This document shows positions 1 to 64,000 of a stretch of DNA of 64,000 nt, in pieces. Source of the DNA: Paenibacillus sp. UNC451MF (lineage in GTDB: Bacteria; Bacillota; Bacilli; Paenibacillales; NBRC-103111); assembly GCF_000686845.1 (NCBI RefSeq), contig NZ_JMLS01000017.1, forward strand, positions 62,001 through 126,000, in the 5' to 3' direction. The notes beneath the pieces were generated by a model that made no database searches, had not been told where the DNA came from, and saw nothing but the letters and a program-made list of their open reading frames with translations. Position 1 is the first letter of the stretch; every line of letters begins with the position of its first letter. The position numbers were made by a program, and so were the translations under genes.

Positions 1-43
1 AATAACGACAGTTCACATAACTCAAATGAAACGAGGGATAACA

Positions 44-1330
44 ATGGGCACAAAAGACAATCAATTGCTGGAAGAAGAATATGAGCGGTCAGCGGTACCG
101 GCAGCAGCGAGAAAAAGCTTGCTCTCTGTTTCTCTGGTATGGATAGGGTTTCCGATGATCATGACAGGTGCAGTTACTGGCGCCGCAATCGTGACAGGGC
201 TTGGATTTTGGAAAGGAATGCTGGGTATCTTACTCGGCAACCTGATTTTATTTGGTTACGTCGGTATTCTCGGCATGCTATCTACAACAAAGGGATATAA
301 TTTTGCACTACAGTCTGCAATCACTTTTGGTAGAAAAGGAGCGCGAATTGTCTCCGGGTTATTGTCCACTCTCGTTATAGGTTGGTTCGCAGTTCAGACG
401 GGATTAACGGGCAGCAGTATGCGCGAGGCATTCGGTTCTAACGAGCTGCTCATTACACTTGTAGCAGGCATTTTATATATACTGGTCACTTTGATCGGAG
501 TAAAAGCTTTAACTTACATCGGAGCAATCTCCGCACCGTTCTTTTTCATTCTAGGCTGCTGGGCGGTTGGTGATTCAGTGTCCCAAGGAGGCGGCTGGTC
601 AACTATCACACAGTATGCAGGTAACCATTCCCTTAGCTTTGGGGTTGCTGTAACCATGGTTGTTGCGTTATTCGCTGATTCAGGTACGATGACGGGTGAC
701 TTTAATCGATGGTCGAAGAACAGAAAAGAGTCTCTGCTTGCGACTTTCACTGCTTTTCCTATTGCATGTATGATCGCTATGGTGTTTGGAGGGTTAATCG
801 CAGCGGCTGCAAGCCAAAATGCGGATTTGTTCCAATACATTGCCGGCAAGGGTGGGGCGGTAGCCTTCATCTCAGTAGTCCTATTATTCCTAAATTTGGG
901 AAGCGTCTGCTCTCATTGTCTATATAACGCAGCCGTTGGCTGGTCCAGCCTCATAGGAGGAAAAATGAGAATAACCGCGATAGTTCTCGGAGTAATTGGT
1001 ACGATATTCGCGGTATCTGGTGCATGGAATCATTTTGCGGATTGGCTCAACTTACTTGGCATCATTGTTCCGCCTATTGGCGCGGTTATCATTATGGATC
1101 AATGGATCGTCCGCAAGGATGAAGATATTTCCGCTTCGTTCCGACCAGCTGCATTTATTGCATGGCTGGCAGGGGCTCTCATCGGTCTTATCAGCGATTA
1201 TTTGGCTCCTTATCTATCTACTGCAGTTGTGTCCTTAGTGTCCGGAGGACTTGTATATAGTTTGCTCTCGGTGAAGTTATTGAGGAAGGCTGGGACAAAT
1301 TCTGGTACGGTCATCTCCAGTAAACTCTAA
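44..1330 (+). CDS. NCS1-family purine/pyrimidine-type permease (CodB-like)
   Basis: An integral membrane permease of about 428 residues with roughly twelve hydrophobic segments, resembling the cytosine/purine/hydantoin (NCS1) transporters. After a short polar N-terminus the first helices carry the glycine-rich stretch SLVWIGFPMIMTGAV typical of CodB-like proteins. I chose ATG 44 rather than the in-frame ATG at 26, because an ACGAGGG ribosome binding site sits about seven bases before 44 and nothing precedes 26. The next genes encode a PucR regulator and an allophanate hydrolase, so the cargo is probably a nitrogen-rich ring compound or a ureide. That substrate is inference; the family call is sound. 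Confidence 0.85.
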   Translation: MGTKDNQLLEEEYERSAVPAAARKSLLSVSLVWIGFPMIMTGAVTGAAIVTGLGFWKGMLGILLGNLILFGYVGILGMLSTTKGYNFALQSAITFGRKGARIVSGLLSTLVIGWFAVQTGLTGSSMREAFGSNELLITLVAGILYILVTLIGVKALTYIGAISAPFFFILGCWAVGDSVSQGGGWSTITQYAGNHSLSFGVAVTMVVALFADSGTMTGDFNRWSKNRKESLLATFTAFPIACMIAMVFGGLIAAAASQNADLFQYIAGKGGAVAFISVVLLFLNLGSVCSHCLYNAAVGWSSLIGGKMRITAIVLGVIGTIFAVSGAWNHFADWLNLLGIIVPPIGAVIIMDQWIVRKDEDISASFRPAAFIAWLAGALIGLISDYLAPYLSTAVVSLVSGGLVYSLLSVKLLRKAGTNSGTVISSKL

Positions 1331-1400
1331 GTGAACGATTTAACAAAATAACAACGGTATAGCCCAAACAGTACGGTACAAGAGGGGAGAGGAAAAGGGA

Positions 1401-3044
1401 ATGCTGAATGAATATGGACCCTTGTTCACTTGCGCTGATATTTTGAAGCTTCCCCAATTAGAAGGTGTACTTCTCCGTGCTGGGAGTGAGGGCTTGACTC
1501 ACCAGATTGCCCGAGTCAACGTTATGGAAGTGCCTGATGTTGTGGAATGGGTACGACCGGGAGAATTCTTAATGACAACGGGCTATCCTTTTCGGAATAA
1601 TCCGCAAGCCTTGGTTGAAATGATTCCGCTGTTGGCGCAAAAAGGATTAGCTGCTCTTGGTATTAAAACCAAGCGCTATATGAATGAGATCCCTCAAGAA
1701 GCTTTGGATCTGGCGGATATGTATAACTTGCCGATATTCGAGCTTCCGCCGCAGACTGTGTTCTCCGATGTTCAGCGAGAGATCATGGAATACGTTCTTA
1801 TGAACGAGGCGAAGGAACTCACTCAATTGCAGAATCGCATTGGACATTTGACCAAGCAGATGCTAACAGGTATCTCATTGGAATCAGTGATGGCTGATTT
1901 GGCAGAGGTCTTAGGCAATCCCTTAATTTTGGTAGAAGGTGACCTGATAAAGCTATACGGTAAGTCACTACCGCTCTCATATGATGAGGAGACTGAGATA
2001 CCCTGGAAGGAAATCCAATCAGGTTTACGGGAAGGGATGAATCGGGTAGAGATTAACGGTCGTCCCTTAAATCTGCATCTGACACTATTTAATAACCGCG
2101 AAAATAAAGAGATATCGTCGTCACTGATAGTGGCAGAATGGAATCATTCCTTAAGCAACCTGGATTTGTTGACGCTGGAGCGAATGAGTGTATTTATTCG
2201 GATGGAAATGATTAATAGGCAAACTCGAAACGAGGTTGAATTCAAATATAAAGACCAATTTTTATACGACTGGTTGTCAGGAAGGTTGGGAACCGAAACG
2301 GATGTGCATAGCCGGGCGGAAGCGAGTGGGGTACTTCTTGCTGAAGGCTTCCAATATACCGTAGTCATCGTGAGATGGCTGCAGAATAAACCGGATTATA
2401 AGGGCCTTCAGCAAATGATTAGACAGCTTCGCTCGAAGGCGTGGAGTGAACATGGAATCCATGTTGTTATTTTGGAAGAAGAGCTGGTATGGATCTTGAG
2501 CCATTCAGAGTCGCAGCCTTCTGCGGGAGTACTTGAAGAAATTGCGATTGCTTTGAGGGAGTCCGCTCCTCAACAGATCACAGGCGCCTGCTGCTCGTTG
2601 TGTATTGGTAAGCAGGCAGCTATGCCACTAGCAGTACTAGAAAGTTATATGCAGGCGAAGCAGGTTCACCGGATCAGTCAAGTGACAGGTGTGGATGACT
2701 TGTATGTCACACTTGATCAACTGGGAGCTTACCAGCTGCTTTATTTGCTAGCGGATCATTCCGAAGCTCGCACGTTCAGGGACAGGTATACGCTTCCGCT
2801 CCTGGAATATGAAGTGAAGCATGATACGCTGCTGCTTCAGACACTTAAAACGTATTTTGCCAACAATCTAAATATAAGAAAAACAGCCGGGGCGTTATTC
2901 ACACATTACAATACAGTCGTACATCGGCTTGAACGTGTCTCCGAAATATTGGAGCTGCAGCTGGATGATGCGGAAAAGCGTCTACAACTGGAACTGGCTG
3001 TTAAGCTGCATTACATGGATATCAAAAAGGAGGGCATCCAATGA
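1401..3044 (+). CDS. PucR-family transcriptional regulator
   Basis: A 547-residue regulator. The N-terminal PucR domain (about residues 10-130, containing VNVMEVPDVVEWVRPGEFLMTTGY) is a ligand-sensing region typical of purine catabolism regulators. The C-terminus (about 480-540) has the PucR-type helix-turn-helix with LNIRKTAGALFTHYNTVVHR. PucR proteins usually activate purine or ureide nitrogen use when preferred nitrogen is scarce. The gene starts at ATG 1401 behind a GAGGGGAGAGG purine run and its stop overlaps the start of the allophanate hydrolase gene (ATGA), so the two are translationally coupled. It is probably the local regulator of the permease and hydrolase. Confidence 0.9.
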   Translation: MLNEYGPLFTCADILKLPQLEGVLLRAGSEGLTHQIARVNVMEVPDVVEWVRPGEFLMTTGYPFRNNPQALVEMIPLLAQKGLAALGIKTKRYMNEIPQEALDLADMYNLPIFELPPQTVFSDVQREIMEYVLMNEAKELTQLQNRIGHLTKQMLTGISLESVMADLAEVLGNPLILVEGDLIKLYGKSLPLSYDEETEIPWKEIQSGLREGMNRVEINGRPLNLHLTLFNNRENKEISSSLIVAEWNHSLSNLDLLTLERMSVFIRMEMINRQTRNEVEFKYKDQFLYDWLSGRLGTETDVHSRAEASGVLLAEGFQYTVVIVRWLQNKPDYKGLQQMIRQLRSKAWSEHGIHVVILEEELVWILSHSESQPSAGVLEEIAIALRESAPQQITGACCSLCIGKQAAMPLAVLESYMQAKQVHRISQVTGVDDLYVTLDQLGAYQLLYLLADHSEARTFRDRYTLPLLEYEVKHDTLLLQTLKTYFANNLNIRKTAGALFTHYNTVVHRLERVSEILELQLDDAEKRLQLELAVKLHYMDIKKEGIQ

Positions 3045-4858
3045 TGACAAACGCATCTTGTCCGGAAATATTAACTATAGAATCGTTAAAAGCTTTATAT
3101 GCTGGTGGCGTTCTAACTCCTGCCCAAGTCATCCAAGAGATCATCACCCGGGTACATGAGGACGCAGAAATGAACATATGGATTACTCCGCCCAGATTGG
3201 AAATCATTCAATCGTATGTGGAAAGATTAATGCAGATGAATCCGGAGGAATATCCATTGTGGGGGATTCCTTTTGCGATAAAGGATAATATTGATATGGC
3301 TGGTGTTCCCACCACCGCTGGTTGCGATGCTTACGCGTATACGCCAGAACGCCACGCTACTATCGTAGAGCGGCTTATTGACGCGGGAGCAATCCCGCTC
3401 GGCAAGACGAATTTGGATCAGTTCGCGACGGGGCTCATCGGAACGAGAAGTCCGTATGGCGAGACTCACAACGCCCTGCGTCCTGAGTTGATCAGCGGAG
3501 GCTCCAGCTCAGGTTCAGCTGTTGCCGTGGCCCGTGGTCACGCAGCCTTCTCGCTCGGAACAGATACGGCAGGTTCGGGTCGGGTACCAGCAGCGCTGAA
3601 TCGGTTAGTGGGATACAAGCCAAGCCTAGGAACTTGGCCATCCAGTGGGCTCGTACCCGCATGTGCAAGCTTGGATTGCATCACCGTCTTCTCCCACAGC
3701 ATCGAGGAGGCACTTACAGTCGATAGTATTGTTCGCGGCAAGGACACATCCGATCCTTGGTCACGAGACATCCCATTAACAACACAGCATCCTATGCCTG
3801 TCAAAATAGCCCTGCCTAAGCAGTCGCTTCAGTTCTATGGCCCATATGCCTCAGCCTATGAACAGGCTTGGCAAGCTGTTATTGCTAGATGGAAAACACT
3901 ATCAGTTGAGATTGAATACGTGGATATATCCGTATTCGAGCAGGCGGCTGCTCTTCTTTATGATGGCCCATGGATAGCGGAACGCTGGGCAACCATGGGA
4001 AGCTTTATTGATTCAAATCCTGGATCTGGTTTGTTGGTTACCGAACAAATATTGCGGTCTGGTGATGACTCTGCATATAGTGCAGCTTCGGTTTTTCGTG
4101 CGATTCACAAACTGCAAGTATATAAGATGCAGGCCAAACAGCTGTTGAAAGATGCAGTCCTTGTGCTGCCGACATGCGGAGGTACTTGGACGAGGGAGCA
4201 GGTGGCGGAGGAGCCTTTCAGGACTAACCGCTTGATGGGGCAATATACGAACCATTGCAATCTCCTTGATTTGAGTGCCATTGCCATCCCTGCCGGGGAT
4301 GCCGCTGCCGATACGCCGTTCGGGATTACGCTTTTTGCTCCGTCGGAGCACGAGGGCTGGCTTAGCGGAGCAGCAGAAGAATTCGTACAGCAATTGGATA
4401 AGGTGCAAGAAACAGCAGTGATAGTGAAGCAAGATTATGAGAATGCTTCGAGAACTCTAAAGCCTGAATTGAGTACTACTCTGATTGCAGTTTGTGGATT
4501 ACATATGCGTGGTCTGGCGCTAGAGCCACAAATGCAAGCATGCGGAGCCCGATTTATTAAGGAAGCTCAAACGGCAGCTTGTTATCAGATGATTCAACTG
4601 CCGACGGTACCCGCAAAGCCCGGACTCATTAAGGGAGCCGATGTCGGAGCATCGATTCAGCTGGAGTTGTGGGAAATGCCTCTGGAGGCATTCGGTACAT
4701 TCGCAGCGTCCATCCCGGCCCCCTTGGGAATCGGGAAGGTAGAACTCCAGGATGGATCGGAAGTGCCTGGCTTTGTCTGTGAGGCTTATGCCGCTGCCGG
4801 TGCAAAGGACATAACAGCTCATGGCGGCTGGCGTCAAGCCATGGCAGTACTTGTTTGA
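3041..4858 (+). CDS. atzF: Allophanate hydrolase (amidase-signature family)
   Basis: Predicted to hydrolyse allophanate (urea-1-carboxylate) to ammonia and CO2, the last step of biuret, cyanurate or urea-carboxylase pathways. The N-terminal 450 residues are an amidase-signature domain: Lys81 in FAIKDNID, the serine-rich GGSSSGSA loop at 153-160 and Ser179 in DTAGSGRVPA supply the Lys/Ser/Ser triad. Residues about 480-600 form the separate C-terminal domain found in AtzF and in the Atu2-type hydrolases. At 605 residues it has the full family length. A strong AAGGAGG lies seven bases before ATG 3041. No urea carboxylase or biuret hydrolase gene lies in the window, so the source of allophanate must be encoded elsewhere or upstream. 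Confidence 0.88.
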   Translation: MMTNASCPEILTIESLKALYAGGVLTPAQVIQEIITRVHEDAEMNIWITPPRLEIIQSYVERLMQMNPEEYPLWGIPFAIKDNIDMAGVPTTAGCDAYAYTPERHATIVERLIDAGAIPLGKTNLDQFATGLIGTRSPYGETHNALRPELISGGSSSGSAVAVARGHAAFSLGTDTAGSGRVPAALNRLVGYKPSLGTWPSSGLVPACASLDCITVFSHSIEEALTVDSIVRGKDTSDPWSRDIPLTTQHPMPVKIALPKQSLQFYGPYASAYEQAWQAVIARWKTLSVEIEYVDISVFEQAAALLYDGPWIAERWATMGSFIDSNPGSGLLVTEQILRSGDDSAYSAASVFRAIHKLQVYKMQAKQLLKDAVLVLPTCGGTWTREQVAEEPFRTNRLMGQYTNHCNLLDLSAIAIPAGDAAADTPFGITLFAPSEHEGWLSGAAEEFVQQLDKVQETAVIVKQDYENASRTLKPELSTTLIAVCGLHMRGLALEPQMQACGARFIKEAQTAACYQMIQLPTVPAKPGLIKGADVGASIQLELWEMPLEAFGTFAASIPAPLGIGKVELQDGSEVPGFVCEAYAAAGAKDITAHGGWRQAMAVLV

Positions 4859-4897
4859 AGAGAAAGTTAGAATTTATCGAGAAATACCTTTGTGAGA

Positions 4898-4926
4898 AAT
4901 CGACCTGATAGAGGTCGATTTTTTTG
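4898..4926 (+). terminator. Rho-independent terminator after atzF
   Basis: Stem ATCGACCT / AGGTCGAT with a five-base loop, followed by a run of seven T. It lies 40 bases after the allophanate hydrolase stop and closes the permease-PucR-hydrolase unit. Confidence 0.85.
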
Positions 4927-5132
4927 AATACTTTAATATTGACACTATTGCTTTCATTGATCAAACATCATAGAAGGCCTGGAATGACAGCTTCGCTGTG
5001 ATTAATGGCAGAGTAGGAGGAGGGTATTATTGGTTATGCCTATAAAAATCATTCACATTATATATTAGACAAATAAAGCATCTGCCCCTATTATGTGTTT
5101 ATATTTTAAATCGTTTGAGGGGGAGTGGTCGG

Positions 5133-5678
5133 ATGTCCATATATGATTTTCAAGTGAATTCAATTGAAGGTAATGTCGTTGAATTATCGAAATACGTTGG
5201 AAAGGTTCTGCTTATTGTTAATACAGCCAGTCGCTGCAGCTATTCTCGACAATTCGCCGGACTTCAAAATCTTTACGAAGCTTACCAGGAGAAGGGTTTG
5301 GAAATCCTCGGTTTTCCTTGCAACCAATACAACAATAAAGAGCCAGGCAGTAACTTTGAGATACAGAAATATTGTGAGAGTAACTTTAGAGTGACTTTTC
5401 CGTTATTTGAGAAGATGGAGGTTAGAGGGCCGTCTGCACATCCTTTATTTCAGTATCTAACGCAGCAAGCACCTTTCCAAGGTTACGATACTCAGATATC
5501 AGCTGGTCAGTGGATGCGAGATTTTCTTCTTGAAAAGTACCCTGACCTATATGCGGGTGACGGAATCAAGTGGAATTTCACTAAGTTTTTAATCGATCGG
5601 AATGGCCATGTACATGGTAGATACGAAACTACGAAGGAAATATCTGACTTAGAATCTGATTTAAAATCTCTGCTTTAG
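5133..5678 (+). CDS. Glutathione peroxidase-family (thiol) peroxidase
   Basis: A 181-residue cytoplasmic peroxidase of the glutathione peroxidase fold, the BsaA-like bacterial cysteine form that normally uses thioredoxin-type or bacillithiol reductants to reduce hydroperoxides. It has the catalytic block NTASRCSYSRQFAGLQ (peroxidatic Cys), the second block LGFPCNQYNNKEPG with Gln, and WNFTKFLID supplying Trp and Asn. The track-length start TTG 5115 is less likely than ATG 5133, which has GAGGGGGAG eight bases upstream. The Ser-Tyr-Ser after the cysteine differs from the common Gly-Phe-Thr but the tetrad is complete. Single-gene unit with no obvious operon partner. Confidence 0.9.
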   Translation: MSIYDFQVNSIEGNVVELSKYVGKVLLIVNTASRCSYSRQFAGLQNLYEAYQEKGLEILGFPCNQYNNKEPGSNFEIQKYCESNFRVTFPLFEKMEVRGPSAHPLFQYLTQQAPFQGYDTQISAGQWMRDFLLEKYPDLYAGDGIKWNFTKFLIDRNGHVHGRYETTKEISDLESDLKSLL

Positions 5679-5835
5679 AATCACTACTGTTTTTGTGAGT
5701 GTAATGTGTCGCACCGGCAATCGAACTGTACTGGTACAACGGAGAAACCGTTCAACTTATTCTTAATCAAAAAAACGATTACTGCTTCCATCTTAGTGGT
5801 GCCTTCAATTGATTAATGTTAGGAGTGATAATCAA

Positions 5836-6164
5836 GTGACAGTCGTTTTGGAGAGCATTACCGAAGAGGGGTTAGATATTTTAAAGAGTCTCATTGAATT
5901 TGGTGCTTATGATTTATCAGAACTAAACGGAGCCAACATTAACGAGAAGGGGGCGTTCATATGTAATCTCAATCACAGTTTGAGAAAATGAGAGTCAGTC
6001 AATTTGATTGGAATATTCCAGCGCAATTCTTTTGGAGAAAAGTCATAAAAGAATATACAAATGATCGTTACATTGAGACAAGGCGAAAAGATAATAAGGG
6101 ACCCGTACAAGAGTTTACAAATTTCAGGGTAGCATTTGGTACTGTAAGCCGTACGCCTGGGTAG
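5836..6164 (+). pseudogene. GNAT acetyltransferase pseudogene with internal deletion
   Basis: Two out-of-frame pieces read as the two ends of one small GNAT acetyltransferase. The first (GTG 5836 with AGGAG ten bases before, stop 5991) gives an N-terminus with LESITEEGLDILKSLIEF and YDLSELNGANINE, as in a known GNAT subgroup of about 150 residues. The second, in another frame from about 5970 to the stop at 6164, gives FDWNIPAQFFWRKVIKEYTN and GPVQEFTN, the C-terminal signature of the same subgroup. About 80 residues holding the acetyl-CoA loop are missing, so the enzyme cannot function. Just upstream (about 5707-5812) is another short coding-like stretch, IELYWYNGETVQLIL, that I could not assign. 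Confidence 0.7.
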
Positions 6165-6194
6165 AGGTAAGGGATTTATTCCCTTACCTCTTTA
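6163..6194 (+). terminator. Rho-independent terminator overlapping the GNAT stop
   Basis: Stem AGAGGTAAGGG / CCCTTACCTCT with loop ATTTATT and a short T tail. The 5' arm begins inside the stop codon of the GNAT remnant, which supports this being the true original 3' end of that gene. Confidence 0.8.
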
Positions 6195-6220
6195 TGTTTA
6201 AGGAGTGCCGGTTAACTGAA

Positions 6221-6346
6221 ATGAGATATTGCGACATAGGGACTGCTAAAATTTTTGGACTCACTCAACATTGTTTACCTCTGCTCAGATTTAAGGATTA
6301 TCACAAAACTGTTTCTCTAGACCCACACATATTTCATAAAGTATGA
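6221..6346 (+). other. Short unassigned ORF (41 codons)
   Basis: ATG 6221 to TGA 6346 encodes a peptide starting MRYCDIGTAKIFGLTQ and ending in LDPHIFHKV. AAGGAG lies about 15 bases upstream, too far for a good site. The composition looks more like a protein fragment than random sequence, but I recognise no family. It may be a remnant of a longer gene, given the pseudogene next to it. The rest of the 6165-6431 gap shows nothing else. Confidence 0.2.
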
Positions 6347-6431
6347 TTACTATCGTTGTCTTTTAAAAGATTAATCCTGTGGACAAGATCTTTACATAAG
6401 TAACGAGCTGGTGATTTGGAGGTAGGATTGT

Positions 6432-7340
6432 GTGAGCACTCAGAAAGTGGCTGCAAATGTGATTGCAATTTGGATAAGCTTAATAAGCAATTTACTTTTA
6501 ACGGGGATTAAACTTATCGTAGGTTTTTTGTTCAATAGTCAGGTGCTGATAGCAGATGGTATTCACAATGCAGGGGATGTTATTGCAACAATGGCTGCTT
6601 TAGGTTCAGCAAAGGTTGCTCAAAAACCACCTGATGAGGACCATCCATATGGACATGGTAAAAGTGAACTTATTGGTTCTGCGATGGTAGCGATTATTAT
6701 GGCATTAGCTGCCATCTTTATTGCGTATCACTCTATTGAATCATTTTTCCATACAGCGGTTGAAGCAAGTTTTATTGCTTTAATTGCAGCGGTCATCTCG
6801 TTAATTTGGAAACAGTGGCTGTACATCTATTGTATGAAGCTTAGCCAAGAGACCAGCAGCAAAAGTCTAGAAGCTACAGCGCTTGACCATTTGGCTGATG
6901 TGTATGCTTCCATTGCAGCAGTCGTTGGGATCGGTGCAGCCATCATTGGTGACAAGTACAGTATTAATTTCTTGAGCTATGGAGACGCTGCAGCGGGTAT
7001 TGTTGTTGCTTACTTTGTATTAAAGCTTGCCTATCACATGGGCAAAGAATCTGTCGATGTGTTGATGGAGAAAACGGTCTCCCCAGAAAAGCTAAGGGAG
7101 TATGAGGAGCTTGTTTTTTCTGTTCAGGAAGTAAAACGCATTGATAGACTTCGCGCAAGAGCCTTTGGTCAATACGTGATGATTGATGTTCGCGTTGGAA
7201 TACCGGCTCAATTAAACGTCCAGGAGGGGCACGATGTGTCCCGAAAAATCAAACAAACGATAATGAAACAGCATCATGATGTAGAAGAAGTACTGATTCA
7301 CTTAAATCCATGGTACGAAGGAGAAAAAGTGAATAATTGA
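6432..7340 (+). CDS. Cation diffusion facilitator (CDF) metal exporter
   Basis: A 302-residue membrane protein of the CDF family, proton-coupled exporters of Zn, Fe, Mn or related divalent metals. The first half has about six transmembrane helices. Metal-site motifs are visible in helix 2 (ADGIHNAGDV) and helix 5 (ATALDHLADVYAS), with the histidine-rich DEDHPYGHGK loop between. Residues about 205-300 form the cytoplasmic ferredoxin-like dimerisation domain. The start is GTG 6432, with GGAGGT about eight bases before it. It stands alone. The metal cannot be read off: the helix 5 motif is Asp-x3-Asp with a preceding His, so Zn, Mn and Fe all remain possible. Confidence 0.9.
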   Translation: MSTQKVAANVIAIWISLISNLLLTGIKLIVGFLFNSQVLIADGIHNAGDVIATMAALGSAKVAQKPPDEDHPYGHGKSELIGSAMVAIIMALAAIFIAYHSIESFFHTAVEASFIALIAAVISLIWKQWLYIYCMKLSQETSSKSLEATALDHLADVYASIAAVVGIGAAIIGDKYSINFLSYGDAAAGIVVAYFVLKLAYHMGKESVDVLMEKTVSPEKLREYEELVFSVQEVKRIDRLRARAFGQYVMIDVRVGIPAQLNVQEGHDVSRKIKQTIMKQHHDVEEVLIHLNPWYEGEKVNN

Positions 7341-7428
7341 TCTGTCCTAATTGATCCTAATCAGAATATCCCCCTCTCCAGGCTACTATATATAGTGTAT
7401 TAGAATTGCCGTACAGGGAGGGATCCAG

Positions 7429-8247
7429 TTGTCCAATGAATTTGTCAGGCGTTCCTTAGATGAAATTAGGTTCTGGTCACGCATTATGAAAGAACATTCC
7501 TTATTTCTCAAGCTTGGATTTCGTTGCGATGATACTGAATTAATACAGGAAGCAAATCGATTTTATAGTATTTTTGAGCAAATAGAAGGTGCTTCCCACT
7601 CGTTTACCGAGTCAACTGATCCCGAGCAAATTAAACGATTTAATGCTGAAGTACAAACAGCGGCGACTCATATCTGGGCTTTTAAAAGAAAAGTTCTGGG
7701 ACTGATTATACAATGTAAACTTCCAGGCGGTAATAATTTCCCTCTGCTCGTTGACCATGTAAGCAGGGAGGCGAATTATTTTAGAAATCGCTTAAAGGAA
7801 TTGAATGAAGGAAAGCTAGAACCGTTGCCGGATGCGATTATAGATGAAAATGTATTCTTTTTGCGAATTATGGCGGATCACGCCAAGTTCATAGGACATC
7901 TTCTTGACCCGTCAGAACGTCAATTAGTTGAACAAGCGAGAAACTTTAGCCATGACTTTGACCAATTACTGTTTCAAGCTATTGATTTGAGTGGTATGCG
8001 CCCTCAATCACAAACCCAGCCTCTTCTGGGCCAATTCCTAGATGAAAATCGGGTTTCTGTCGTCTCGCTTCGAGACTTTAAAAAGACGGCGAGAGATTTA
8101 ATTGATGCATGTCGCATAAAAAGTATTATTCATCCTTTACTTGCCGACCATGTGTTTCGTGAAGCCGAGAGGTTCTTGTTTATCATTGATATGTTCGAAG
8201 CAAACTTAATTGGGGGAGCTCAATCACATCAGCAGAGTAAGAAATAA
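7429..8247 (+). CDS. DUF2935-family protein
   Basis: A 272-residue soluble protein made of two similar all-helical halves, each opening with an aromatic and charged helix: FWSRIMKEHSLFLKLGF near residue 12 and FFLRIMADHAKFIGHLL near residue 144. This duplication is the hallmark of DUF2935, a Bacilli family with conserved His and Glu/Asp suggestive of a helical metal-binding bundle; its biochemical role is not established to my knowledge. The start is TTG 7429, because a GGGAGGG site lies just upstream and the nearby ATG is out of frame. It ends at a bidirectional terminator shared with the convergent MFS gene. Confidence 0.8.
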   Translation: MSNEFVRRSLDEIRFWSRIMKEHSLFLKLGFRCDDTELIQEANRFYSIFEQIEGASHSFTESTDPEQIKRFNAEVQTAATHIWAFKRKVLGLIIQCKLPGGNNFPLLVDHVSREANYFRNRLKELNEGKLEPLPDAIIDENVFFLRIMADHAKFIGHLLDPSERQLVEQARNFSHDFDQLLFQAIDLSGMRPQSQTQPLLGQFLDENRVSVVSLRDFKKTARDLIDACRIKSIIHPLLADHVFREAERFLFIIDMFEANLIGGAQSHQQSKK

Positions 8248-8296
8248 GACTTGGGTTCGGGTTTAAACAGCAAAACATGAAACGGATTGGATACTT

Positions 8297-8334
8297 AGAG
8301 AGCAGGTGCTTCGGCATCCAGCTCTCTTTTTTAT
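8297..8334. terminator. Bidirectional terminator with TTCG tetraloop
   Basis: Stem AGAGAGC...GGTGC / GCATC...GCTCTCT closed by a TTCG tetraloop, with T-runs on the plus side and A-rich sequence on the other. It lies between two convergent genes and can serve both. Confidence 0.85.
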
Positions 8335-9545
8335 TGAGAAGAACTTAATTTACTTGCAGGCTTAATGGCCAATAAAGCAAGGACAGCTGCTATTGCACAC
8401 GCTGCAGCGATGCTGAAAAACAGGATGGATGGAGAATTCTTTATAAGTATGGAAGCTAAGGGAGGGCCTGCGGCAACACCGATAAATCTCATGGAGCTAT
8501 AAATCGAAGTAATCGTTCCCCGTTGGGATTTTTCAATACTTTCAGTTATTAGCGCATCTAAACAGGGCAAGACGACACCTATTCCAATTCCACTAATACA
8601 TATAAAAATAATCAGAATTAAGACAGAATGAAAAAAACCAATCAATAGAAGACTCGCGGTTAATACAGTAACTCCAGAAAAAGTTATCCACTTCATCAAT
8701 ACCATGTTTTTTCCAATTATCTTACCTGTAACAAAGGAAGCTATGCATAGAAAAGCCAATGGAATAGCTAAAATACATCCTTTAATTATTCCTTCTATAT
8801 GGTAATTCTCTTCCAATATATCGGATAAATAGAATAAGACACCAAAGATGACCAGCATGCAAATACCTCCAATTGTAAATATAGCGTATAACCATCGACC
8901 GTTATTTTTAAATATTTGCTTTATTTCTTTAAGGAAGCGGGTAACCGAGGTTTTTTTCTCATTGCAGTCCTTTTTCGGGGCTTTTACAAGAAAAATAACG
9001 AGTAAGGCAGATATGAGGCAGAAAACAGGAATGGTAAGGAAGGGCAAGAACCATACAACGGAAGCCAAAGCTGATCCTAAAATAGGGCTAAGCACTTTGC
9101 CGAACGTATTTGCAGTCTCAACAATTCCCAGACTGCTGCTTACATCGTCTTCTTTTTTAAACATATCTCCAACCAGAGGAAGAACGATTGGAAAAGCGCC
9201 TGCCGCGCCAATCCCCTGTAGTAAGCGACCTAACATGATAATGATATAGGACTGATCAACCCACCAAGCACCTAAGCCTGAAATTAACCCTCCTAAACCT
9301 GTAATCAGTAAGCTTGGAATTATAATCATTTTTCTGCCGAATCGATCTGATAAATACCCTGCCACAGGTATAAATATAATGGCTACGGCGGAATAAATAG
9401 TGATTAACAGACTCACTTGAAGAGAGGTTATTCCTAATTTGCTGCGTATTGCTGGCAACACAGGAATAAGCATCGAGTTTCCCAAAGTCATGATAAGTGG
9501 TATAGATGCGATTGCTATAAGATCCCACTTTTTACTTTCTTCCAT
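8331..9545 (-). CDS. MFS drug-type efflux transporter (DHA1/ACDE type)
   Basis: A 404-residue major facilitator with about twelve transmembrane helices. Motif A, GYLSDRFGRKMI, follows helix 2, and the helix 4-5 region has GRLLQGIGAAGAFPIVLPLVGD, which matches the proton-antiporter motif C region of drug/proton antiporters. It most resembles the multidrug and siderophore exporters of Bacilli. The start ATG 9545 is the first in the frame. It is transcribed away from the 9.8 kb gene, with no local regulator. Substrate unknown. Confidence 0.85.
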   Translation of the reverse strand: MEESKKWDLIAIASIPLIMTLGNSMLIPVLPAIRSKLGITSLQVSLLITIYSAVAIIFIPVAGYLSDRFGRKMIIIPSLLITGLGGLISGLGAWWVDQSYIIIMLGRLLQGIGAAGAFPIVLPLVGDMFKKEDDVSSSLGIVETANTFGKVLSPILGSALASVVWFLPFLTIPVFCLISALLVIFLVKAPKKDCNEKKTSVTRFLKEIKQIFKNNGRWLYAIFTIGGICMLVIFGVLFYLSDILEENYHIEGIIKGCILAIPLAFLCIASFVTGKIIGKNMVLMKWITFSGVTVLTASLLLIGFFHSVLILIIFICISGIGIGVVLPCLDALITESIEKSQRGTITSIYSSMRFIGVAAGPPLASILIKNSPSILFFSIAAACAIAAVLALLAIKPASKLSSSQ

Positions 9546-9848
9546 TTATGCACCTGTCCTTCTAATGAGAATAGAGGTCCAAATATCCAACCCATAATAT
9601 ACCCTTACTCTTGATTTACTATGTAGATCGTCTGGCTTATGTACAATAAAGGAGGGTGGTTGAGAATATACAATATATGGATGGGCGAAAATGAGAGATC
9701 AACTTGGAACAAGAATGGGTAACAATGGAAAAAGTATGGCTTTACGTAGTACTTGAAGGAGGGTGAGTCACTCGTCCATTTTTGTTATAGTTATTAAATC
9801 ACTTTACCTATATATGGTATTAAATTACAATTAAATGGATTAGCCACT
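9546..9848. other. 303-base divergent gap
   Basis: It holds the promoters of the MFS gene and of the GNAT-fusion gene. Two Shine-Dalgarno-like runs (AAAGGAGGGTGG near 9650 and GAAGGAGGGTGAG near 9758) are followed only by tiny frames of about 20 codons, for example TTG 9660 to the TAA near 9720. No known RNA, repeat or terminator was recognised. Confidence 0.4.
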
Positions 9849-12800
9849 ATGAATGTTGTTAAAGTCCGAGATGAGGTGAAAGGGAACGTGAGCTCGAATT
9901 TAGATTTAGAGCAAGTACAAATCGTTGAATACGATCCTATCTATGCACAGCAAATTGCAGCCATGTGGAATGAGAGTCATGAGAGTTGGGGAGGAAGCAA
10001 TCGTGTCCGAACGGCGGAGAGTGTAGTACGAGAAATTGAAAACGCAGGCTATCTGAAGTTATTCCTAGCGATAATACATAACAAAGTCGTTGGATACTGC
10101 AGCTTCTCACATTATAAAAATGACGAAGGAGCGCTTTATGTTCCGCTTTTGAATGTGAGTCCCTCTTATCATGGACGCAAGATCGGAAAGTCCCTTATCC
10201 TTAAAGCAGTACAGACGACAATTGAGATGGGGTGGCCCAGACTCGATCTGTTCACATGGGCAGGCAACACGAAGGCAGTTCCGATGTATAAAAAATGCGG
10301 ATTTTTCTGGGAAAAGAAAGAAAACTCCGTTCATTTGATGAATTTTATCCCTACAGTGCTGCAAACCGAGGCATTGGAACCGTATTGGGATAAACTAGAT
10401 TGGTATGCCGACAGCGTACGCTCATTGGATATAGCTCCTGATGGACGAACGGAAAGCGGATTTGACTATTTTGAGTATGTGTGGGAAAAAAACGGAGTGT
10501 CGCTGCGAGTGGAATTTGAGAAAACAGCCAGAGGAATGCGACTTATTGAAACAGATGATTATTCAATCCATACGGAAATCGATGAGCATGCTTTGGTATT
10601 CGGCTCGAGTTACCCCGTACGATACGTTATACGAAATAAAACAGGCAGACATTTAGACTGCACGGTTCGGGGAATTAGCGATAAAAACATTCGTTTCGAG
10701 CTGGATGAAACGGTCTCCGTTCATGATAAGTGGGTTGTTGAAGGAGAATTCGAGCTTGATCCGGTGCAGGAAGAGCAGAGCGATTGGAAAACCCATCCGG
10801 CTGTAACGACGGAATGGACCATTAACGGACGCAAAGCTCTATTTCGGACAGGAATTGCACCGAAGTTTCCAGCTAAAGTTAAATTGGAAGTGCAAGGGCA
10901 AGAGCAATATACGGATGTGCAGGGGGAAGCCTTTGTTACGTTTGAAAATAATTATAATGTGCAAGCCACTTTCGAATTTACGTTACCGCCATCATCTTTT
11001 ATTACGTATGATATACCTCAGGTAAAAGTCGATATCCCAGCGAAGGGCAAAGTTTCCGTACCGATTTCCTATAGGCTTAACGATTTTGGACTTTATTCCG
11101 AGGATGTCTTGATCAAAACTAAGCCGAATAACCTCCCGGAAGTGTCCTATAGGAGCAAACTACACAGTATTTTTAAAGGAAATTCCGGGCAATACGGTGG
11201 CGATGCGCTAGATCATTGGGTAGCAGTGAATGGTCCCTACACATTGGGCTTAAATAAGAAAAATAATGACTTTTGGGTATCCCACTTTAATGGAGGCAAC
11301 CAACATTCCTGGCTTTACCCTAGAATGGGCAGACCGTACTCGCTTGAATTTATGAAGAAACCAGCAGAAAGTGTCAAAGTATTTACCGATGGAGATACTG
11401 TGGTTATTGAAGCTGATTATGTATCAGACGACTTTCCTGGCATCACTTTGACGGCGTACGGCCGATTGCAATCTAATGGAATTGTGGAGCGATATTTTAA
11501 AGTCTATAACGGTTCGTCGGAATCATTGTCTGACGACCTCTTCCTCAACGATACATTCTACTTTGAATGGAAGAAGCTCGTACTTCCTTATGACGGGCAT
11601 TATTATGACTTAGCCGATCAACACGCTTCTGATAGCGATGATTGGGAGCTTAATCGTATCTCTGAGCATTGGATGTTCAGCCGCGCTGAAAAGCTGTCGT
11701 TCGGCTTTTACTGGGATTCTTCTGCAAAACTGATAAAAACAGAATGGCATTTTGGTATTGAATATAACGTGGGGCGACTGGCAGAGGGTGAATCCTACCG
11801 AACGCCTTCAACATTCCTTACCATCGGCACGTATACGGATTGGTGGGATTTTCGTTCCTATGCATTGAAAAGAAGAGAGGCTATCCGTCCTCTGCTGCGT
11901 GACCATTGTGAACTGCTTTTGAAGAACCGAAATCCGTTTACTCGTTCTGATGCTATAATTGAGCTAAGGCAGCATCGAAGACAGCCATTGGATGGCAAGC
12001 TGAGCTTATCATCGACATCGGCAGGATTTGAACAGGTGAATCAAACGTACGAGCAAACAGAAGAGATGTATGCAGCCTCTTTCCTTATAGCTGATCAATC
12101 AGCAGGCGAAATCGGAGCGGTACATATGGAATTCGAGGCAGCCGATCTCACGTTCGAACGAAGCGTCGCTTTTATACCAATATCGAACACGCCGACCGTT
12201 CAGGAGATAGGTCAAGGAGAAGCAGGGGAACTCTATCGCTGCGACAACGGGATACTAAGCATTGAAGCGTCACCAGCTTTTGGGTCAGCACTTCATTCTC
12301 TTAAGTATCAAGGGGAGGAGTGGCTTGACAGCTCATTTCCTGTACCGGGTCCGCGTTCTTGGTCGAATCCATGGCTAGGTGGTATTTCGGCTTCAATACA
12401 AGGTATGTCATCGCTTACTCAACTGGAGGAGCCGCGCAGTGCCGAATTCGTTACACTAATGGACAGCTTCGGCAACGAGTGGCGCGGCATTGAGCTGCGC
12501 ACATGGATCCGCAAGCACGAAAAAAACCGCGGATTGGAGCTAAGCCTATTTACTCTGCTACTACCTTCTGCGCCGGTGCTTTGTTATGTGACCCGATTGA
12601 CGAACCGGTCAGGCTTGTCCTACAATCAATTCCGAAGTACGGTGAACACGTTTCTTCACCCCGATCGGGAGCTTACAAAAGGGTGGGCGGAAAAAGATAA
12701 CGACATCCGCTACCGCTGCGGCAAGGTAGGTTTATCGATTCAATCCGAAGGTGTCATCCGCTTTGGCTCCGATGATCGTTCAACTTTATTGCATGCAGTG

Positions 12801-13022
12801 AGCCGTCATCCAGGTTCGAATGCATCGCTTTACACCAATAATTTATTAATCGAGCACAGGGTGTCGCAGAATGTACCGCTGCTTGATGGTAATACCGTGT
12901 GGGGTTCTCCCGGATTTATAATCTTCGGAAATACACCGTTTACCTACAAGCAGCTTCAGGGATTAGTCGACATCCGTTTTGATGAAGCTCATAACCAAGG
13001 AGGCCGTAATGCCGATTATTGA
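9849..13022 (+). CDS. GNAT acetyltransferase fused to a large beta-rich domain protein
   Basis: A 1057-residue protein with no signal peptide. Residues about 25-165 are a GNAT N-acetyltransferase domain: the acetyl-CoA loop is VSPSYHGRKIGKSLI and the end is TKAVPMYKKCGF. The remaining 890 residues are beta-rich. The stretch about 240-430 looks like immunoglobulin-type or CARDB-like sandwiches, and about 800-1050 resembles a galactose-mutarotase-like sandwich as seen in sugar-processing proteins. No catalytic motif was recognised outside the GNAT domain. ATG 9849 lacks a clear ribosome binding site; GTG 9876 or 9888 are alternatives that keep the whole GNAT domain. Its last 14 bases overlap the amidohydrolase gene, so the two are coupled. 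Confidence 0.65.
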   Translation: MNVVKVRDEVKGNVSSNLDLEQVQIVEYDPIYAQQIAAMWNESHESWGGSNRVRTAESVVREIENAGYLKLFLAIIHNKVVGYCSFSHYKNDEGALYVPLLNVSPSYHGRKIGKSLILKAVQTTIEMGWPRLDLFTWAGNTKAVPMYKKCGFFWEKKENSVHLMNFIPTVLQTEALEPYWDKLDWYADSVRSLDIAPDGRTESGFDYFEYVWEKNGVSLRVEFEKTARGMRLIETDDYSIHTEIDEHALVFGSSYPVRYVIRNKTGRHLDCTVRGISDKNIRFELDETVSVHDKWVVEGEFELDPVQEEQSDWKTHPAVTTEWTINGRKALFRTGIAPKFPAKVKLEVQGQEQYTDVQGEAFVTFENNYNVQATFEFTLPPSSFITYDIPQVKVDIPAKGKVSVPISYRLNDFGLYSEDVLIKTKPNNLPEVSYRSKLHSIFKGNSGQYGGDALDHWVAVNGPYTLGLNKKNNDFWVSHFNGGNQHSWLYPRMGRPYSLEFMKKPAESVKVFTDGDTVVIEADYVSDDFPGITLTAYGRLQSNGIVERYFKVYNGSSESLSDDLFLNDTFYFEWKKLVLPYDGHYYDLADQHASDSDDWELNRISEHWMFSRAEKLSFGFYWDSSAKLIKTEWHFGIEYNVGRLAEGESYRTPSTFLTIGTYTDWWDFRSYALKRREAIRPLLRDHCELLLKNRNPFTRSDAIIELRQHRRQPLDGKLSLSSTSAGFEQVNQTYEQTEEMYAASFLIADQSAGEIGAVHMEFEAADLTFERSVAFIPISNTPTVQEIGQGEAGELYRCDNGILSIEASPAFGSALHSLKYQGEEWLDSSFPVPGPRSWSNPWLGGISASIQGMSSLTQLEEPRSAEFVTLMDSFGNEWRGIELRTWIRKHEKNRGLELSLFTLLLPSAPVLCYVTRLTNRSGLSYNQFRSTVNTFLHPDRELTKGWAEKDNDIRYRCGKVGLSIQSEGVIRFGSDDRSTLLHAVSRHPGSNASLYTNNLLIEHRVSQNVPLLDGNTVWGSPGFIIFGNTPFTYKQLQGLVDIRFDEAHNQGGRNADY

Positions 13023-13884
13023 TATTCACATTCATTTGTCCGACATTGAGAGCTTTCATCATACGGCGAGAGAGCTTTCGGGGGTTGATTATAGCGTAGC
13101 CGGGCTTCAGAGCGAGTTCGAACGAAACGATGTCATCTTGGGAGTCGGGATGGGCGTTCAGGAACAGACGAAGGGAGCTTTTCCGGACAAGGATGCATTG
13201 AATCCGATGAGGCTTGATTTGGCTGATCCGATGCCGCCGTTTTTGATGGAATGCGTCGGCATTAACCCTGTTCAACTCGCGGGCTCCGATGGCTTGCAGC
13301 AGCTGGATGCGATAGAAAAACGGCTGGCTTCGCGTAACGTTGCCGGAATTAAGCTTTATGCTGGATACTACCATTATTATGTTACGGATCCCATCTACGG
13401 GGCTGTATACGAGCTGGCTAAGCAGTATGATCTCCCGGTAGTTATTCATACGGGCGACACCTATTCCATCGATGGTCTGCTGAAATATTCCCATCCGCTC
13501 ACCGTCGATGAGCTTGCTTACCAGCAGAGAGGCGTTCGATTCATGCTGTGTCACCTCGGGGACCCTTGGGTCATGGACGCAGCAGAAGTGGTCGCCAAAA
13601 ATCCGAACGTCTTCGCGGATTTATCCGGTTTAGTCGTAGGCGATCGACTCAAGTTCGACAGGTTTATGAATGAGCCGCTGTTTATGGATCATTTTCGCAG
13701 AGCGCTCGTCTATGCCGACAACTATGAGAAAATGCTGTTCGGAACCGATTGGCCGCTTGCTCCCATTGATGTATATATTGACTTTGTGAAACATCTCATT
13801 CCAGAGAAGCATCAGGATAATGTTTTTTATAATAATGCGTTACGCGTATTTCCTAAAATTGCTCAGTTCCTCGCTGAACGTTAA
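13009..13884 (+). CDS. Amidohydrolase_2-type metal-dependent hydrolase
   Basis: A 291-residue TIM-barrel amidohydrolase. The metal motif HxH is at residues 6-8 (DIHIHLSD). A possible bridging Lys lies in GIKLYAGY. The later metal ligands are His in VVIHTGDT, His in MLCHLGDP and Asp in FGTDWPL. This is the layout of the amidohydrolase_2/LigW group, which cleaves C-C or C-N bonds, decarboxylates or acts on lactones. I chose ATG 13009 with AAGGAGG six bases upstream over the frame's ATG at 12979. It overlaps the preceding giant gene by 14 bases and the two probably work on the same substrate, which is unknown. Confidence 0.85.
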   Translation: MPIIDIHIHLSDIESFHHTARELSGVDYSVAGLQSEFERNDVILGVGMGVQEQTKGAFPDKDALNPMRLDLADPMPPFLMECVGINPVQLAGSDGLQQLDAIEKRLASRNVAGIKLYAGYYHYYVTDPIYGAVYELAKQYDLPVVIHTGDTYSIDGLLKYSHPLTVDELAYQQRGVRFMLCHLGDPWVMDAAEVVAKNPNVFADLSGLVVGDRLKFDRFMNEPLFMDHFRRALVYADNYEKMLFGTDWPLAPIDVYIDFVKHLIPEKHQDNVFYNNALRVFPKIAQFLAER

Positions 13885-13888
13885 ACAG

Positions 13889-13930
13889 AAAAGCCAGAAT
13901 TCCTTCCCAAGAAGGAAATCTGGCTTTTTC
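13889..13930 (+). terminator. Rho-independent terminator after the amidohydrolase
   Basis: Long stem AAAAGCCAGA...TTCCTTC / GAAGGAA...TCTGGCTTTTT with a CCAA loop and T tail, beginning a few bases after the stop codon. Confidence 0.9.
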
Positions 13931-13984
13931 TTCGTGTTATTAATGGTCAAAGGGAGTAAAGGATGCGTCTATTCAGAACTTTTT

Positions 13985-14137
13985 ATGTCAGGCAATCCTT
14001 TATACAAAGGCAAGCATGTGGATTTACCCTTTCAGCAATTTCGTCTTCGACTGGTTGATTTGATAGACAATTTGCTGGATGGACAAATGATCGTCATCGA
14101 CGATTATTTCGAAGTGTGCCCTAATCGATATTGTTAG
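13985..14137 (+). pseudogene. Alpha-mannosidase (GH38) remnant
   Basis: A reading frame of 50 codons contains LPFQQFRLRLVDLIDNLLD followed directly by GQMIVIDDYFEVCPN. In GH38 alpha-mannosidases these segments belong to the catalytic-domain N-terminus (HTHWDREWYLPF...DNLL and, some 15 residues later, LDGQTIVLDDYLE). Here the HTHWDREW metal motif and the stretch between DNLLD and DGQ are gone, and a stop follows. At least two deletions have therefore destroyed the gene. A further coding-like stretch in another frame up to about 14270 ends in NYGTYSVEVGAKGLSV, reminiscent of a glycosidase C-terminus, but I could not assign it. Confidence 0.6.
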
Positions 14138-14228
14138 AAATGCGGGTGAGGAACTGGTAACGAGGAATTCCGAACCGGCAGAAGCGGATGCTGGCTGTCG
14201 ATGGCTGGAAGATGAATAACTATGGAAC

Positions 14229-15178
14229 TTATTCCGTAGAAGTAGGGGCGAAGGGGTTATCTGTTTGACGAACAGGTCCTGTTGAGCTGCGGATGACGAG
14301 CTCATTAGGAAGAATCACATTGCGGCGATCCAACTGCGGTTCTCTGATGAGGGAAACTACCAGATTGGCTGCTTCGCGTCCCATATTCTTTTCGTTTTGA
14401 TCAATGTAGGTTAACGGAACCTCAGATAAATCCGATTGCTCATAATCGTCAAAGCAGACAATCGACAAAGCCTTGGGGACATCCAGTTGAAGTAAGTGTG
14501 CTGCTTTATTAACCATCATGCCGATGCTTGAATTCGTCGCAACAATGGCGGTAATATCCGGATTTTGCAGCAAATATTGCTTTATTTGATCGATAGGCGG
14601 CTCGCTGCTTTGGTTCAAGCTTAGTCGTAGGCGGTAATCGATAAACAATCCGGAATCACTTAAAGCCCGCTCGTAACCGTGTAAGCGATCTTCAATGCTT
14701 GTAGTACCTGTGAGAACTGAGCAAATAATGCAAATTTGAGTATGGCCCAATCCGGTCAAATGCTTGGTTGCATCATAAGCGCCGACGTAGTTGTCCGAGC
14801 TGACACAGTTGGTGTCAAGCCCGCGCAAATATCGGTCGATAATGGCTAGCGGGAAATGATCCAGCGTCAGATTCAAGATTTCATCGTTAAACGATTCCCC
14901 GTCTACAGGATAAATAATAATACCGTTAACACCGAGCTGGGTTAGTTCCTTCAAAATTTAATGAAAGAGCCTCTGCCTTGAATTCTATAAATTAAGCCTT
15001 GCTCTACCATATCAGCCATCGCATTTTTAACGGTAATCCGGCTAACATCAAACTGTTCGGCCAGTTCATTTTCCGAGGGTAGCTTGTCTCCTGCTTTCCA
15101 GACGTCGGTTTGAATTTGAGTATAAATGTAGTTTTTTAGTTGTATATACATAGGAACCCTTTTCTGGGCGTTTGACAT
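14229..15178 (-). pseudogene. Disrupted GntR/LacI-type (AraR-like) sugar-responsive regulator
   Basis: Two consecutive minus-strand frames read as one regulator. The first (15178 to 14951, 75 residues) is a complete GntR winged helix: KLPSENELAEQFDVSRITVKNAM and YRIQGRGSFIKF, then TGA. The second (14954 to 14229) is a periplasmic-binding-like sensor starting VNGIIIYPVDG and including the CVSSDN and TAIVATNSSIG segments. In intact AraR-like proteins about 60 residues (linker and the first beta-alpha unit of the sensor) stand between these parts. Here they are missing and the frame shifts. DNA binding may survive as a free winged-helix peptide; sugar sensing should not. It faces the decayed mannosidase gene, which it may once have controlled. 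Confidence 0.75.
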
Positions 15179-15453
15179 AGGATGATGTTCTCCTTGTATT
15201 CTTTTTTATAACAAATATACAACTAACTTTCTTATTAGTAAAGCTATTAGAAACCACATATAAATAATGAAACGTCATTATCAATAGGATATAGGAGTGG
15301 ATACACATGTTATTTTAAAAGCATGTGCATATCGTTTCACCATCTTGTGGAGATCGTTCATCATTGGAGTATTCCTGCATGCGGTGATGAATTGTTTACT
15401 CAAGAAATAACGAGCAATTTTGTTATTTTGATTAAATTAAGCAATAAATCATT

Positions 15454-15488
15454 AAAAGAGCGTCGTGTTAGTTACGGACGCTCTTTTT
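15454..15488 (+). terminator. Orphan terminator hairpin
   Basis: Stem AAAAGAGCGTC / GACGCTCTTTT with an 11-12 base loop and T tail. No intact plus-strand gene precedes it, which suggests that a gene was lost here. Confidence 0.75.
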
Positions 15489-15544
15489 AGTTACTATGAG
15501 GTTTAAATGGTTAAGAAAAATTTTCTAAATATAAAATAATTTTC

Positions 15545-15574
15545 TTGATGTGAAATGAATGGTCGTGCTACAAT
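15545..15574 (+). promoter_or_regulatory. Sigma-A promoter of the catabolic island
   Basis: TTGATG, 18-base spacer, TACAAT, with a TG one base before the -10 box (extended -10). It lies 60 bases before the M81 start, so it is the likely main promoter for the genes from 15634 to 20364. Confidence 0.55.
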
Positions 15575-15633
15575 AACTTCCATAATTTAATAAATTTATA
15601 ATTCATTAGGACGTGAAGGCAGGTGAGCTTTGC

Positions 15634-17118
15634 ATGTCAGAACCGTTACGAATTGGGGTCGTAGGTGTTTACCATGAAACGAACACGTTTGCACCTGGTT
15701 TAACGCACTGGAGTGACTTCAGCCATTGTTGCACGCTGGGGGAAGCTGCCTTCATGGAGCTGTTCCAGCATACTCGAACTACGATGGGAGGAGTGATCGA
15801 TGCAGCGCTACAAAACTCAATAACTCTTGTACCTGGTTTGTATGTTTCGGCGACGCCTGGAGGAATAGTGTCGGATGAGGCTGCGAGGCATATTTTGCAG
15901 GAGCTGACACATTCGATTCAACCGGGTCTTGATGGTTGGGTCGTTATCCTTCATGGAGCGATGGTATCTGAGAGCTGCCTCGATATGGAAGAAGCTATAT
16001 TGGAGGCCATCAGAAGCCGCATTGGTGTAGAGATTCCCATTGCTGTCACTGTGGACCTGCATGCCAATCTGGGATCAAACATGTCCCGGTTGTGTAATTT
16101 GCTCATCGGTTATGACACTTACCCTCATATCGATGCTTATGAACGCGGGATGGAAGCTTTGCAGCTGCTGGTTCGCCAAATTCGTGGAGAGATTCAGCCT
16201 GTGATGGTATTGGCAAGACCGAATATGCTTGTAGTTCCTCAAAAAATGATCACGACACAAGGCGTCATGAAGCAGATCATGGAGAAGGCGTTTGCAGTGG
16301 AGCGTGACCCTGACGTGCTAAATGTAACCGTTTGCGGTGGATTTCCGTACAGCGACGTACCTTTTGCGGGCATGTGCTTTGCTGTGACGACCAATGGACG
16401 GGAAGCCTTGGCACATCGCTATGCGGATGAGCTGGCTCACCTTGCCTGGTCTCTGCGGGATCAGTTTCAAGCTGAAGTGGTAAGTGTGTCGTCAGCAATG
16501 CGATCTGTTCTGGAAGCCGATGAGGGACCCGTCATTCTGGTGGAAGGGTCCGATAATGTAGGCGGCGGTTCCCCGGCTGATGCTACACATCTGCTGCATG
16601 AGCTTCTAAGGCTCCCTGTAAGAAGCCTGATTGTTATCCGAGACCCTGAGGCAGTTACATTCGCATGTCAACAAGGTGTAGGCAAGCTCTTCTCGTATAC
16701 GGTTGGAGGCAAAAGTGACAACCTGCACGGCAAGCCGGTTCCAGTTGAGGGGAAGATCCGGCTGCTTTTTGACGGAATGTATACACATCGGGGGCCATAC
16801 ATGAAGGGTACCATAGCATTTATGGGAACAACTGCCGTTGTTGAAGCAGGTCCAGTGACCCTTGTTCTTACTTCCGAGCGGGTGCCTCCCTGGGATATAG
16901 GGCATGTTGAATCATTAGGGCTGCATCCTTCTTTCTTCCATATCATTGTAGTGAAATCGGCCGTAGCCTGGATTAGCGCCTTTGGACCCTATGCCAAGAA
17001 GATTATCGAGGTGGACACATCTGGATGCTGTACCTCTTCGCTGGATAGTCTCCCATATCGTCATGTACCTCCATCTGTATTTCCATGGAATTCATTTGAA
17101 AAGGAGCATGCAGAATGA
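15634..17118 (+). CDS. M81-family metallopeptidase (MlrC / microcystinase C type)
   Basis: A 494-residue cytoplasmic zinc hydrolase of the MlrC family, known for hydrolysing peptide or amide bonds in linearised microcystin products and other small unusual peptides. Family blocks are in order: HETNTF near residue 16 (metal His), TVDLHANLGS near 145, GGFPYSDVPFAGMCF near 235 and EGSDNVGGGSPADATHLLHEL near 305. I chose ATG 15634 because AGGTGAG lies six bases upstream; GTG 15613 has no good site. Its stop overlaps the aminotransferase start by four bases. Substrate unknown; the setting suggests an amide-linked amino sugar or amino acid derivative. Confidence 0.88.
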   Translation: MSEPLRIGVVGVYHETNTFAPGLTHWSDFSHCCTLGEAAFMELFQHTRTTMGGVIDAALQNSITLVPGLYVSATPGGIVSDEAARHILQELTHSIQPGLDGWVVILHGAMVSESCLDMEEAILEAIRSRIGVEIPIAVTVDLHANLGSNMSRLCNLLIGYDTYPHIDAYERGMEALQLLVRQIRGEIQPVMVLARPNMLVVPQKMITTQGVMKQIMEKAFAVERDPDVLNVTVCGGFPYSDVPFAGMCFAVTTNGREALAHRYADELAHLAWSLRDQFQAEVVSVSSAMRSVLEADEGPVILVEGSDNVGGGSPADATHLLHELLRLPVRSLIVIRDPEAVTFACQQGVGKLFSYTVGGKSDNLHGKPVPVEGKIRLLFDGMYTHRGPYMKGTIAFMGTTAVVEAGPVTLVLTSERVPPWDIGHVESLGLHPSFFHIIVVKSAVAWISAFGPYAKKIIEVDTSGCCTSSLDSLPYRHVPPSVFPWNSFEKEHAE

Positions 17119-18440
17119 ACCGATACCAGCAATCGATTGATAAATTTCAAGAAGCAAAAGCTTATGTGGCGGGAGGGGTAGCCAGCAGTCTCCGAGTTTC
17201 GATGAAGCCGACGCCCTTGTACGTACACAAAGCGTACGGAGCGATAATTCAAGATGTGGACGGCCACAAATACATTGATTATATGTTGGCATATGGCCCT
17301 CTGATCTTTGGTCATGCCCATCCCGGGTTTAACGAGCGAATCGTCGAAGCCCTGCAAAAGGGGAGCACCTACGGCATGCAGCACGACGGAGAGATTCAAT
17401 TGGGCCGGCGTTTAACGGAAATACTGCCTTGCGCCGAGCAGGTCGCATTCAGCGGCTCTGGTACCGAAGCGGTGATGCTCGCACTGCGGCTAGCTCGAGC
17501 CTTTACCTCAAAAAGAAAAATCGTCCGATTTTATGGTCATTATCATGGGTGGTCGGACACCATTTTTACTTCCTTCCCAAGCCCGGACTTCTCTTCTGCA
17601 GGCTCAACCGAAGGGAGCTCGGATATCATCCCGGGAACAAACGGACAAAGCCGCAGCAGTTTGCAGGATATTATCCTCTTGCCGTGGAACGATCCCGAAG
17701 CTTTGGAAGAGACGCTAACCAAACATCATCATGAGATAGCAGCGGTCATAACAGAGCCCGTTATGTGCAATTCGGGTTGTATTGCACCCAAACCGGGTTA
17801 TATGGAATTCATGCGCGAGTTGACGTCAAAGTTAGATATCGTACTCATCTGGGATGAAGTGATCACCGGATTTCGCATGGGGCTTGGTGGGGCGCATGAA
17901 CGCTTCGGCATCCTTCCGGATCTTGTCACCATCGGCAAAGCGTTGGGTGGGGGGATTGCTTTAAGCGCAGTAGCAGGCAAGAGAGAGATTATGTGTCTCA
18001 TCGAAGAAGGCACTGTCATGCACCTTGGTACGCTTAATGGCAACGGCCTGTCAACAGCAGCTGGATTAGCAGTCATTGAAGAGTTATCGAAGGAAAACGG
18101 ACAAGTGCTCAAGGAGATGGAGAACACCGCAATCCGTCTGTCGGATGGCATTCGATCTTTGCTTGCCCGTAACGGTCATCAAGTCGTTGTCAATCAACTA
18201 GGTCCGGTATTCCATGTCATGTTTATTGATAGAACCGAAGTGAACGATTTCGATACGTTTAATCTTCGGGATATGAAACTATATACACGATTTGCTGAGG
18301 AGATGCTGCACGAAGGGGTACTCGTTCGTCCCAATGGGCTCTGGTATGTCTCATCAGCTCATGGACAGGAAGAAATAGATAAGACCTTGTCCGCGGTAGA
18401 ACGGGTTGCACAGAAGATAGCCCACAATAATCAGGTGTAG
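17115..18440 (+). CDS. Class-III aminotransferase, glutamate-1-semialdehyde mutase-like
   Basis: A 441-residue pyridoxal-phosphate enzyme. The cofactor lysine is Lys275 in TIGKALGGGIALSAVAG, the Asp that binds the ring nitrogen is in LIWDEVITGFRM, and GSGTEAVMLALRLAR binds phosphate. Sequence blocks such as YGPLIFGHAHPG resemble glutamate-1-semialdehyde 2,1-aminomutases. The heme pathway role is unlikely here, because the gene sits between a peptidase and a lactonase with four-base coupling; a catabolic transaminase or aminomutase is more likely. AAAAGGAG precedes ATG 17115. No motif settles the amino donor. Confidence 0.88.
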   Translation: MNRYQQSIDKFQEAKAYVAGGVASSLRVSMKPTPLYVHKAYGAIIQDVDGHKYIDYMLAYGPLIFGHAHPGFNERIVEALQKGSTYGMQHDGEIQLGRRLTEILPCAEQVAFSGSGTEAVMLALRLARAFTSKRKIVRFYGHYHGWSDTIFTSFPSPDFSSAGSTEGSSDIIPGTNGQSRSSLQDIILLPWNDPEALEETLTKHHHEIAAVITEPVMCNSGCIAPKPGYMEFMRELTSKLDIVLIWDEVITGFRMGLGGAHERFGILPDLVTIGKALGGGIALSAVAGKREIMCLIEEGTVMHLGTLNGNGLSTAAGLAVIEELSKENGQVLKEMENTAIRLSDGIRSLLARNGHQVVVNQLGPVFHVMFIDRTEVNDFDTFNLRDMKLYTRFAEEMLHEGVLVRPNGLWYVSSAHGQEEIDKTLSAVERVAQKIAHNNQV

Positions 18441-18464
18441 AGACAAGGAAGAGAGGCGAGAATC

Positions 18465-19316
18465 ATGCTGTATAAAAGCCGCCTTTTGACAAATCCGCAT
18501 GAATTTACTTCTGGCATTGAAGGACCTGCTTGCGACAGGGACGGTAATTTGTATGCTGTAAATTATGCCAGAAGGCATACGATTGGAGTGGTTACTCCTC
18601 AAGGAGACAGTCGTCTGTTTCTTGAGCTTCCAGCAGGAGCAACTGGGAACGCGATTCGCTTTCATCCATCGGGTCCAATGTTCATAGCCGACTATACCGG
18701 ACACCGTATATTACGCGTCGATATGCAAACACGGGAGATCGATACTTTCATGGAGCAGCCTGCGATGAACCAGCCTAATGACCTCGCTGTAACAAGGAGT
18801 GGCATTTGGTTTACAAGCGACCCGAATTGGAAGCAATCAGATGGGAACCTTTGGCGTATTGACGAGAACGGCAAGGATGAGCTGCTGGAATTTGGAATGG
18901 GTACCACAAACGGGATTGAAGTCGGCTATGACGAGCGAACCTTGTACGTGAACGAAACCGTTCAAAGAAGAATATGGCAATACGATTTGACGGTGGACGG
19001 TCAGATCAGTAATAAACGGCTGTTCTACGAATTTGCTGACTATGGACTGGACGGCATGCGCTGTGACGTAGAAGGAAATGTGTACGTGACACGCTTCGGA
19101 AAGGGTACGATTGCCGTACTTTCCCCGCAGGGCAAGCAAATCAGAGAAATTATGTTACACGGTAAGCAATGTACGAACTTAACCTTTGGTGGTGTGGATG
19201 GTCGTACCTGCTATGTCACTATGGCAGACACGGGAGCAGTCGAAACCTTCCGGACGGAGGTCGCGGGAAGGTGCTGGGCGCTTTTGCACAACAATTTAGA
19301 AAAGGAGCGATTTTAG
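18465..19316 (+). CDS. SMP-30/gluconolactonase-like hydrolase
   Basis: A 283-residue six-bladed beta-propeller of the SMP-30/gluconolactonase/LRE family, calcium- or zinc-dependent lactonases acting on sugar acid lactones. The expected metal ligands are present in order: Glu in GIEGPACDRDGNLY (about residue 19), Asn in NQPNDLAVTRSGIW (about 102) and Asp in GLDGMRCDVEGNVYVT (about 195). The gene starts 24 bases after the aminotransferase stop, behind AAGGAAGAGAGG, and its stop abuts the RidA start. The presence of a lactonase supports oxidation of a sugar-derived compound in this pathway. Confidence 0.87.
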   Translation: MLYKSRLLTNPHEFTSGIEGPACDRDGNLYAVNYARRHTIGVVTPQGDSRLFLELPAGATGNAIRFHPSGPMFIADYTGHRILRVDMQTREIDTFMEQPAMNQPNDLAVTRSGIWFTSDPNWKQSDGNLWRIDENGKDELLEFGMGTTNGIEVGYDERTLYVNETVQRRIWQYDLTVDGQISNKRLFYEFADYGLDGMRCDVEGNVYVTRFGKGTIAVLSPQGKQIREIMLHGKQCTNLTFGGVDGRTCYVTMADTGAVETFRTEVAGRCWALLHNNLEKERF

Positions 19317-19742
19317 ATGAAAAAAACAATGTCGAGACAAGAAAACAACGGGAAACCTTTTAGCTCCGCCATTGAAGCGGGAGGGTTTATATATGTATCC
19401 GGCCAGGGGGGATTAGATCCAAACACCGGGCAAATCGTCAGCTCTGAATTAAGAGGACAAACCAACCAGACGCTGCACAATATCCAAAGCATCCTGCATG
19501 AAGCCCGCGCCACCTTGGACGATGTGGTCAAAGTTAACGTTTATTTGAAGGAAAGGGCGCATTATGAGGAGTTCAACAAAATTTATGGGAGCTTTTTTTC
19601 GTATCCGTTTCCTGCCAGAACTACGATCTACTGTGATTTGAATTTTGACATTCTGGTAGAAATTGATGTGATTGCACTCGCCCCGACGGCTGCTGCTGAT
19701 AGAGTGCTTGATGGGGCTGGAGCTCATGCAGACTCCGAGTAG
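19317..19742 (+). CDS. RidA-family (YjgF) enamine/imine deaminase
   Basis: A 141-residue trimeric RidA-type protein that hydrolyses reactive enamine or imine intermediates made by pyridoxal-phosphate enzymes and amine oxidases. Signature segments are GGFIYVSGQGGLDPNTGQ, a helix with DDVVKVNVYL, the arginine in FPARTTIY (about residue 101) that binds the carboxylate, and VEIDVIALAP with the catalytic-region Glu. AAAAGGAGCG precedes ATG 19317, which follows the lactonase stop without a gap. It fits with the aminotransferase two genes upstream. The last residues after ALAP extend beyond the core and overlap the next gene. Confidence 0.9.
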   Translation: MKKTMSRQENNGKPFSSAIEAGGFIYVSGQGGLDPNTGQIVSSELRGQTNQTLHNIQSILHEARATLDDVVKVNVYLKERAHYEEFNKIYGSFFSYPFPARTTIYCDLNFDILVEIDVIALAPTAAADRVLDGAGAHADSE

Positions 19743-20364
19743 CAATCTTCCTTATGTGTATCGCTGCCCATTAGTATTGGAAGAGCTTGGCTTCATTGAC
19801 TGGGATGCCATTCCGAGGATAGAACTATCGGATTGCCGTACTGGAGCTCAACCCGCTCTGCGTACTTATGTTCAATGCTGCCGGAGTGCCCATGAGCTGC
19901 ACGTCCGCTTTTACTGTGAGGAGGACGGAGTAATCGTTTCTTCCTACACGGAGAGGGACGATCCGCTGTATAAAGAGGATGTCGTGGAAATCTTTATCGA
20001 TGAAGGTGGGGACGGATCGCAGTACAAAGAGATTGAAGTGAGTCCGCGCAATGTTATTTTTGACGCCGCCATTACTAATGATAACTATCCTGAGAATGCA
20101 CAGGGGCTGAAGGTGAATACCTCCTGGGATATGGAGGGGATGGTCACTTCGGTCATTCCGCTTCAGAACGGGGATCTTGAATATCAGATTACAATACCTT
20201 TCAGCAGCTTGGATGGAGTACCTCTTGATGGCCAATGCTGGAAAATAAATTTTTATCGCATCGACCAGGATGCCGCAGGAATTCGACGCTATTGGGCATG
20301 GTCACCTACCTATCATCCTTCCTTTCACTTGGCCACCCGATTCGGCATATTACTTTTTGACTAA
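19726..20364 (+). CDS. CBM9-like carbohydrate-binding protein
   Basis: A 212-residue protein matching the carbohydrate-binding family 9-like fold. Features seen are FIDWDAIPRIEL near the start, a beta-rich core with LHVRFYCEEDG and DPLYKEDVVEIFIDEGGDGSQYKEIEVSPRN, and the end YRIDQDAAGIRRYWAWSP followed by FHLATRFGILLFD. No signal peptide is visible, so it is probably cytoplasmic, which is odd for a binding module and suggests that it senses or processes imported sugar. ATG 19726 is preferred over upstream in-frame ATGs (19672, 19711) because GGAG lies just before it. It overlaps RidA by 17 bases. Confidence 0.7.
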   Translation: MQTPSSNLPYVYRCPLVLEELGFIDWDAIPRIELSDCRTGAQPALRTYVQCCRSAHELHVRFYCEEDGVIVSSYTERDDPLYKEDVVEIFIDEGGDGSQYKEIEVSPRNVIFDAAITNDNYPENAQGLKVNTSWDMEGMVTSVIPLQNGDLEYQITIPFSSLDGVPLDGQCWKINFYRIDQDAAGIRRYWAWSPTYHPSFHLATRFGILLFD

Positions 20365-20379
20365 AGGATGGATGCATCT

Positions 20380-21162
20380 ATGAGTACATCGGAAAAATCA
20401 AACCCAACGGTCAAATCGGCCGATCGCGTCTTGGATATATTTGAATTGTTCGCAGAAGAAGGGGTACGTGAATTAAGTCTAATGGACATTGCACGACGTC
20501 TGGAGCTACCCGCGAGCAGTGTTTTCAAAATTGTACAAAATCTGGTTCACCGGGGGTACCTGGAGAAGGATGAGCATGGCAAGCTGTTTCATCTTGGCTA
20601 TAAAATCTTTCAAATCGGCGCCCAATACGCGCAGCACACGAATCTGACCGCAGAGTTTCAATCCATCGCGCAGCAGATCGTCTCTGAAGTTAATGAAGCC
20701 GTATATTTATCCATCCGAAGTGACAGGAACATTCTCTATATAGCGGAAAAACAAAGCACACATCCAGTTCGTTTTGTATCGCATTTGGGTATGCAGCTGC
20801 CGCTTCATACGACAGCTATGGGCAAGCTTTTTCTAAGTGCAATGCCCGATCAGGAGATAGTAACAATGTACGAAACCCAGAGTCTGGGTCTTCTTACCGA
20901 TCATACCTTGTCCGATTTGGATCAGCTGTTGGAGCAGCTTCATGAGATTCGCAGGACAGGGGTTGCTTATAGCAAGGGAGAAGCAGTGCAAGGGATTCAA
21001 TGCGTTGCCGCTCCCATCGTGAATGCGAAGCAGGAAATTGTAGCAGCCATGAGTATTTCCATTCCATTAAGCCGATTGGATGAAACGACCTGGAATCAAA
21101 TGGAGGAGCAGGTCATGCAAGGAGCTAGAAAGCTTAGCTGGCTGTTGTATTTTCAGGTGTAG
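20380..21162 (+). CDS. IclR-family transcriptional regulator
   Basis: A 260-residue IclR regulator: an N-terminal winged helix (about residues 10-75, with LSLMDIARRLELPASSVFKIVQNL) and a C-terminal effector domain (about 85-255, with HTTAMGKLFLSAM and GVAYSKGEAVQGIQCVAAPI). IclR proteins commonly repress or activate catabolism of small organic acids. ATG 20380 is favoured because AAAGGATGG then has correct spacing; ATG 20368 is the alternative. It closes the first co-transcribed block (15634-21162), and probably controls the island together with the AraC protein that follows. Confidence 0.9.
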   Translation: MSTSEKSNPTVKSADRVLDIFELFAEEGVRELSLMDIARRLELPASSVFKIVQNLVHRGYLEKDEHGKLFHLGYKIFQIGAQYAQHTNLTAEFQSIAQQIVSEVNEAVYLSIRSDRNILYIAEKQSTHPVRFVSHLGMQLPLHTTAMGKLFLSAMPDQEIVTMYETQSLGLLTDHTLSDLDQLLEQLHEIRRTGVAYSKGEAVQGIQCVAAPIVNAKQEIVAAMSISIPLSRLDETTWNQMEEQVMQGARKLSWLLYFQV

Positions 21163-21173
21163 TAAGAATGGGT

Positions 21174-22046
21174 CTATCCCTCAGTGAATTGTTTTCTTAA
21201 CTCAAGCGGGGTAAACCCATTCATTTCCTTGAATACCTTATCAAAATAATTGACGTTACAAAAGCCTGTGCGCTCTGCAATTTGCGTAATCGTCAAATCC
21301 TGCTGAATCAATAGCCGTTTGGCCATCTCGACCCGATAACGATTTATGAACAGCGTGGGAGTGATTCCGGTCACTTTTTTAAAGAAACGGGTAAAATGAA
21401 ACGGGCTCATATTCACCAGAGCACCAAGTGTGTCGGTATAAATTTTTTGATCGTAGCAAGATTCGATAAAATCAATTGCGGGCTTGAGGCGCTTGTAGTG
21501 AGCGAGACTTTTGCCCAAATCTTTGTTAAGGCATGTTTCTCGTTGATAGCCCCGTAAGATAGGGATGATCATGCGATAAAGGGAGGACTTGATAATTAGC
21601 TCACAACCGATCGCTTGCATGGAGTATTCTTGGTAGGCCAATTCAAAATGGACAACCAATTCATTCCATATCGGATGAGAGGGGACAATCGGCTCTAATA
21701 TGGGAGCGGTTTGAATAAATCGGGCGTACACATGCTGTGATTCGGAATGCTCCAAGGAGCCGGCTAATAGGGACATATCAAAAATCATACCGCGAATGGT
21801 ACAGCTTTTGCCGTGCAATGCTTGCATCGAATGTATCTTGCAGCTGTTAATGAAAAGAATAGCCGGCGCATCCACGGTGAAGGTTCGGTTGTCAATATGG
21901 ACCTGAACAGTGCCGTCCAAAAGATGAATAAATTCAAGGTGATCGTGCCAGTGAGGTCTTACCAAATGATAGGAGCTCTTCACTTCCGTCATACGTAATG
22001 GAAAGCGCTTTCCTTCGAAGGGTTCAATTTTCTTCAAAGCATCCAA
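21174..22046 (-). CDS. AraC-family transcriptional regulator with cupin sensor
   Basis: A 290-residue regulator. Residues about 25-100 form a cupin-type sugar-sensing domain (HWHDHLEFIHLLDGTVQVHID). Residues about 190-285 form the double helix-turn-helix with LVNMSPFHFTRFFKKVTGITPTLFINRYR and ITQIAERTGFCNVNYFDKVFKEMNGFTPLELR. The gene is convergent with IclR, with only 11 bases between stops, and divergent from the glycosidase gene, whose promoter region it shares. The likely target is the 22-35 kb operon. A perfect GGAAAGCGCTTTCC palindrome lies inside its 5' coding end. Confidence 0.92.
   Translation of the reverse strand: MDALKKIEPFEGKRFPLRMTEVKSSYHLVRPHWHDHLEFIHLLDGTVQVHIDNRTFTVDAPAILFINSCKIHSMQALHGKSCTIRGMIFDMSLLAGSLEHSESQHVYARFIQTAPILEPIVPSHPIWNELVVHFELAYQEYSMQAIGCELIIKSSLYRMIIPILRGYQRETCLNKDLGKSLAHYKRLKPAIDFIESCYDQKIYTDTLGALVNMSPFHFTRFFKKVTGITPTLFINRYRVEMAKRLLIQQDLTITQIAERTGFCNVNYFDKVFKEMNGFTPLELRKQFTEG
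21996..22011. promoter_or_regulatory. cre-like palindrome (possible CcpA site)
   Basis: TGGAAAGCGCTTTCCT contains a perfect 14-base palindrome centred on GCGC and is close to the catabolite-responsive element consensus TGAAAGCGCTTTCA. It lies about 40 bases inside the AraC gene, a common location for roadblock-type cre sites. A chance match inside coding sequence is possible. Confidence 0.4.
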
Positions 22047-22225
22047 TTCGGATCACCGCCTTGTCAACCAGATGATAGTTATTATAACATAGCTTATTAA
22101 CATCCGAAATGAGGAAAAAGGAGCAAAATCTTGTAAGGAAAGCGCAGATTGTTCTATAGAATACGTTGTTTGAATTGCGCGATAATTAAGGCATCAATAA
22201 AGCAATTCATAAGGGAGAGAGTTAT

Positions 22226-23947
22226 TTGAAGAGCAAGACATGGATGCAGGTTCAACACAATGTACCTAATTTGTGGATGGAGGGAGCATTGTTTGCATTT
22301 TCCGGATATGACGGACCGACACATTCAAGCTCTCGATTTGTAGCTACAGTAGGGGCTAACGATTATAGTTTGCTGTTCCATACTCCGAAACGGAGATGGC
22401 TGGAATTTCAAGCAACTCTTCCCGGAAACGTTCAAATTGCTACGGGTGACGTCTTATTAGCAGACCTGGAAGCGGGTCCGCTGCTCGCGGTATTTCAGAG
22501 TTGGCACACGCTAGTTGGATCAGCTCCAGCGACTGTGGACATGCAGCTGAGATTTGAAGAGGAAGACGGCGGTGAGGTTCGGTGGAAGGATGCGCTTCTG
22601 ATTACGGAATCAGTGGATGGTCAGGATGCTGTTGTACTGCTTAGACACGAGGAACGTTGGGCGCTGGCTTACGGAAGCGGAGTGGAAGAAGCCGCCGAGC
22701 GGGCCGTGAAAGGACTGGCATCCGATGTCTGGAAGGAAGCAGAAGACCGGATGCAGTTTTATCGCCATGCTCCCCGATTGGAAGATCCGCTGAAAGAAAG
22801 GCTCCTGCTCAAATGCTTAAGCGTGATGAAAGTAAATACACTTGCAGCCGAAGGAGTTATTCATCAGCACTGGTCCACACCGGATCGTGTTCCCCATCAA
22901 GCGATGTGGCTGTGGGACTCCGTGTTTCATACCTTTGCGATGAATTGGGTGGACCCGGCGATCGCGTGGAATTTTTTGAAATCGGTGCTGGATACGCAGC
23001 AAGAAGACGGAATGATTCCACATACGACCAAAGTGGATGGGTCAAGCTCGAATATGACGCAGCCTCCTGTCCTCGCATGGGGGGTATGGGAAAATTATCT
23101 CCATACGAAGCGTAAAGCCGATTTGCGATATGCGCTTCCCCGGCTGGTACATTATCTGTCCTGGGATATTGCGAACCGTGATAGTAACTGTAATGGGCTG
23201 CTCGAGTGGATGATTGAGGGCAACCCGTTATGCCGCTCCGGTGAGTCAGGGATGGATAATTCTCCACGGTTTGATCGTGCGGCCTTGCTGGATGCGGTTG
23301 ATTTTTCAGTATTCGTCGCTCAGGATGCGCATTATATCGGACTTATTGCAGATGAGGTCGGGGACATCGAATTAGCGAACGAATGGAAGCAGAAGGCGGC
23401 CAATATACGCAGCCAAATTCATAGCAGCCTGTGGGATGAGAAAGAAGGCTTTTATTTTGATAGAGATATGGATGGGAGTCTCTCCAGAGTGAAGGCGGTG
23501 AGCGGGTTTTTGCCTTTGCTTCTGGACGGATTGCCCGTGGAGCATACGCAACGGCTAGTCTCCTTGCTTCAGGATCCTGACCATTTCCAGACGAAGTTTC
23601 CAATCCCCACAACAGCAGCCTCGGAAGCGGAGTACGGCACAGACATGTGGAGAGGACCGGTATGGATTAATACGAACTACCTCGTCTACATCGGACTAAA
23701 GAGGCAGGGAAGGAAAGAGGAAGCGGATCAACTAGCCCGGCAAACGATTCATATGGTTCAAACTTATTATGAACGATTCGGGGTGATCTTCGAATATTTC
23801 GACTCCTCGGATCGTGTTCCTCCTATTGCTTGTGATCGCAAGGGGCCGCCATCCGCTTTATATGATATACGTAAAAAGATGGATGTGGTCCGGGACTTTC
23901 ATTGGTCAGCTGCTTTGACGGCCTGTATGTTAATTGAACTGACATAG
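22226..23947 (+). CDS. Trehalase/GH63-like (alpha/alpha)6 glycoside hydrolase
   Basis: A 573-residue enzyme of the MGH1-like or amylo-alpha-1,6-glucosidase/GH63 barrel type. An N-terminal beta-sandwich (about 1-190) precedes an (alpha/alpha)6 catalytic domain. Recognisable blocks are AMWLWDSVFHTFAMNWVDP (about 230), TQQEDGMIPHTT, the family-typical SGMDNSPRFD (about 340) with acidic residues, and GTDMWRGPVWINTNYLVYIGL (about 470). No signal peptide, so it acts inside on an imported glycoside. The start is TTG 22226 behind AAGGGAGAG. It is the first gene of the 22-35 kb operon, divergent from the AraC gene. Substrate specificity cannot be inferred. Confidence 0.85.
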   Translation: MKSKTWMQVQHNVPNLWMEGALFAFSGYDGPTHSSSRFVATVGANDYSLLFHTPKRRWLEFQATLPGNVQIATGDVLLADLEAGPLLAVFQSWHTLVGSAPATVDMQLRFEEEDGGEVRWKDALLITESVDGQDAVVLLRHEERWALAYGSGVEEAAERAVKGLASDVWKEAEDRMQFYRHAPRLEDPLKERLLLKCLSVMKVNTLAAEGVIHQHWSTPDRVPHQAMWLWDSVFHTFAMNWVDPAIAWNFLKSVLDTQQEDGMIPHTTKVDGSSSNMTQPPVLAWGVWENYLHTKRKADLRYALPRLVHYLSWDIANRDSNCNGLLEWMIEGNPLCRSGESGMDNSPRFDRAALLDAVDFSVFVAQDAHYIGLIADEVGDIELANEWKQKAANIRSQIHSSLWDEKEGFYFDRDMDGSLSRVKAVSGFLPLLLDGLPVEHTQRLVSLLQDPDHFQTKFPIPTTAASEAEYGTDMWRGPVWINTNYLVYIGLKRQGRKEEADQLARQTIHMVQTYYERFGVIFEYFDSSDRVPPIACDRKGPPSALYDIRKKMDVVRDFHWSAALTACMLIELT

Positions 23948-24017
23948 GAAGTTGTAGCGTTCCCCGTTATCGGTAAGCCCAAATCGATGCGTTAACAAGA
24001 GGGAAGGAGAATAAACA

Positions 24018-25994
24018 ATGTCAAATCCAGTGAATAAGCATTCCGTTTCAGAAGATGTCGTTATGCTTGAGAACTCGCCAAACGAGCCTGTACAGGCATC
24101 CAAAGCTCCAATCAGCAGACGCAAACTTCTGGCTTCTCTAGGTCTTGCAGGAGTCGCAATGGCGACAGGGGGTTGGCTGTCAGGTTCGAGGCTGTCCGCC
24201 GCCTATGGTAATGCTTCCGTGACGAACGCCGTCTATAACAATTCCGGGCTGCCTTTAGAGGAAACCATTGCAAGTAATTATTGCATTCCTATCTCATTGC
24301 AGGCTTTACGGCTGGAGACAGCACCTTCTGTTGACGACATCTATTATGTTACCGATGAGGGGCAAAGGGGATTTTTTCACTATGATGCGACTGACACTTC
24401 TTCTCTTGACAATACGGGTACCGTTCTTGTGTCCACCGGAGGTCAACGCTTCAAACGATTGTACGACGATATGCTGTTGTCTTCCTGGTTCGGAACCAAA
24501 GGGGATGGAGTAACGGAAGATACGGTAGCACTCCAAAATGCTCTTAATGCATCTGTAGGGAAGAAGCTCTACATCCCGCTTCACAAAAACAATTATTATT
24601 TATCCGGGCAGCTTATTTTTCCAAGCCATATCACTATCGAATTTGAACACGGTACTATCATTCAGGCTATCGATACCTTGCTAAAAATTACCCCCTATGA
24701 GAGATTGGTTCGCATAAAAAACGTGACGGACATTACCCTTCATGGCAACGGGGCGACATTTCGAATGAACAAGGCCGTTTACCCATCAGGTGAGCAAGCC
24801 CATATTTTTGACATTAGCGGCTCCTCCAATATTACGATTGAACAAATTAATGCAAATGACAGTGGTGGGGATGGATTCTATATTGGCAATTACGAAGCCA
24901 CATTACCTTATTGCAAAAATGTTGTGCTGCGCGATTGTGTAGCCAACAATAATCGTAGACAAGGATTATCTGTCATCAGTGTCGACGGGCTCCTGGTAGA
25001 ACATTGTACATTCTCCAATACGAGCGGAACTTCCCCTCAAGCAGGTGTAGATATTGAGCCCAACAACACGAACAATCTGGAAATGCTCAAGAATGTCAGG
25101 TTTATAAATTGTCTTTCCGAGAACAACAAAGGCCGCGGATTTGTATCCATGGTGAAGAAATTAAAGGCTGCGAACGAGAAAATAGATGTACTCTTTCAAA
25201 ATTGTATCTCTCGTGGCAATACTTACGGCTTTGTTGTCAGCTACGGCAATGATGCCGCTAATAGCGGGGCTCAAGGTGAGATTAAATTCATCGATTGCCG
25301 AGCTGAAAAAGACCTGTATTGCGGCTTTGCGGAACTATCCTGCTCTGCCGAAAGTGTAAAAACTACCTATATCCGCTGCATAGCCTACAACAGCAATAGC
25401 AATAATGATCTGAATTATGAATATGCTCTAGGCTCCTCCTTTATTATTACAAGCCTCACAACCGAATCTCGACTCTCCATTGGCAATGCTTATTATTATG
25501 AGTGTGAAGCCATCGATGATCGTCAGCTATCACAAACCTTACGAGGATTTACAACTAAGAAGAAAGTGAACGAAACCATTAAAAAAGTCAGTTATGTCAA
25601 CTGTAAAGCTAATGGAGCCACGCTAGCTGCGTTTGAGGTTGAACCGATTTCTGAGGATGTGCTCATACGAAATCAACCCCAGCTCACGATTGCTCTACCA
25701 TCAGCTGGAGCAATAAGCCTGTCCTACCTTGGATTCAAAATTAACAATTCCGGAGCAACGGCTGCCGTAAGCTACACACTCCCCAAGGCGAAATCGGGCC
25801 GCAGCTATACGTTCTCCGTGAACGCTCCTCTCGAAGTGAATATCATAGCAGCGTCCGGCGATGCTATCTTGACGCCAACTGGAGCAGGTATCGTCAGGTC
25901 TGCGAACGTTGGAGACTCCGTAACCTTGTTGGGAAGAGCAGATGACCGGTGGGAGGTAGCTAGCGCCGTCGGCAACTGGTTTCCTTTAGTCTGA
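24018..25994 (+). CDS. Tat-exported right-handed beta-helix protein (Pectate_lyase_3 type), copy 1
   Basis: A 658-residue protein. After a 33-residue polar N-region it has a twin-arginine signal, SRRKLLASLG with Arg34-Arg35, and a hydrophobic segment, so it is probably exported folded. Residues about 155-200 hold the pectate-lyase-3 opening, WFGTKGDGVTEDTVALQNAL. Residues about 200-530 are parallel beta-helix repeats including NNRRQGLSVISVDGL and GVDIEPNN. The C-terminal 110 residues form a separate beta domain ending in a tail-spike-like segment. No lyase residues could be confirmed. It is a clear paralog of the gene at 33444. Likely role: binding or cleaving an external polysaccharide whose products feed the ABC importer. 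Confidence 0.82.
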   Translation: MSNPVNKHSVSEDVVMLENSPNEPVQASKAPISRRKLLASLGLAGVAMATGGWLSGSRLSAAYGNASVTNAVYNNSGLPLEETIASNYCIPISLQALRLETAPSVDDIYYVTDEGQRGFFHYDATDTSSLDNTGTVLVSTGGQRFKRLYDDMLLSSWFGTKGDGVTEDTVALQNALNASVGKKLYIPLHKNNYYLSGQLIFPSHITIEFEHGTIIQAIDTLLKITPYERLVRIKNVTDITLHGNGATFRMNKAVYPSGEQAHIFDISGSSNITIEQINANDSGGDGFYIGNYEATLPYCKNVVLRDCVANNNRRQGLSVISVDGLLVEHCTFSNTSGTSPQAGVDIEPNNTNNLEMLKNVRFINCLSENNKGRGFVSMVKKLKAANEKIDVLFQNCISRGNTYGFVVSYGNDAANSGAQGEIKFIDCRAEKDLYCGFAELSCSAESVKTTYIRCIAYNSNSNNDLNYEYALGSSFIITSLTTESRLSIGNAYYYECEAIDDRQLSQTLRGFTTKKKVNETIKKVSYVNCKANGATLAAFEVEPISEDVLIRNQPQLTIALPSAGAISLSYLGFKINNSGATAAVSYTLPKAKSGRSYTFSVNAPLEVNIIAASGDAILTPTGAGIVRSANVGDSVTLLGRADDRWEVASAVGNWFPLV

Positions 25995-26028
25995 AATCCA
26001 TCGGAATAAATGAGAAGGGGGTGAGACT

Positions 26029-26784
26029 ATGGCTCAATTGAATGGGAAAGTCATTCTGGTGACAGGTGCTCTAGGGAAGCTAGGTTTATCTGCCTTTAAC
26101 CTGTTCTTAGAGAGAGGTGCCCGGGTGGTAGCTACAGACCTGGCCTCTCCTGAAGAGGCGAGCCTGAAGCTTGAACATACTGCTGCCTCTGCGTATAAGA
26201 CGGAATGGATGTATGTGAGATCGGATGCGCGCGATGAAGAGCAAGTCACCTCGGTTCTCGAATGCATCAAGCAGCGTTGGGGGCGCTTGGACGGTCTTTA
26301 CCACAACGCCTATACACAAATTTCCAAACCAGCCATGGAGCTTACCTCAGTGGAGTGGAATGCAGTGCTGTCAGGTACCTTAACCAGTACGTTTCTGGTG
26401 AATAAATATGCACTCCCACTAATGATTGAATCTGGAGGAGGCGTTATTTTAAATACTTCATCGGTCTTGAGTCAAAAGGTGAAACCGGCTTGTCTGGCTT
26501 ATGGCGCCGCCAAAGCAGGGGTCAACCAGATGACCCGAGTCCTCGCTGCCGATTATGCTAATAGTGGAATTCGAGCGAATGTTTTGCTGCCTGGGGACAT
26601 CAAGACAGAGGAGGCCCTGCGTCAACTCCCCCCAGCCTTCAAGCAAGCTGTCGCTGCCCAAACACCGTTGGGCCGTTCAGGTACTCCTGAGGAAGTTTCT
26701 GAGCTGGCTGCCTTTCTGCTATCTGATGCGTCATCTTATATCACCGGTGCATTGATAACCATTGATGGGGGATTTACGTTATGA
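26029..26784 (+). CDS. SDR-family NAD(P)-dependent oxidoreductase
   Basis: A 251-residue classical short-chain dehydrogenase. The cofactor motif is TGALGKLG near residue 12, Asp37 in VVATDLA favours NAD, the catalytic Ser is in NTSSVLS (about 143) and Tyr-x3-Lys is in YGAAKAG (about 158-162). The C-terminus ends SSYITGALITIDGGFTL as in sugar or hydroxy-acid dehydrogenases. The start is ATG 26029 behind AAGGGGGTGAG. The stop overlaps the creatininase-family gene by four bases. The substrate is probably an alcohol group on the imported compound. Confidence 0.9.
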   Translation: MAQLNGKVILVTGALGKLGLSAFNLFLERGARVVATDLASPEEASLKLEHTAASAYKTEWMYVRSDARDEEQVTSVLECIKQRWGRLDGLYHNAYTQISKPAMELTSVEWNAVLSGTLTSTFLVNKYALPLMIESGGGVILNTSSVLSQKVKPACLAYGAAKAGVNQMTRVLAADYANSGIRANVLLPGDIKTEEALRQLPPAFKQAVAAQTPLGRSGTPEEVSELAAFLLSDASSYITGALITIDGGFTL

Positions 26785-27575
26785 ACGATTATCTATTTCA
26801 TCATGGAACACGAGAGTCGTTAAAGGAGCAGGCCCAGGAAGGGTATGCTGTAATTATTCCCTTGGGGGCGACCGAACAGCATGGACCGCATCTCCCTGTG
26901 TACACGGACACTATGATAGGCGAACATATTGCCCTTGAGGCATGCAGGAAGGCTGCCAGCTCCATGAAGCTGCTCATGACTCCCATCCTTCCGGTAGGCT
27001 GTTCGCAGCATCATTTGGCTTTTGGCGGTACTTTGTCGTTCTCCTCCTCAACGTATCTTCTTATATTAAAAGAACTTGGTGAAAGCCTCATAGCCGGAGG
27101 CTTCCGTAAAATGATTTTTCTGAATGCGCATGGAGGCAATGAGGCTTTGATGCACCAAGCAGCTCAAGATCTTGCCGTTCAGCATAACATCTGGACTGCT
27201 TCTGCTTCGTATTGGAGCTTGTCTCGAGAAGCGCTCAACGAGCTGAATGCTCAAGAGATGGGGATGGTTCCGGGTCATGCCGGGGGGTTCGAAGCCTCGT
27301 TGGTTGCTTCCTTGGCCCCGCAATTAATCCAGGGTGGGAAGGACTCGATAGCTGGATCTAAGCATCTCCAACGTTCATGGATACATGGAGGGCCACCTGG
27401 TTCTTATGTCGGTAAACACCGCGAATTGACTGGGTTGGATGGTTACACGGATTCCATCCAACCCATGGACGGAGCCAAAGGAGCATCCTATTTGGAAGTT
27501 ATCATTGATGCAACAGTCCATTGGCTTTTGCAAGTAGATCAATGGATGAATGAAGGGGCGAAGCCAACCGCATGA
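26781..27575 (+). CDS. Creatininase-family amidohydrolase
   Basis: A 264-residue enzyme of the creatininase family, which opens cyclic amides or cleaves amide or peptide bonds using a binuclear metal site. Metal motifs are in order: GATEQHGPHLPVYTDTMIG (Glu, His, Asp) around residues 30-50 and NAHGGNEALM around 115, then the Glu in GHAGGFEASL near 170. Members include creatininase, ArfB-like formamide hydrolases and MftE. No mycofactocin genes are present, so a small-molecule amidase is more likely. It overlaps both neighbours by four bases in a tightly coupled trio. Confidence 0.88.
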   Translation: MNDYLFHHGTRESLKEQAQEGYAVIIPLGATEQHGPHLPVYTDTMIGEHIALEACRKAASSMKLLMTPILPVGCSQHHLAFGGTLSFSSSTYLLILKELGESLIAGGFRKMIFLNAHGGNEALMHQAAQDLAVQHNIWTASASYWSLSREALNELNAQEMGMVPGHAGGFEASLVASLAPQLIQGGKDSIAGSKHLQRSWIHGGPPGSYVGKHRELTGLDGYTDSIQPMDGAKGASYLEVIIDATVHWLLQVDQWMNEGAKPTA

Positions 27576-28708
27576 ACATTCGAGCGGAACGGAAAAAATT
27601 GGCTGCCATCGTTACGGAATACCGTCCTGATTCCCATGCGGATGTCATCCTCGGAAGGCTGTTGAGTCAATTCGGATATGAGCCGCAGATTGATGTCGTT
27701 GCGCTGTACCTGGACCAGGAGCCTCCTAACGATCTGGGTAGGGAGGCGGCCAGAATCAACGGAATCCCTATCTATGCATCGATTGGAGAAGCGATTGCCG
27801 CACCTCATGTCGAGCTTCCTGTGGATGGCGTTCTTCTGATCGGTGAGCATGGTGACTATCCATGGAACGAGAAGCGGCAGAAGCTGTATCCGCGCCGTCG
27901 CTTTTTTGAGGAAACCTTCCGTGCCTTGGATCATTTAGGGCTTGCTGTTCCGATATTCAATGACAAACATCTGTCTTATCGGATTGAAGATACGGAATGG
28001 ATTTATAGGGAGATTACGCGAAGAGGTCTTCCCTTTCTCGGAGGTTCGTCTATTCCACATACACCACAGGTACCAAGCTACCCATCCAAGCGATTGAAGA
28101 AGGCTAAGGAAATTTTCGTCATAAGCTGGCTTGGCATTGAGTCTTACGGATTCCATGGAATGGAAGTGATGCAAGCGGCGGCAGAACAAAGAGACGGAGG
28201 AGAGACCGGCATTCATTCGGTGCAGGCTCTGGAGGGAAGGTCTGTATGGGCTGCTATGGATCGGGGAGAGGTCCCCAAGGAACTGATGATTGAAGCATTA
28301 CGTACGGTAAGTGGATCGCTGCCGGGGCATCCGAGGGATCATGTAGATGTTCCCGTATTATTCATCATCGAGTACTGCGATGGTATGAGAGGATATGTTC
28401 TTCAACTGCAACGCTTTGTAAAGGAATGGGCTCTTGCCTTTCGGGGAGCTGATGGGGAGATCACAGCAGCTCGCTGTGAAAGTGGATGGGAGCGTCCTTA
28501 CAGCCACTTCGAGAAGCTTACGAAACAGATTGAGCAGATGATCCTGACCGGCCATTCTTCTGTACCTGCCGAACGTACATTCGTCACATCAGCCTTGATC
28601 AACCTGGGTATGGAATCGCTTCATACAGGTAAAAAATTGCTCGCATCTCAGCTTCGATCCATCCGATATTCCCCTGTGGAAGTCTTCGGTGTGAATCCTA
28701 TTAAATGA
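27572..28708 (+). CDS. Uncharacterised protein coupled to the creatininase-family gene
   Basis: A 378-residue soluble protein that I do not recognise. It begins with a possible alpha/beta fold (KKLAAIVTEYRPDSHADVILGRLL, then VDGVLLIGEHGDYP), which resembles a Rossmann-like or Gfo/Idh-like N-terminus without the GxGxxG loop. Conserved-looking segments are FEETFRALDHLGLAVPIFNDKHLSY, GGSSIPHTPQVPSYP and SWLGIESYGFHGMEVMQ. The C-terminal half has VPVLFIIEYCDGMRG. No transmembrane helix, signal or known catalytic motif was seen. It starts with a four-base overlap with the amidohydrolase gene, so its function is probably tied to that enzyme. Confidence 0.6.
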   Translation: MNIRAERKKLAAIVTEYRPDSHADVILGRLLSQFGYEPQIDVVALYLDQEPPNDLGREAARINGIPIYASIGEAIAAPHVELPVDGVLLIGEHGDYPWNEKRQKLYPRRRFFEETFRALDHLGLAVPIFNDKHLSYRIEDTEWIYREITRRGLPFLGGSSIPHTPQVPSYPSKRLKKAKEIFVISWLGIESYGFHGMEVMQAAAEQRDGGETGIHSVQALEGRSVWAAMDRGEVPKELMIEALRTVSGSLPGHPRDHVDVPVLFIIEYCDGMRGYVLQLQRFVKEWALAFRGADGEITAARCESGWERPYSHFEKLTKQIEQMILTGHSSVPAERTFVTSALINLGMESLHTGKKLLASQLRSIRYSPVEVFGVNPIK

Positions 28709-28738
28709 TACAAAACATAACCAAGGGGGAGATCCCAG

Positions 28739-30295
28739 ATGAGCACTTTATCCAACTTATATTATTACAAGCCCAAACAGCAGCTCTCCGATCCACCTCA
28801 ACGTATTGATGCAGACTTGTGCATTTATGGCGGTACCCCAGCGGGTGTGGCAGCAGCTGTCCAAGCAACCCGCATGGGTCTTAAAGCGGTTATTGCTGAA
28901 TTCGGACAGCATATTGGAGGTATGACCTCAAGCGGCCTAGGACGAACGGATGTTGGGGATATGACCGCCATCGGTGGCATTTCCAGCGAGTTGTATGAGG
29001 CACTTGGCCGGCATTATGGCAGCGACGAGCCGGACGGTCGAACATGGGCTTTAGAGCCTGGAGTAGCTGAGAGAATCTTGATGGAATGGCTGGAGCAAGC
29101 GAAGGTGGAGGTTCGCTTTGAGCAGCACTTGGACTCCGTAGAGATGAAATCCGGTCGCATTAAACAGATAACAATGGAAGATGGCACTACTTATTCCGCT
29201 CCCATGTTTATCGACGCCTCATATGAAGGGGATTTGCTGGCTAGGGCCGGTGTATCGTACCATGTGGGCCGGGAATCCAATACCGTGTACAAAGAAACCT
29301 TGAACGGTATCCATTTTGGCCATCCAAAGCATAACTTCATGGCTTGGGTGGATCCCTACGTCGTCGAAGGCAAAATCGATAGTGGTCTGCTGCCTGGAAT
29401 AACACAGGACGCACCGGGAGTACAAGGGCAGGGGGACGATTGCGTGCAGGCGTACAATTTCCGGATTTGTTTGAGCAGCAACCCGGAGAATCAGCTTCCT
29501 TTTCCTGAGCCTCCTAGCTATAACAGCGATGAATTCGCCTTGCTGGCTAGATACATTCATAGCGGCGTCTGGGATGCCTTGAAGCTCAATAAGGTCATGC
29601 CGAATCACAAGAGCGATTTGAATAACTGGGGTGGAGTTTCTACAGATTATATCGGACGAAATTATGCATGGCCCGAGGCGAGTTACCGGGTTCGTGAGAA
29701 GCTCTTCCAAGAACATGTTCACTATAATATGGGCATGCTGTATTTCCTGGCGAATGATGACAGCATTCCCTCATCCATCAGAGCGGAGGTTAGGGCATGG
29801 GGCTTGCCTGCCGACGAATTTCAAGCTACCGGCGGGTGGCCTCACCAGCTCTATATTCGCGAGGCAAGACGCATGATCTCAGATGTTGTAATGACAGAGC
29901 ATCATTGTCGTCATTATTCCACTGTAGAGGATTCCGTTGGGTTAGCTGCCTATACAATGGACTCCCACAATTGCAGACGATTAGTGCTAGACGGTCGTTG
30001 CATCAATGAGGGTAACGTGGAAATAAGTCCGAAGGGTCCTTATCCGATCTCCTATCGAGCGATCATTCCCAAAGGAGAGGAATGTACGAACCTTGTCGTA
30101 CCGGTATGTCTGTCTTCCTCCCATATTGCTTATGGCTCTATTCGGATGGAGCCTGTGTTCATGATTCTAGGTCAATCTGCGGCCACAGCGGCGGCGCTGG
30201 CATTACAGCATCAATGTACTTTACAAGAGTTGGATTATGGCTTGCTGCGCAACCAGCTGCTGGCGGATCGTCAAATTCTGCAAGCTGAGATGTAA
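28739..30295 (+). CDS. FAD-dependent oxidoreductase (FAD_oxidored family)
   Basis: A 518-residue flavoprotein. The dinucleotide-binding fold is at residues 24-55 with CIYGGTPAGVAAAVQATRMG, where GGTPAG replaces the usual GxGxxG, a form common in the FAD_oxidored (PF12831) group. GQHIGGMTSSGLGRTD and FIDASYEGDLLARAGVSYHVGRES follow, both characteristic of that group. The C-terminus has SAATAAALALQHQ. Such proteins occur in many polysaccharide and sugar-acid loci, where they probably oxidise a sugar alcohol group. No signal peptide. The start is ATG 28739 behind CAAGGGGGAG. Substrate unknown. Confidence 0.85.
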   Translation: MSTLSNLYYYKPKQQLSDPPQRIDADLCIYGGTPAGVAAAVQATRMGLKAVIAEFGQHIGGMTSSGLGRTDVGDMTAIGGISSELYEALGRHYGSDEPDGRTWALEPGVAERILMEWLEQAKVEVRFEQHLDSVEMKSGRIKQITMEDGTTYSAPMFIDASYEGDLLARAGVSYHVGRESNTVYKETLNGIHFGHPKHNFMAWVDPYVVEGKIDSGLLPGITQDAPGVQGQGDDCVQAYNFRICLSSNPENQLPFPEPPSYNSDEFALLARYIHSGVWDALKLNKVMPNHKSDLNNWGGVSTDYIGRNYAWPEASYRVREKLFQEHVHYNMGMLYFLANDDSIPSSIRAEVRAWGLPADEFQATGGWPHQLYIREARRMISDVVMTEHHCRHYSTVEDSVGLAAYTMDSHNCRRLVLDGRCINEGNVEISPKGPYPISYRAIIPKGEECTNLVVPVCLSSSHIAYGSIRMEPVFMILGQSAATAAALALQHQCTLQELDYGLLRNQLLADRQILQAEM

Positions 30296-30337
30296 GTATT
30301 TTGATTTTCAAATTGTACTTAAAGGGAGGTCACGCTC

Positions 30338-31654
30338 ATGAGCTCAAAGGCAACGGCAATTGGACTAATTGCAGCCCTATCTCTTATGGTCACTGCCTGT
30401 TCATCCAACAAGTCTACAGATGCCCCAACGAGTGGGAAACCAGTCGGAGAGGGGATGGCGGCTTCGCCCAAAGAAGTCACTGTTAAAATTGGTCTGCCAG
30501 GAGGATACGATATCACTAGCAAGAAAATCATCACCAATTTTCAAGCTAAGTATCCCCATATTAAGCTGGACATCGAGGAAACGCCGTGGGGCGATTTTGT
30601 TACCAAAATCGTGACGCGTATTGCGGGCAATAATGCTCCTGATCTCTGGCTGCAAGAAAATGCCGTTGTGCTCGGGTACGGCAAACGTGGCGTTGCGGAA
30701 AATCTGGAGCCCTTTATTAAGCGGGATCTGAAGACAGACGAGTATGTAAGTGCCCTGACCTCTGCCAAGCTGGATGGCAAAATTTATGGCATTCCCCACG
30801 GCATTAATCCCGGTGCGCTTGCCTTTAATAAACAGATTTTTAAAGATAACAATGTGCCTTTGCCAACAGATGATTGGACCTACAACGATATGATTGAGGC
30901 GGCCAAGAAGCTGACGAAGGATACAAATGGGGATGGAAAGCCCGATATCTTCGGCTTTCAGACCGGCAACAATATAACACTCGGCTGGCTGCCTTGGATG
31001 AGGGCTTACGGTGGTTCTTCCCTTGATACGACATTGACGAAATCGAATTTTACCGATCCTAAATCGATCCAAGGATTGACCGCATGGGCCGATACGATCA
31101 ACAAGCTGAAGATCAGCCCTACTCGGGAAGCCGCGAACACCGGCAAATTTTTTGAGAACGGGAAAGCGGCGATGACCTTCTTTCAATATGCAACCCAGGT
31201 TTCGCTAAATAAAAATAAGCCGGACCTGGATTGGGATACGGTAAAAATACCAAAAGGGATGGACGGCAAGCGTTTTGTTCCGATGGTGGTGAATCAATGG
31301 GTAATGTACTCAAAGTCGAAGCCTGAAGTGAAAGAGGCGGCATGGACGTTTCTCAAATACTATTTAAGCGATGAGGGACAGAATTTGCTCTCCGAAAGTG
31401 GAACTAGCTTGCCTGTGAAGAAAACGGCTCTTGCGGAACTTGAGAAATCCACGACCAAGCCACTGAACAAGAAGGCTTACACCAAAGGCATTGAAGAAGC
31501 GGGCGGCACCTTGGATGAGAACCCCTCCTGGAACGAATGGAGAGCCGCAGCCGGTCCAATTCTAAATGACATTATGGACGGCAAGCGGACGCCAGAAGAT
31601 GGGGCCAAAGAAATTCAGCAAAAGGTTCAGCAAGTGCTTGATGACAATAAATAA
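30338..31654 (+). CDS. ABC-type sugar importer, solute-binding lipoprotein
   Basis: A 438-residue extracellular solute-binding protein of the MalE/UgpB-like type, anchored as a lipoprotein: a short signal peptide ends in the lipobox VTAC (Cys about residue 21), followed by a Ser/Thr-rich linker. Family segments include VTVKIGLPGGYD, FQAKYPHIKLDIEETPWGDF and KPEVKEAAWTFLKYYLSDEGQ. It starts at ATG 30338 behind AAAGGGAGG and is followed by two permease genes. It delivers substrate to the permease pair. The ligand cannot be deduced, but the operon suggests an oligosaccharide, possibly carrying an amide. Confidence 0.93.
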   Translation: MSSKATAIGLIAALSLMVTACSSNKSTDAPTSGKPVGEGMAASPKEVTVKIGLPGGYDITSKKIITNFQAKYPHIKLDIEETPWGDFVTKIVTRIAGNNAPDLWLQENAVVLGYGKRGVAENLEPFIKRDLKTDEYVSALTSAKLDGKIYGIPHGINPGALAFNKQIFKDNNVPLPTDDWTYNDMIEAAKKLTKDTNGDGKPDIFGFQTGNNITLGWLPWMRAYGGSSLDTTLTKSNFTDPKSIQGLTAWADTINKLKISPTREAANTGKFFENGKAAMTFFQYATQVSLNKNKPDLDWDTVKIPKGMDGKRFVPMVVNQWVMYSKSKPEVKEAAWTFLKYYLSDEGQNLLSESGTSLPVKKTALAELEKSTTKPLNKKAYTKGIEEAGGTLDENPSWNEWRAAAGPILNDIMDGKRTPEDGAKEIQQKVQQVLDDNK

Positions 31655-31684
31655 ATAGAATGGACATGGAAAAGGGGTGCTCGG

Positions 31685-32563
31685 ATGCGCAAACAAGGCT
31701 TGTGGGGCTTCGCCTTCACGTTACCTTTTGTCCTGCAGCTGCTAATATTCTTCCTGTTCCCCTTCGTATTTTCCCTTTACCTGACATTTACGAAGTGGGA
31801 TTTATTCAATCCACCGCAATGGGTTGGCCTGCGAAACTGGGACCAGCTGCTGCATCAGAAAGTGTTCTGGCTCTCGCTTCGCAATGTCGGCTTTTTTGCG
31901 GTACTGTTTGTACCGCTTCAGACCATCGTCGCGCTATTCCTTGCGTACTTACTTAATCAACAGCTTAGGGGCAAATCGCTGTTTCGGCTTGTTTTTTTCC
32001 TGCCGGTTATCACCCCTTGGGTAGCAGGAGGCATGATCTGGCTGTGGATATATAACAACGAATACGGATTGTTGAATTGGATCTTGTACTCCATGGGAAT
32101 CCAACCGGTCGATTGGATCCGCAGCGGAAACTGGTGGCTCGTCATTGGTTCCATCGCTATAGTTAACATCTGGAAGGGAGCCGGGTATTCCATGGTGCTG
32201 ATTTTGGCGGGCATGCAAAATATATCCAAAGAAATGCTGGAAGCAGCACGTATGGATGGAGCCAACGGTTGGGCGCTGTTTACCAAAATTACCGTTCCAA
32301 TCGTTTCTCCCATGGTGTATATGGTCATGATCTTGTCTACCATTTCCGCATTCCATGCTTTTGATGTGTTCCTAGTCATGCTAGGTGATGTCATTTCCGT
32401 CGCGGACCGAAATATGGTGCCGAATATCCTCATCTATAGGGATTCTTTCCTCAACTTCAAGATGGGCAGTGCATCGGCCATGGCTTGGGGGCTGTTCTTA
32501 ATCATTCTGATCATCACCATTTTCCAGAAGGTGACTGAGAAAAGGTGGGTGCATTATGAGTAA
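31685..32563 (+). CDS. ABC sugar permease, MalF type
   Basis: A 292-residue inner membrane permease with six predicted helices. The conserved cytoplasmic EAA loop is EAARMDGANGWALFTKITVPI around residue 185, which docks the ATPase. The N-terminus (FTLPFVLQLLIFFLFPF) matches carbohydrate uptake CUT1 permeases. It lies 30 bases after the binding protein, behind AAAAGGGGTG, and overlaps the second permease by eight bases. Confidence 0.93.
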   Translation: MRKQGLWGFAFTLPFVLQLLIFFLFPFVFSLYLTFTKWDLFNPPQWVGLRNWDQLLHQKVFWLSLRNVGFFAVLFVPLQTIVALFLAYLLNQQLRGKSLFRLVFFLPVITPWVAGGMIWLWIYNNEYGLLNWILYSMGIQPVDWIRSGNWWLVIGSIAIVNIWKGAGYSMVLILAGMQNISKEMLEAARMDGANGWALFTKITVPIVSPMVYMVMILSTISAFHAFDVFLVMLGDVISVADRNMVPNILIYRDSFLNFKMGSASAMAWGLFLIILIITIFQKVTEKRWVHYE

Positions 32564-33386
32564 AAGCCATACGGGTCTAAAATTGGCTGCCTATCTCATC
32601 TTAGGCATTGGATCGATCCTCATGCTGATCCCATTTCTGTATATGCTTTCGACTTCCTTGACAGCGCCCGGGTCCGAATTGACACTGCCTCCCAAGCTAA
32701 TGCCCGATCCGGTTGTTTGGAACAACTACCGGCAGGTATGGATCGAAGTCAACTTCCTGCAGTACACCATGAACAGTATTTTTATTACTTTAATGGATCT
32801 GATAGGAACGGTTGCTTCCTGTGCCATTGTTGCGTACGGACTAGCTTTTTTTGAATTCCGAGGGCGGAACTTAATCTTTCTAGCGATGCTCGGTACGATG
32901 ATGCTGCCATCTCAGATTACGATGATTCCAACCTATTTTATTTGGAAATCCGTCGGTGCGCTGGACACTTACTATCCGCTTATTCTGAGAAGCTTTCTGG
33001 GAGGAGCCTTCGGAATTTTCCTACTTCATCAGTTTTTCAAGACACTGCCTAAGGAGCTGTATGACGCCGCATGGGTTGATGGGGCCAATCCTTGGAAAAT
33101 TTTCTACACCATTTACTTGCCTCTGGCTAAGCCAGCCTTGTCGGCATTAGCGGTGTTTACATTCATCAGTGCCTGGAATAATACGTTAGAACCTCTTATT
33201 TACTTGCAGGATAAGCACATGTTTACTCTTCCTCTCGGTTTGCTCTTTCTGAAAAATGAAGTGCAAAATCGGATGACACTTATTATGGCTGGTGCAGTCA
33301 TAACCATCATCCCCGTTCTTTTTGTTTTTCTGTTCGCTCAAAAGTATTTCGTACAAGGGATTGCTTCGACAGGTTTGAAAGGCTAG
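32556..33386 (+). CDS. ABC sugar permease, MalG type
   Basis: A 276-residue second permease with six helices. The EAA loop is LYDAAWVDGANPWKIFYTIYLPLAKPAL near residue 170. It pairs with the MalF-type protein to form the pore. No ATP-binding subunit follows; in Bacilli, CUT1 importers of this kind usually share a multitask ATPase such as MsmX encoded elsewhere. That sharing is inference from the family, not visible here. Start ATG 32556 is behind AAAGGTGGG. Confidence 0.93.
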   Translation: MSKSHTGLKLAAYLILGIGSILMLIPFLYMLSTSLTAPGSELTLPPKLMPDPVVWNNYRQVWIEVNFLQYTMNSIFITLMDLIGTVASCAIVAYGLAFFEFRGRNLIFLAMLGTMMLPSQITMIPTYFIWKSVGALDTYYPLILRSFLGGAFGIFLLHQFFKTLPKELYDAAWVDGANPWKIFYTIYLPLAKPALSALAVFTFISAWNNTLEPLIYLQDKHMFTLPLGLLFLKNEVQNRMTLIMAGAVITIIPVLFVFLFAQKYFVQGIASTGLKG

Positions 33387-33443
33387 CTTATGTCTCACTT
33401 GTAACACGCCCACAAACTATAGTTGGAAAAGGAGAAATGACCT

Positions 33444-35432
33444 ATGTCCCAACCGTCCAAAAACTCTAATGAATTTAAAGAGGCATCGGCTACGACAGAC
33501 TCATCTGAAGTTAGGGAACAGGTATTGGAGAGACCAGCGTTAATGAGCCGAAGAAAGCTGTTGGCTGCGATAGGTTTGGGAGGTATTGCTGCGGTTTCAA
33601 CAGGGTTATGGAAAGGGGCGGGGCTGCATGCAGTATCCGCTCAAAGTACGTCCGTTACCCAGTCCGTATACGGTATGGAGCAAAAAAACCGCAAGAAAGA
33701 ATTGCTTGAACTGCTGGATATGGATTTTTGTCTAGCTGTGAAGCTGGAGGATCTTAGGGCTGAAACGGAGCCGGACCCTCAAATGGTTTATTACGTAACC
33801 AATGAGCTTCAGGAAGGATTCTTTCGCTATGATCCTTATGACGGATCTACGCCTGACAACACCGGAACCGTACTCGCGTCGACCAATGGGAAGCGGTTTA
33901 AACGTATTTTCGGGGATACGATCCTTGCTACCTGGTTCGGAACCAAGGGGGATGGGGTGACCAATGATACACAGGCATTGCAAGCAGCCTTGAATGCGGC
34001 TGCAGGCCATAAGCTGTTCATTCCTAAGCATAGGTCTGGATTCTACCTGACAGGGCAGCTCTTCATTCCCGGCCAAATAGCCATTGAATTGGAGCCAGGG
34101 ACAATCATTCAGGCAATAGACACGTTAAGTCGTGTCAGTCCTGTATATGAGAGGCTGATCCGGATCAAGACGGTTAAAGATGTATACATAAATGGCAATG
34201 GATCCACCTTGCGCATGAACAAATCGGCGTATACTTCCGGTGAACAGGCCCATATCTTTGATATCAGCGGCTCGGAGAATGTAGTGATCGAGAATATTAA
34301 TGCTAATGACAGCGGCGGCGATGGATTTTATGTCGGGTATTTTGAATCGACAGTTGGTTCTTGCCGTAATATCGTGCTTCGCAATTGCAGAGCGGATAAC
34401 AATCGAAGGCAGGGGCTATCGGTTATATCCGTGGATGGTCTCATCGTAGAAAACTGCCGCTTCTCCAATACGAAGGGGACGGCTCCCCAGAGCGGCGTGG
34501 ACATAGAACCTAATGGACAGCTCGATTTGTTGAAAAATATTCGTTTCACCAACTGCGTGGCAGATGGAAATACAGGTCGAGGCTTCCTTGTCACTTTGCT
34601 GAAACCTACCGCTACCAGTGAGCCTATTGATATTGTATTTAATGGCTGTAAAACGAATGGCAATTCTTTCGGATTTTCCATGAACTATGGAGGAGATGGA
34701 GCGAAAGCCGTTCAAGGAGAGATTAAATTAATCGACTGCTTGGCCCAAAATGAGCAGTATGCAGGATTTTCGGATTTGTCCTTTTCTGCGGACAGTGCCA
34801 AACGCTTGTATATCCGATGCAAGGCGATCAATTGTAACACGGTGAATCAACCGGACGACGCATATGGATACGGTTCCTCGTTCATTATGACTACTGTACC
34901 GGCACAAACAAGAAGCGTCATCGGGAATGCCGTTTACATGGATTGTGAGTCCGTCGATTCACGTACACAGCCTCTCATCAAGCGAGGATTTAGTCTTAAA
35001 AGAAATAAGACGGAGCTTATACGAAACGTAGCCATAGTCAATTGTGCAGTCAAGGGAGGAAGCCAAAGCCTGTATTCCATTGATCCGATAACTGAGGAGC
35101 TGCATGTCCAAAAGCTTCTACTGCCAGTGAAAGCGTACGCGACATCAGACACGCTCACGTTGGATACCGTTGGTTTCAAAATAACCAATAGTGGTGCGAC
35201 TAACGAAGTGATTTTAGCGCTTCCGACAGCTAAAGCTTCCATCACCTATACATTCTATGTGGAGGCAGCCTATCGGTTCAGTCTGGCGACACAGGCAGGA
35301 CAATCCATCTGGACACCTATAGGGGCAAAGCCCGTCATCGGTAACGCGTTCCAAGGATGTTCCATTGTTCTATCCGGTCGAGCAGACGGTCATTGGGAGA
35401 TCAGAAGTATGGTAGGTGATTGGCTGCAATAG
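33444..35432 (+). CDS. Tat-exported right-handed beta-helix protein (Pectate_lyase_3 type), copy 2
   Basis: A 662-residue paralog of the protein at 24018, with the same architecture. A 35-residue polar N-region leads to a twin-arginine signal, SRRKLLAAIG (Arg36-Arg37). Then come WFGTKGDGVTNDTQALQAAL, beta-helix repeats with NNRRQGLSVISVDGL and SGVDIEPNG, and a C-terminal beta domain. The first 30 residues and the linker after the signal differ from copy 1, whereas the helix core is highly similar, which points to an old tandem-type duplication now separated by seven genes. It ends the operon before a strong terminator. Likely the second extracellular component acting on the same polymer. Confidence 0.82.
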   Translation: MSQPSKNSNEFKEASATTDSSEVREQVLERPALMSRRKLLAAIGLGGIAAVSTGLWKGAGLHAVSAQSTSVTQSVYGMEQKNRKKELLELLDMDFCLAVKLEDLRAETEPDPQMVYYVTNELQEGFFRYDPYDGSTPDNTGTVLASTNGKRFKRIFGDTILATWFGTKGDGVTNDTQALQAALNAAAGHKLFIPKHRSGFYLTGQLFIPGQIAIELEPGTIIQAIDTLSRVSPVYERLIRIKTVKDVYINGNGSTLRMNKSAYTSGEQAHIFDISGSENVVIENINANDSGGDGFYVGYFESTVGSCRNIVLRNCRADNNRRQGLSVISVDGLIVENCRFSNTKGTAPQSGVDIEPNGQLDLLKNIRFTNCVADGNTGRGFLVTLLKPTATSEPIDIVFNGCKTNGNSFGFSMNYGGDGAKAVQGEIKLIDCLAQNEQYAGFSDLSFSADSAKRLYIRCKAINCNTVNQPDDAYGYGSSFIMTTVPAQTRSVIGNAVYMDCESVDSRTQPLIKRGFSLKRNKTELIRNVAIVNCAVKGGSQSLYSIDPITEELHVQKLLLPVKAYATSDTLTLDTVGFKITNSGATNEVILALPTAKASITYTFYVEAAYRFSLATQAGQSIWTPIGAKPVIGNAFQGCSIVLSGRADGHWEIRSMVGDWLQ

Positions 35433-35468
35433 GCAAGATATGCCACATGTAGATTGGGAATAATGTAT

Positions 35469-35504
35469 AAAAAGGCTAACCTAATGGTACTGGTTAGCCT
35501 TTTT
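35469..35504 (+). terminator. Rho-independent terminator ending the catabolic island
   Basis: Stem AAAGGCTAACC / GGTTAGCCTTT with a ten-base loop and T5. It lies 37 bases after the second beta-helix gene, the only clear terminator after 15488. Confidence 0.9.
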
Positions 35505-35576
35505 GCGTTTGAAATATAAAGGAGTTAACTAACATTTTCATGTGTTTACATATTATTCAATGGATTTGTACAAAAT

Positions 35577-35864
35577 ATGGATACTACAAACCAGAGAAGA
35601 GGCTGTCCAAAATTGACAAGTATCGGGTTGCTTTGTGTTACCATATTGACTTTAATGCTCCTGACATTTCTCGATATGAAGGTATATCATGAGTCTCTTG
35701 GTTCTGCATTAACAAGGCTGAGTCTTGGAGCTAATGATAACGCGGCAAATTATTTATTTATTGCAGGAGCTTTATTACTAGCACTAATATGGGATTTTCG
35801 TGGCAGGAAACAATCTCAAAAACATAAGAAAAAGGCGGCAAACGGCAAAGGGAAGTTGATATGA
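35577..35864 (+). CDS. Small membrane protein at the head of the germination operon
   Basis: A 95-residue protein with two hydrophobic segments (SIGLLCVTILTLMLLTFLDM and YLFIAGALLLALIWDF) and a basic tail, KHKKKAANGKGK. It resembles in size and position the small D-type subunits reported beside some GerA-type receptors, but I see no diagnostic motif. ATG 35577 has no good ribosome binding site; TTG near 35612 with GAAGAGG is an alternative. Its stop overlaps the next start (ATGA), which supports it being a real, co-translated gene. Confidence 0.6.
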   Translation: MDTTNQRRGCPKLTSIGLLCVTILTLMLLTFLDMKVYHESLGSALTRLSLGANDNAANYLFIAGALLLALIWDFRGRKQSQKHKKKAANGKGKLI

Positions 35865-36967
35865 CAAGTAAATTAACCTCAATGCAAACGTATTCGCTGA
35901 TGCTTATTTGTTTGTTAGGTACAGCTATCATTTTCGGGACTCCGAAAGTAGTTCCTGATGTATGGTTGGTTGAACTCCTCTCGATTCTACCGGCGATCCC
36001 CTTGTTTCTTATGTATTCGATATTGTTCTCAATCCAAGCAAAAAACGGTTTTTTAGGTCTCTTAGTAATGGCTTGGGGCAAGTATCTTGGTAACGCTTTT
36101 GCGATTTGCTACGCTGTTTATTTCCTTTACATTGCTGCCCGCAACGTTAGAGATATGGTGGAACTAGTGATGACAGCACTGCTGCGAGTAACGCCTACTC
36201 AAATCGTTGTTCTGTTATTTGTCATATTAATTGCTTATACAGCTTATGGTGGTATAAAAACACTAGGGCGCCTTTCTGAAATTATCGTAGTATTAGTAGT
36301 TTTATTATTCATAATACTAAGCTTACTTTTGGCAATGAGTGGGTCACTTGTTCCAGAACGCGTGCTTCCTTTTTTATCCAAAGGTTTTGGACCCATAGTA
36401 AAAGAATGCTTTATTGCCACCCTGTGGTTTCCTTATGGAGAACTGATAGTATTCCTCATGTTAAACCCTGGTACGGGCAGTCCAGTCATATTTAAAAAGA
36501 TGGGATTGGCTGCAATTGTAACGGCAGGGACTATTCTAACCCTTTCTGATTTATTTCAGGTTTTGTCACTTGGTATGGAAATTCAGAAGTTTTCCGCGTT
36601 CCCTTTGTTGGATGCGGCCCGACTTATTAAGGTCGGTGATTTCATCTCACGAATGGATGCTCTTGTATCTATGATCACTATCTTGAGTGTACTTATGAAA
36701 TGCTCCGTTTTTTTATACGCGAGTGTCAAGGGTGTTTCTTATGTATTTCGAAATGTTAGTCTTAACTACATTTATCCTTTTGGATTATTAATTGGGGCTC
36801 TATCATTGATGGTTTCACATAACTTTGCTGAACATGGTAAAGAAGGGCTCACTTACGTTATTTTTATGCTGCATATTCCTCTCCAATTTATCATTCCTTT
36901 ATTGACGGGAATTGTTATTTGGGTTCGTGCTAAGCGGAAGGGGAGCCTCCTTTATGGGAAACGATAA
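35861..36967 (+). CDS. GerB-type spore germination permease subunit
   Basis: A 368-residue integral membrane protein with about ten helices, of the spore permease family (APC superfamily fold), the B subunit of GerA-type germinant receptors in the spore inner membrane. Blocks such as ITSMQTYSLMLICLLGTAI-like N-terminus (here LTSMQTYSLMLICLLGTAI), PTQIVVLLFVILIAYTAYGGIKTLGRLSE and LWFPYGELIVFLML are typical. It overlaps the A-subunit gene by 14 bases. The gene order B-A-C differs from the usual A-B-C of gerA, gerB and gerK. Expression is expected late in the forespore under sigma G; no convincing promoter could be picked. Confidence 0.92.
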   Translation: MTSKLTSMQTYSLMLICLLGTAIIFGTPKVVPDVWLVELLSILPAIPLFLMYSILFSIQAKNGFLGLLVMAWGKYLGNAFAICYAVYFLYIAARNVRDMVELVMTALLRVTPTQIVVLLFVILIAYTAYGGIKTLGRLSEIIVVLVVLLFIILSLLLAMSGSLVPERVLPFLSKGFGPIVKECFIATLWFPYGELIVFLMLNPGTGSPVIFKKMGLAAIVTAGTILTLSDLFQVLSLGMEIQKFSAFPLLDAARLIKVGDFISRMDALVSMITILSVLMKCSVFLYASVKGVSYVFRNVSLNYIYPFGLLIGALSLMVSHNFAEHGKEGLTYVIFMLHIPLQFIIPLLTGIVIWVRAKRKGSLLYGKR

Positions 36968-38435
36968 AAGTACAAAGACTGAAGACAATACCCTGCATGT
37001 ACAATCGAAAAAGCTAGTTCAATCGTATTTGCATCAAGTATTTGGTGACACTGAAGATCTTATCATCGTCACTATTTGGATAGGGCGATCAGAAGGGCTT
37101 CTTTGTTATCTAAACACAATGACAAGCAACGACTTTATGATGGAAAACATCATAAAACCCATAACGGTCTCTGATGTGGATTGGGATGATAATCCTTCTG
37201 AGTTACTAGGAGTATTACGATATAAGTATTTCGGCGGGCTAACAAGCGAGATTATCTGTTTGAATGATCTTCCCAATAAACTTATTGCTGGATATGCCGC
37301 AGTTTTTATTAATAACATACAGGAGATCTTAATTCTTGATGCCAAGAAATTGGATGAAAGATCGGTGGAAGAACCGACCACACAGACTGTGGTTAGAGGT
37401 CCGAAGGAAGGCTTTAATGAATCTGCACAAACGAATATGAGTTTAATCCGCAGAAGGCTTCTGAACGAAAAGCTCCGCTTTGAAAAACATACAGTGGGGA
37501 CTCAATCGGGGACTTCCGTCTACCTTGCCTATATCGAAGGGGGTATAGACTTCGAGGTACTTCAAAAGGTTAGAGCCCGTTTGAATAAAAGCAAAACGCC
37601 CAGTCTGTTTGATTCTGGAAGCTTGGAGGAAATCCTTAGACCGAGAACCTTGGCACTATTTCCAACTGCCTACAGCAGTGAGCGGCCAGATGCCATCTGT
37701 GCACTAATCTTAGAGAACCGAATGGCTATTATTGTGAACGGCAGTCCATTCGTACTGGCGGTTCCGGCTGTAATGAACGATTTCTTCAAATCTCCGGAAG
37801 ATCACTATCAATGGTTCGCTTTTGGTACTTTCTCACGTCTTCTGAGATACATCTCTTTTCTCTTTTCTATGTTTATTCCTTCTCTTTACGTAGCGGTGAG
37901 CACCTTTCACCAAGAATTGATTCCGACTGTTCTTTTGACAAGCATTGCTGCACAAAGAGAGGGGATTCCATTTCCTGCGGTTATTGAAATCGTAATTATG
38001 GAAATAACCTTTGAAATTTTAAGGGAAGCGGGCACTCGAATGCCTCGTGTTGTGGGGCAAGCTATATCGATTGTCGGAGCTTTAGTGTTGGGACAAGCTG
38101 CCGTAGAAGCAGGGATTATTTCAAATATTTTGGTTATTGTCGTCGCATTAACTGCAATCTCGGGCTTCGTAGCCCCAGTGTATACTTTTGGTGCAAATGT
38201 TAGGCTTTTGAGATTTGGCGTTATTATGTTGGCATCGTTGTTTGGATTGTACGGTGTCATTCTCTTCGCTTGCTTCTTGCTAATTCATCTAGTGAAAATG
38301 GAGTCCTTCGGTTATCCATATTTATCACCGTTCGCCCCATTTATCAAGAGTGGACATAAAGACGCACTTTTCCGGTGGCCCTTATCCGTTCCTGACGGAC
38401 AAGGGAGTAAAGAAGATAAGGGAGGAAGGACATGA
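36954..38435 (+). CDS. GerA-type spore germination receptor subunit A
   Basis: A 493-residue GerAA-like protein. An N-terminal cytoplasmic region of about 250 residues (ending in the family block ILRPRTLALFPTAYSSERPDAICALILENRMAIIVNGSPFVLAVPAVMNDFF) precedes about five transmembrane helices that contain PTVLLTSIAAQREGIPFPAVIEI, the most conserved family segment. ATG 36954 is chosen because AAGGGGAG precedes it; an in-frame ATG at 36912 lies inside the previous gene. It forms the receptor ion-channel part together with B and C subunits. The C-subunit gene overlaps its stop by four bases. Confidence 0.92.
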   Translation: MGNDKSTKTEDNTLHVQSKKLVQSYLHQVFGDTEDLIIVTIWIGRSEGLLCYLNTMTSNDFMMENIIKPITVSDVDWDDNPSELLGVLRYKYFGGLTSEIICLNDLPNKLIAGYAAVFINNIQEILILDAKKLDERSVEEPTTQTVVRGPKEGFNESAQTNMSLIRRRLLNEKLRFEKHTVGTQSGTSVYLAYIEGGIDFEVLQKVRARLNKSKTPSLFDSGSLEEILRPRTLALFPTAYSSERPDAICALILENRMAIIVNGSPFVLAVPAVMNDFFKSPEDHYQWFAFGTFSRLLRYISFLFSMFIPSLYVAVSTFHQELIPTVLLTSIAAQREGIPFPAVIEIVIMEITFEILREAGTRMPRVVGQAISIVGALVLGQAAVEAGIISNILVIVVALTAISGFVAPVYTFGANVRLLRFGVIMLASLFGLYGVILFACFLLIHLVKMESFGYPYLSPFAPFIKSGHKDALFRWPLSVPDGQGSKEDKGGRT

Positions 38436-39643
38436 ATAACGCTTGCAGACTTCTTCTTATGTTTTTACTTATCTCTTTAGTTACTATCTTAGCAGGCTGT
38501 TGGGATCTTGTTGAGCTTAATAAAACGACGCTTGTTACAGGAGTCGCACTTGAACCTGGTCAAAATGGAAAGATACGATTAACCGTCGAAACGTTAAATG
38601 CCAGTGAAGCGACTCAGAAAGGTGGGAAAGGTACGAGTCCCAGCGTCGTACAATCGATTGAAGGAAATACAACGGCAGAAGCTATTTCACAATTAAACCA
38701 ATCTATAGACCGAACGATGCTTGTTTCACATATAGGTATCATTGTTTTCGATGAAAGATTGGCTCGAATGGGACTAAGAAAACACTTGGATCCCCTCCAG
38801 CGTTCCAGGTACATTAGAGAGGATGTTATTATTTTAGTTGCTCACGATGCACCAGCAGCGAACATATTAAGGGTTCTTTATCCTCGTGGTGAATATTCAA
38901 GTTTGAAGATCCGTGAACAAGTGAGGAGCTATGAAAAAGGCTGGGGGGGGATAGCCGATAGCCGATTATTTGACATGACTCAAGCTCTTCTGATTGATGG
39001 AAGGGAACCCCTTATTGGAACTGTAACATTAAAAGGAGACTTAAAAAAAAGCTCCGATACAGAAAGTATTAAATCATTGGCACCTAAGGCATTGGTCGAA
39101 TTGTCAGGAATGGCCGTATTTCACGATGATAAACTTATTGGATTTCTGACTCCAGAGGAAGGCCGAATGATTATTATGGCAAGAGATGAGTTGCATGGCA
39201 CCACACTATCAGTTCCATTAGAAGAAAAGGGCAAGTATGCTGGGATACGCTTGCTTCGACTCAAATCTAAGTTCCAAGTAACAATGGTTAAAGGCAAGCC
39301 CAACATAGCATTGACTTTACAAGGTCAAGGAATAATTTACAGTATTGATAAGAAAGAGAATTTGGATGAGGTAGCAGGATATCAACATTTGGAAGGTTTG
39401 ACCTCCAACTACGTTCAACAACAAATATCCAAGACCATTCAAAAAGTTCAGTATAAGTATGGAGTGGACGTGTTTGGATTCGGTGAAAACCTGTACAGAA
39501 GACATTATAAGCAATACCAACAGGTTGCTTCAGAATGGAATGAACTATTTGCTAAAGCACCCGTTAAAGTAGAGGCTAAAATTAGCTTGCTTCGTTCGGA
39601 GCTGAAGACGGAGCAGATTAACAAAGAAGAAATTGGACCATAA
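38432..39643 (+). CDS. Ger(x)C-type germination receptor lipoprotein
   Basis: A 403-residue GerAC-like subunit. A signal peptide ends with the lipobox ILAGC (Cys about residue 23), followed by the invariant WDLVELNKTTLVTGVALE. The three-domain GerAC region includes DRTMLVSHIGIIVFDERLARMGL and RYIREDVIILV, and a C-terminal helical portion with SNYVQQQISKTIQKVQYKYGVDVFGFGE. It is the outer-face lipoprotein of the receptor. Start ATG 38432 overlaps the A-subunit stop. No terminator was seen after it before the next gene. Confidence 0.93.
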   Translation: MNNACRLLLMFLLISLVTILAGCWDLVELNKTTLVTGVALEPGQNGKIRLTVETLNASEATQKGGKGTSPSVVQSIEGNTTAEAISQLNQSIDRTMLVSHIGIIVFDERLARMGLRKHLDPLQRSRYIREDVIILVAHDAPAANILRVLYPRGEYSSLKIREQVRSYEKGWGGIADSRLFDMTQALLIDGREPLIGTVTLKGDLKKSSDTESIKSLAPKALVELSGMAVFHDDKLIGFLTPEEGRMIIMARDELHGTTLSVPLEEKGKYAGIRLLRLKSKFQVTMVKGKPNIALTLQGQGIIYSIDKKENLDEVAGYQHLEGLTSNYVQQQISKTIQKVQYKYGVDVFGFGENLYRRHYKQYQQVASEWNELFAKAPVKVEAKISLLRSELKTEQINKEEIGP

Positions 39644-39825
39644 AAATCAGACGATCTAGAAAATAAGTCCAAATTGGTTCTCACACGTTGTTTACGAGCT
39701 TCTTCAGGTACATTCAAAAAAAGGCGCCATTTATGTATGGAAAGAGTATAATAAATTGGCAGAAGTAAGCACTAGAAGATTGCCTTGGTGTTGATATAGT
39801 AAGTAGATAGAAAGAAGGAGATACG

Positions 39826-41301
39826 ATGTCAGAGAATAAAGCAATGGTAGAAACGGGATGGAATTTCGACAACAGTTACGCTCGTCTGCCGGAAACCATG
39901 TTTACTAAGCTCAACCCAACTCCTGTAAGCTCACCAAATTTAATCATTCTCAATGGCCCATTGGCAGCCTATCTGGGGTTGAATGTCCAAGCACTGCAAA
40001 GCAATGCTGGCTTAGCAGTGCTAGCAGGCAACCAGATCCCTGAAGGTGCGTTGCCTCTTGCTCAAGCTTATGCAGGTCATCAATTTGGGCATTTTACCAT
40101 ATTAGGGGACGGAAGGGCTCTGCTGCTTGGCGAACATATCACTCCCTCAGGTGAGCGGGTTGATATTCAATTCAAGGGATCAGGTAGAACGCCATACTCT
40201 CGCGGAGGCGATGGACGAGCGGCAATTGGACCGATGCTGCGTGAATACATCATCAGTGAAGCCATGTATGGGCTAGGTATTCCAACCACCCGCAGCCTAG
40301 CCGTGGTGTCAACCGGTGAGTCTATAATCCGCGAAACCGAACAACCGGGTGCAATTCTGACCCGCGTGGCTGCAAGTCATATACGCGTAGGTACTTTTCA
40401 ATACGCAGCAAATAGAGGTACAGAACAAGATCTCCGTGCTTTGGCTGACTACACCTTGCATAGACATTTTCCAGAAGTAGAGGTTGACGAGAACCGATAT
40501 CTATCCCTACTTCAGGCTGTGATCAAGCGTCAGGCTGCGCTGATTGCCAAATGGCAGCTAGTTGGCTTTATTCACGGTGTAATGAACACCGACAACATGG
40601 CAATTAGTGGAGAAACCATAGATTATGGTCCTTGTGCCTTTATGGATGCCTATGATCCAGCTACGGTATTCAGTTCTATTGATGTTCACGGCCGCTATGC
40701 CTATGGTAATCAGCCGCAAATTGCCATGTGGAATCTTGCGAGATTTGCTGAAACCCTGCTGCCGCTGCTGCATGTTAACGAAGAGCAGGCTATTAAACTG
40801 GCTGAAGATGCCCTTTCAGAGTTTGCCTTGTTGTTTCAACGAAATTGGCTTGGAGGAATGAGGGCAAAACTGGGAATCTTTAATGAAGAGCCACAGGATG
40901 AATCCCTAATTGAAGACCTTCTCGGTATGATGCAAAAGCATCATGCAGACTATACCAATACCTTCCTCGCTTTAACTTTTGATAAACCGGAGGATATGGT
41001 CTTTTATGGCACGACGGGATTTACTCAGTGGCATGAGCTGTGGTTGGCGAGACTAGGCAGGCAGGATGAATCAAGAGCCTCATCGCATCAATTAATGCAA
41101 AGCAGCAATCCCGCATTAATTCCTCGCAATCATCGGGTGGAGGAAGCACTAGAAGCCGCAGTGAAACAAGCAGACTATAGCGTGATGGAGCGCCTTCTTG
41201 ATGTACTATCAAATCCATATGCGCATTCGCCCGAACAGGCTGATTACTCCGTACTGCCTGCGCAATCTGGCCGTCCTTATCAAACCTATTGCGGTACCTG
41301 A
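39826..41301 (+). CDS. selO: SelO/YdiU-family protein adenylyltransferase
   Basis: A 491-residue pseudokinase-fold protein of the SelO family, which transfers AMP to protein Ser/Thr/Tyr residues and has been linked to redox stress. The sequence has the glycine-rich ATP loop [15 protein letters not shown], the family block [51 protein letters not shown] around residue 245, with the metal-binding Asn and Asp, and the C-terminus PYQTYCGT. Bacillus-type members lack the selenocysteine. The start is ATG 39826 behind AAAGAAGGAGA. It stands alone, ending at a terminator. Confidence 0.92.
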
Positions 41302-41339
41302 TATAGAAGCATAGGATCAAAACCACATAATAAGGATTG

Positions 41340-41373
41340 AAAAAAAAGGCCATGATACTTGGCCTTTTTCTAT
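41340..41373 (+). terminator. Rho-independent terminator after selO
   Basis: Stem AAAAAGGCCA / TGGCCTTTTT with a seven-base loop and T tail, about 40 bases after the SelO stop. Confidence 0.85.
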
Positions 41374-41425
41374 TATATATGAAACTCATCCAGGTTTTAA
41401 CAAAAAACTCTCGACTTCTTTATGA

Positions 41426-41669
41426 ATGGAAAGTATCAAAACCAAGACACTTGTGGTTAGGGCTGAACAGAAGCAATTGGAAGAGACAGGTGAAACCCTC
41501 CTATTTGACACAAACCTGTGGCACGGAAGCGGATTGAAGGATAAGTCCATTCTGACGTCGCATCGTCAAGCGGCCAAGAACCGGTTCGTCGTATCATTCC
41601 TTTATCCAAATACCGAGGAATCGGAGAACTGCGTGAGGTCGAGCCTATCTCCTGCCGCGGCAGGGTTCA
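41426..41669 (+). pseudogene. Possible dioxygenase-like gene fragment
   Basis: A plus-strand frame starting MESIKTKTLVVRAEQKQ contains TGETLLFDTNLWHGSGLKD, which recalls the C-terminal strand and metal-binding His of phytanoyl-CoA-type 2-oxoglutarate dioxygenases, followed by AAKNRFVVSFLYPN. No ribosome binding site is seen, an in-frame TGA lies directly before the ATG, and after about residue 70 the frame runs into the opposite-strand Eis-like gene. It may be the 3' end of a lost gene. Weak call. Confidence 0.25.
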
Positions 41670-42890
41670 TCAGAAGTAATCGGAGAAGTAGGGGATCTGA
41701 CGCTCTATCAGCTTCTCCAACAACTCGATGGTTGCCTGCTGTGCCTGGAAGCGGCCTGCCCGCGCCAAATATGCCGGGCGTTTATAGCCCATCAGCATCG
41801 TCGTCAGTGTCTGTATATCGAAGGCTGCCTCCGGATTACCTCCGCCCTCCGTTAATTCCCCACGACCCTTCTCATCCACCTTGAGAGTGAATTTGCCTTG
41901 ATTCCACTCTAGCATTGGATCGTGAAGCGTGAAGGTCATCTGGCATTCCGTGGTCTGGGGCAGGAACGGATACTGCTTCACGAAGCGGTGAACATCGACG
42001 ATCCGTGCCATATAGTAAGGAGAGATCGTCTCCTTGATATCGCTGTCTTCCAGTAGAAAGGCGAGAGGCTCTGTCGTATAAACATGGCCTTTGACACGCG
42101 TTATCATTGAGAAATGAGCACTGATGAAATTCCACAATCCCGCTCGCGCTTCTCCGTCAATATACACCATAACTTTCATATGAAAGACTTCTTCAGCAAT
42201 CCAATAGAGCAAGTAGCCCTGCGGCTGCTGATTCTCGTCATAATAGACCGCTACGGTCAGATCATCCAGATCCCAACGCAAATACTCTTCCCATGCCAAC
42301 TCGCTGCGCAGCATCGAACCATGATGAATCAGGGCGAAGCGGCGGTACACATCGCGAATATCCGGGTGATCGATCGATAGCCTTTCGACATTGCCTGGCA
42401 CTGTCTTCAGCTTCGGCAGCTGCGTATCCTTCACCTCAAATGAGATTTTGTCGGAAATGATCTCCCATCCTTTACGGCGGTAGAACGGGATCGAATAGGG
42501 ATATAGATAGGATATCGACTGCTGCCGTTCACGCATATTCGCGAGCGCCTGTCGCATCAGTTGGCTCATCAGGCCAAGATTGGCATATTCCGGGTAGGTT
42601 CCGACACCGGTTAAGCCTCCCATGTCATAGATCTCCCCGAAAATGTTAACCTGAAAAGGGTAAACCGCCAACTGGGAAATGAGCTTATCCCCATCGAACC
42701 AGCCTAGTACATCAGCCTGCTTCAGTACGGGAAGCTTTGCCTGAGCAATCTCGCGGTTCTCCCAGCCGAAGGTATGCAGATCATGATTCGTCACCTGGAA
42801 TACATAGCGAAGAAGATCATTGAATTGCTCTCCATGCCGTGGCTCAACCTTCCTCATCTTCAATCTGTCTTGAAGCTTCTGCCGGCTCAT
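41670..42890 (-). CDS. Eis-family GNAT acetyltransferase with SCP2-like domain
   Basis: A 406-residue protein with the Eis layout. The N-terminal GNAT domain (about 5-135) has GLTGVGTYPEYANLGLMSQLMRQAL as its acetyl-CoA loop and SYLYPYSIPFYRRKGW. A second GNAT-like domain covers about 150-290. The C-terminal SCP2-type domain (about 300-400) contains GKFTLKVDEKGRGELTEGGGNPEAAFDIQTLTTMLMGYKRP. Eis enzymes acetylate aminoglycosides and other amines at several positions. I chose ATG 42890, which has TGGAGGAG seven bases upstream, over the GTG at 42905. The substrate in this organism is unknown. Confidence 0.9.
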   Translation of the reverse strand: MSRQKLQDRLKMRKVEPRHGEQFNDLLRYVFQVTNHDLHTFGWENREIAQAKLPVLKQADVLGWFDGDKLISQLAVYPFQVNIFGEIYDMGGLTGVGTYPEYANLGLMSQLMRQALANMRERQQSISYLYPYSIPFYRRKGWEIISDKISFEVKDTQLPKLKTVPGNVERLSIDHPDIRDVYRRFALIHHGSMLRSELAWEEYLRWDLDDLTVAVYYDENQQPQGYLLYWIAEEVFHMKVMVYIDGEARAGLWNFISAHFSMITRVKGHVYTTEPLAFLLEDSDIKETISPYYMARIVDVHRFVKQYPFLPQTTECQMTFTLHDPMLEWNQGKFTLKVDEKGRGELTEGGGNPEAAFDIQTLTTMLMGYKRPAYLARAGRFQAQQATIELLEKLIERQIPYFSDYF

Positions 42891-43124
42891 CGCTTTCTCC
42901 TCCACATCATATCGTTAACGTTATTATGTAGTATATTGAAGCCATTTTATGAGTGAATAAGTGGAAAACTGGGTGGTTCCATAATTTACCGATATTGATA
43001 ATACGACTTACAATCCGGAGTTTGTTCTTATTGAGGATCCGCGGTAGCAATCGGTTGCCTTATTAATAGTACCAGGCAGAACGAAACAGGCTGAAATTAT
43101 AGGTCAGAGGGTGGCTTAATTGTG

Positions 43125-43173
43125 AAAAAAGACGATACCCTGAAGTCAATGACTTTCAGAACATCGTCTTTTT
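43125..43173. terminator. Terminator after the MarR gene
   Basis: AAAAAGACGAT on one side pairs with ATCGTCTTTTT on the other, with an inner CTGAA...TTCAG stem. It is directly downstream of the minus-strand MarR gene and symmetric enough to work in both directions. Confidence 0.8.
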
Positions 43174-43187
43174 AATTGCTATAGATT

Positions 43188-43682
43188 TCAGGAGGAGGAT
43201 TTGCTTCGAGATGTTGAGCTAAGCAGTTGAATTTGCTCATCCAGGACCGCACTTGCTTTGCCTAAAAACTGAGTAATGAACTCTAGCTCTTTATCGGAAT
43301 AAGAGGAAGCAAGATTCACCATCGCAGTGTGAAGGGGGAGGTACGTATTGCTGACTTCTTCTATATTTTCATACAAAGGGACAATGATTACTTTGCGACG
43401 GTCATTAGGGTCATGTTGCCTTCGTACAAAACCGTTTTTTTCAAGCCGGTCAATTAGTGCAGTAATGCTGCCAGTTGCAAGCCCGGTCAGTTTTGACAGC
43501 TCCCCGGCAGTAATGGGACCTTTTTCGTGGAGGATATCAACGGAAATATAATCATTATTGTATAGGCCTAATGAGGCTGCAACATTTTGCTGGTATAGTA
43601 CCGTTCGGGTTCCTAGTCCTCGCATGCGTAAGGTGAAATTTTCCTGAAGCTCTGTTGGTTGATCATGTCGATCGCTTGACAA
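43188..43682 (-). CDS. MarR-family transcriptional regulator
   Basis: A 164-residue winged-helix regulator. The DNA-binding core has LHEKGPITAGELSKLTGLATGSITALIDRLEKNGFVRRQHDPNDRRKVIIVPL (about residues 52-105), a complete MarR signature. The start is TTG 43682, read after AAGGAGGG at correct spacing. It is divergent from the UvrA-like gene, with perfect palindromes between them, so it probably represses itself and the UvrA-like gene until a drug-like ligand binds. Its N-terminal region is longer than in small MarR proteins. Confidence 0.93.
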   Translation of the reverse strand: MSSDRHDQPTELQENFTLRMRGLGTRTVLYQQNVAASLGLYNNDYISVDILHEKGPITAGELSKLTGLATGSITALIDRLEKNGFVRRQHDPNDRRKVIIVPLYENIEEVSNTYLPLHTAMVNLASSYSDKELEFITQFLGKASAVLDEQIQLLSSTSRSKSSS

Positions 43683-43700
43683 AAGACAACCCTCCTTTTA

Positions 43701-43729
43701 AGATATAAATATCTCGATCATCGAGATAT
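43701..43729. promoter_or_regulatory. MarR operator candidate, two overlapping palindromes
   Basis: ATATCTCGAT-C-ATCGAGATAT at 43709-43729 is a perfect inverted repeat of ten bases with a one-base centre. AGATAT-AA-ATATCT at 43701-43714 is a second perfect one overlapping it. Further AGATA-type half-sites follow to 43752. They lie directly between the MarR ribosome binding site and the UvrA-like gene. Confidence 0.75.
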
Positions 43730-43878
43730 TAGATAATCAAGATACTAGATAACAGCATATAAATTAAATTTATTTTAACGAAATCCTATCTAATTTGTAA
43801 AGTAGTTCAGTATAACGCTGGATACAAGGGGCTGAACCTTTTAATGATACGATATTGGAGATTAAGGAGGATTATTTT

Positions 43879-46383
43879 ATGAGAGATGCAATCATTATTA
43901 AGGGTGCTCGGGAGAATAACCTGAAAAATGTATCGCTTACGATTCCCAAATACAAGCTAGTCGTACTAACAGGTCCGTCGGGATCTGGCAAATCAACGCT
44001 GGCGATGGATACACTTCAACGGGAATGTCAGAGACAGTATATGGAATCCATGGGTTTAGCATCGGATTCGGTTAGCAAGCCTAAGGTCGACTCTATTGAA
44101 GGACTGTCCCCTTCCATCAGCGTCGGACAACATGTCACTAATCGCAACCCGCGCTCAACAGTAGGGACTGTGACAGACATCTACACGTATGTACGTTTTA
44201 TCTTTTCCAGACTAGGGGAGAGAGTATGCCCGAGCTGCAGCGGCATCATCCCGCCTTCTTTTGAACCGGCGGGACTATTGGCAGAGGAAGACGAGGACAT
44301 GGAACGACAGACGATGAGCTGTCCGCATTGCAATACAGAGCTTGAGAAGCTTGGGATGTCACACTTTTCCTTCAACAAGCCGGAAGGAGCTTGCGAAGCG
44401 TGCAGTGGGCTTGGTCATGTGGCAAGCATTAATGAAGCAGCTGTCTTCAATCAGGAGCTAAGCTTACGAGATGGGGGAGTTGCTTCTCTGAACGGCGTCC
44501 ATCGCGATATTCAAATCCGTATTTTAGTGGCGGCAGGTAAACATTACGGGTTTGATCTTGACCCCGATCAACCATTGAAAGAGTACGGTACAGTTCAACG
44601 TGATTTGCTGTACTACGGAATAGAGAGTGATGCTTTCAAGAAGCATTTTCCTAATGTGAAACCGGTCCAAGGCACTAAATTTGAAGGTGTCATACCCGGT
44701 TTGTGGCGGCGCTATAAGGAGAAGGAGGGGGAATCCGGCGCTCAAGAAAAAGACGGAGGCTTTTTTCATGAACAGCTATGCCCTGAATGTCATGGTTCTC
44801 GTCTGAAGAAAGAAATTCGTCTCGTTCGGGTAGCTGAAGCATCCATCTCCGAGGTTTCGGATTGGTCGCTTGGCGAGGTATATGAATGGACGAGAGGGTT
44901 GGAAGCTGTGCTTCCGTCTGAAGGACTTCATCTTCTTGAACCGATCCTCCATGATATGCCTACCCGGTTAAAACGGATTATGGATGTCGGGCTTGGTTAT
45001 CTTTCCTTGAATAGGCAGACAGTGACACTATCCGGCGGCGAAGCACAGCGGCTCCGCTTAGCATCGTTGCTTGGTTCGGGACTGACCGGTGTGCTGTATA
45101 TATTAGACGAACCGACGACGGGTCTACATCCGCGGGATACAGTTGGCCTTATTCGAGTGCTCCAGGAACTGCGGGATTTAGGCAATACAGTGCTCGTTAT
45201 CGAGCACGATGTCGAGATGATGCGCGCTGCTGATCATATTATCGATATTGGTCCAGGTGCCGGGTTATATGGGGGGACCGTTGTAGGTGAAGGCAGCCTG
45301 GAAAATTTGATGGCAAGTGAACTTTCGGTTACTGGTGCTTATTTGAGAGAAGAGAGTCAATCGACTCCGACACGTATACGCAGAAAGGGGAACGGAAAGC
45401 AAATCACGATCCAGGAAGCACATGTGCGCAACATAGATATCCCGATCGTTTCTTTTCCGCTTGGCAGCCTAGTATCCGTTACTGGGGTTTCGGGTTCAGG
45501 CAAATCCACGCTTGTATTCGATATCCTTGCGCAAGGAAGTATGAAAAGACAGGAGAAAACGGGATGCAAGGCAATAATGGGCTTGGAGCATGTAGGTAAT
45601 ATCGTGATCTTTGACCAGACACCAATGGGAAGAATCCAGCGTTCGAATGTCGCGACCTATACCGATGTGTTTACACACCTGCGTCAGCTATTTGCTGGAC
45701 TACCAGGAGCTAAGGAAAGAAAGCTGACCTCCAAGCATTTTTCATTTAATACGCCAGGAGGTCGTTGCGAGACTTGCCAAGGCCTGGGTGTTCTGTCCGT
45801 AGATATGAATTTTCTGCCCGATCTAGAGGTGAAGTGCCACGATTGCAAAGGAAGAAGATTTACAGATGAAGTCCTGCAGGTTCAGTATGAAGGCTTCTCC
45901 ATCTCGGATCTTCTTAATATGTCAGTACAGGAAAGCTTGCCGATTCTCAAATCAGAAGCCAAAATTGCTGGCATAATCACGATGCTGTGCGAGGTCGGGC
46001 TTGGCTACCTGAAATGGGGTCAATCGGTCAAAACTTTATCCGGCGGTGAGGGACAGCGGATAAGGTTGGCAAAAGAGCTGAGTAAGCCGTCCAAAAACCA
46101 TACACTCTATCTGTTGGATGAGCCGACGACGGGTCTGCATCCATCTGATATTAAACAGCTTCAAGTATTGCTTGATAAGCTAGTCGATACGGGAAACACT
46201 GTAGTCGTTGTCGAGCATAGTTTGGAACTGATTCGGGAATCCGACTGGGTGATCGATATCGGTCCGGAAGGTGGCTCTGCCGGTGGTAAACTAATAGCCG
46301 AAGGTACACCTGAGCAGCTAGCAGAAGTTCCAGCTTCGTATACGGGCAAGTTCTTGAAACGGATTCTGGCCGCGGGGCTCTGA
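43879..46383 (+). CDS. Class II UvrA-like ABC-ATPase (UvrA2/DrrC type)
   Basis: An 834-residue ABC protein with two ATPase modules. Walker A loops are GPSGSGKST (residues 32-40) and GVSGSGKST, with ABC signatures LSGGEAQRLRLASLL and LSGGEGQRIRLAKEL and Walker B segments YILDEPTTGLHP and YLLDEPTTGLHP. Zinc-binding cysteine pairs are CPSC/CPHC and CETC/CHDC. Canonical UvrA is about 950 residues; the shorter length fits class II proteins lacking the UvrB-binding domain, which protect against DNA-binding antibiotics. I used ATG 43879, preceded by TTAAGGAGG. The divergent MarR protein and its operator support an inducible resistance role. Confidence 0.9.
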   Translation: MRDAIIIKGARENNLKNVSLTIPKYKLVVLTGPSGSGKSTLAMDTLQRECQRQYMESMGLASDSVSKPKVDSIEGLSPSISVGQHVTNRNPRSTVGTVTDIYTYVRFIFSRLGERVCPSCSGIIPPSFEPAGLLAEEDEDMERQTMSCPHCNTELEKLGMSHFSFNKPEGACEACSGLGHVASINEAAVFNQELSLRDGGVASLNGVHRDIQIRILVAAGKHYGFDLDPDQPLKEYGTVQRDLLYYGIESDAFKKHFPNVKPVQGTKFEGVIPGLWRRYKEKEGESGAQEKDGGFFHEQLCPECHGSRLKKEIRLVRVAEASISEVSDWSLGEVYEWTRGLEAVLPSEGLHLLEPILHDMPTRLKRIMDVGLGYLSLNRQTVTLSGGEAQRLRLASLLGSGLTGVLYILDEPTTGLHPRDTVGLIRVLQELRDLGNTVLVIEHDVEMMRAADHIIDIGPGAGLYGGTVVGEGSLENLMASELSVTGAYLREESQSTPTRIRRKGNGKQITIQEAHVRNIDIPIVSFPLGSLVSVTGVSGSGKSTLVFDILAQGSMKRQEKTGCKAIMGLEHVGNIVIFDQTPMGRIQRSNVATYTDVFTHLRQLFAGLPGAKERKLTSKHFSFNTPGGRCETCQGLGVLSVDMNFLPDLEVKCHDCKGRRFTDEVLQVQYEGFSISDLLNMSVQESLPILKSEAKIAGIITMLCEVGLGYLKWGQSVKTLSGGEGQRIRLAKELSKPSKNHTLYLLDEPTTGLHPSDIKQLQVLLDKLVDTGNTVVVVEHSLELIRESDWVIDIGPEGGSAGGKLIAEGTPEQLAEVPASYTGKFLKRILAAGL

Positions 46384-46395
46384 TTGCTGAGAAAA

Positions 46396-46455
46396 GATAG
46401 GATCAAGATTGTGTCGTTAGTCTGCTAACGAAACAACCTGATCCTATTTTTATTT
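46396..46455 (+). terminator. Rho-independent terminator after the UvrA-like gene
   Basis: Long imperfect stem: ATAGGATCA near 46397 pairs with TGATCCTAT near 46440, with an inner GTCGTTAG / CTAACGA(A)AC stem and T5 tail. Confidence 0.85.
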
Positions 46456-46633
46456 ATGTAGTGGTGAATCTAAACAGAGAGGATGAACAGAAGATCAGTA
46501 ATGTTTAATTTTAATGATTCTTAACAGAGCCATTCCAAGGGTACGAATGATATAATTAGATTTCCTATCGAAATGCTACTTGCATTTAAAAAAAGAAATT
46601 AATATTTGAAAAATAGTAACCCGGAGGAAAGAA

Positions 46634-47116
46634 ATGTTAAACGAAATTGTTCCATATCAAGAAAAGGATCATGATAGATTGGTGGATATTTGGTATAAAG
46701 CTGTGCGTCTAACTCATACTTTTTTGTCGGAGGAGGACATCCAATTTTACCACCATATCGTTCGAACGGAAGCTTTACAAGGTGTGGAGATATGGATGGA
46801 AACTAATCAAAGTAATGTTCCGACAGGGTTTATTGGACTTGATGGGACTAAAATAGAGATGTTATTCGTCGACCCTAATTACCACGGACAGGGTGTAGGG
46901 ACTCGGCTCATTAAACATGCTGAACAAATAAAAGGCAGCTGTCTTCTAGTTGATGTCAACGAGCAAAACAAGGGAGCGACCGCCTTCTACAAACGTTATG
47001 GTTTTGTGCAAACAGGACGCTCAGAGCTGGACGGAACAGGGCGCCCCTTTCCTTTACTTCATTTGGAACTTAAAAAGACTAGTAAGGTCGGTCTAAAATA
47101 TACAATCGGAGGTTAG
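46634..47116 (+). CDS. GNAT-family N-acetyltransferase
   Basis: A 160-residue GNAT enzyme of the type seen in many Gram-positive genomes: opening YQEKDHDRLVDIWYKAVRLTHTFL, acetyl-CoA loop VDPNYHGQGVGTRLIKHAE (Gly-x-Gly turn at about 93-95) and the final strand AFYKRYGFVQTGRSELDGTGRPFPLLHLEL. Substrate unknown. It starts at ATG 46634 behind CCCGGAGGAA and lies four bases before the GrpB gene, so the two are co-transcribed. Confidence 0.9.
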   Translation: MLNEIVPYQEKDHDRLVDIWYKAVRLTHTFLSEEDIQFYHHIVRTEALQGVEIWMETNQSNVPTGFIGLDGTKIEMLFVDPNYHGQGVGTRLIKHAEQIKGSCLLVDVNEQNKGATAFYKRYGFVQTGRSELDGTGRPFPLLHLELKKTSKVGLKYTIGG

Positions 47117-47120
47117 CTGT

Positions 47121-47630
47121 ATGAATGTTGTGGTTACAGAATATAACGATAAATGGAAACAAATGTTCTTGGATGAATCTAATAAGATCAAAGATATTTT
47201 TGTTGATGAGTTAATTGACATTCATCATATTGGAAGCACATCTGTTCCTGGATTAAAAGCTAAACCAATCATTGATATCATGCCAGTTGTAAAAGATATT
47301 GAAAACATAGATAGGTTTAATGAGCAAATGGCAGAGCTTGGATACGAATGTATGGGTGAGTTCGGGATGAAAGGAAGAAGATATTTCAGAAAAGGCGGAG
47401 ATAACAGAACACATCAAGTACATATTTTTCAGGCGGATAACAAGGAAGATGTCCATCGCCATTTGGCTATGAGAGATTACCTCCGAACTCATTTGGAGGA
47501 AGCTCGGCAATATGGAAATTTAAAAGAAAGCCTTGCAAAGCAATTCCCGAAGGACATTGAAGCTTATATGAACGGTAAAGATGCATTTGTTAAAGAACTG
47601 GAGAAAAGAGCACTTCTCTGGTATATATAA
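47121..47630 (+). CDS. GrpB-family (UPF0157) protein
   Basis: A 169-residue protein of the GrpB family, which has a nucleotidyltransferase-like fold. The diagnostic segments are VVVTEYNDKWKQMF, IHHIGSTSVPGLKAKPIIDIMPVV (nucleotide-binding-like loop and Asp pair) and RDYLRTHLEEARQYGNLKESLA. Biochemical function is not established for this family. CGGAGG precedes ATG 47121. It is likely paired with the acetyltransferase upstream. Confidence 0.9.
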   Translation: MNVVVTEYNDKWKQMFLDESNKIKDIFVDELIDIHHIGSTSVPGLKAKPIIDIMPVVKDIENIDRFNEQMAELGYECMGEFGMKGRRYFRKGGDNRTHQVHIFQADNKEDVHRHLAMRDYLRTHLEEARQYGNLKESLAKQFPKDIEAYMNGKDAFVKELEKRALLWYI

Positions 47631-48232
47631 GTAAGTCTTTCTGGATTTGCACCAAATTAATATTTGTTGGTGTGCAGCAGAAAGTTAATATTTTACAAAT
47701 AATAAGTTAAGTTCATCCATATTCATTCGAAATGTTTATTACTATAATGAAATTCAGACCGGAGTGTCTCAAGTCGTGAACTTTCGGTAAAGGATGTGAG
47801 ACGGGGGACTGCACAGGGAAATCACACGTTTCCGGTCCGTCTCAGCTTTTGAACGTTTGGTACCGTTAGCTTGTATACGGAGCAAACGGGTTATCAGCAT
47901 CCTTAGTACACAATATGTCAATTGATTGAGGGGAGGCATAATCGATATTAGTTTATAAACAAAGGGCCATTGATCTAGCTGAGACTAGGGCATTACTCTG
48001 GAATGTCGTCCATAGGTAAGCGACAAGGCTATTGGTTTATTAAACTCCTTTTTACTGCGAATAGTAAAGGCTTACTTAGAGACTATCAACCTGTATCGAG
48101 AAATAAACATTATGTAAAAATTGGATGAGAAGAGTGACATGAGATCACCAAGTATCATGAAAAGAGGAGTAGAGCAGCTAAGAAAAACATACTTTTCATT
48201 CAACCCACTTTGAAAGAGAGCTGATATTAATA
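47631..48232 (+). other. 602-base gap before the lyase gene
   Basis: Contents in order: a perfect TATAAT box at 47743-47748, a structured stretch at 47757-47844 described separately, and a strong GAGGGGAGG ribosome binding site at 47929-47937. The site is followed by an open frame of 24 codons that begins with ATA at 47945 (LVYKQRAIDLAETRALLWNVV..., stop 48017-48019). No ATG, GTG or TTG is correctly spaced, so this is a remnant, a leader peptide with an unusual start, or chance. Nothing else recognised. Confidence 0.45.
47757..47848 (+). ncRNA. Candidate structured leader RNA with mutually exclusive stems
   Basis: Fold A: GACCGGA (47757-47763) pairs with TCCGGTC (47831-47837), enclosing a hairpin GTCTCA (47766-47771) / TGAGAC (47797-47802). 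Fold B: TGAGACGG (47797-47804) pairs with CCGTCTCA (47837-47844), with an inner GGAAA / TTTCC hairpin, followed by GCTTTT. The two folds share strands and cannot coexist. A perfect TATAAT lies nine bases before the first stem, so the structure would start the transcript. This is riboswitch-like geometry, but I matched no known riboswitch consensus. Confidence 0.45.
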
Positions 48233-51200
48233 ATGAAGGGTCGATCAACGATGGCAAGCTTGATCTTGCTATTTCAACTGTTTGCATTAAGCGAAACAGA
48301 ATCTTATGCTTCTGCTGCTGCCGTAACGAATTCAGAAGATGCTTCACCAAACGCTGCTATCCAGCATCCTTATTACCCGCCAAGCGCTTCCGATCTGCAG
48401 GCTTCCATTGCAACGGCAGATAAGCTGCTTGCACAGTATACAGAGGATCAATGGGTGAATCTCGTGCCTAAGCAATCTCCGCGCACGGTTTTGAACGACC
48501 CTTTTGACGGCAGCGACAGCTGGGTATGGAGCTCTGCAAATCCGGACCGGATTCAGACGACTAAGGGTTTGGTCTTTCCTAATACCCAGTATCCATATCA
48601 ATATACACAGGTAAAGGTCATGAGTGGAAAGACGGTAGATGTTCCCTATGTAGAATACAGCGGGAAAAAGTACTTGATCCAAGCGCGAATTGATTACGAG
48701 AAAACCTCTTTCATGTCCAGCAATCTTCCGATTTTGGCAAACGCTTACCAAGCAACTGGGGACGAGAAATATGCCCGCAGAGTCGCGATTGCCTTGGACG
48801 CGTGGGCGGATGTCGTGCCGGATTTTTACATGACTAGCAAAAATGTAGCTACATTGATCAGCGCCGACAATGTCGCCAATTATTACAATACCGATATCCA
48901 AAGGGTAAGTGACCATAATGGGATATCACACGAAATGCATTCAGGAGAAATCTTCGCTTTTGACAGGATCTATGAAAGCGCTGCACTGAAACAGCTGTCA
49001 CAAAGCAAGGGGTATGATGTTAGGGAACATATTCGCAAAGACTTTTTTCTCAATGTGGTGAACTGGCTTACAACGTACCAGTCCATGAAAGTCCATACTT
49101 CCACCAATCTATCAGGTGCTGTGGAAGCCATTTCCAGAGTAGCTACGGTTCTTCACCAGCCAGAACTAATGGATTGGTTGAGCCGATACATGGACATTAC
49201 GGTCGGAGATAACTTCAAGCGGGACGGGATGTTCCCTGAATCCTTTTCTTATCATGCCGGGTATGCCAATTCCAATTATACCATTTCCCAATTAATCCAA
49301 TCTTACTTCCAAATTCACATGCCGGAAACGGATGTGCAGCTGGAGCTTAAGGAGAAGATTGAGAGACAGTCCTCATTTCTTGCTAATGCCAAAGAAGTCC
49401 AGAAGAAAGTAGCGTTTCCTGATGGTGATTTGCCGCCTTTTCATGATACGACCAAAGGAGGGGCTTCCAAAAGAAACGCTACAGAGTCCCAACTGCTACC
49501 TGCTTACGGTCATCTGATGCTTGGCGGTGGCTCAGATCGACTACAGACTCAATACAATATCAATTTCAATGATATGGCGAATCACGTCCATCCGAACGTT
49601 CTCTCATCCACTTTATTCGGATTCGGTAAAGAGCTGATCGGGGGAATACGTTATTCCCGCACTGCCGCGCGTGATTTTACAAGTGATACACTGTCAATGA
49701 ATACCGTTGTGGTGGATAGAGATAATCAGTTCCGAGGGACCAAACAAGGGGCAGGAAACGTAGGTCATTTATTTACTAATGGTAACCTCTCACTATATGA
49801 GCCGGGTCTGGACGGTATCGAAGCGTCTGAGGTGTACAGTGATTGGGCTTATCCTGGTACCGCACAGAGATATCAGCGTTTGAATGTGATGAACACCATC
49901 GATCCTGAGCATCCTTACCTGATAGACCTATTTAAGGTAACGGGCGGAAGCACCCATGAATATTTCCTGCATGGGTCGACCCAGTTTGACGAAACGGCTG
50001 AAGCGAGCTTCCCTCTGCAAAAAATAAATAAACCATATCCACTTCTTCCCGATAATGAAACGTGGACAGATCCATTGAAAGAAGGGGACAAACGAAATTG
50101 GTACGGAATGTTCCGGGACGTTAGCACGGGACAATCTCCAGGGAATTGGGATGTCACCTTCCGTGATTCGGAGGACGGAGGTGTAGGCACGCGTATTTTT
50201 ATGGTTGACGATGGCAGTAATCAGGTTTACTTGGGAAAAAGCCCTCATTCCTACCGCGATAAACAGTATGATAACATCTATCAATTTTGGCGTCCTTCGC
50301 TGATAGTAAAGCGGGAGGCTTCCAATCAAAACAATCTGGACAGCTTGTTCATTAGTGTTATGGAGCCTTTAAACGGTGCATCCGCCATAGCAAGTATCAG
50401 CAGAGTCCCTCTGCAGGATAATAGTCCTGAGCATGTAGCGTTTTCTGTTAAATTCAAAAATGGTCGGGAGGACATCGTCCTTATTAATTTGAATAACCCG
50501 GATATTACCGGAAGATCAACTCCTGACCAACTGTTAGCGACTGCTGACGGTAAATACTCGTTGAATGGAAGAATCGGATTATTGTATGAGCGTAACGGCT
50601 TTATGAAGCCTTACTTGATATCAGGTAGTAATTTCCAATATGGGTCCGATGCGCTTAAAATCAGCCAATCCTCCTATACCGGTACCGTTACAGGAGCGCA
50701 GCGGGTCAGCGAAGGCTCTGATGTAGATGCTCTAATTACAGATGTCAACTTGCCGGAAGGCGATGCGCTAAAAGGCAAATGGGTGTCCCTCCAATTCGGC
50801 ACCTACAAGGTAATTCCCGACAGCAATGGAGCGTATCCGAATGAGACAACTGAGCAGCAGGGCTTCAGTGAAATGTTCCAAGTAGAGCGAATTGAGAAGC
50901 GGAATGGACTTAGCTATATCATTACAACAGAGGACCATGCGCTCTCCATCGGTAATAATACGATAGAGCAATTAAGGCCTCAACGGACATTTGAAGGGAA
51001 ACCGACTCTAAGAATCGATTTCAGTGCAACAACGGATTCGGTGCCACCTGTCTTTTCGTCCCCTAAGCTGGAAGGTATTCAGGTAAACGGAAAACCGATT
51101 CCAGGGTTTGATCCTGCTGTTTATAGCTATAAATCTTCCATGCCGGCAGGCGCGGCAATTATTCCTGTCGTTAGTGCGTCGGGTTCCAACCTGATTGAAG

Positions 51201-52762
51201 TTACCCAAGCGCAGGAACCGTTTGGAAGCGCTATTATTACTGTAAAGGATCGTCAGGATCCTAGCCTGCAAACCAGTTATAGTGTGAAATTCACGGCTAT
51301 TCCGGTTTATGGAGATGTACCGGTAGGTTTGGTCCCTTTCCAAATAAAAGGAGTGACGGCAAGTCCGGGGTACAATTCCGGCTTTCCTCCTCCGAATGCG
51401 ATTGACGGAAATCTCGCTACTCGTTGGGCAGCAAAAGGAGAGCACTGGATCACCTTTGACCTTGGGGAGAGTAAAACGATCGATACATTCATTTCCGCGT
51501 TTTTGAATGGAGATAAGGACAGGTATTCGTTCGATCTGGATGTTTCCGAGAACGGTACCGATTGGACTCGAGTATTCACTGGAAGCAGTAACGGAAAGAC
51601 TGCAGGTCTTGAGCTGTTCTCATTCGAAAAGACCAAAGCCCGTTACGTGAAGTATATCGGACATGGTAACACGAAGGATTCGTGGAACAATATCAACGAG
51701 GTGTTTATTGCCGGTCACTCCGTCGCCACGAAGCTGGATCTGACGGTAAGCAGTGCCGTCTACAGTTATAGCGATACTGCACAAATTCGTTCTGTTCTGA
51801 CAAATGTGTACGGGGTTCCATTGTCAGGGCAAACAATTGGATTTTTCTTGAACGAAGCTAAGATAGGGGAAGCAGTGACAGGTCCTTCGGGAGAAGCATT
51901 GCTGAATTACCGCGTAAACGTAGGTGTACCCTCCGGCACTTCTGCGGAATATGTCGTGAAGGCGAAGTTCGCAGGTGCTTCCGATCAAACGTTGCAGCCG
52001 AGCGAGGCAATAGGAAAGTTGACCGTACAGAAGGAGCAGGCAAGTATTGCTTATGTCGGACCCTTGAAGTGGAATCATTCCAACGGTACGCTTTCTGCGG
52101 TTGTCCGGCAGCAAGAAGACTCAGATCTGGGGGCGCTGAATGATTTGCCGATTAACTTTAATCTTAATAAAATACTGGTTGATGGGACGTATGTGCCTGT
52201 CCGCTCCGCAACGGTGCTGACAAATGTGTACGGCCAAGCGAACCTTGCCGAGACGCTTACTGACGGTTTGTACGAAGTGAAGACAACCCTTGCTGCTAAC
52301 CCTTACTACACGGAGAATGCTGCGACGGTGATCATGACTGTGAGCACGGCTACTTATGATTCCAATTCAATAAAGGTGAACGGTCATACGAACGTCCCTG
52401 TTCCTTCAGGTATTTTTGGTGCCAAAGCGAAAAAAATTCACCTGGAAGGCGAGTGGGGAGAAGATAGTGCAGGTAAAGTAACCGGAAACGCTCGGATACA
52501 TGTCGAACCACAAGGACTTCGACTAACCATGAACGGAGCAGACTGGATAGTAACGATGGACTCAAGTACCTATGTACAAGGAAGTGCTGTGGATGAACAA
52601 GGAGGAACGTATACCGTTCGACTGATGATGGAGACATCGAGGGTACAACATGGACATTCTTCCGATATCAGCTTAGTCATATGGCGTGGAAATGTTGCTG
52701 AAGGACCGCCTGCTGCTGAGCTATGGGCCCAAGACTTCAATGGCAGCATTAGAATTCGCTAA
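48233..52762 (+). CDS. Secreted heparinase II/III- or alginate-lyase-like polysaccharide lyase, multidomain
   Basis: A 1509-residue protein. A signal peptide (LILLFQLFALSETESYASAAA) directs export. Residues about 60-430 form an (alpha/alpha) toroid of the alginate-lyase/heparinase type, with ISHEMHSGEIFAFDRIYES, STNLSGAVEAISRVA and FPESFSYHAGYANSNYT. Residues about 450-850 form the heparinase II/III-like beta-sheet domain. A cadherin-like segment follows at about 940-1025, and an F5/8 (discoidin) carbohydrate-binding domain at about 1036-1165 (PNAIDGNLATRWAAKGEHWITFDLG). Two Ig-like domains come next, which share a 17-base coding repeat (near 51797 and 52217). Likely an extracellular lyase of uronic-acid polysaccharide. 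Start could also be ATG 48251. Confidence 0.8.
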   Translation: MKGRSTMASLILLFQLFALSETESYASAAAVTNSEDASPNAAIQHPYYPPSASDLQASIATADKLLAQYTEDQWVNLVPKQSPRTVLNDPFDGSDSWVWSSANPDRIQTTKGLVFPNTQYPYQYTQVKVMSGKTVDVPYVEYSGKKYLIQARIDYEKTSFMSSNLPILANAYQATGDEKYARRVAIALDAWADVVPDFYMTSKNVATLISADNVANYYNTDIQRVSDHNGISHEMHSGEIFAFDRIYESAALKQLSQSKGYDVREHIRKDFFLNVVNWLTTYQSMKVHTSTNLSGAVEAISRVATVLHQPELMDWLSRYMDITVGDNFKRDGMFPESFSYHAGYANSNYTISQLIQSYFQIHMPETDVQLELKEKIERQSSFLANAKEVQKKVAFPDGDLPPFHDTTKGGASKRNATESQLLPAYGHLMLGGGSDRLQTQYNINFNDMANHVHPNVLSSTLFGFGKELIGGIRYSRTAARDFTSDTLSMNTVVVDRDNQFRGTKQGAGNVGHLFTNGNLSLYEPGLDGIEASEVYSDWAYPGTAQRYQRLNVMNTIDPEHPYLIDLFKVTGGSTHEYFLHGSTQFDETAEASFPLQKINKPYPLLPDNETWTDPLKEGDKRNWYGMFRDVSTGQSPGNWDVTFRDSEDGGVGTRIFMVDDGSNQVYLGKSPHSYRDKQYDNIYQFWRPSLIVKREASNQNNLDSLFISVMEPLNGASAIASISRVPLQDNSPEHVAFSVKFKNGREDIVLINLNNPDITGRSTPDQLLATADGKYSLNGRIGLLYERNGFMKPYLISGSNFQYGSDALKISQSSYTGTVTGAQRVSEGSDVDALITDVNLPEGDALKGKWVSLQFGTYKVIPDSNGAYPNETTEQQGFSEMFQVERIEKRNGLSYIITTEDHALSIGNNTIEQLRPQRTFEGKPTLRIDFSATTDSVPPVFSSPKLEGIQVNGKPIPGFDPAVYSYKSSMPAGAAIIPVVSASGSNLIEVTQAQEPFGSAIITVKDRQDPSLQTSYSVKFTAIPVYGDVPVGLVPFQIKGVTASPGYNSGFPPPNAIDGNLATRWAAKGEHWITFDLGESKTIDTFISAFLNGDKDRYSFDLDVSENGTDWTRVFTGSSNGKTAGLELFSFEKTKARYVKYIGHGNTKDSWNNINEVFIAGHSVATKLDLTVSSAVYSYSDTAQIRSVLTNVYGVPLSGQTIGFFLNEAKIGEAVTGPSGEALLNYRVNVGVPSGTSAEYVVKAKFAGASDQTLQPSEAIGKLTVQKEQASIAYVGPLKWNHSNGTLSAVVRQQEDSDLGALNDLPINFNLNKILVDGTYVPVRSATVLTNVYGQANLAETLTDGLYEVKTTLAANPYYTENAATVIMTVSTATYDSNSIKVNGHTNVPVPSGIFGAKAKKIHLEGEWGEDSAGKVTGNARIHVEPQGLRLTMNGADWIVTMDSSTYVQGSAVDEQGGTYTVRLMMETSRVQHGHSSDISLVIWRGNVAEGPPAAELWAQDFNGSIRIR

Positions 52763-52863
52763 AAAAACTAGTAGAAGGAATTTGCAAGCAATTAAGTTGA
52801 AGAAGACACCTCACCCATTTTGTGTTAAATCACAAGTAAGTTAATCGTTATCATTTAGGGATC

Positions 52864-52897
52864 AGGCTGCCGGTGTGAATCGGCAGCCATTTTGTAT
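52864..52897 (+). terminator. Rho-independent terminator after the lyase gene
   Basis: Stem GGCTGCCG / CGGCAGCC with an eight-base loop followed by ATTTTG. It lies about 100 bases after the lyase stop. Confidence 0.75.
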
Positions 52898-52976
52898 CAT
52901 AAGAGTTCATTTGGGGTAATCAATATATGATCTATGAAGAGATTAATATATAATAGAGGTACGAGGGGGGAGGAGT

Positions 52977-54896
52977 ATGCACCATTTAACTGATTTTGAC
53001 CACCAAGTTCTTTTTGAACATGTATATCGGAGTGCTCCCATTGGCATAGGCTTTGTGTCGATGGAGAGAAAGTGGATCAATGTTAATCCCGCTATGTGTA
53101 GAATTTTTGGGCGTTCAGAAGAAGAGCTAAGAGAGCTTACAATATCAGACTTGAGCTTTGCAGACGATATGAATACTAATGAAGAACTGATAAGAGAACT
53201 GCTGGATGATGTGAGGGATTCCTTTGAAGTTGAGAAACGGTACGTTCATAAAAATGGTAATATAATCTGGTCTTTCTTGAACGTTTCGCTTGTTCGAGAT
53301 GAGATAGATGGGAAGCCGCTGTATTTCATTTTGCAAATTATCGACAATACGAAGAATAAGCTTGCTGAACAGAAGCTGCAGGAAAGTATTGAGCGTTATA
53401 CTTCATTAAAAAAGTACAACCACGACGCTATCATTTCATTCGGACTGGATGGCAATATTATCAACGGCAATCAAATGGCGGAGCAACTGACTGGATATAA
53501 AATTGAAGAGCTTTTCGGTGTAAGCATTTCCAAACTGTTGGGACAAAAAAATCTTGCTGGAATCTTTTCAGCAAACCAGGATTACTCTTCCATTGAAAAA
53601 AATATTAATTATATCCAACACAAAGAAGGTCACGCGATAGAAGTGCTAGCAACGTTAGCTCCCATTTTTATACATAATAAAAATGCAGGTTTTTATATTA
53701 TTGCTAAAGACATGACTGAGCAAAAGCGGCTGCTTATTGAGAAAGAAGCCGCAGAAAAGACGAATAAAGCCAAAAGCGAATTTTTGGCAATGATGAGTCA
53801 TGAGATACGGACTCCTATGAATGGGGTTATCGGAATGACGGATTTGCTCTTGGAAACAAAATTAGATCAAGAACAGCAAGAGTATGTTCAAATAATTAAG
53901 AAAAGCGGGAACACGCTTCTGACGATCATTAACGATATTTTGGATTTTTCCAAGATTGAATCAGGGATTTCAGAAGTTGTTGTAGAGCCATTCAATGTCA
54001 GAGCGATTGTGTTAGAGACATTAAATATCATTATGCCAAGGGCACTTGAGAAAAACTTGGAGATTTCTACTGCCGTCTGCCCAAAAGTTCCTAACATTGT
54101 AGGTGGCGATGATACCAAATTAAGACAAGTCCTTATCAATTTGCTTAGCAATGCCGTTAAATTTACATCAGAAGGAACGATTTCAATCTCGGTGGATTGT
54201 GTCACTCATGAACAGAGTACGGTGTTTCTTCAATTCAAAATTCAGGATACAGGTTTAGGAGTTCCAAGAGATAAGGTGAATCGCTTATTTGATCCTTTCT
54301 ACCAGGTCGATAATTTTATGACGAGGAAGACGGAGGGAACTGGTTTAGGCTTAGCCATTTGTAAAAAGCTTGTTCAATTAATGGGGGGAGAAATATGGTA
54401 CGAAGCCTCTGCAGATCCTTCAGGTTCGCTTTTTATCTTCACAGCCCAATTTCAAGTCGAACTCCAAACGGAATCCCAATCTATAGATCTTTCCCTTGAG
54501 CAGGAAAGTGAAGCTTCGAATTCCATTAATATTTTGATTGCTGAGGATAATCCTGTTAATCAGATCGTCTTAAAGAAAATGTTGGAAAAGCTTGGCTACC
54601 GTTCAACGATAGTGGAAAATGGAAAAGATGTGGTAGTAGCGGCTCAGAGCTTCCCGTATGACCTTATTTTCATGGATGTTCAAATGCCTGTGATGGATGG
54701 GTTAGAAGCAACCAAGACGATAAAAGCCAATTCAACGAGTCAGAAGACTCCTTACATTGTGGCAGTAACCGCTCATGCAATAAAAGGCGACCGAGAAAAA
54801 TATTTAGCCGAGGGTATGGATGAATATGTTAGTAAGCCTATTAGTATGAATGCCGTATCAAGAATCATTGACAAATTCATGGAGAACGCACCTTAG
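52977..54896 (+). CDS. Hybrid sensor histidine kinase (PAS-PAS-HisKA-HATPase-REC)
   Basis: A 639-residue soluble hybrid kinase. A first PAS/PAC sensor covers about 10-130 (GFVSMERKWINVNPAMCRIFGRSEEEL) and a second about 135-250. The HisKA domain holds phosphoacceptor His275 in MMSHEIRTPMNGVIG. The ATPase domain has the N-box LRQVLINLLSNAVKFTSEG and G-boxes DTGLGVP and GTGLGLAICKKL. A C-terminal receiver (about 518-635) has phosphoacceptor Asp567 in FMDVQMPVMDG and Lys in YVSKPI. No transmembrane helix, so it senses an internal signal. No partner phosphotransfer protein or regulator lies nearby. The start is ATG 52977 in a GGGGGGAGGAG context. Confidence 0.93.
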   Translation: MHHLTDFDHQVLFEHVYRSAPIGIGFVSMERKWINVNPAMCRIFGRSEEELRELTISDLSFADDMNTNEELIRELLDDVRDSFEVEKRYVHKNGNIIWSFLNVSLVRDEIDGKPLYFILQIIDNTKNKLAEQKLQESIERYTSLKKYNHDAIISFGLDGNIINGNQMAEQLTGYKIEELFGVSISKLLGQKNLAGIFSANQDYSSIEKNINYIQHKEGHAIEVLATLAPIFIHNKNAGFYIIAKDMTEQKRLLIEKEAAEKTNKAKSEFLAMMSHEIRTPMNGVIGMTDLLLETKLDQEQQEYVQIIKKSGNTLLTIINDILDFSKIESGISEVVVEPFNVRAIVLETLNIIMPRALEKNLEISTAVCPKVPNIVGGDDTKLRQVLINLLSNAVKFTSEGTISISVDCVTHEQSTVFLQFKIQDTGLGVPRDKVNRLFDPFYQVDNFMTRKTEGTGLGLAICKKLVQLMGGEIWYEASADPSGSLFIFTAQFQVELQTESQSIDLSLEQESEASNSINILIAEDNPVNQIVLKKMLEKLGYRSTIVENGKDVVVAAQSFPYDLIFMDVQMPVMDGLEATKTIKANSTSQKTPYIVAVTAHAIKGDREKYLAEGMDEYVSKPISMNAVSRIIDKFMENAP

Positions 54897-55001
54897 GGTG
54901 TGTTCAGAGGCATGATCAAAATTAACAATGGTGTGGATTTTTTAAAAAAATGTTTACCGCACCGCAGTTTTTTGATATTATAATCGCAACACATTCAAAT
55001 G

Positions 55002-55292
55002 CGATGAAGAGACGAGTAAATAAATGGATTCTTTCACAGAGAGCTCCCTTAGCTGAAAAGGAGCAAAGATTTCTTTATTGAAAAAAGACTCAGAGCAGCA
55101 CATCGGAACCTTAATTAAAGAGGATGGTGCGCCAGGAGCTCCTGTTACAGAGCTAGAGTATAAGCATTACATCGTAATGCCGTACTTGAAGAGGCAAATA
55201 TGGCGACATATTAGCGAATCTGGGGTGGTACCACGAGCATATAGAATCTCGTCCCCAAGACAAATAGTCTTGGGGGTGGGATTTTTTTTATT
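55002..55292 (+). ncRNA. T-box leader (tRNA-sensing riboswitch), lysine specifier predicted
   Basis: The T-box sequence GGGTGGTACCACGAG is at 55223-55237, followed by a terminator: CTCGTCCCCAAGAC pairs with GTCTTGGGGGTGGGA before T8 (about 55247-55292). Stem I closes by CGATG (55002-55006) with CATCG (55101-55105). The S-turn AGTA (55015-55018) faces the specifier loop GAAAAAAGA (55080-55088), in which either register reads a lysine codon, AAA or AAG. A TATAAT at 54979-54984 provides the -10 box. Uncharged tRNA-Lys should stabilise the antiterminator and switch on the downstream asd gene. Confidence 0.88.
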
Positions 55293-55415
55293 GTAGCAAA
55301 GTTAGCCGCAAAACATGTTATATAATGTACGTCAAATCAGAATGTTAGAATATCGAAAAAACAGATGTTACAAAATGAACGCTTAATTATATCATTTGAA
55401 AGGATTTGAATATCT

Positions 55416-56501
55416 ATGTCAGAAAAACTAAGAGTCGGTATTGTTGGAGGTACAGGCATGGTTGGCCAGCGCTTAGTTCAATTGCTGGATCAGCATCCTT
55501 GGTTTAAGGTGACGGCAATTGCAGCCAGTGCCAGCTCTGCCGGGAAGACTTATGAAGAAGCAGTGAAAGCCCGCTGGAAACTGTCTGACCCTATTCCAGA
55601 AGATGTGAAAAACATCATCGTTCAGGATGCTTCGAAAGTAGAAGAGGTAGCCAGTCATGTCGACTTTATCTTTTGTGCAGTTGAGATGAACAAGAATGAA
55701 ATTCAAGCATTAGAAGAAGCCTACGCGAAAACGGAAACGCCTGTTATTTCCAATAACTCGGCTCATCGCTGGACACCTGATATCCCGATGGTCATTCCTG
55801 AAATTAATCCAGAGCATATCGAAGTTATTGCTGCACAGAGAAAGCGTCTGGGAACCTCGAGAGGATTTATTGCCGTTAAGCCTAACTGTTCTATTCAAAG
55901 CTATGTACCTGCACTTCATGCTCTGCTGGATTATAAACCAACAAAAGTGGTTGCATCGACGTATCAAGCGATTTCCGGAGCAGGCAAAAACTTTACCGAT
56001 TGGCCGGATATGTTAGATAATGTTATTCCGTATATTGGCGGCGAGGAAGAAAAGAGTGAGCAGGAGCCACTGCGCATTTGGGGCAGCATTGTAAATGATG
56101 AGATTGTAAAAGCAAGTGCACCATTGATTACAACACAGTGCATTCGCGTTCCAGTAACCGATGGACATTTGGCTACAGTATTTGTATCGTTCGAGAACAA
56201 ACCTTCGAAGGAAGAAATTCTCAGCCGCTGGCAGCAATTCAAGGGACGTCCGCAGGAGCTTGGTTTGCCAAGCGCGCCAAAGCAGTTCATCACGTACTTT
56301 GAAGAAGAAAACAGACCACAGACTAAATTGGATCGCGACATCGAGCATGGTATGGGCGTTTCTACAGGCAGATTGCGCGAGGATTCCATTTACGATTATA
56401 AATTCGTAGGTCTATCACATAATACATTACGTGGAGCAGCAGGCGGTGCAGTTCTGATTGCAGAGCTGCTTAAAGCGGAAGGTTACATCCAAGCAAAATA
56501 A
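55416..56501 (+). CDS. asd: Aspartate-semialdehyde dehydrogenase (archaeal/fungal-type)
   Basis: A 361-residue NADP-dependent enzyme that converts aspartyl phosphate to aspartate semialdehyde, the branch point to lysine, diaminopimelate, threonine and methionine. The cofactor loop is GIVGGTGMVGQRLVQLL at residues 8-24. Active-site Cys158 is in VKPNCSIQSYV, and the substrate-region His is in VPVTDGHLATVFV. The sequence (HPWFKVTAIAAS, SAGKTYEEA, SNNSAHR) matches the archaeal/yeast-type Asd rather than the classical bacterial form. It lies directly after the T-box leader, so transcription depends on tRNA charging. GAAAGGA precedes ATG 55416. Confidence 0.92.
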   Translation: MSEKLRVGIVGGTGMVGQRLVQLLDQHPWFKVTAIAASASSAGKTYEEAVKARWKLSDPIPEDVKNIIVQDASKVEEVASHVDFIFCAVEMNKNEIQALEEAYAKTETPVISNNSAHRWTPDIPMVIPEINPEHIEVIAAQRKRLGTSRGFIAVKPNCSIQSYVPALHALLDYKPTKVVASTYQAISGAGKNFTDWPDMLDNVIPYIGGEEEKSEQEPLRIWGSIVNDEIVKASAPLITTQCIRVPVTDGHLATVFVSFENKPSKEEILSRWQQFKGRPQELGLPSAPKQFITYFEEENRPQTKLDRDIEHGMGVSTGRLREDSIYDYKFVGLSHNTLRGAAGGAVLIAELLKAEGYIQAK

Positions 56502-56526
56502 ACAAATACGCATTGTGATTTATCCT

Positions 56527-56573
56527 AAAAAAACAGCAAGCATCCTATGATTTAGGGGATTGCTGTTTTTTTT
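56527..56573 (+). terminator. Rho-independent terminator after asd
   Basis: Stem AAAAACAGCAA / TTGCTGTTTTT enclosing an inner ATCC...GGAT pairing, followed by T8. About 25 bases after the asd stop. Confidence 0.9.
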
Positions 56574-56766
56574 AGTATAAGGATCTAGTAAGGCATGATA
56601 ATTAGAGAATCTGATGCATTGCTGAGGTAATAAATGGTATCATAATCATGAATACATGGAAAAAGGAAGATTCTTTTAGTCAAAAGAGAAATGATGTTTG
56701 TAACAACCTGCTATTAAATAGAGGGTGCATGCTTCTGAAGACACTATAGTTTTAGGAGGAAAACGT

Positions 56767-57987
56767 ATGGTAAATACTTATAACGATTTGTCCTATTTAC
56801 ATTTAGAAAGCGCTCTCACCCATGCGAAAAGTAATGTTAGCATCGCTGATTTAGAAGAAGCGGCGAATTCTGCTGTTTTAAATGTGGAAGGGATTACTTC
56901 ACCGGTGATCATACAGTCCATTGAGCTGTTGTTCAATAACGGATTATACTTCTTGAGGACCCGATCGAAAGACGGTTCTGAAGGGGTCGCTGTGACAAGC
57001 GAGCGTGCAGGTTATTTGTATCCTTTGCTCCAGCAGCTGATCATCCCTTACTTTATAGGCAAGGATGCCAGAGATTTGGAAAAGCTATTAGATGGTGTTT
57101 ATGTGTACCAAAGCAATTATAAACTGTCCGGGCTTGCTCTTTGGTGCTGCATATCATGGGTGGAGGCCAGCTTGCTGGATATGTTAGGTAGAATGAGTGG
57201 CAAGCCGATCGGCGATCTTCTAGGAGGTGTCATTCGCAACGAGATTCCTATTTATGTGGCAAGTGGCAACAGAGGGACAACGCCTGAAGAGGAGATTGAA
57301 GTGTTGCAGAAGAAGGTCGCCGAGACGGGAGCCAGGGCTGTTAAATTTAAAGTAGGCGGCAGAATGAGCAAAAATGCCGATTCCATAGAAGGGCGATCCG
57401 AAACGCTCATTTATTTGACGCGCAAAACTTTTGGTGATGATTTCACCATACATGCTGATGGAAATGGTTCCTATGATCCTCCGGTAGCTATTAAGTACGG
57501 TAAGATTTTGGAGGAAATTGGTGCCTTCTTCTATGAAGAGCCTTGTCCATTCGAGCATCTTGAGGATACCAAGGAGGTCGCGGATGCGCTTCAAATCCCA
57601 CTGGCCTTCGGGGAGCAAGAAACCAGCTTAAGGCGGTTCCGGTGGATTATCCATAATGATGCCGCTCAAGTAGTGCAGCCTGACCTACAATACAACGGAG
57701 GATTTATAAGGAATACCCGTGTTGCCAGAATGGCTGCTTTAAAAGGCATACCTGTCACACCGCACATTTCCGGCGGGTTTGGATATATCTATATGCTTCA
57801 TTTTGCATCGTACATTCCGAATATTGGGAAATTTCAGGAGGACAAAGCGGGTGTGAAAGTGACCGACTACCTATTCACTCCGCAAATGGAAGTGAAAGAT
57901 GGCGTCTTTCGAGCACCTACAGGCCCCGGTCTTGGAATGGATTATTCAGTGGTTGACAAAGTGCTTCGTAAAGCGCACCTGATTTAA
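56767..57987 (+). CDS. Enolase-superfamily enzyme (mandelate racemase/muconate lactonizing type)
   Basis: A 406-residue enolase-superfamily protein. Residues about 1-150 are the capping domain, then a barrel. Active-site residues are Lys193/Lys195 in VKFKVGG, metal ligands Asp231 (HADGNGSY), Glu257 (YEEP) and Glu283 (GEQE), and His333 (TPHISGG). The combination of a Lys-x-Lys motif and the late His suits the mandelate racemase group, mostly sugar-acid dehydratases and epimerases. ATG 56767 is preceded by TAGGAGGA; an upstream in-frame ATG at 56725 has no site. A GAAAGCGCTCTCA cre-like sequence lies 40 bases inside the gene. Substrate unknown. Confidence 0.87.
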   Translation: MVNTYNDLSYLHLESALTHAKSNVSIADLEEAANSAVLNVEGITSPVIIQSIELLFNNGLYFLRTRSKDGSEGVAVTSERAGYLYPLLQQLIIPYFIGKDARDLEKLLDGVYVYQSNYKLSGLALWCCISWVEASLLDMLGRMSGKPIGDLLGGVIRNEIPIYVASGNRGTTPEEEIEVLQKKVAETGARAVKFKVGGRMSKNADSIEGRSETLIYLTRKTFGDDFTIHADGNGSYDPPVAIKYGKILEEIGAFFYEEPCPFEHLEDTKEVADALQIPLAFGEQETSLRRFRWIIHNDAAQVVQPDLQYNGGFIRNTRVARMAALKGIPVTPHISGGFGYIYMLHFASYIPNIGKFQEDKAGVKVTDYLFTPQMEVKDGVFRAPTGPGLGMDYSVVDKVLRKAHLI

Positions 57988-58034
57988 GATAAAATCAAAA
58001 TTAATGTGAACTGGCAATACAGTAAAGACCTCAT

Positions 58035-58062
58035 AAAAAGGCCTTTCTCAAGGCCTTTTTCC
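58035..58062. terminator. Bidirectional terminator between convergent genes
   Basis: AAAAAGGCCT pairs with AGGCCTTTTT around a six-base loop. It lies between the enolase-superfamily gene and the convergent MFS gene, and can serve both. Confidence 0.85.
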
Positions 58063-58132
58063 ACTGTTTGCGAGCAGATTGTCGGTATAGTTTTATCAAC
58101 TTTCCATTTGTATCTCTTCAAACGCACTTAAG

Positions 58133-59329
58133 CTACGCATTAGATTTGGCTTCAGCTTTTGCCGCTTGTGTCGACAGGACACCGCTTGTAATAAAAACAA
58201 GCAGCGAGCACGCCAAACAGATCCCCGTAAAAATACCGACAGCAGAATAACCGTTAAATCCCGCATACAGCAATCCGGCCATCCAAGCTCCGAACGTGGT
58301 CGCTCCATTCATGGTTGATGTGGCAAGACTTGAAATAGTACCACGGATAGTAGGATTTAAACTATTCAGCAGTCCCACCATAAGCGGGAATAAAATACCA
58401 AGGATAGCGAATATGAAAAAGTAAACACCTTTCACTATATTAACCGACGACACATGAGGCAATATGATATAAGCTGAGATAATAATGAGCATCCCCACCG
58501 CCATAGTCTGAAACTGATTTAATGCTTTTATCACATAAGGAGAGCATAGGCTGCCGAGAAAATTTCCAAGCCCCAAGAAGATGATCACATAACCAGCCTC
58601 ATCAATAGAAAGGTAAAAGCGGTCCGTCATCCATTTCCCGAGAAAAGCAAAGGCGGCGCTGCTCCCTAGATGAACAAAAAAGTAGGCGAGGAAGGTGCCT
58701 CTTGCTTTGCCGCTCTCTAGAAGGGGAACGTATCTTTTTAATATAGACGGTTTAGTTCCTTGGTGGTGGTGCGGTTTCATACTAGGCACTGCAAAAAAGA
58801 CTGCAACCGCCAGCAGCAGTGAAAATAACCCGATGGTCCAGAATGGAAGAGACCAATTGCTTGCTGCCAGCAGGCTTCCGATCGGCACACCAAGCGCTTG
58901 AGAGACTGCGAGCCCTGCGTAGGCAACGCCCAGTACTTTACTGATTTTAGCCGGGGGAAACAGAGTTGGAATGGATGCCCACACTTGCGGCGCAGTAAAC
59001 GCTGCGCTGACTCCCGCCAAAAACCGGAACAAGCACATAGTCCAAAAATCAACGGCAAACCCGCACAAGCATGTTGAAACGGCGAAGCATGTAAGGCCTG
59101 ACAACATTACTTTTTTTCGATCCCATCCATCGGATAAAGGTCCGGCGATCAGCGCAAACACCGCTGAACCCAAGGTGTAGGCTCCCATCATCCATCCTGC
59201 CATTTCTGTAGGTACACCGAACCTATCTTGCAGTGTCGGAAGCAAGGGAGAGATCAGAAACGTATCCGTACCGATAACGAACATGATAAGAAAAAATAAC
59301 ACGAGAATTTTACTCATTCTATTCACCAT
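58133..59329 (-). CDS. MFS transporter (DHA1 type)
   Basis: A 398-residue major facilitator with about twelve helices. The helix 2-3 loop carries motif A, GPLSDGWDRKKV, and helix 4-5 has FRFLAGVSAAFTAPQVWASI, typical of the AraJ/YdhP-like exporters. It is divergent from a WYL regulator gene, sharing an 87-base intergenic region with a perfect palindrome, so it is probably the regulator's target. ATG 59329 or 59317 could be the start; the second has GGTGA upstream. Substrate unknown. Confidence 0.87.
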   Translation of the reverse strand: MVNRMSKILVLFFLIMFVIGTDTFLISPLLPTLQDRFGVPTEMAGWMMGAYTLGSAVFALIAGPLSDGWDRKKVMLSGLTCFAVSTCLCGFAVDFWTMCLFRFLAGVSAAFTAPQVWASIPTLFPPAKISKVLGVAYAGLAVSQALGVPIGSLLAASNWSLPFWTIGLFSLLLAVAVFFAVPSMKPHHHQGTKPSILKRYVPLLESGKARGTFLAYFFVHLGSSAAFAFLGKWMTDRFYLSIDEAGYVIIFLGLGNFLGSLCSPYVIKALNQFQTMAVGMLIIISAYIILPHVSSVNIVKGVYFFIFAILGILFPLMVGLLNSLNPTIRGTISSLATSTMNGATTFGAWMAGLLYAGFNGYSAVGIFTGICLACSLLVFITSGVLSTQAAKAEAKSNA

Positions 59330-59372
59330 TTTCTTTTTTATTTGATCTTGACCCCTATTCTAGAGGATAATA

Positions 59373-59389
59373 GTGACAAGAGTTGTCAC
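59373..59389. promoter_or_regulatory. Operator palindrome between MFS and WYL-regulator genes
   Basis: GTGACAA-GAG-TTGTCAC is a perfect inverted repeat with seven-base arms and a three-base centre. It lies centrally between the two divergent genes, where the DeoR-type regulator is expected to bind. Confidence 0.75.
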
Positions 59390-59416
59390 GAAATATAAAA
59401 TAATTGGAGCTAGCTC

Positions 59417-60364
59417 ATGTCTAAATCGAAGCGTTTATTGGAACTGATGATGACGGTCAATCGAAAACGGAAATTTACGGTTAAAGAGCTTGCTATGGAG
59501 TTTGGCGTATCCACTAGAACAATGTTAAGGGATCTGCAGGAATTAAGTGAGCTAGGGGTTCCGCTTTATTCGGAGGTAGGTCCGCACGGTGGCTATCAGG
59601 TGTTGAAGGAAAGAATTTTGCCACCCATCGCATTTTCAGAAGAAGAGGCTGCCGCCTTGTTTTTTGCGGTATATGCACTTCGTCATTATTCTTCTTTGCC
59701 TTTTGAAGCGGAATCTGCCTCCGCACTGGACAAATTTTATTTACACATGTCGGGGGACGTTCGAGATCGTATTGATGAAATGAAAAACCGTGTAGACTTT
59801 GTGACGCCGACAAGACAGCAGGAATCCCCATACTTATCGATTTTGCTCGAGGCAGCCGTCCAACAAAAGGTACTGCTCATCCAGTACGAGCCGCGGGGAG
59901 AAGAGGCGGGGCGGAAAATACAACCGATCGGAATTTATGCCAATAACGGCTTGTGGTTTTGTCCGGCTTATTGCTTTCTGCGTAAAGATTTTCGCATATT
60001 TCGCTGCGATCGAATTCAATCTGCGGCATACGATGTTGACGGTACGGAGCCTATGGATCTACGGCACGTACATCTTGAAAATAAGGAGTTGGTATTTCAG
60101 AAGGAGAAGGAGTCTACCCAGCTTTATGCAGAACTGAGCCGAAAAGGGGTACAGATGTGTGAGGCTGTATTATGGCTGGGTTCCCACCTGAATATCCGCG
60201 AGGATGGCACAGGCTGGCTGGAAGGTCCAATTCCACAGAGCGATCTCGCATTTTATGCCAGATTTTTCATAGGTTTGGGCAATGAGGCGACAGTCAAGCA
60301 TCCTACGGAACTGATTGATTATATAAAACGACTATTCAAAGAGATCATGTCCAACTATGAATAG
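59417..60364 (+). CDS. YafY-type WYL-domain transcriptional regulator
   Basis: A 315-residue regulator. Residues about 1-60 form a DeoR-like helix-turn-helix (FTVKELAMEFGVSTRTMLRDLQELSELGVPLYSE). Residues about 140-215 form the WYL ligand-sensing domain (EAAVQQKVLLIQYEP, NNGLWFCPAYCFLRKDFRIFRCDRI). A C-terminal WCX-type domain follows to 300. TTGGAG lies eight bases before ATG 59417. The divergent MFS gene and the shared palindrome suggest control of that exporter. The ligand is not known. Confidence 0.9.
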   Translation: MSKSKRLLELMMTVNRKRKFTVKELAMEFGVSTRTMLRDLQELSELGVPLYSEVGPHGGYQVLKERILPPIAFSEEEAAALFFAVYALRHYSSLPFEAESASALDKFYLHMSGDVRDRIDEMKNRVDFVTPTRQQESPYLSILLEAAVQQKVLLIQYEPRGEEAGRKIQPIGIYANNGLWFCPAYCFLRKDFRIFRCDRIQSAAYDVDGTEPMDLRHVHLENKELVFQKEKESTQLYAELSRKGVQMCEAVLWLGSHLNIREDGTGWLEGPIPQSDLAFYARFFIGLGNEATVKHPTELIDYIKRLFKEIMSNYE

Positions 60365-60463
60365 TGCGAAATTTGATGCGTGACGGAAGTAATGGGAGAT
60401 TTTTTGTAAGCGAAGCCAGTTGTTGTTAAACTAAAGAAAATGGAACCTATTGGAGGCATCTCA

Positions 60464-60772
60464 ATGAGTCAACGCTATCGAATTACAAGAGCATTTCAGG
60501 AAAATGGAAATTCAGAACAAACAATAACATTGGAAGAATGTAAAGAATATTTTACGTCTAAACCAGATTTCGCTTATACACCAGTATTTACTGTGACAGG
60601 TTCAACCAGCATGTCCATTGAGGGAGACTTTTTCATGTGGAGTTACGGTGAGGTAAAGATCCCATTCCGATATTATGAGGGAGATATTTATGTATCCGGC
60701 ACTAACGAAGCAGTAATCCCCAAGATGCTTGAGGTTGCGAGCGATTTGAGGGCGGACGTGGCAGAAGGGTGA
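60464..60772 (+). CDS. Small uncharacterised protein
   Basis: A 102-residue soluble protein with no recognised family. It begins MSQRYRITRAFQENGNSEQ, has a helix with LEECKEYFTSKPDF, then a beta-rich core (VFTVTGSTSMSIEGDFFMWSYGEVKIPFRYYEGDIYVSG) and a short C-terminal helix. ATG 60464 is chosen because TTGGAGG sits at correct spacing, whereas the in-frame ATG 60440 lacks one. It follows the WYL regulator by 100 bases and no terminator separates them. The 235 bases after it, to 61007, show nothing recognised. Confidence 0.6.
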   Translation: MSQRYRITRAFQENGNSEQTITLEECKEYFTSKPDFAYTPVFTVTGSTSMSIEGDFFMWSYGEVKIPFRYYEGDIYVSGTNEAVIPKMLEVASDLRADVAEG

Positions 60773-61007
60773 TTTAGTAAACAAAATGGAAAGATACTGA
60801 GGCAAATCATAATCTTAAGTTATTCAAAGGGGACATATCCACTAAGGTGCGAATCGCTACAGACGAATATCAGTTTGGTACTAGTTTAAATTAAGCCTTT
60901 TCACATAGTACACGGCAAGTTAACATATTTGTAAAAGAGAACCAATGATGTTGACGAACTAACCATCTGCATATTAGTCGCTTGTAACCTTAAGAGGAGG
61001 TACCCCT

Positions 61008-61472
61008 ATGTACCCAAAGTATCAAAGACGTAACACACTTGCTTTCACAGCAGCATCTTACTTCGCCCTTGCTGCTGGAATATTTTTATATTGCCTTGGT
61101 ATTTACAATGCTGACTGGCAATTAAATGTAAAAGGTTACTACTTGTTATGTATGTTCTTAATCATTATTACAAGCATAGTAACCCAAAAGGTGATACGGG
61201 ATAATGCTGAGGATAAAGAACTAAAAAACGAAAATCCAAAACATCGTTTACGTAACACTCCCGCATTCACAGGAATGGCGATAGTGGGGTTAATAATCGG
61301 TTTCTGCATGTTTTTCATTGGATTATACAATGCAACATTTGAATTAAACGAAAAGGGCTACTATATTGCCGTTATGCTTTTGATCTCTTATAGTTCTATC
61401 GGGGTACAAAAAGTGACTCGCGATAACGCTGAGGACAAGGAGATCTTCGAGAATCATAATCTCAATGGATAA
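61008..61472 (+). CDS. YiaA/YiaB-type two-helix-domain membrane protein
   Basis: A 154-residue inner membrane protein formed by a duplicated yiaAB module. Each half has two transmembrane helices followed by the charged end VTQKVIRDNAEDKE or VQKVTRDNAEDKE. The repeat is obvious: NTLAFTAASYFALAAGIFLYCLGIYNA is matched by NTPAFTGMAIVGLIIGFCMFFIGLYNA. The family has no firm function; some members respond to envelope or other stress. AGAGGAGG precedes ATG 61008. It ends at a symmetric terminator shared with the convergent MFS gene. Confidence 0.9.
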   Translation: MYPKYQRRNTLAFTAASYFALAAGIFLYCLGIYNADWQLNVKGYYLLCMFLIIITSIVTQKVIRDNAEDKELKNENPKHRLRNTPAFTGMAIVGLIIGFCMFFIGLYNATFELNEKGYYIAVMLLISYSSIGVQKVTRDNAEDKEIFENHNLNG

Positions 61473-61519
61473 TATCAGAAAAACCCGCCAGTACGATTAG
61501 GCGGGTTTTTCTGATATTA
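61471..61519. terminator. Long symmetric bidirectional terminator
   Basis: AATATCAGAAAAACCCGCC pairs with GGCGGGTTTTTCTGATATT, a 19-base perfect stem with a ten-base loop. The first arm starts at the end of the stop codon of the plus-strand gene and the second lies near the convergent MFS stop. Confidence 0.95.
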
Positions 61520-61530
61520 GCAGCAATCCA

Positions 61531-62895
61531 TCATCCCGCTTGGACTGCTTTCTTCATTCGCGATCCTGCGAATAAGCTTGTGAGAATTAATACAAGATTA
61601 AGCGTCATAGCGATGGTTATACTTGTTTCCATGTCCAAGCCTGTCGATTGAGTGATGGCAATAAGGGCACCGCCGATTCCGATGACAATCCCCGGCGTGA
61701 AGGAATCGGCAAATTGGAGGTTAGCCGATACTTCCCCGGATTCACCTTCTTTGGAATTGGCGAATGCGACGGCGCCGCTAGTCGGATGAGCCAATCCTAT
61801 CCCTATCCCCGTGATCATTTGACCAATAACGGATACAGCAATTGTAGATGTTGGGATCCAGAAGACAATGCCAATTCCAACAATCATAAAAAGTACTCCG
61901 ATTATGATCCGTTTATGTCGGCCACGGCCTTGATCTGCAGTATCCCAATAGGATTGCATGAAGGAAATGGCGCACCAGCTAAGCGCGGCGCTTGCTACGA
62001 CTAGCCCGGCTACATCGGCTGTTACTCCCTTAGTATCTGTTAACGACAGCACTAGGAAGTTTTGTGTGCTCGCATAAGCAGCGAAAAATAATCCCCGGGA
62101 CGCAATAAGAGAAGGCAGCCCCTGGCGAAGTCTCAATGTCCCTGAGGGCAGCAACTTACGAAGCGGCTGTATCATAAAAACCAATCCTACAATCAGCATG
62201 AGGCCAATTGCCTTTGGAAGCATACCGAGACCGCTCAAGAAAATTCCGGTACCGATGGCAAGCAAGATGGATAGCCAAGTGGAGCCTGAGGTGCTTCTTT
62301 CTTGAACAGCCGGAACCTGCAGTTTACGGAAGACAGGCAAGCTGAGAAGGGCGGCTAGAAGCAGAAAGGGAAGTACTCCCCAAAAAACGAAGCGCCAAGA
62401 CAGTTGTTGTGCAATGACACCTGCAACGTAAGGACCTATCATAGATGGCAGCACATAGGCGGTACCAAAAGCACCCAATATTTTCGTGCGGAGCTTATCG
62501 GGATAGCTTAAAGAGATCGCTGTATAGACGCAAGTCATCATGGCACCGGCGCCGAAACCCTGCAACGCTCGGGAAATGATCAGAATCAGCATATGATTCG
62601 CCATGGCAGCAGCAATAAGCCCCAATGCAAATAGAATCATGGCGAGAGTGAAAGGCAGAGCAGGTCCTTTCTTGTCAATTTGACGCCCAACTACCAAAGT
62701 CCCAATAATTTGCGCAAGCAAGTAAGCGCTGAAAATCCACCCATAAAGATGGATTCCATTTAAATCGCCCGCAATGGCAGGTGCCACCGTAATGACAGCT
62801 AATCCTTCGAAACCTACGGCCATTACCGCCAAAATGATTCCAATAGATAAGGCTATGTATTTCGGTCCAAAAATACTATTTTCTGTGTCAGGCAA
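61531..62895 (-). CDS. MFS multidrug-type exporter (EmrB/QacA-like)
   Basis: A 454-residue transporter with a DHA2-like sequence. Helix 1 has VGFEGLAVITVAPAIAGDL, the loop after helix 2 has GRQIDKKGPALPF and helix 4-5 has SRALQGFGAGAMMTCVYTAISL. The first start in the frame, TTG 62904, sits directly on the ribosome binding site; TTG 62895 has GGAGG nine bases upstream and is preferred. It is divergent from a cysteine-rich regulator, with inverted repeats between them. Substrate unknown; antibiotic or metabolite export is likely. Confidence 0.85.
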   Translation of the reverse strand: MPDTENSIFGPKYIALSIGIILAVMAVGFEGLAVITVAPAIAGDLNGIHLYGWIFSAYLLAQIIGTLVVGRQIDKKGPALPFTLAMILFALGLIAAAMANHMLILIISRALQGFGAGAMMTCVYTAISLSYPDKLRTKILGAFGTAYVLPSMIGPYVAGVIAQQLSWRFVFWGVLPFLLLAALLSLPVFRKLQVPAVQERSTSGSTWLSILLAIGTGIFLSGLGMLPKAIGLMLIVGLVFMIQPLRKLLPSGTLRLRQGLPSLIASRGLFFAAYASTQNFLVLSLTDTKGVTADVAGLVVASAALSWCAISFMQSYWDTADQGRGRHKRIIIGVLFMIVGIGIVFWIPTSTIAVSVIGQMITGIGIGLAHPTSGAVAFANSKEGESGEVSANLQFADSFTPGIVIGIGGALIAITQSTGLDMETSITIAMTLNLVLILTSLFAGSRMKKAVQAG

Positions 62896-62951
62896 AACGA
62901 TCAACCTCCATTTGCTCAGTTTTTTATTATGTATACTTCGTATCCGGATAC

Positions 62952-62975
62952 TTTGTAAACATATTACTTTACAAA
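62952..62975. promoter_or_regulatory. Inverted-repeat operator in the regulator/MFS gap
   Basis: TTTGTAAA-CATATTAC-TTTACAAA has eight-base arms with an eight-base spacer. A direct repeat of TACTTTGT recurs at about 62949 and 62992. It is central in the 173-base divergent gap, so it is a good candidate binding site for the 63069 regulator. Confidence 0.6.
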
Positions 62976-63068
62976 ATACAGGTGAAAGTTTACTTTGTCA
63001 ATATTTATCTTTATAATGTCTGTATACTTCTTATTTCTCATTTTCGTGTACAAAGAGGGTGTTATTAA

Positions 63069-63728
63069 ATGAAAAATAACAGTCATGGGAGAGAGGCCAA
63101 CGCTGAAAAAACAAGGCGTACCATTGTGAAGCTGTTAAAACAGCAAGGTCCTTCGGATGCACTTCAGCTGTCGACTGAGCTTGGCATATCAAGAATGGCC
63201 GTGAGGCAGCACTTATACGATCTGCATGAACAGCAGTTGGTAACGTTCGAGGAAGAAGCTAGAGCTATGGGGCGCCCTGCAAAAATGTGGAGACTGACCC
63301 AAGAGGCTAATCGACTTTTCCCTGACGGGTATGCCGATCTTACCGTCAACTTAATTGATTCGATGAGGGAGGCGTTTGGAGAAGAAGGGTTGGAGAAGCT
63401 GCTTGAAATTCGAAACCGCAAGCAAGTGGTCGAATACAAGAAAAAAGCGCCAGTCCACTTACCCCTAAATGAACAATTACAGGCACTTGCCGAACAACGT
63501 ACGGCTGAAGGCTATATGGCTGAAATCATTGAGAATGCGGACGGTACGTATTATTTTGTTGAAAAGCATTGCCCTATTTGTGAAGCGGCACAAGTCTGTT
63601 CGGGACTTTGCAGTAAAGAGTTGGAAATGCTTCAGCTCGTCCTGGGCAATGAGGTTATAGTGGAGAGAAAAGAGCATATGCTAACAAGCGGCAGCCGATG
63701 TGTGTATCAGATCCAACGATGTTGTTAG
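63069..63728 (+). CDS. SufR-like helix-turn-helix regulator with C-terminal cysteine cluster
   Basis: A 219-residue regulator. The N-terminal helix-turn-helix (DALQLSTELGISRMAVRQHLYDL, about 30-60) and the following wing, ARAMGRPAKMWRLTQEA, match the ArsR/DeoR-like SufR group. The C-terminal part holds four cysteines as C-x2-C-x5-C-x3-C (about 173-184, HCPICEAAQVCSGLCSKE) and three more at the end (SRCVYQIQRCC). This pattern fits Fe-S cluster binding, so it may sense iron or oxidative state. It is divergent from an MFS gene rather than suf genes. AAAGAGGGTG precedes ATG 63069. Confidence 0.82.
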   Translation: MKNNSHGREANAEKTRRTIVKLLKQQGPSDALQLSTELGISRMAVRQHLYDLHEQQLVTFEEEARAMGRPAKMWRLTQEANRLFPDGYADLTVNLIDSMREAFGEEGLEKLLEIRNRKQVVEYKKKAPVHLPLNEQLQALAEQRTAEGYMAEIIENADGTYYFVEKHCPICEAAQVCSGLCSKELEMLQLVLGNEVIVERKEHMLTSGSRCVYQIQRCC

Positions 63729-63782
63729 CCTTTGTGGAGGAAACGGCATATTACGGAAACAGTCTCCATGGCGTGAAAGAAT

Positions 63783-63817
63783 AAAAAACCGACCCGTAAA
63801 GAAGGATCGGTTTTTTG
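63783..63817. terminator. Terminator after the SufR-like gene
   Basis: AAAAAACCGA pairs with TCGGTTTTTT around a loop of about 15 bases that includes CCCGTAAAGAAGG. It probably also serves the convergent partial gene at the window end. Confidence 0.85.
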
Positions 63818-63841
63818 CATATCGTCTGAATCAAACTAACA

Positions 63842-64000
63842 TTATGCGAACTTATTTAAAACATCTGGTGTCCAGTCTTTTACACCATTATCTTCTAAAA
63901 TACCTAATACAACGTCTGTAATATCTGGGTCAGCAATCAATTTATCTTGAACTCGGAATTTTATATCGTCAGCATCGGCTAATGTGAGGCCTTTGCGTAA
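63842..64000 (-). CDS. Partial gene of unknown function (C-terminus only)
   Basis: The minus strand has a frame open from the window edge to a TAA at 63842-63844. The last 52 residues contain LTLADADDIKFRVQDKLIADPDITDVVL and end in WTPDVLNKFA. The acidic, helical character looks coding. No family recognised, and the start lies outside the window. The convergent terminator at 63783 supports the 3' end. Confidence 0.6.
   Translation of the reverse strand, partial: LRKGLTLADADDIKFRVQDKLIADPDITDVVLGILEDNGVKDWTPDVLNKFA

Follow-up and report, generated by a model that had tools for sequence, protein, structure and literature searches.

One of the closest described parallels to the locus examined here comes from Paenibacillus LC231, for which a capreomycin acetyltransferase (CpaA) and a bacitracin amidohydrolase (BahA) are reported (PMC5155152). 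There too a GNAT-related acetyltransferase and an amidohydrolase occur in a Paenibacillus, but that paper presents them as separate determinants, with BahA a predicted membrane protein. Further points of comparison are (i) GNAT N-acetyltransferases of the phosphinothricin/PaiA type (PF00583), (ii) galactose mutarotase-like proteins such as B. subtilis GalM (3mwx/4bze) and BDI_1685 (5cd6), and (iii) the Amidohydro_2-type proteins 3irs (BB4693), 3cjp (CAC3332), and 4do7 (COG3618). The locus lies in a 64,000-nt stretch of Paenibacillus sp. UNC451MF DNA (the window) and encodes a giant GNAT fusion protein together with an amidohydrolase. The giant shares with (i) the Acetyltransf_1 match and the 1yr0 fold but additionally carries ~890 residues of beta-domains; its C-terminal domain has the same fold as (ii) but lacks an invariant histidine among 32 members and is just 11-14% identical; the amidohydrolase shares the barrel fold of (iii). 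A literature search found no description of the pair or of the giant's function, in line with an initial first-pass annotation that knew of no described pathway with such a pair.

Overlapping genes form a two-gene unit

Positions refer to the whole window, and residues of the giant are numbered from ATG 9849 (the 1057-aa version). The features are:

9803..9831, + strand: candidate promoter TTTACC-17-TACAAT (consensus scan; weak to moderate)
9873..9890, + strand: Shine-Dalgarno GAGGTGA (9873-9879) and probable GTG start (9888) of the giant (matching layout in six close relatives)
9888..13022, + strand: GNAT-beta-scaffold fusion protein (giant), 1044 aa from GTG 9888, 1057 aa from ATG 9849
9906..10352, + strand: GNAT acetyltransferase domain, residues 20-168 (Pfam, fold match)
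10386..11186, + strand: beta-rich, possibly Ig-like region, residues 180-446 (secondary structure of AlphaFold model)
11184..11918, + strand: beta-domain, residues 446-690 (AlphaFold model)
12180..12992, + strand: galactose-mutarotase-type supersandwich, residues 778-1048 (AlphaFold, fold search, the latter two placing it at 781-1049)
12997..13003, + strand: Shine-Dalgarno AAGGAGG of the amidohydrolase, inside the giant's coding region (sequence)
13009..13884, + strand: Amidohydro_2 family metal hydrolase, 291 aa from ATG 13009 (Pfam, AlphaFold)
13889..13933, + strand: probable intrinsic terminator after the pair, stem-loop 13889-13928 with a U-rich 3' side

The window's ORF list gives the giant as 9849-13022 (+ strand, 1057 aa) and ends the amidohydrolase gene at 13884. 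The same scan that found GAGGTGA for GTG 9888 detected no Shine-Dalgarno site for ATG 9849. Because a Shine-Dalgarno-like site and start directly precede an IQIVEY-like conserved stretch in all six close relatives compared (L056, L057, L058, L060, L106, and L110; L059, likewise close, was left out), the giant likely starts at GTG 9888 and comprises 1,044 aa. The first-pass annotation's description of a 1057-residue protein beginning with a GNAT domain thus holds for the domain, while the length probably does not. The listed 301-aa amidohydrolase ORF reflects an upstream TTG start, and the corrected protein has 291 aa from ATG 13009. With the start codon there, the two genes overlap by exactly the 14 bases originally noted (13009-13022), and the amidohydrolase ribosome binding site does lie within the upstream coding region. 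The genes form a self-contained unit in which translation is probably coupled.

Upstream of the giant, the candidate promoter looks sigma-A-like. Seven such promoter-like sites occur in the region, which is not above the shuffle mean of 8.6; a similar CTTTAC...TACAAT lies 5' of the giants in L056, L057, L058, L060, and L110. The sigma-A-like look weighs against a sporulation-linked modification of a spore component, as does the occurrence of the giant in three genomes that yielded no spoIVA, namely G336, G319, and G054, the last of which is listed as 100% complete. Although spoIVA is present in 16 of 19 giant-bearing genomes checked (the window's own apart), we consider such a link very improbable and do not favour a sporulation-only role. 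Downstream, the stretch 13882-13940 has a folding energy of -25.6 kcal/mol (z -6.95), and its stem-loop, absent from the list of a simple terminator scanner, is the probable intrinsic terminator that closes the unit. The two genes have G+C contents of 45.7% and 48.7%, compared to 45.1% for the window. Horizontal gain by this genome is possible, given that no full-length giant was found among 12 congeners (G001-G012), yet the composition is ordinary.

The fusion and its pairing are conserved

The giant consists of an N-terminal GNAT domain (about residues 20-168) followed by ~890 beta-rich residues. A scan of genome contigs with the single giant sequence as query returned no relative, whereas an alignment-based query found 368, the nearest 80 of which were analysed, so that the counts lean to near relatives. 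All 80 are collinear with the giant from residue 23 or earlier through at least residue 1027. Because these best 80 of 368 match end to end, a sequencing frame join, which the first-pass annotation had named as a possible source of the GNAT part, is ruled out. Full-length relatives with 35-64% identity are present in 9 of 58 other genomes.

The pairing is conserved as well. An amidohydrolase gene lies downstream of the giant in 76 of the 80 loci nearest among the 368, within 60 bases in 73 and with the identical 14-base overlap in 34; in L059, ORF and tblastn coordinates place the genes ~20 bases apart. The commonest other neighbour of the giant occurs at 18/81 loci at most. Among 296 genomes of the window's taxonomic order, the giant is found in 121, every one of which has the amidohydrolase, and only two carry the amidohydrolase without the giant. 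In this count, fragmentary amidohydrolase genes of G015 and G520 were scored as present, and 18 weak matches (about 5e-25 to 9e-21) were dropped as other amidohydrolases because of a gap in the scores. A second order (318 genomes) has the giant in 71 and the amidohydrolase in 61 of these, adjacent in 59, giving an odds ratio of 62 for co-occurrence (Fisher test, which ignores species phylogeny). In a distant class, the genomes G593 and G594 likewise carry the complete pair, with amidohydrolase profile scores of 446 and 432 bits. Neighbour counts, the 76/80 pairing, and co-occurrence in two orders rule out random adjacency. The first-pass proposal of a two-gene system, and of adjacency as its touchstone, is thus borne out, and the giant and the amidohydrolase almost certainly constitute a real conserved unit.

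The link is strong in two orders but not obligate, since the amidohydrolase is present in only 61/71 giant-bearing genomes of the second order and, at E 1e-20, in only 8/15 of a phylum-wide sample. Nine of the ten second-order genomes with a giant alone belong to one family, so a single loss event is possible. The amidohydrolase also occurs alone, in 22/83 genomes of the second order and in 18/26 of the phylum-wide sample, a few of the latter being weak matches. Of 19 giant-bearing genomes, five lack an amidohydrolase match and two (G264, G336) have only weak ones. Six lone giants that were inspected look intact (1025-1042 aa), with no amidohydrolase nearby; directly 3' lie methyltransferase genes (three), an EPSP synthase gene, an alpha/beta hydrolase gene (L189), and one unassigned gene. 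On a Cytobacillus plasmid, guaC comes next after the giant, and the stretch contains no amidohydrolase. At 20 loci viewed by eye where the amidohydrolase gene lies away from the giant, no common neighbour was evident save a DegV-like gene (L149, L163, L164); one of these loci, L157, has no match above 100 bits. At L054, a very distant relative (23% identity), an Amidohydro_3 protein (212 bits) occupies the amidohydrolase's place, a single case.

These patterns bear on whether the genes are co-transcribed without a shared pathway, a widespread amidohydrolase having come to lie downstream of the giant a single time, after which the two were inherited together. The occurrence of each gene alone in many genomes, the intact lone giants, and the 8/15 co-occurrence in the phylum sample fit that account. 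It is harder to reconcile with the retention of both genes where adjacency has been lost (G014, G113, G151, and G205; G625 and G666 in the second order), or with the 121/121 and odds-ratio counts, both uncorrected for shared descent. On balance we regard co-transcription alone as fairly unlikely, and think it likely that acetyltransferase and hydrolase act in one pathway. Protein distances of giant and amidohydrolase across 37 loci correlate (Pearson 0.88, Spearman 0.60), uncorrected for species phylogeny. A mirror-tree correlation of this kind can be obtained from shared descent alone.

The giant joins a GNAT domain to a beta-rich scaffold

The GNAT assignment is robust in both sequence and fold. 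Acetyltransf_1 (PF00583) matches residues 67-152 with 49.2 bits (cut-off 20.7) and was recovered in 20/20 members (E up to 1), and residues 22-167 superpose on 1yr0_A (Z 14.7, 2.5 Å over 145 residues). Mean column identity among 32 sequences is 72% for the GNAT domain, compared to 46-47% for the two beta-domains aligned. The acetyl-CoA loop of GNAT enzymes has the canonical consensus R/Q-x-x-G-x-G/A. The window's giant reads HGRKIG here, and where that consensus has glycine, residue 111 is mostly lysine (29 of 32 members; glycine in two, arginine in one). The GNAT domain is very probably catalytically active.

In the ~890-residue remainder, no match to Pfam or NCBIfam reaches its cut-off. The AlphaFold model of the giant, in which residues 180-780 are made up of beta-domains, has a mean pLDDT of 87.6 and a pTM of 0.73, and a Foldseek search with the whole protein returned only low TM-scores to long beta proteins (ciliary apparatus, complement, LacZ). 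The C-terminal supersandwich carries an SWWNPWxGG-type signature (SWSNPWLGG in the window) and aligns by VIA-align with 5cd6_A (Z 20.1, 3.4 Å over 251) and B. subtilis GalM 3mwx_A (Z 19.2, 3.2 Å over 233 residues). Mutarotase-type domains (Z 19-20) are followed among its fold matches by glycosidases, a phosphorylase, and polysaccharide lyases. A shared fold by itself shows no function. At the sequence level, HMM comparison with mutarotase-like proteins gave no match up to E 10, neither beta-domain has a credible match to a solved structure, and Pfam yielded seven families for the C-terminal domain, each in 1/32 members (best DUF1947, 9.9e-6). The beta-domain at 446-690 and the C-terminal domain have motifs that look alike by eye, but profile comparison lent no support to an internal duplication (hhalign probability 8%).

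In L. lactis GalM, the residues mutated according to PDB titles are H96, H170, D243, and E304, and counterparts of this catalytic set were sought through conservation. By this measure the galactose mutarotase His/acid set is missing from the supersandwich of 32 members: no histidine is invariant or nearly so, and Glu861 and Asp872 are the only invariant acids. Since there is no invariant histidine, a mutarotase reaction appears unlikely. In the Ig-like region, Ig-type Pfam matches are weak and confined to a minority (FixG_C 6/20, Ig_CFAP65_4th 3/20). The initial description of mutarotase-like and Ig-like regions is therefore upheld structurally for residues 781-1049 as to the mutarotase-like part, while the Ig-like label fits the predicted strands of 180-446 without a family assignment; "sugar-type sandwiches" applies to the fold of the C-terminal domain and not to the rest of the scaffold. 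The chance that the scaffold binds a carbohydrate-like ligand seems evenly balanced.

The relatives of the GNAT domain also bear on rival readings. Phosphinothricin acetyltransferases are among its nearest fold and profile matches, along with putative streptothricin and aminoglycoside acetyltransferases. These would suit intrinsic detoxification, in which an amine-containing antibiotic or toxic analogue would be modified by the GNAT domain and opened or cleaved by the amidohydrolase, with recognition left to the scaffold. PaiA, NAA30, and other GNATs with different functions show the same resemblances, and to our knowledge a scaffold of 890 residues would be out of the ordinary in a resistance enzyme. 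Resistance enzymes can be abundant in Paenibacillus, as LC231 illustrates, but five transmembrane helices are predicted for BahA (PMC5155152), unlike the window's amidohydrolase. We consider detoxification unlikely. The profile matches also extend to the N-terminal acetyltransferases NAA30 and NAA50, and strings of Ig-like domains are common protein-binding modules; the scaffold might then recruit a protein, perhaps the amidohydrolase, as the GNAT substrate. The sugar-enzyme type of the C-terminal fold and the persistence of the giant in genomes devoid of the amidohydrolase make this protein acetyltransferase role improbable.

The partner is a probable binuclear metal hydrolase

The amidohydrolase matches Amidohydro_2 with 93.6 bits (cut-off 26.4), as do 39/39 members at E up to 0.01, and its AlphaFold model has a mean pLDDT of 96.0. 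His7, His9, Lys115, His147, His182, and Asp247 are kept in all 39 members. We take His7, His9, His147, His182, and Asp247 to be the metal ligands of the family pattern HxH, His, His, Asp, and the protein is probably a binuclear metal hydrolase. Its barrel gives fold matches of Z 22-24 (3irs_A, Z 23.6 over 255 residues), although 3irs lacks a histidine at the position of His147 in the HMM alignment. The nearest solved folds are the uncharacterised 3irs and 3cjp and the COG3618 amidohydrolase 4do7, then decarboxylases, 2-pyrone-4,6-dicarboxylate hydrolases, and TatD-type proteins. As to the "deacylase/decarboxylase-type" label given at first, no close known deacylase was identified among these folds. 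The TatD profile also matches 39/39 members at E up to 0.01, with a best E of 6.2e-12 versus 1.9e-29 for Amidohydro_2, and gives the window member 23.5 bits, below the cut-off of 27. NCBIfam cut-offs were not reached by the window protein for TIGR00010 (17.7 bits vs 206) or NF008522 (14.7 vs 481), the only two families that other members match at 0.001. Neither the giant nor the amidohydrolase matched any family in the PADLOC anti-phage defence models, and a defence system was rejected as an explanation.

A proposed two-enzyme module

In the reading we prefer, both proteins would act in the cytosol, as no signal sequence is apparent by eye. The first-pass annotation had suggested an acylated sugar or amine as what the pair processes; here the giant's mutarotase-type sandwich, perhaps together with another beta-domain, would bind a molecule resembling a sugar or glycan, and the GNAT domain would move an acetyl group from acetyl-CoA to an amine of the bound molecule. 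The amidohydrolase would hydrolyse another bond, be it an amide, ester, or lactone, in that molecule or in its precursor or product, with either acetylation or hydrolysis coming first. Taken together, a conserved unit, an active GNAT domain, a carbohydrate-like ligand, and one shared pathway form a proposal that we advance tentatively. With comparable caution, the locus may represent an undescribed Bacillota module in which an acetyltransferase with a sugar-enzyme-type acceptor scaffold works with an interchangeable amidohydrolase on a metabolite common in Paenibacillus-type cells. The interchangeable partner is mostly Amidohydro_2, with Amidohydro_3 in one distant lineage.

The two genes accompany each other in far more than 100 genomes of Paenibacillus- and Bacillus-like bacteria. 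The giants form a family of ~1,050-residue proteins (121/296 and 71/318 genomes) without a named domain over five sixths of their length, and their tight link to one enzyme gene in two orders offers a direct handle on function. The substrate, once found, would reveal either a common but unmapped metabolic step of the Bacillota or an intrinsic resistance function.

A two-gene unit encoding a GNAT fusion and an amidohydrolase

The 7.49-Mb source genome encodes a large fusion protein, termed here the giant, in which a GNAT domain is followed by a beta-rich scaffold of ~890 residues (numbering from ATG 9849), and an amidohydrolase directly after it.

9803-9831 (+): promoter-like site, recurring in five close relatives
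9849-13022 (+): large ORF from the ORF list, encoding the giant
13009-13884 (+): amidohydrolase gene
13889-13928 (+): stem-loop with a U-rich 3' side after the amidohydrolase gene (folding z -6.95)

Pfam searches of the window proteins return only GNAT models above the cut-off for the giant and only Amidohydro_2 for the second protein. The giant gene probably starts at GTG 9888, which is preceded by GAGGTGA, and a similar start layout is present in the six close relatives examined. The amidohydrolase gene begins at ATG 13009, overlapping the giant gene by 14 bases, with its AAGGAGG inside the giant's coding region. Since the genes on either side lie on the opposite strand and a stem-loop follows the pair, the two genes look like their own unit. 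Promoter-like sites in the region are no more frequent than in shuffled sequence in a consensus scan.

The region around the pair holds other features. A regulator gene (14229-15190, -) looks broken: its GntR-type helix-turn-helix (14955-15190, by eye) is out of frame with a LacI-type effector domain (14229-14954), within which the effector ORF begins. An apparent catabolic cluster (15613-21162, +) encodes an M81/MlrC-like protein, a class III aminotransferase closely resembling glutamate-1-semialdehyde aminomutase, an SMP-30-like protein, RidA and a CBM9-like protein, followed by an IclR-type regulator (by eye). An ABC sugar-transporter-like set lies between two similar ~660-aa proteins (24018-25994 and 33444-35432, +), whose N-termini resemble twin-arginine signals (all by eye).

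The giant is a conserved fusion

By sequence comparison, the fusion of GNAT to beta-scaffold is real. In the GTDB genome collection, a profile-guided scan identified 368 giant relatives; all of the nearest 80, which were kept, match the giant from residue 23 or earlier to residue 1027 or later. All 20 giants aligned lengthwise carry the GNAT domain. Mean column identity is 72% in the GNAT part (32 sequences) versus 46-47% in two aligned beta-domains. Paenibacillus predominates among these nearest 80, alongside Brevibacillus, Bacillus, Alkalihalobacillus, Fictibacillus, Neobacillus, Alkaliphilus and Tissierellales or clostridial metagenome assemblies. Full-length relatives (35-64% identity) occur in 9 of 58 other genomes related to that of the window, giant matches in 15 of 299 genomes of a phylum sample (the window's own included), and relatives in 10 of 13 genomes of the class of G264. 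A role of the pair in sporulation is disfavoured.

Three loci (L106, L123 and L132) carry giants broken into two ORFs. A giant fragment (residues 197-275) lies upstream of an intact giant at L082 (7956-9467), as also at L083 and L122; at L082 a MazE/MazF-like pair (by eye) sits between them, perhaps with the fragment the remains of a duplication with insertion. Full-length matches are absent from all 12 congeners G001-G012, though present in the window's genome, reflecting either loss there or gain here.

Predicted structures

The giant was modelled well (mean pLDDT 87.6, pTM 0.73). Its residues 22-167 align structurally with GNATs (1yr0, Z 14.7), and residues 180-780 form an unassigned, beta-rich middle. 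The best structural matches of residues 781-1049 are supersandwiches of the galactose mutarotase type (5cd6, Z 20.1; 3mwx, Z 19.2), ahead of glycosidases, cellobiose phosphorylase and polysaccharide lyases. Among aligned members, the invariant residues of this domain include no His and are mostly Trp, Asn, Pro and Gly around an SWWNPWxGG-like signature, which suggests that the domain may bind a ligand rather than act as a mutarotase.

The amidohydrolase model is excellent (mean pLDDT 96.0) and closest to 3irs, to 3cjp, and to COG3618 amidohydrolases and decarboxylases. All 39 members keep the five usual metal-ligand positions plus Lys115, which lies near the end of strand 111-116; this set would presumably fit a binuclear hydrolase.

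Pairing of the two genes and its limits

As judged from gene neighbourhoods, the pairing is real. Among the nearest 80 of 368 loci, 76 have the amidohydrolase (frameshifted at L106; absent at L125, L126, L127 and L132), 73 overlapping the giant gene or lying no more than 60 bases from its stop codon, and 34 with the identical 14-base overlap. The second most common neighbour occurs at 18 of 81 giant loci.

In the window's order (296 genomes), all 121 giant-bearing genomes have the amidohydrolase, fragmentary in at least two, and two genomes have it without the giant. Another order (318 genomes) has 71 with the giant, 83 with the amidohydrolase and 61 with both, adjacent in 59. In the phylum sample (299 genomes), the amidohydrolase is present in only 8 of the 15 giant-bearing genomes and in 18 others that lack a giant. 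The link is therefore strong in Bacilli-type genomes but weaker outside them. An intact pair is present in two genomes from a distant class, one of them (G593) with tandem giants. At L054, a very distant relative, Amidohydro_3 takes the usual amidohydrolase's place, possibly as an alternative form of the module.

L182 6464-13032 (-): two tandem giants, then one amidohydrolase (G593)
L054 7222-12482 (+): consecutive genes for a DUF1028 protein, a distant giant and an Amidohydro_3 protein

In the other order, 10 of the 71 giant-bearing genomes, nine from one family, lack the amidohydrolase genome-wide. It was not found near the giant at any of six inspected loci of such giants, where the next gene encodes a methyltransferase (three), EPSP synthase, an alpha/beta hydrolase (L189) or an unassigned product. 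The methyltransferase genes are at L190 9677-10477, L191 6050-7021 and L186 6618-7403, the first two similar by eye. A search of 19 giant-bearing genomes for the amidohydrolase gave no match in five and weak matches only in two; none was found beside a Cytobacillus plasmid giant, which is followed by guaC. Amidohydrolase genes without an adjacent giant have varied neighbours (by eye). Lone giants and lone amidohydrolases thus indicate that the two enzymes are separable. A competing explanation of the pair is that adjacency was inherited without a common pathway.

A proposed two-enzyme module

The component folds of both proteins are already known; our literature search found nothing describing the giant's architecture or the giant-amidohydrolase operon. 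Intrinsic drug or toxin modification is a rival role for the two proteins, and acetylation of a protein is another rival reading. The favoured two-enzyme reading starts from the observed fusion, pairing, conservation and predicted folds. The giant and amidohydrolase would presumably form a cytosolic module in which the scaffold would hold a substrate molecule, perhaps a carbohydrate-like one, GNAT would acetylate an amine on that molecule, and the amidohydrolase would hydrolyse a second bond. Both steps would belong to one pathway, in an order that is likewise inferred.
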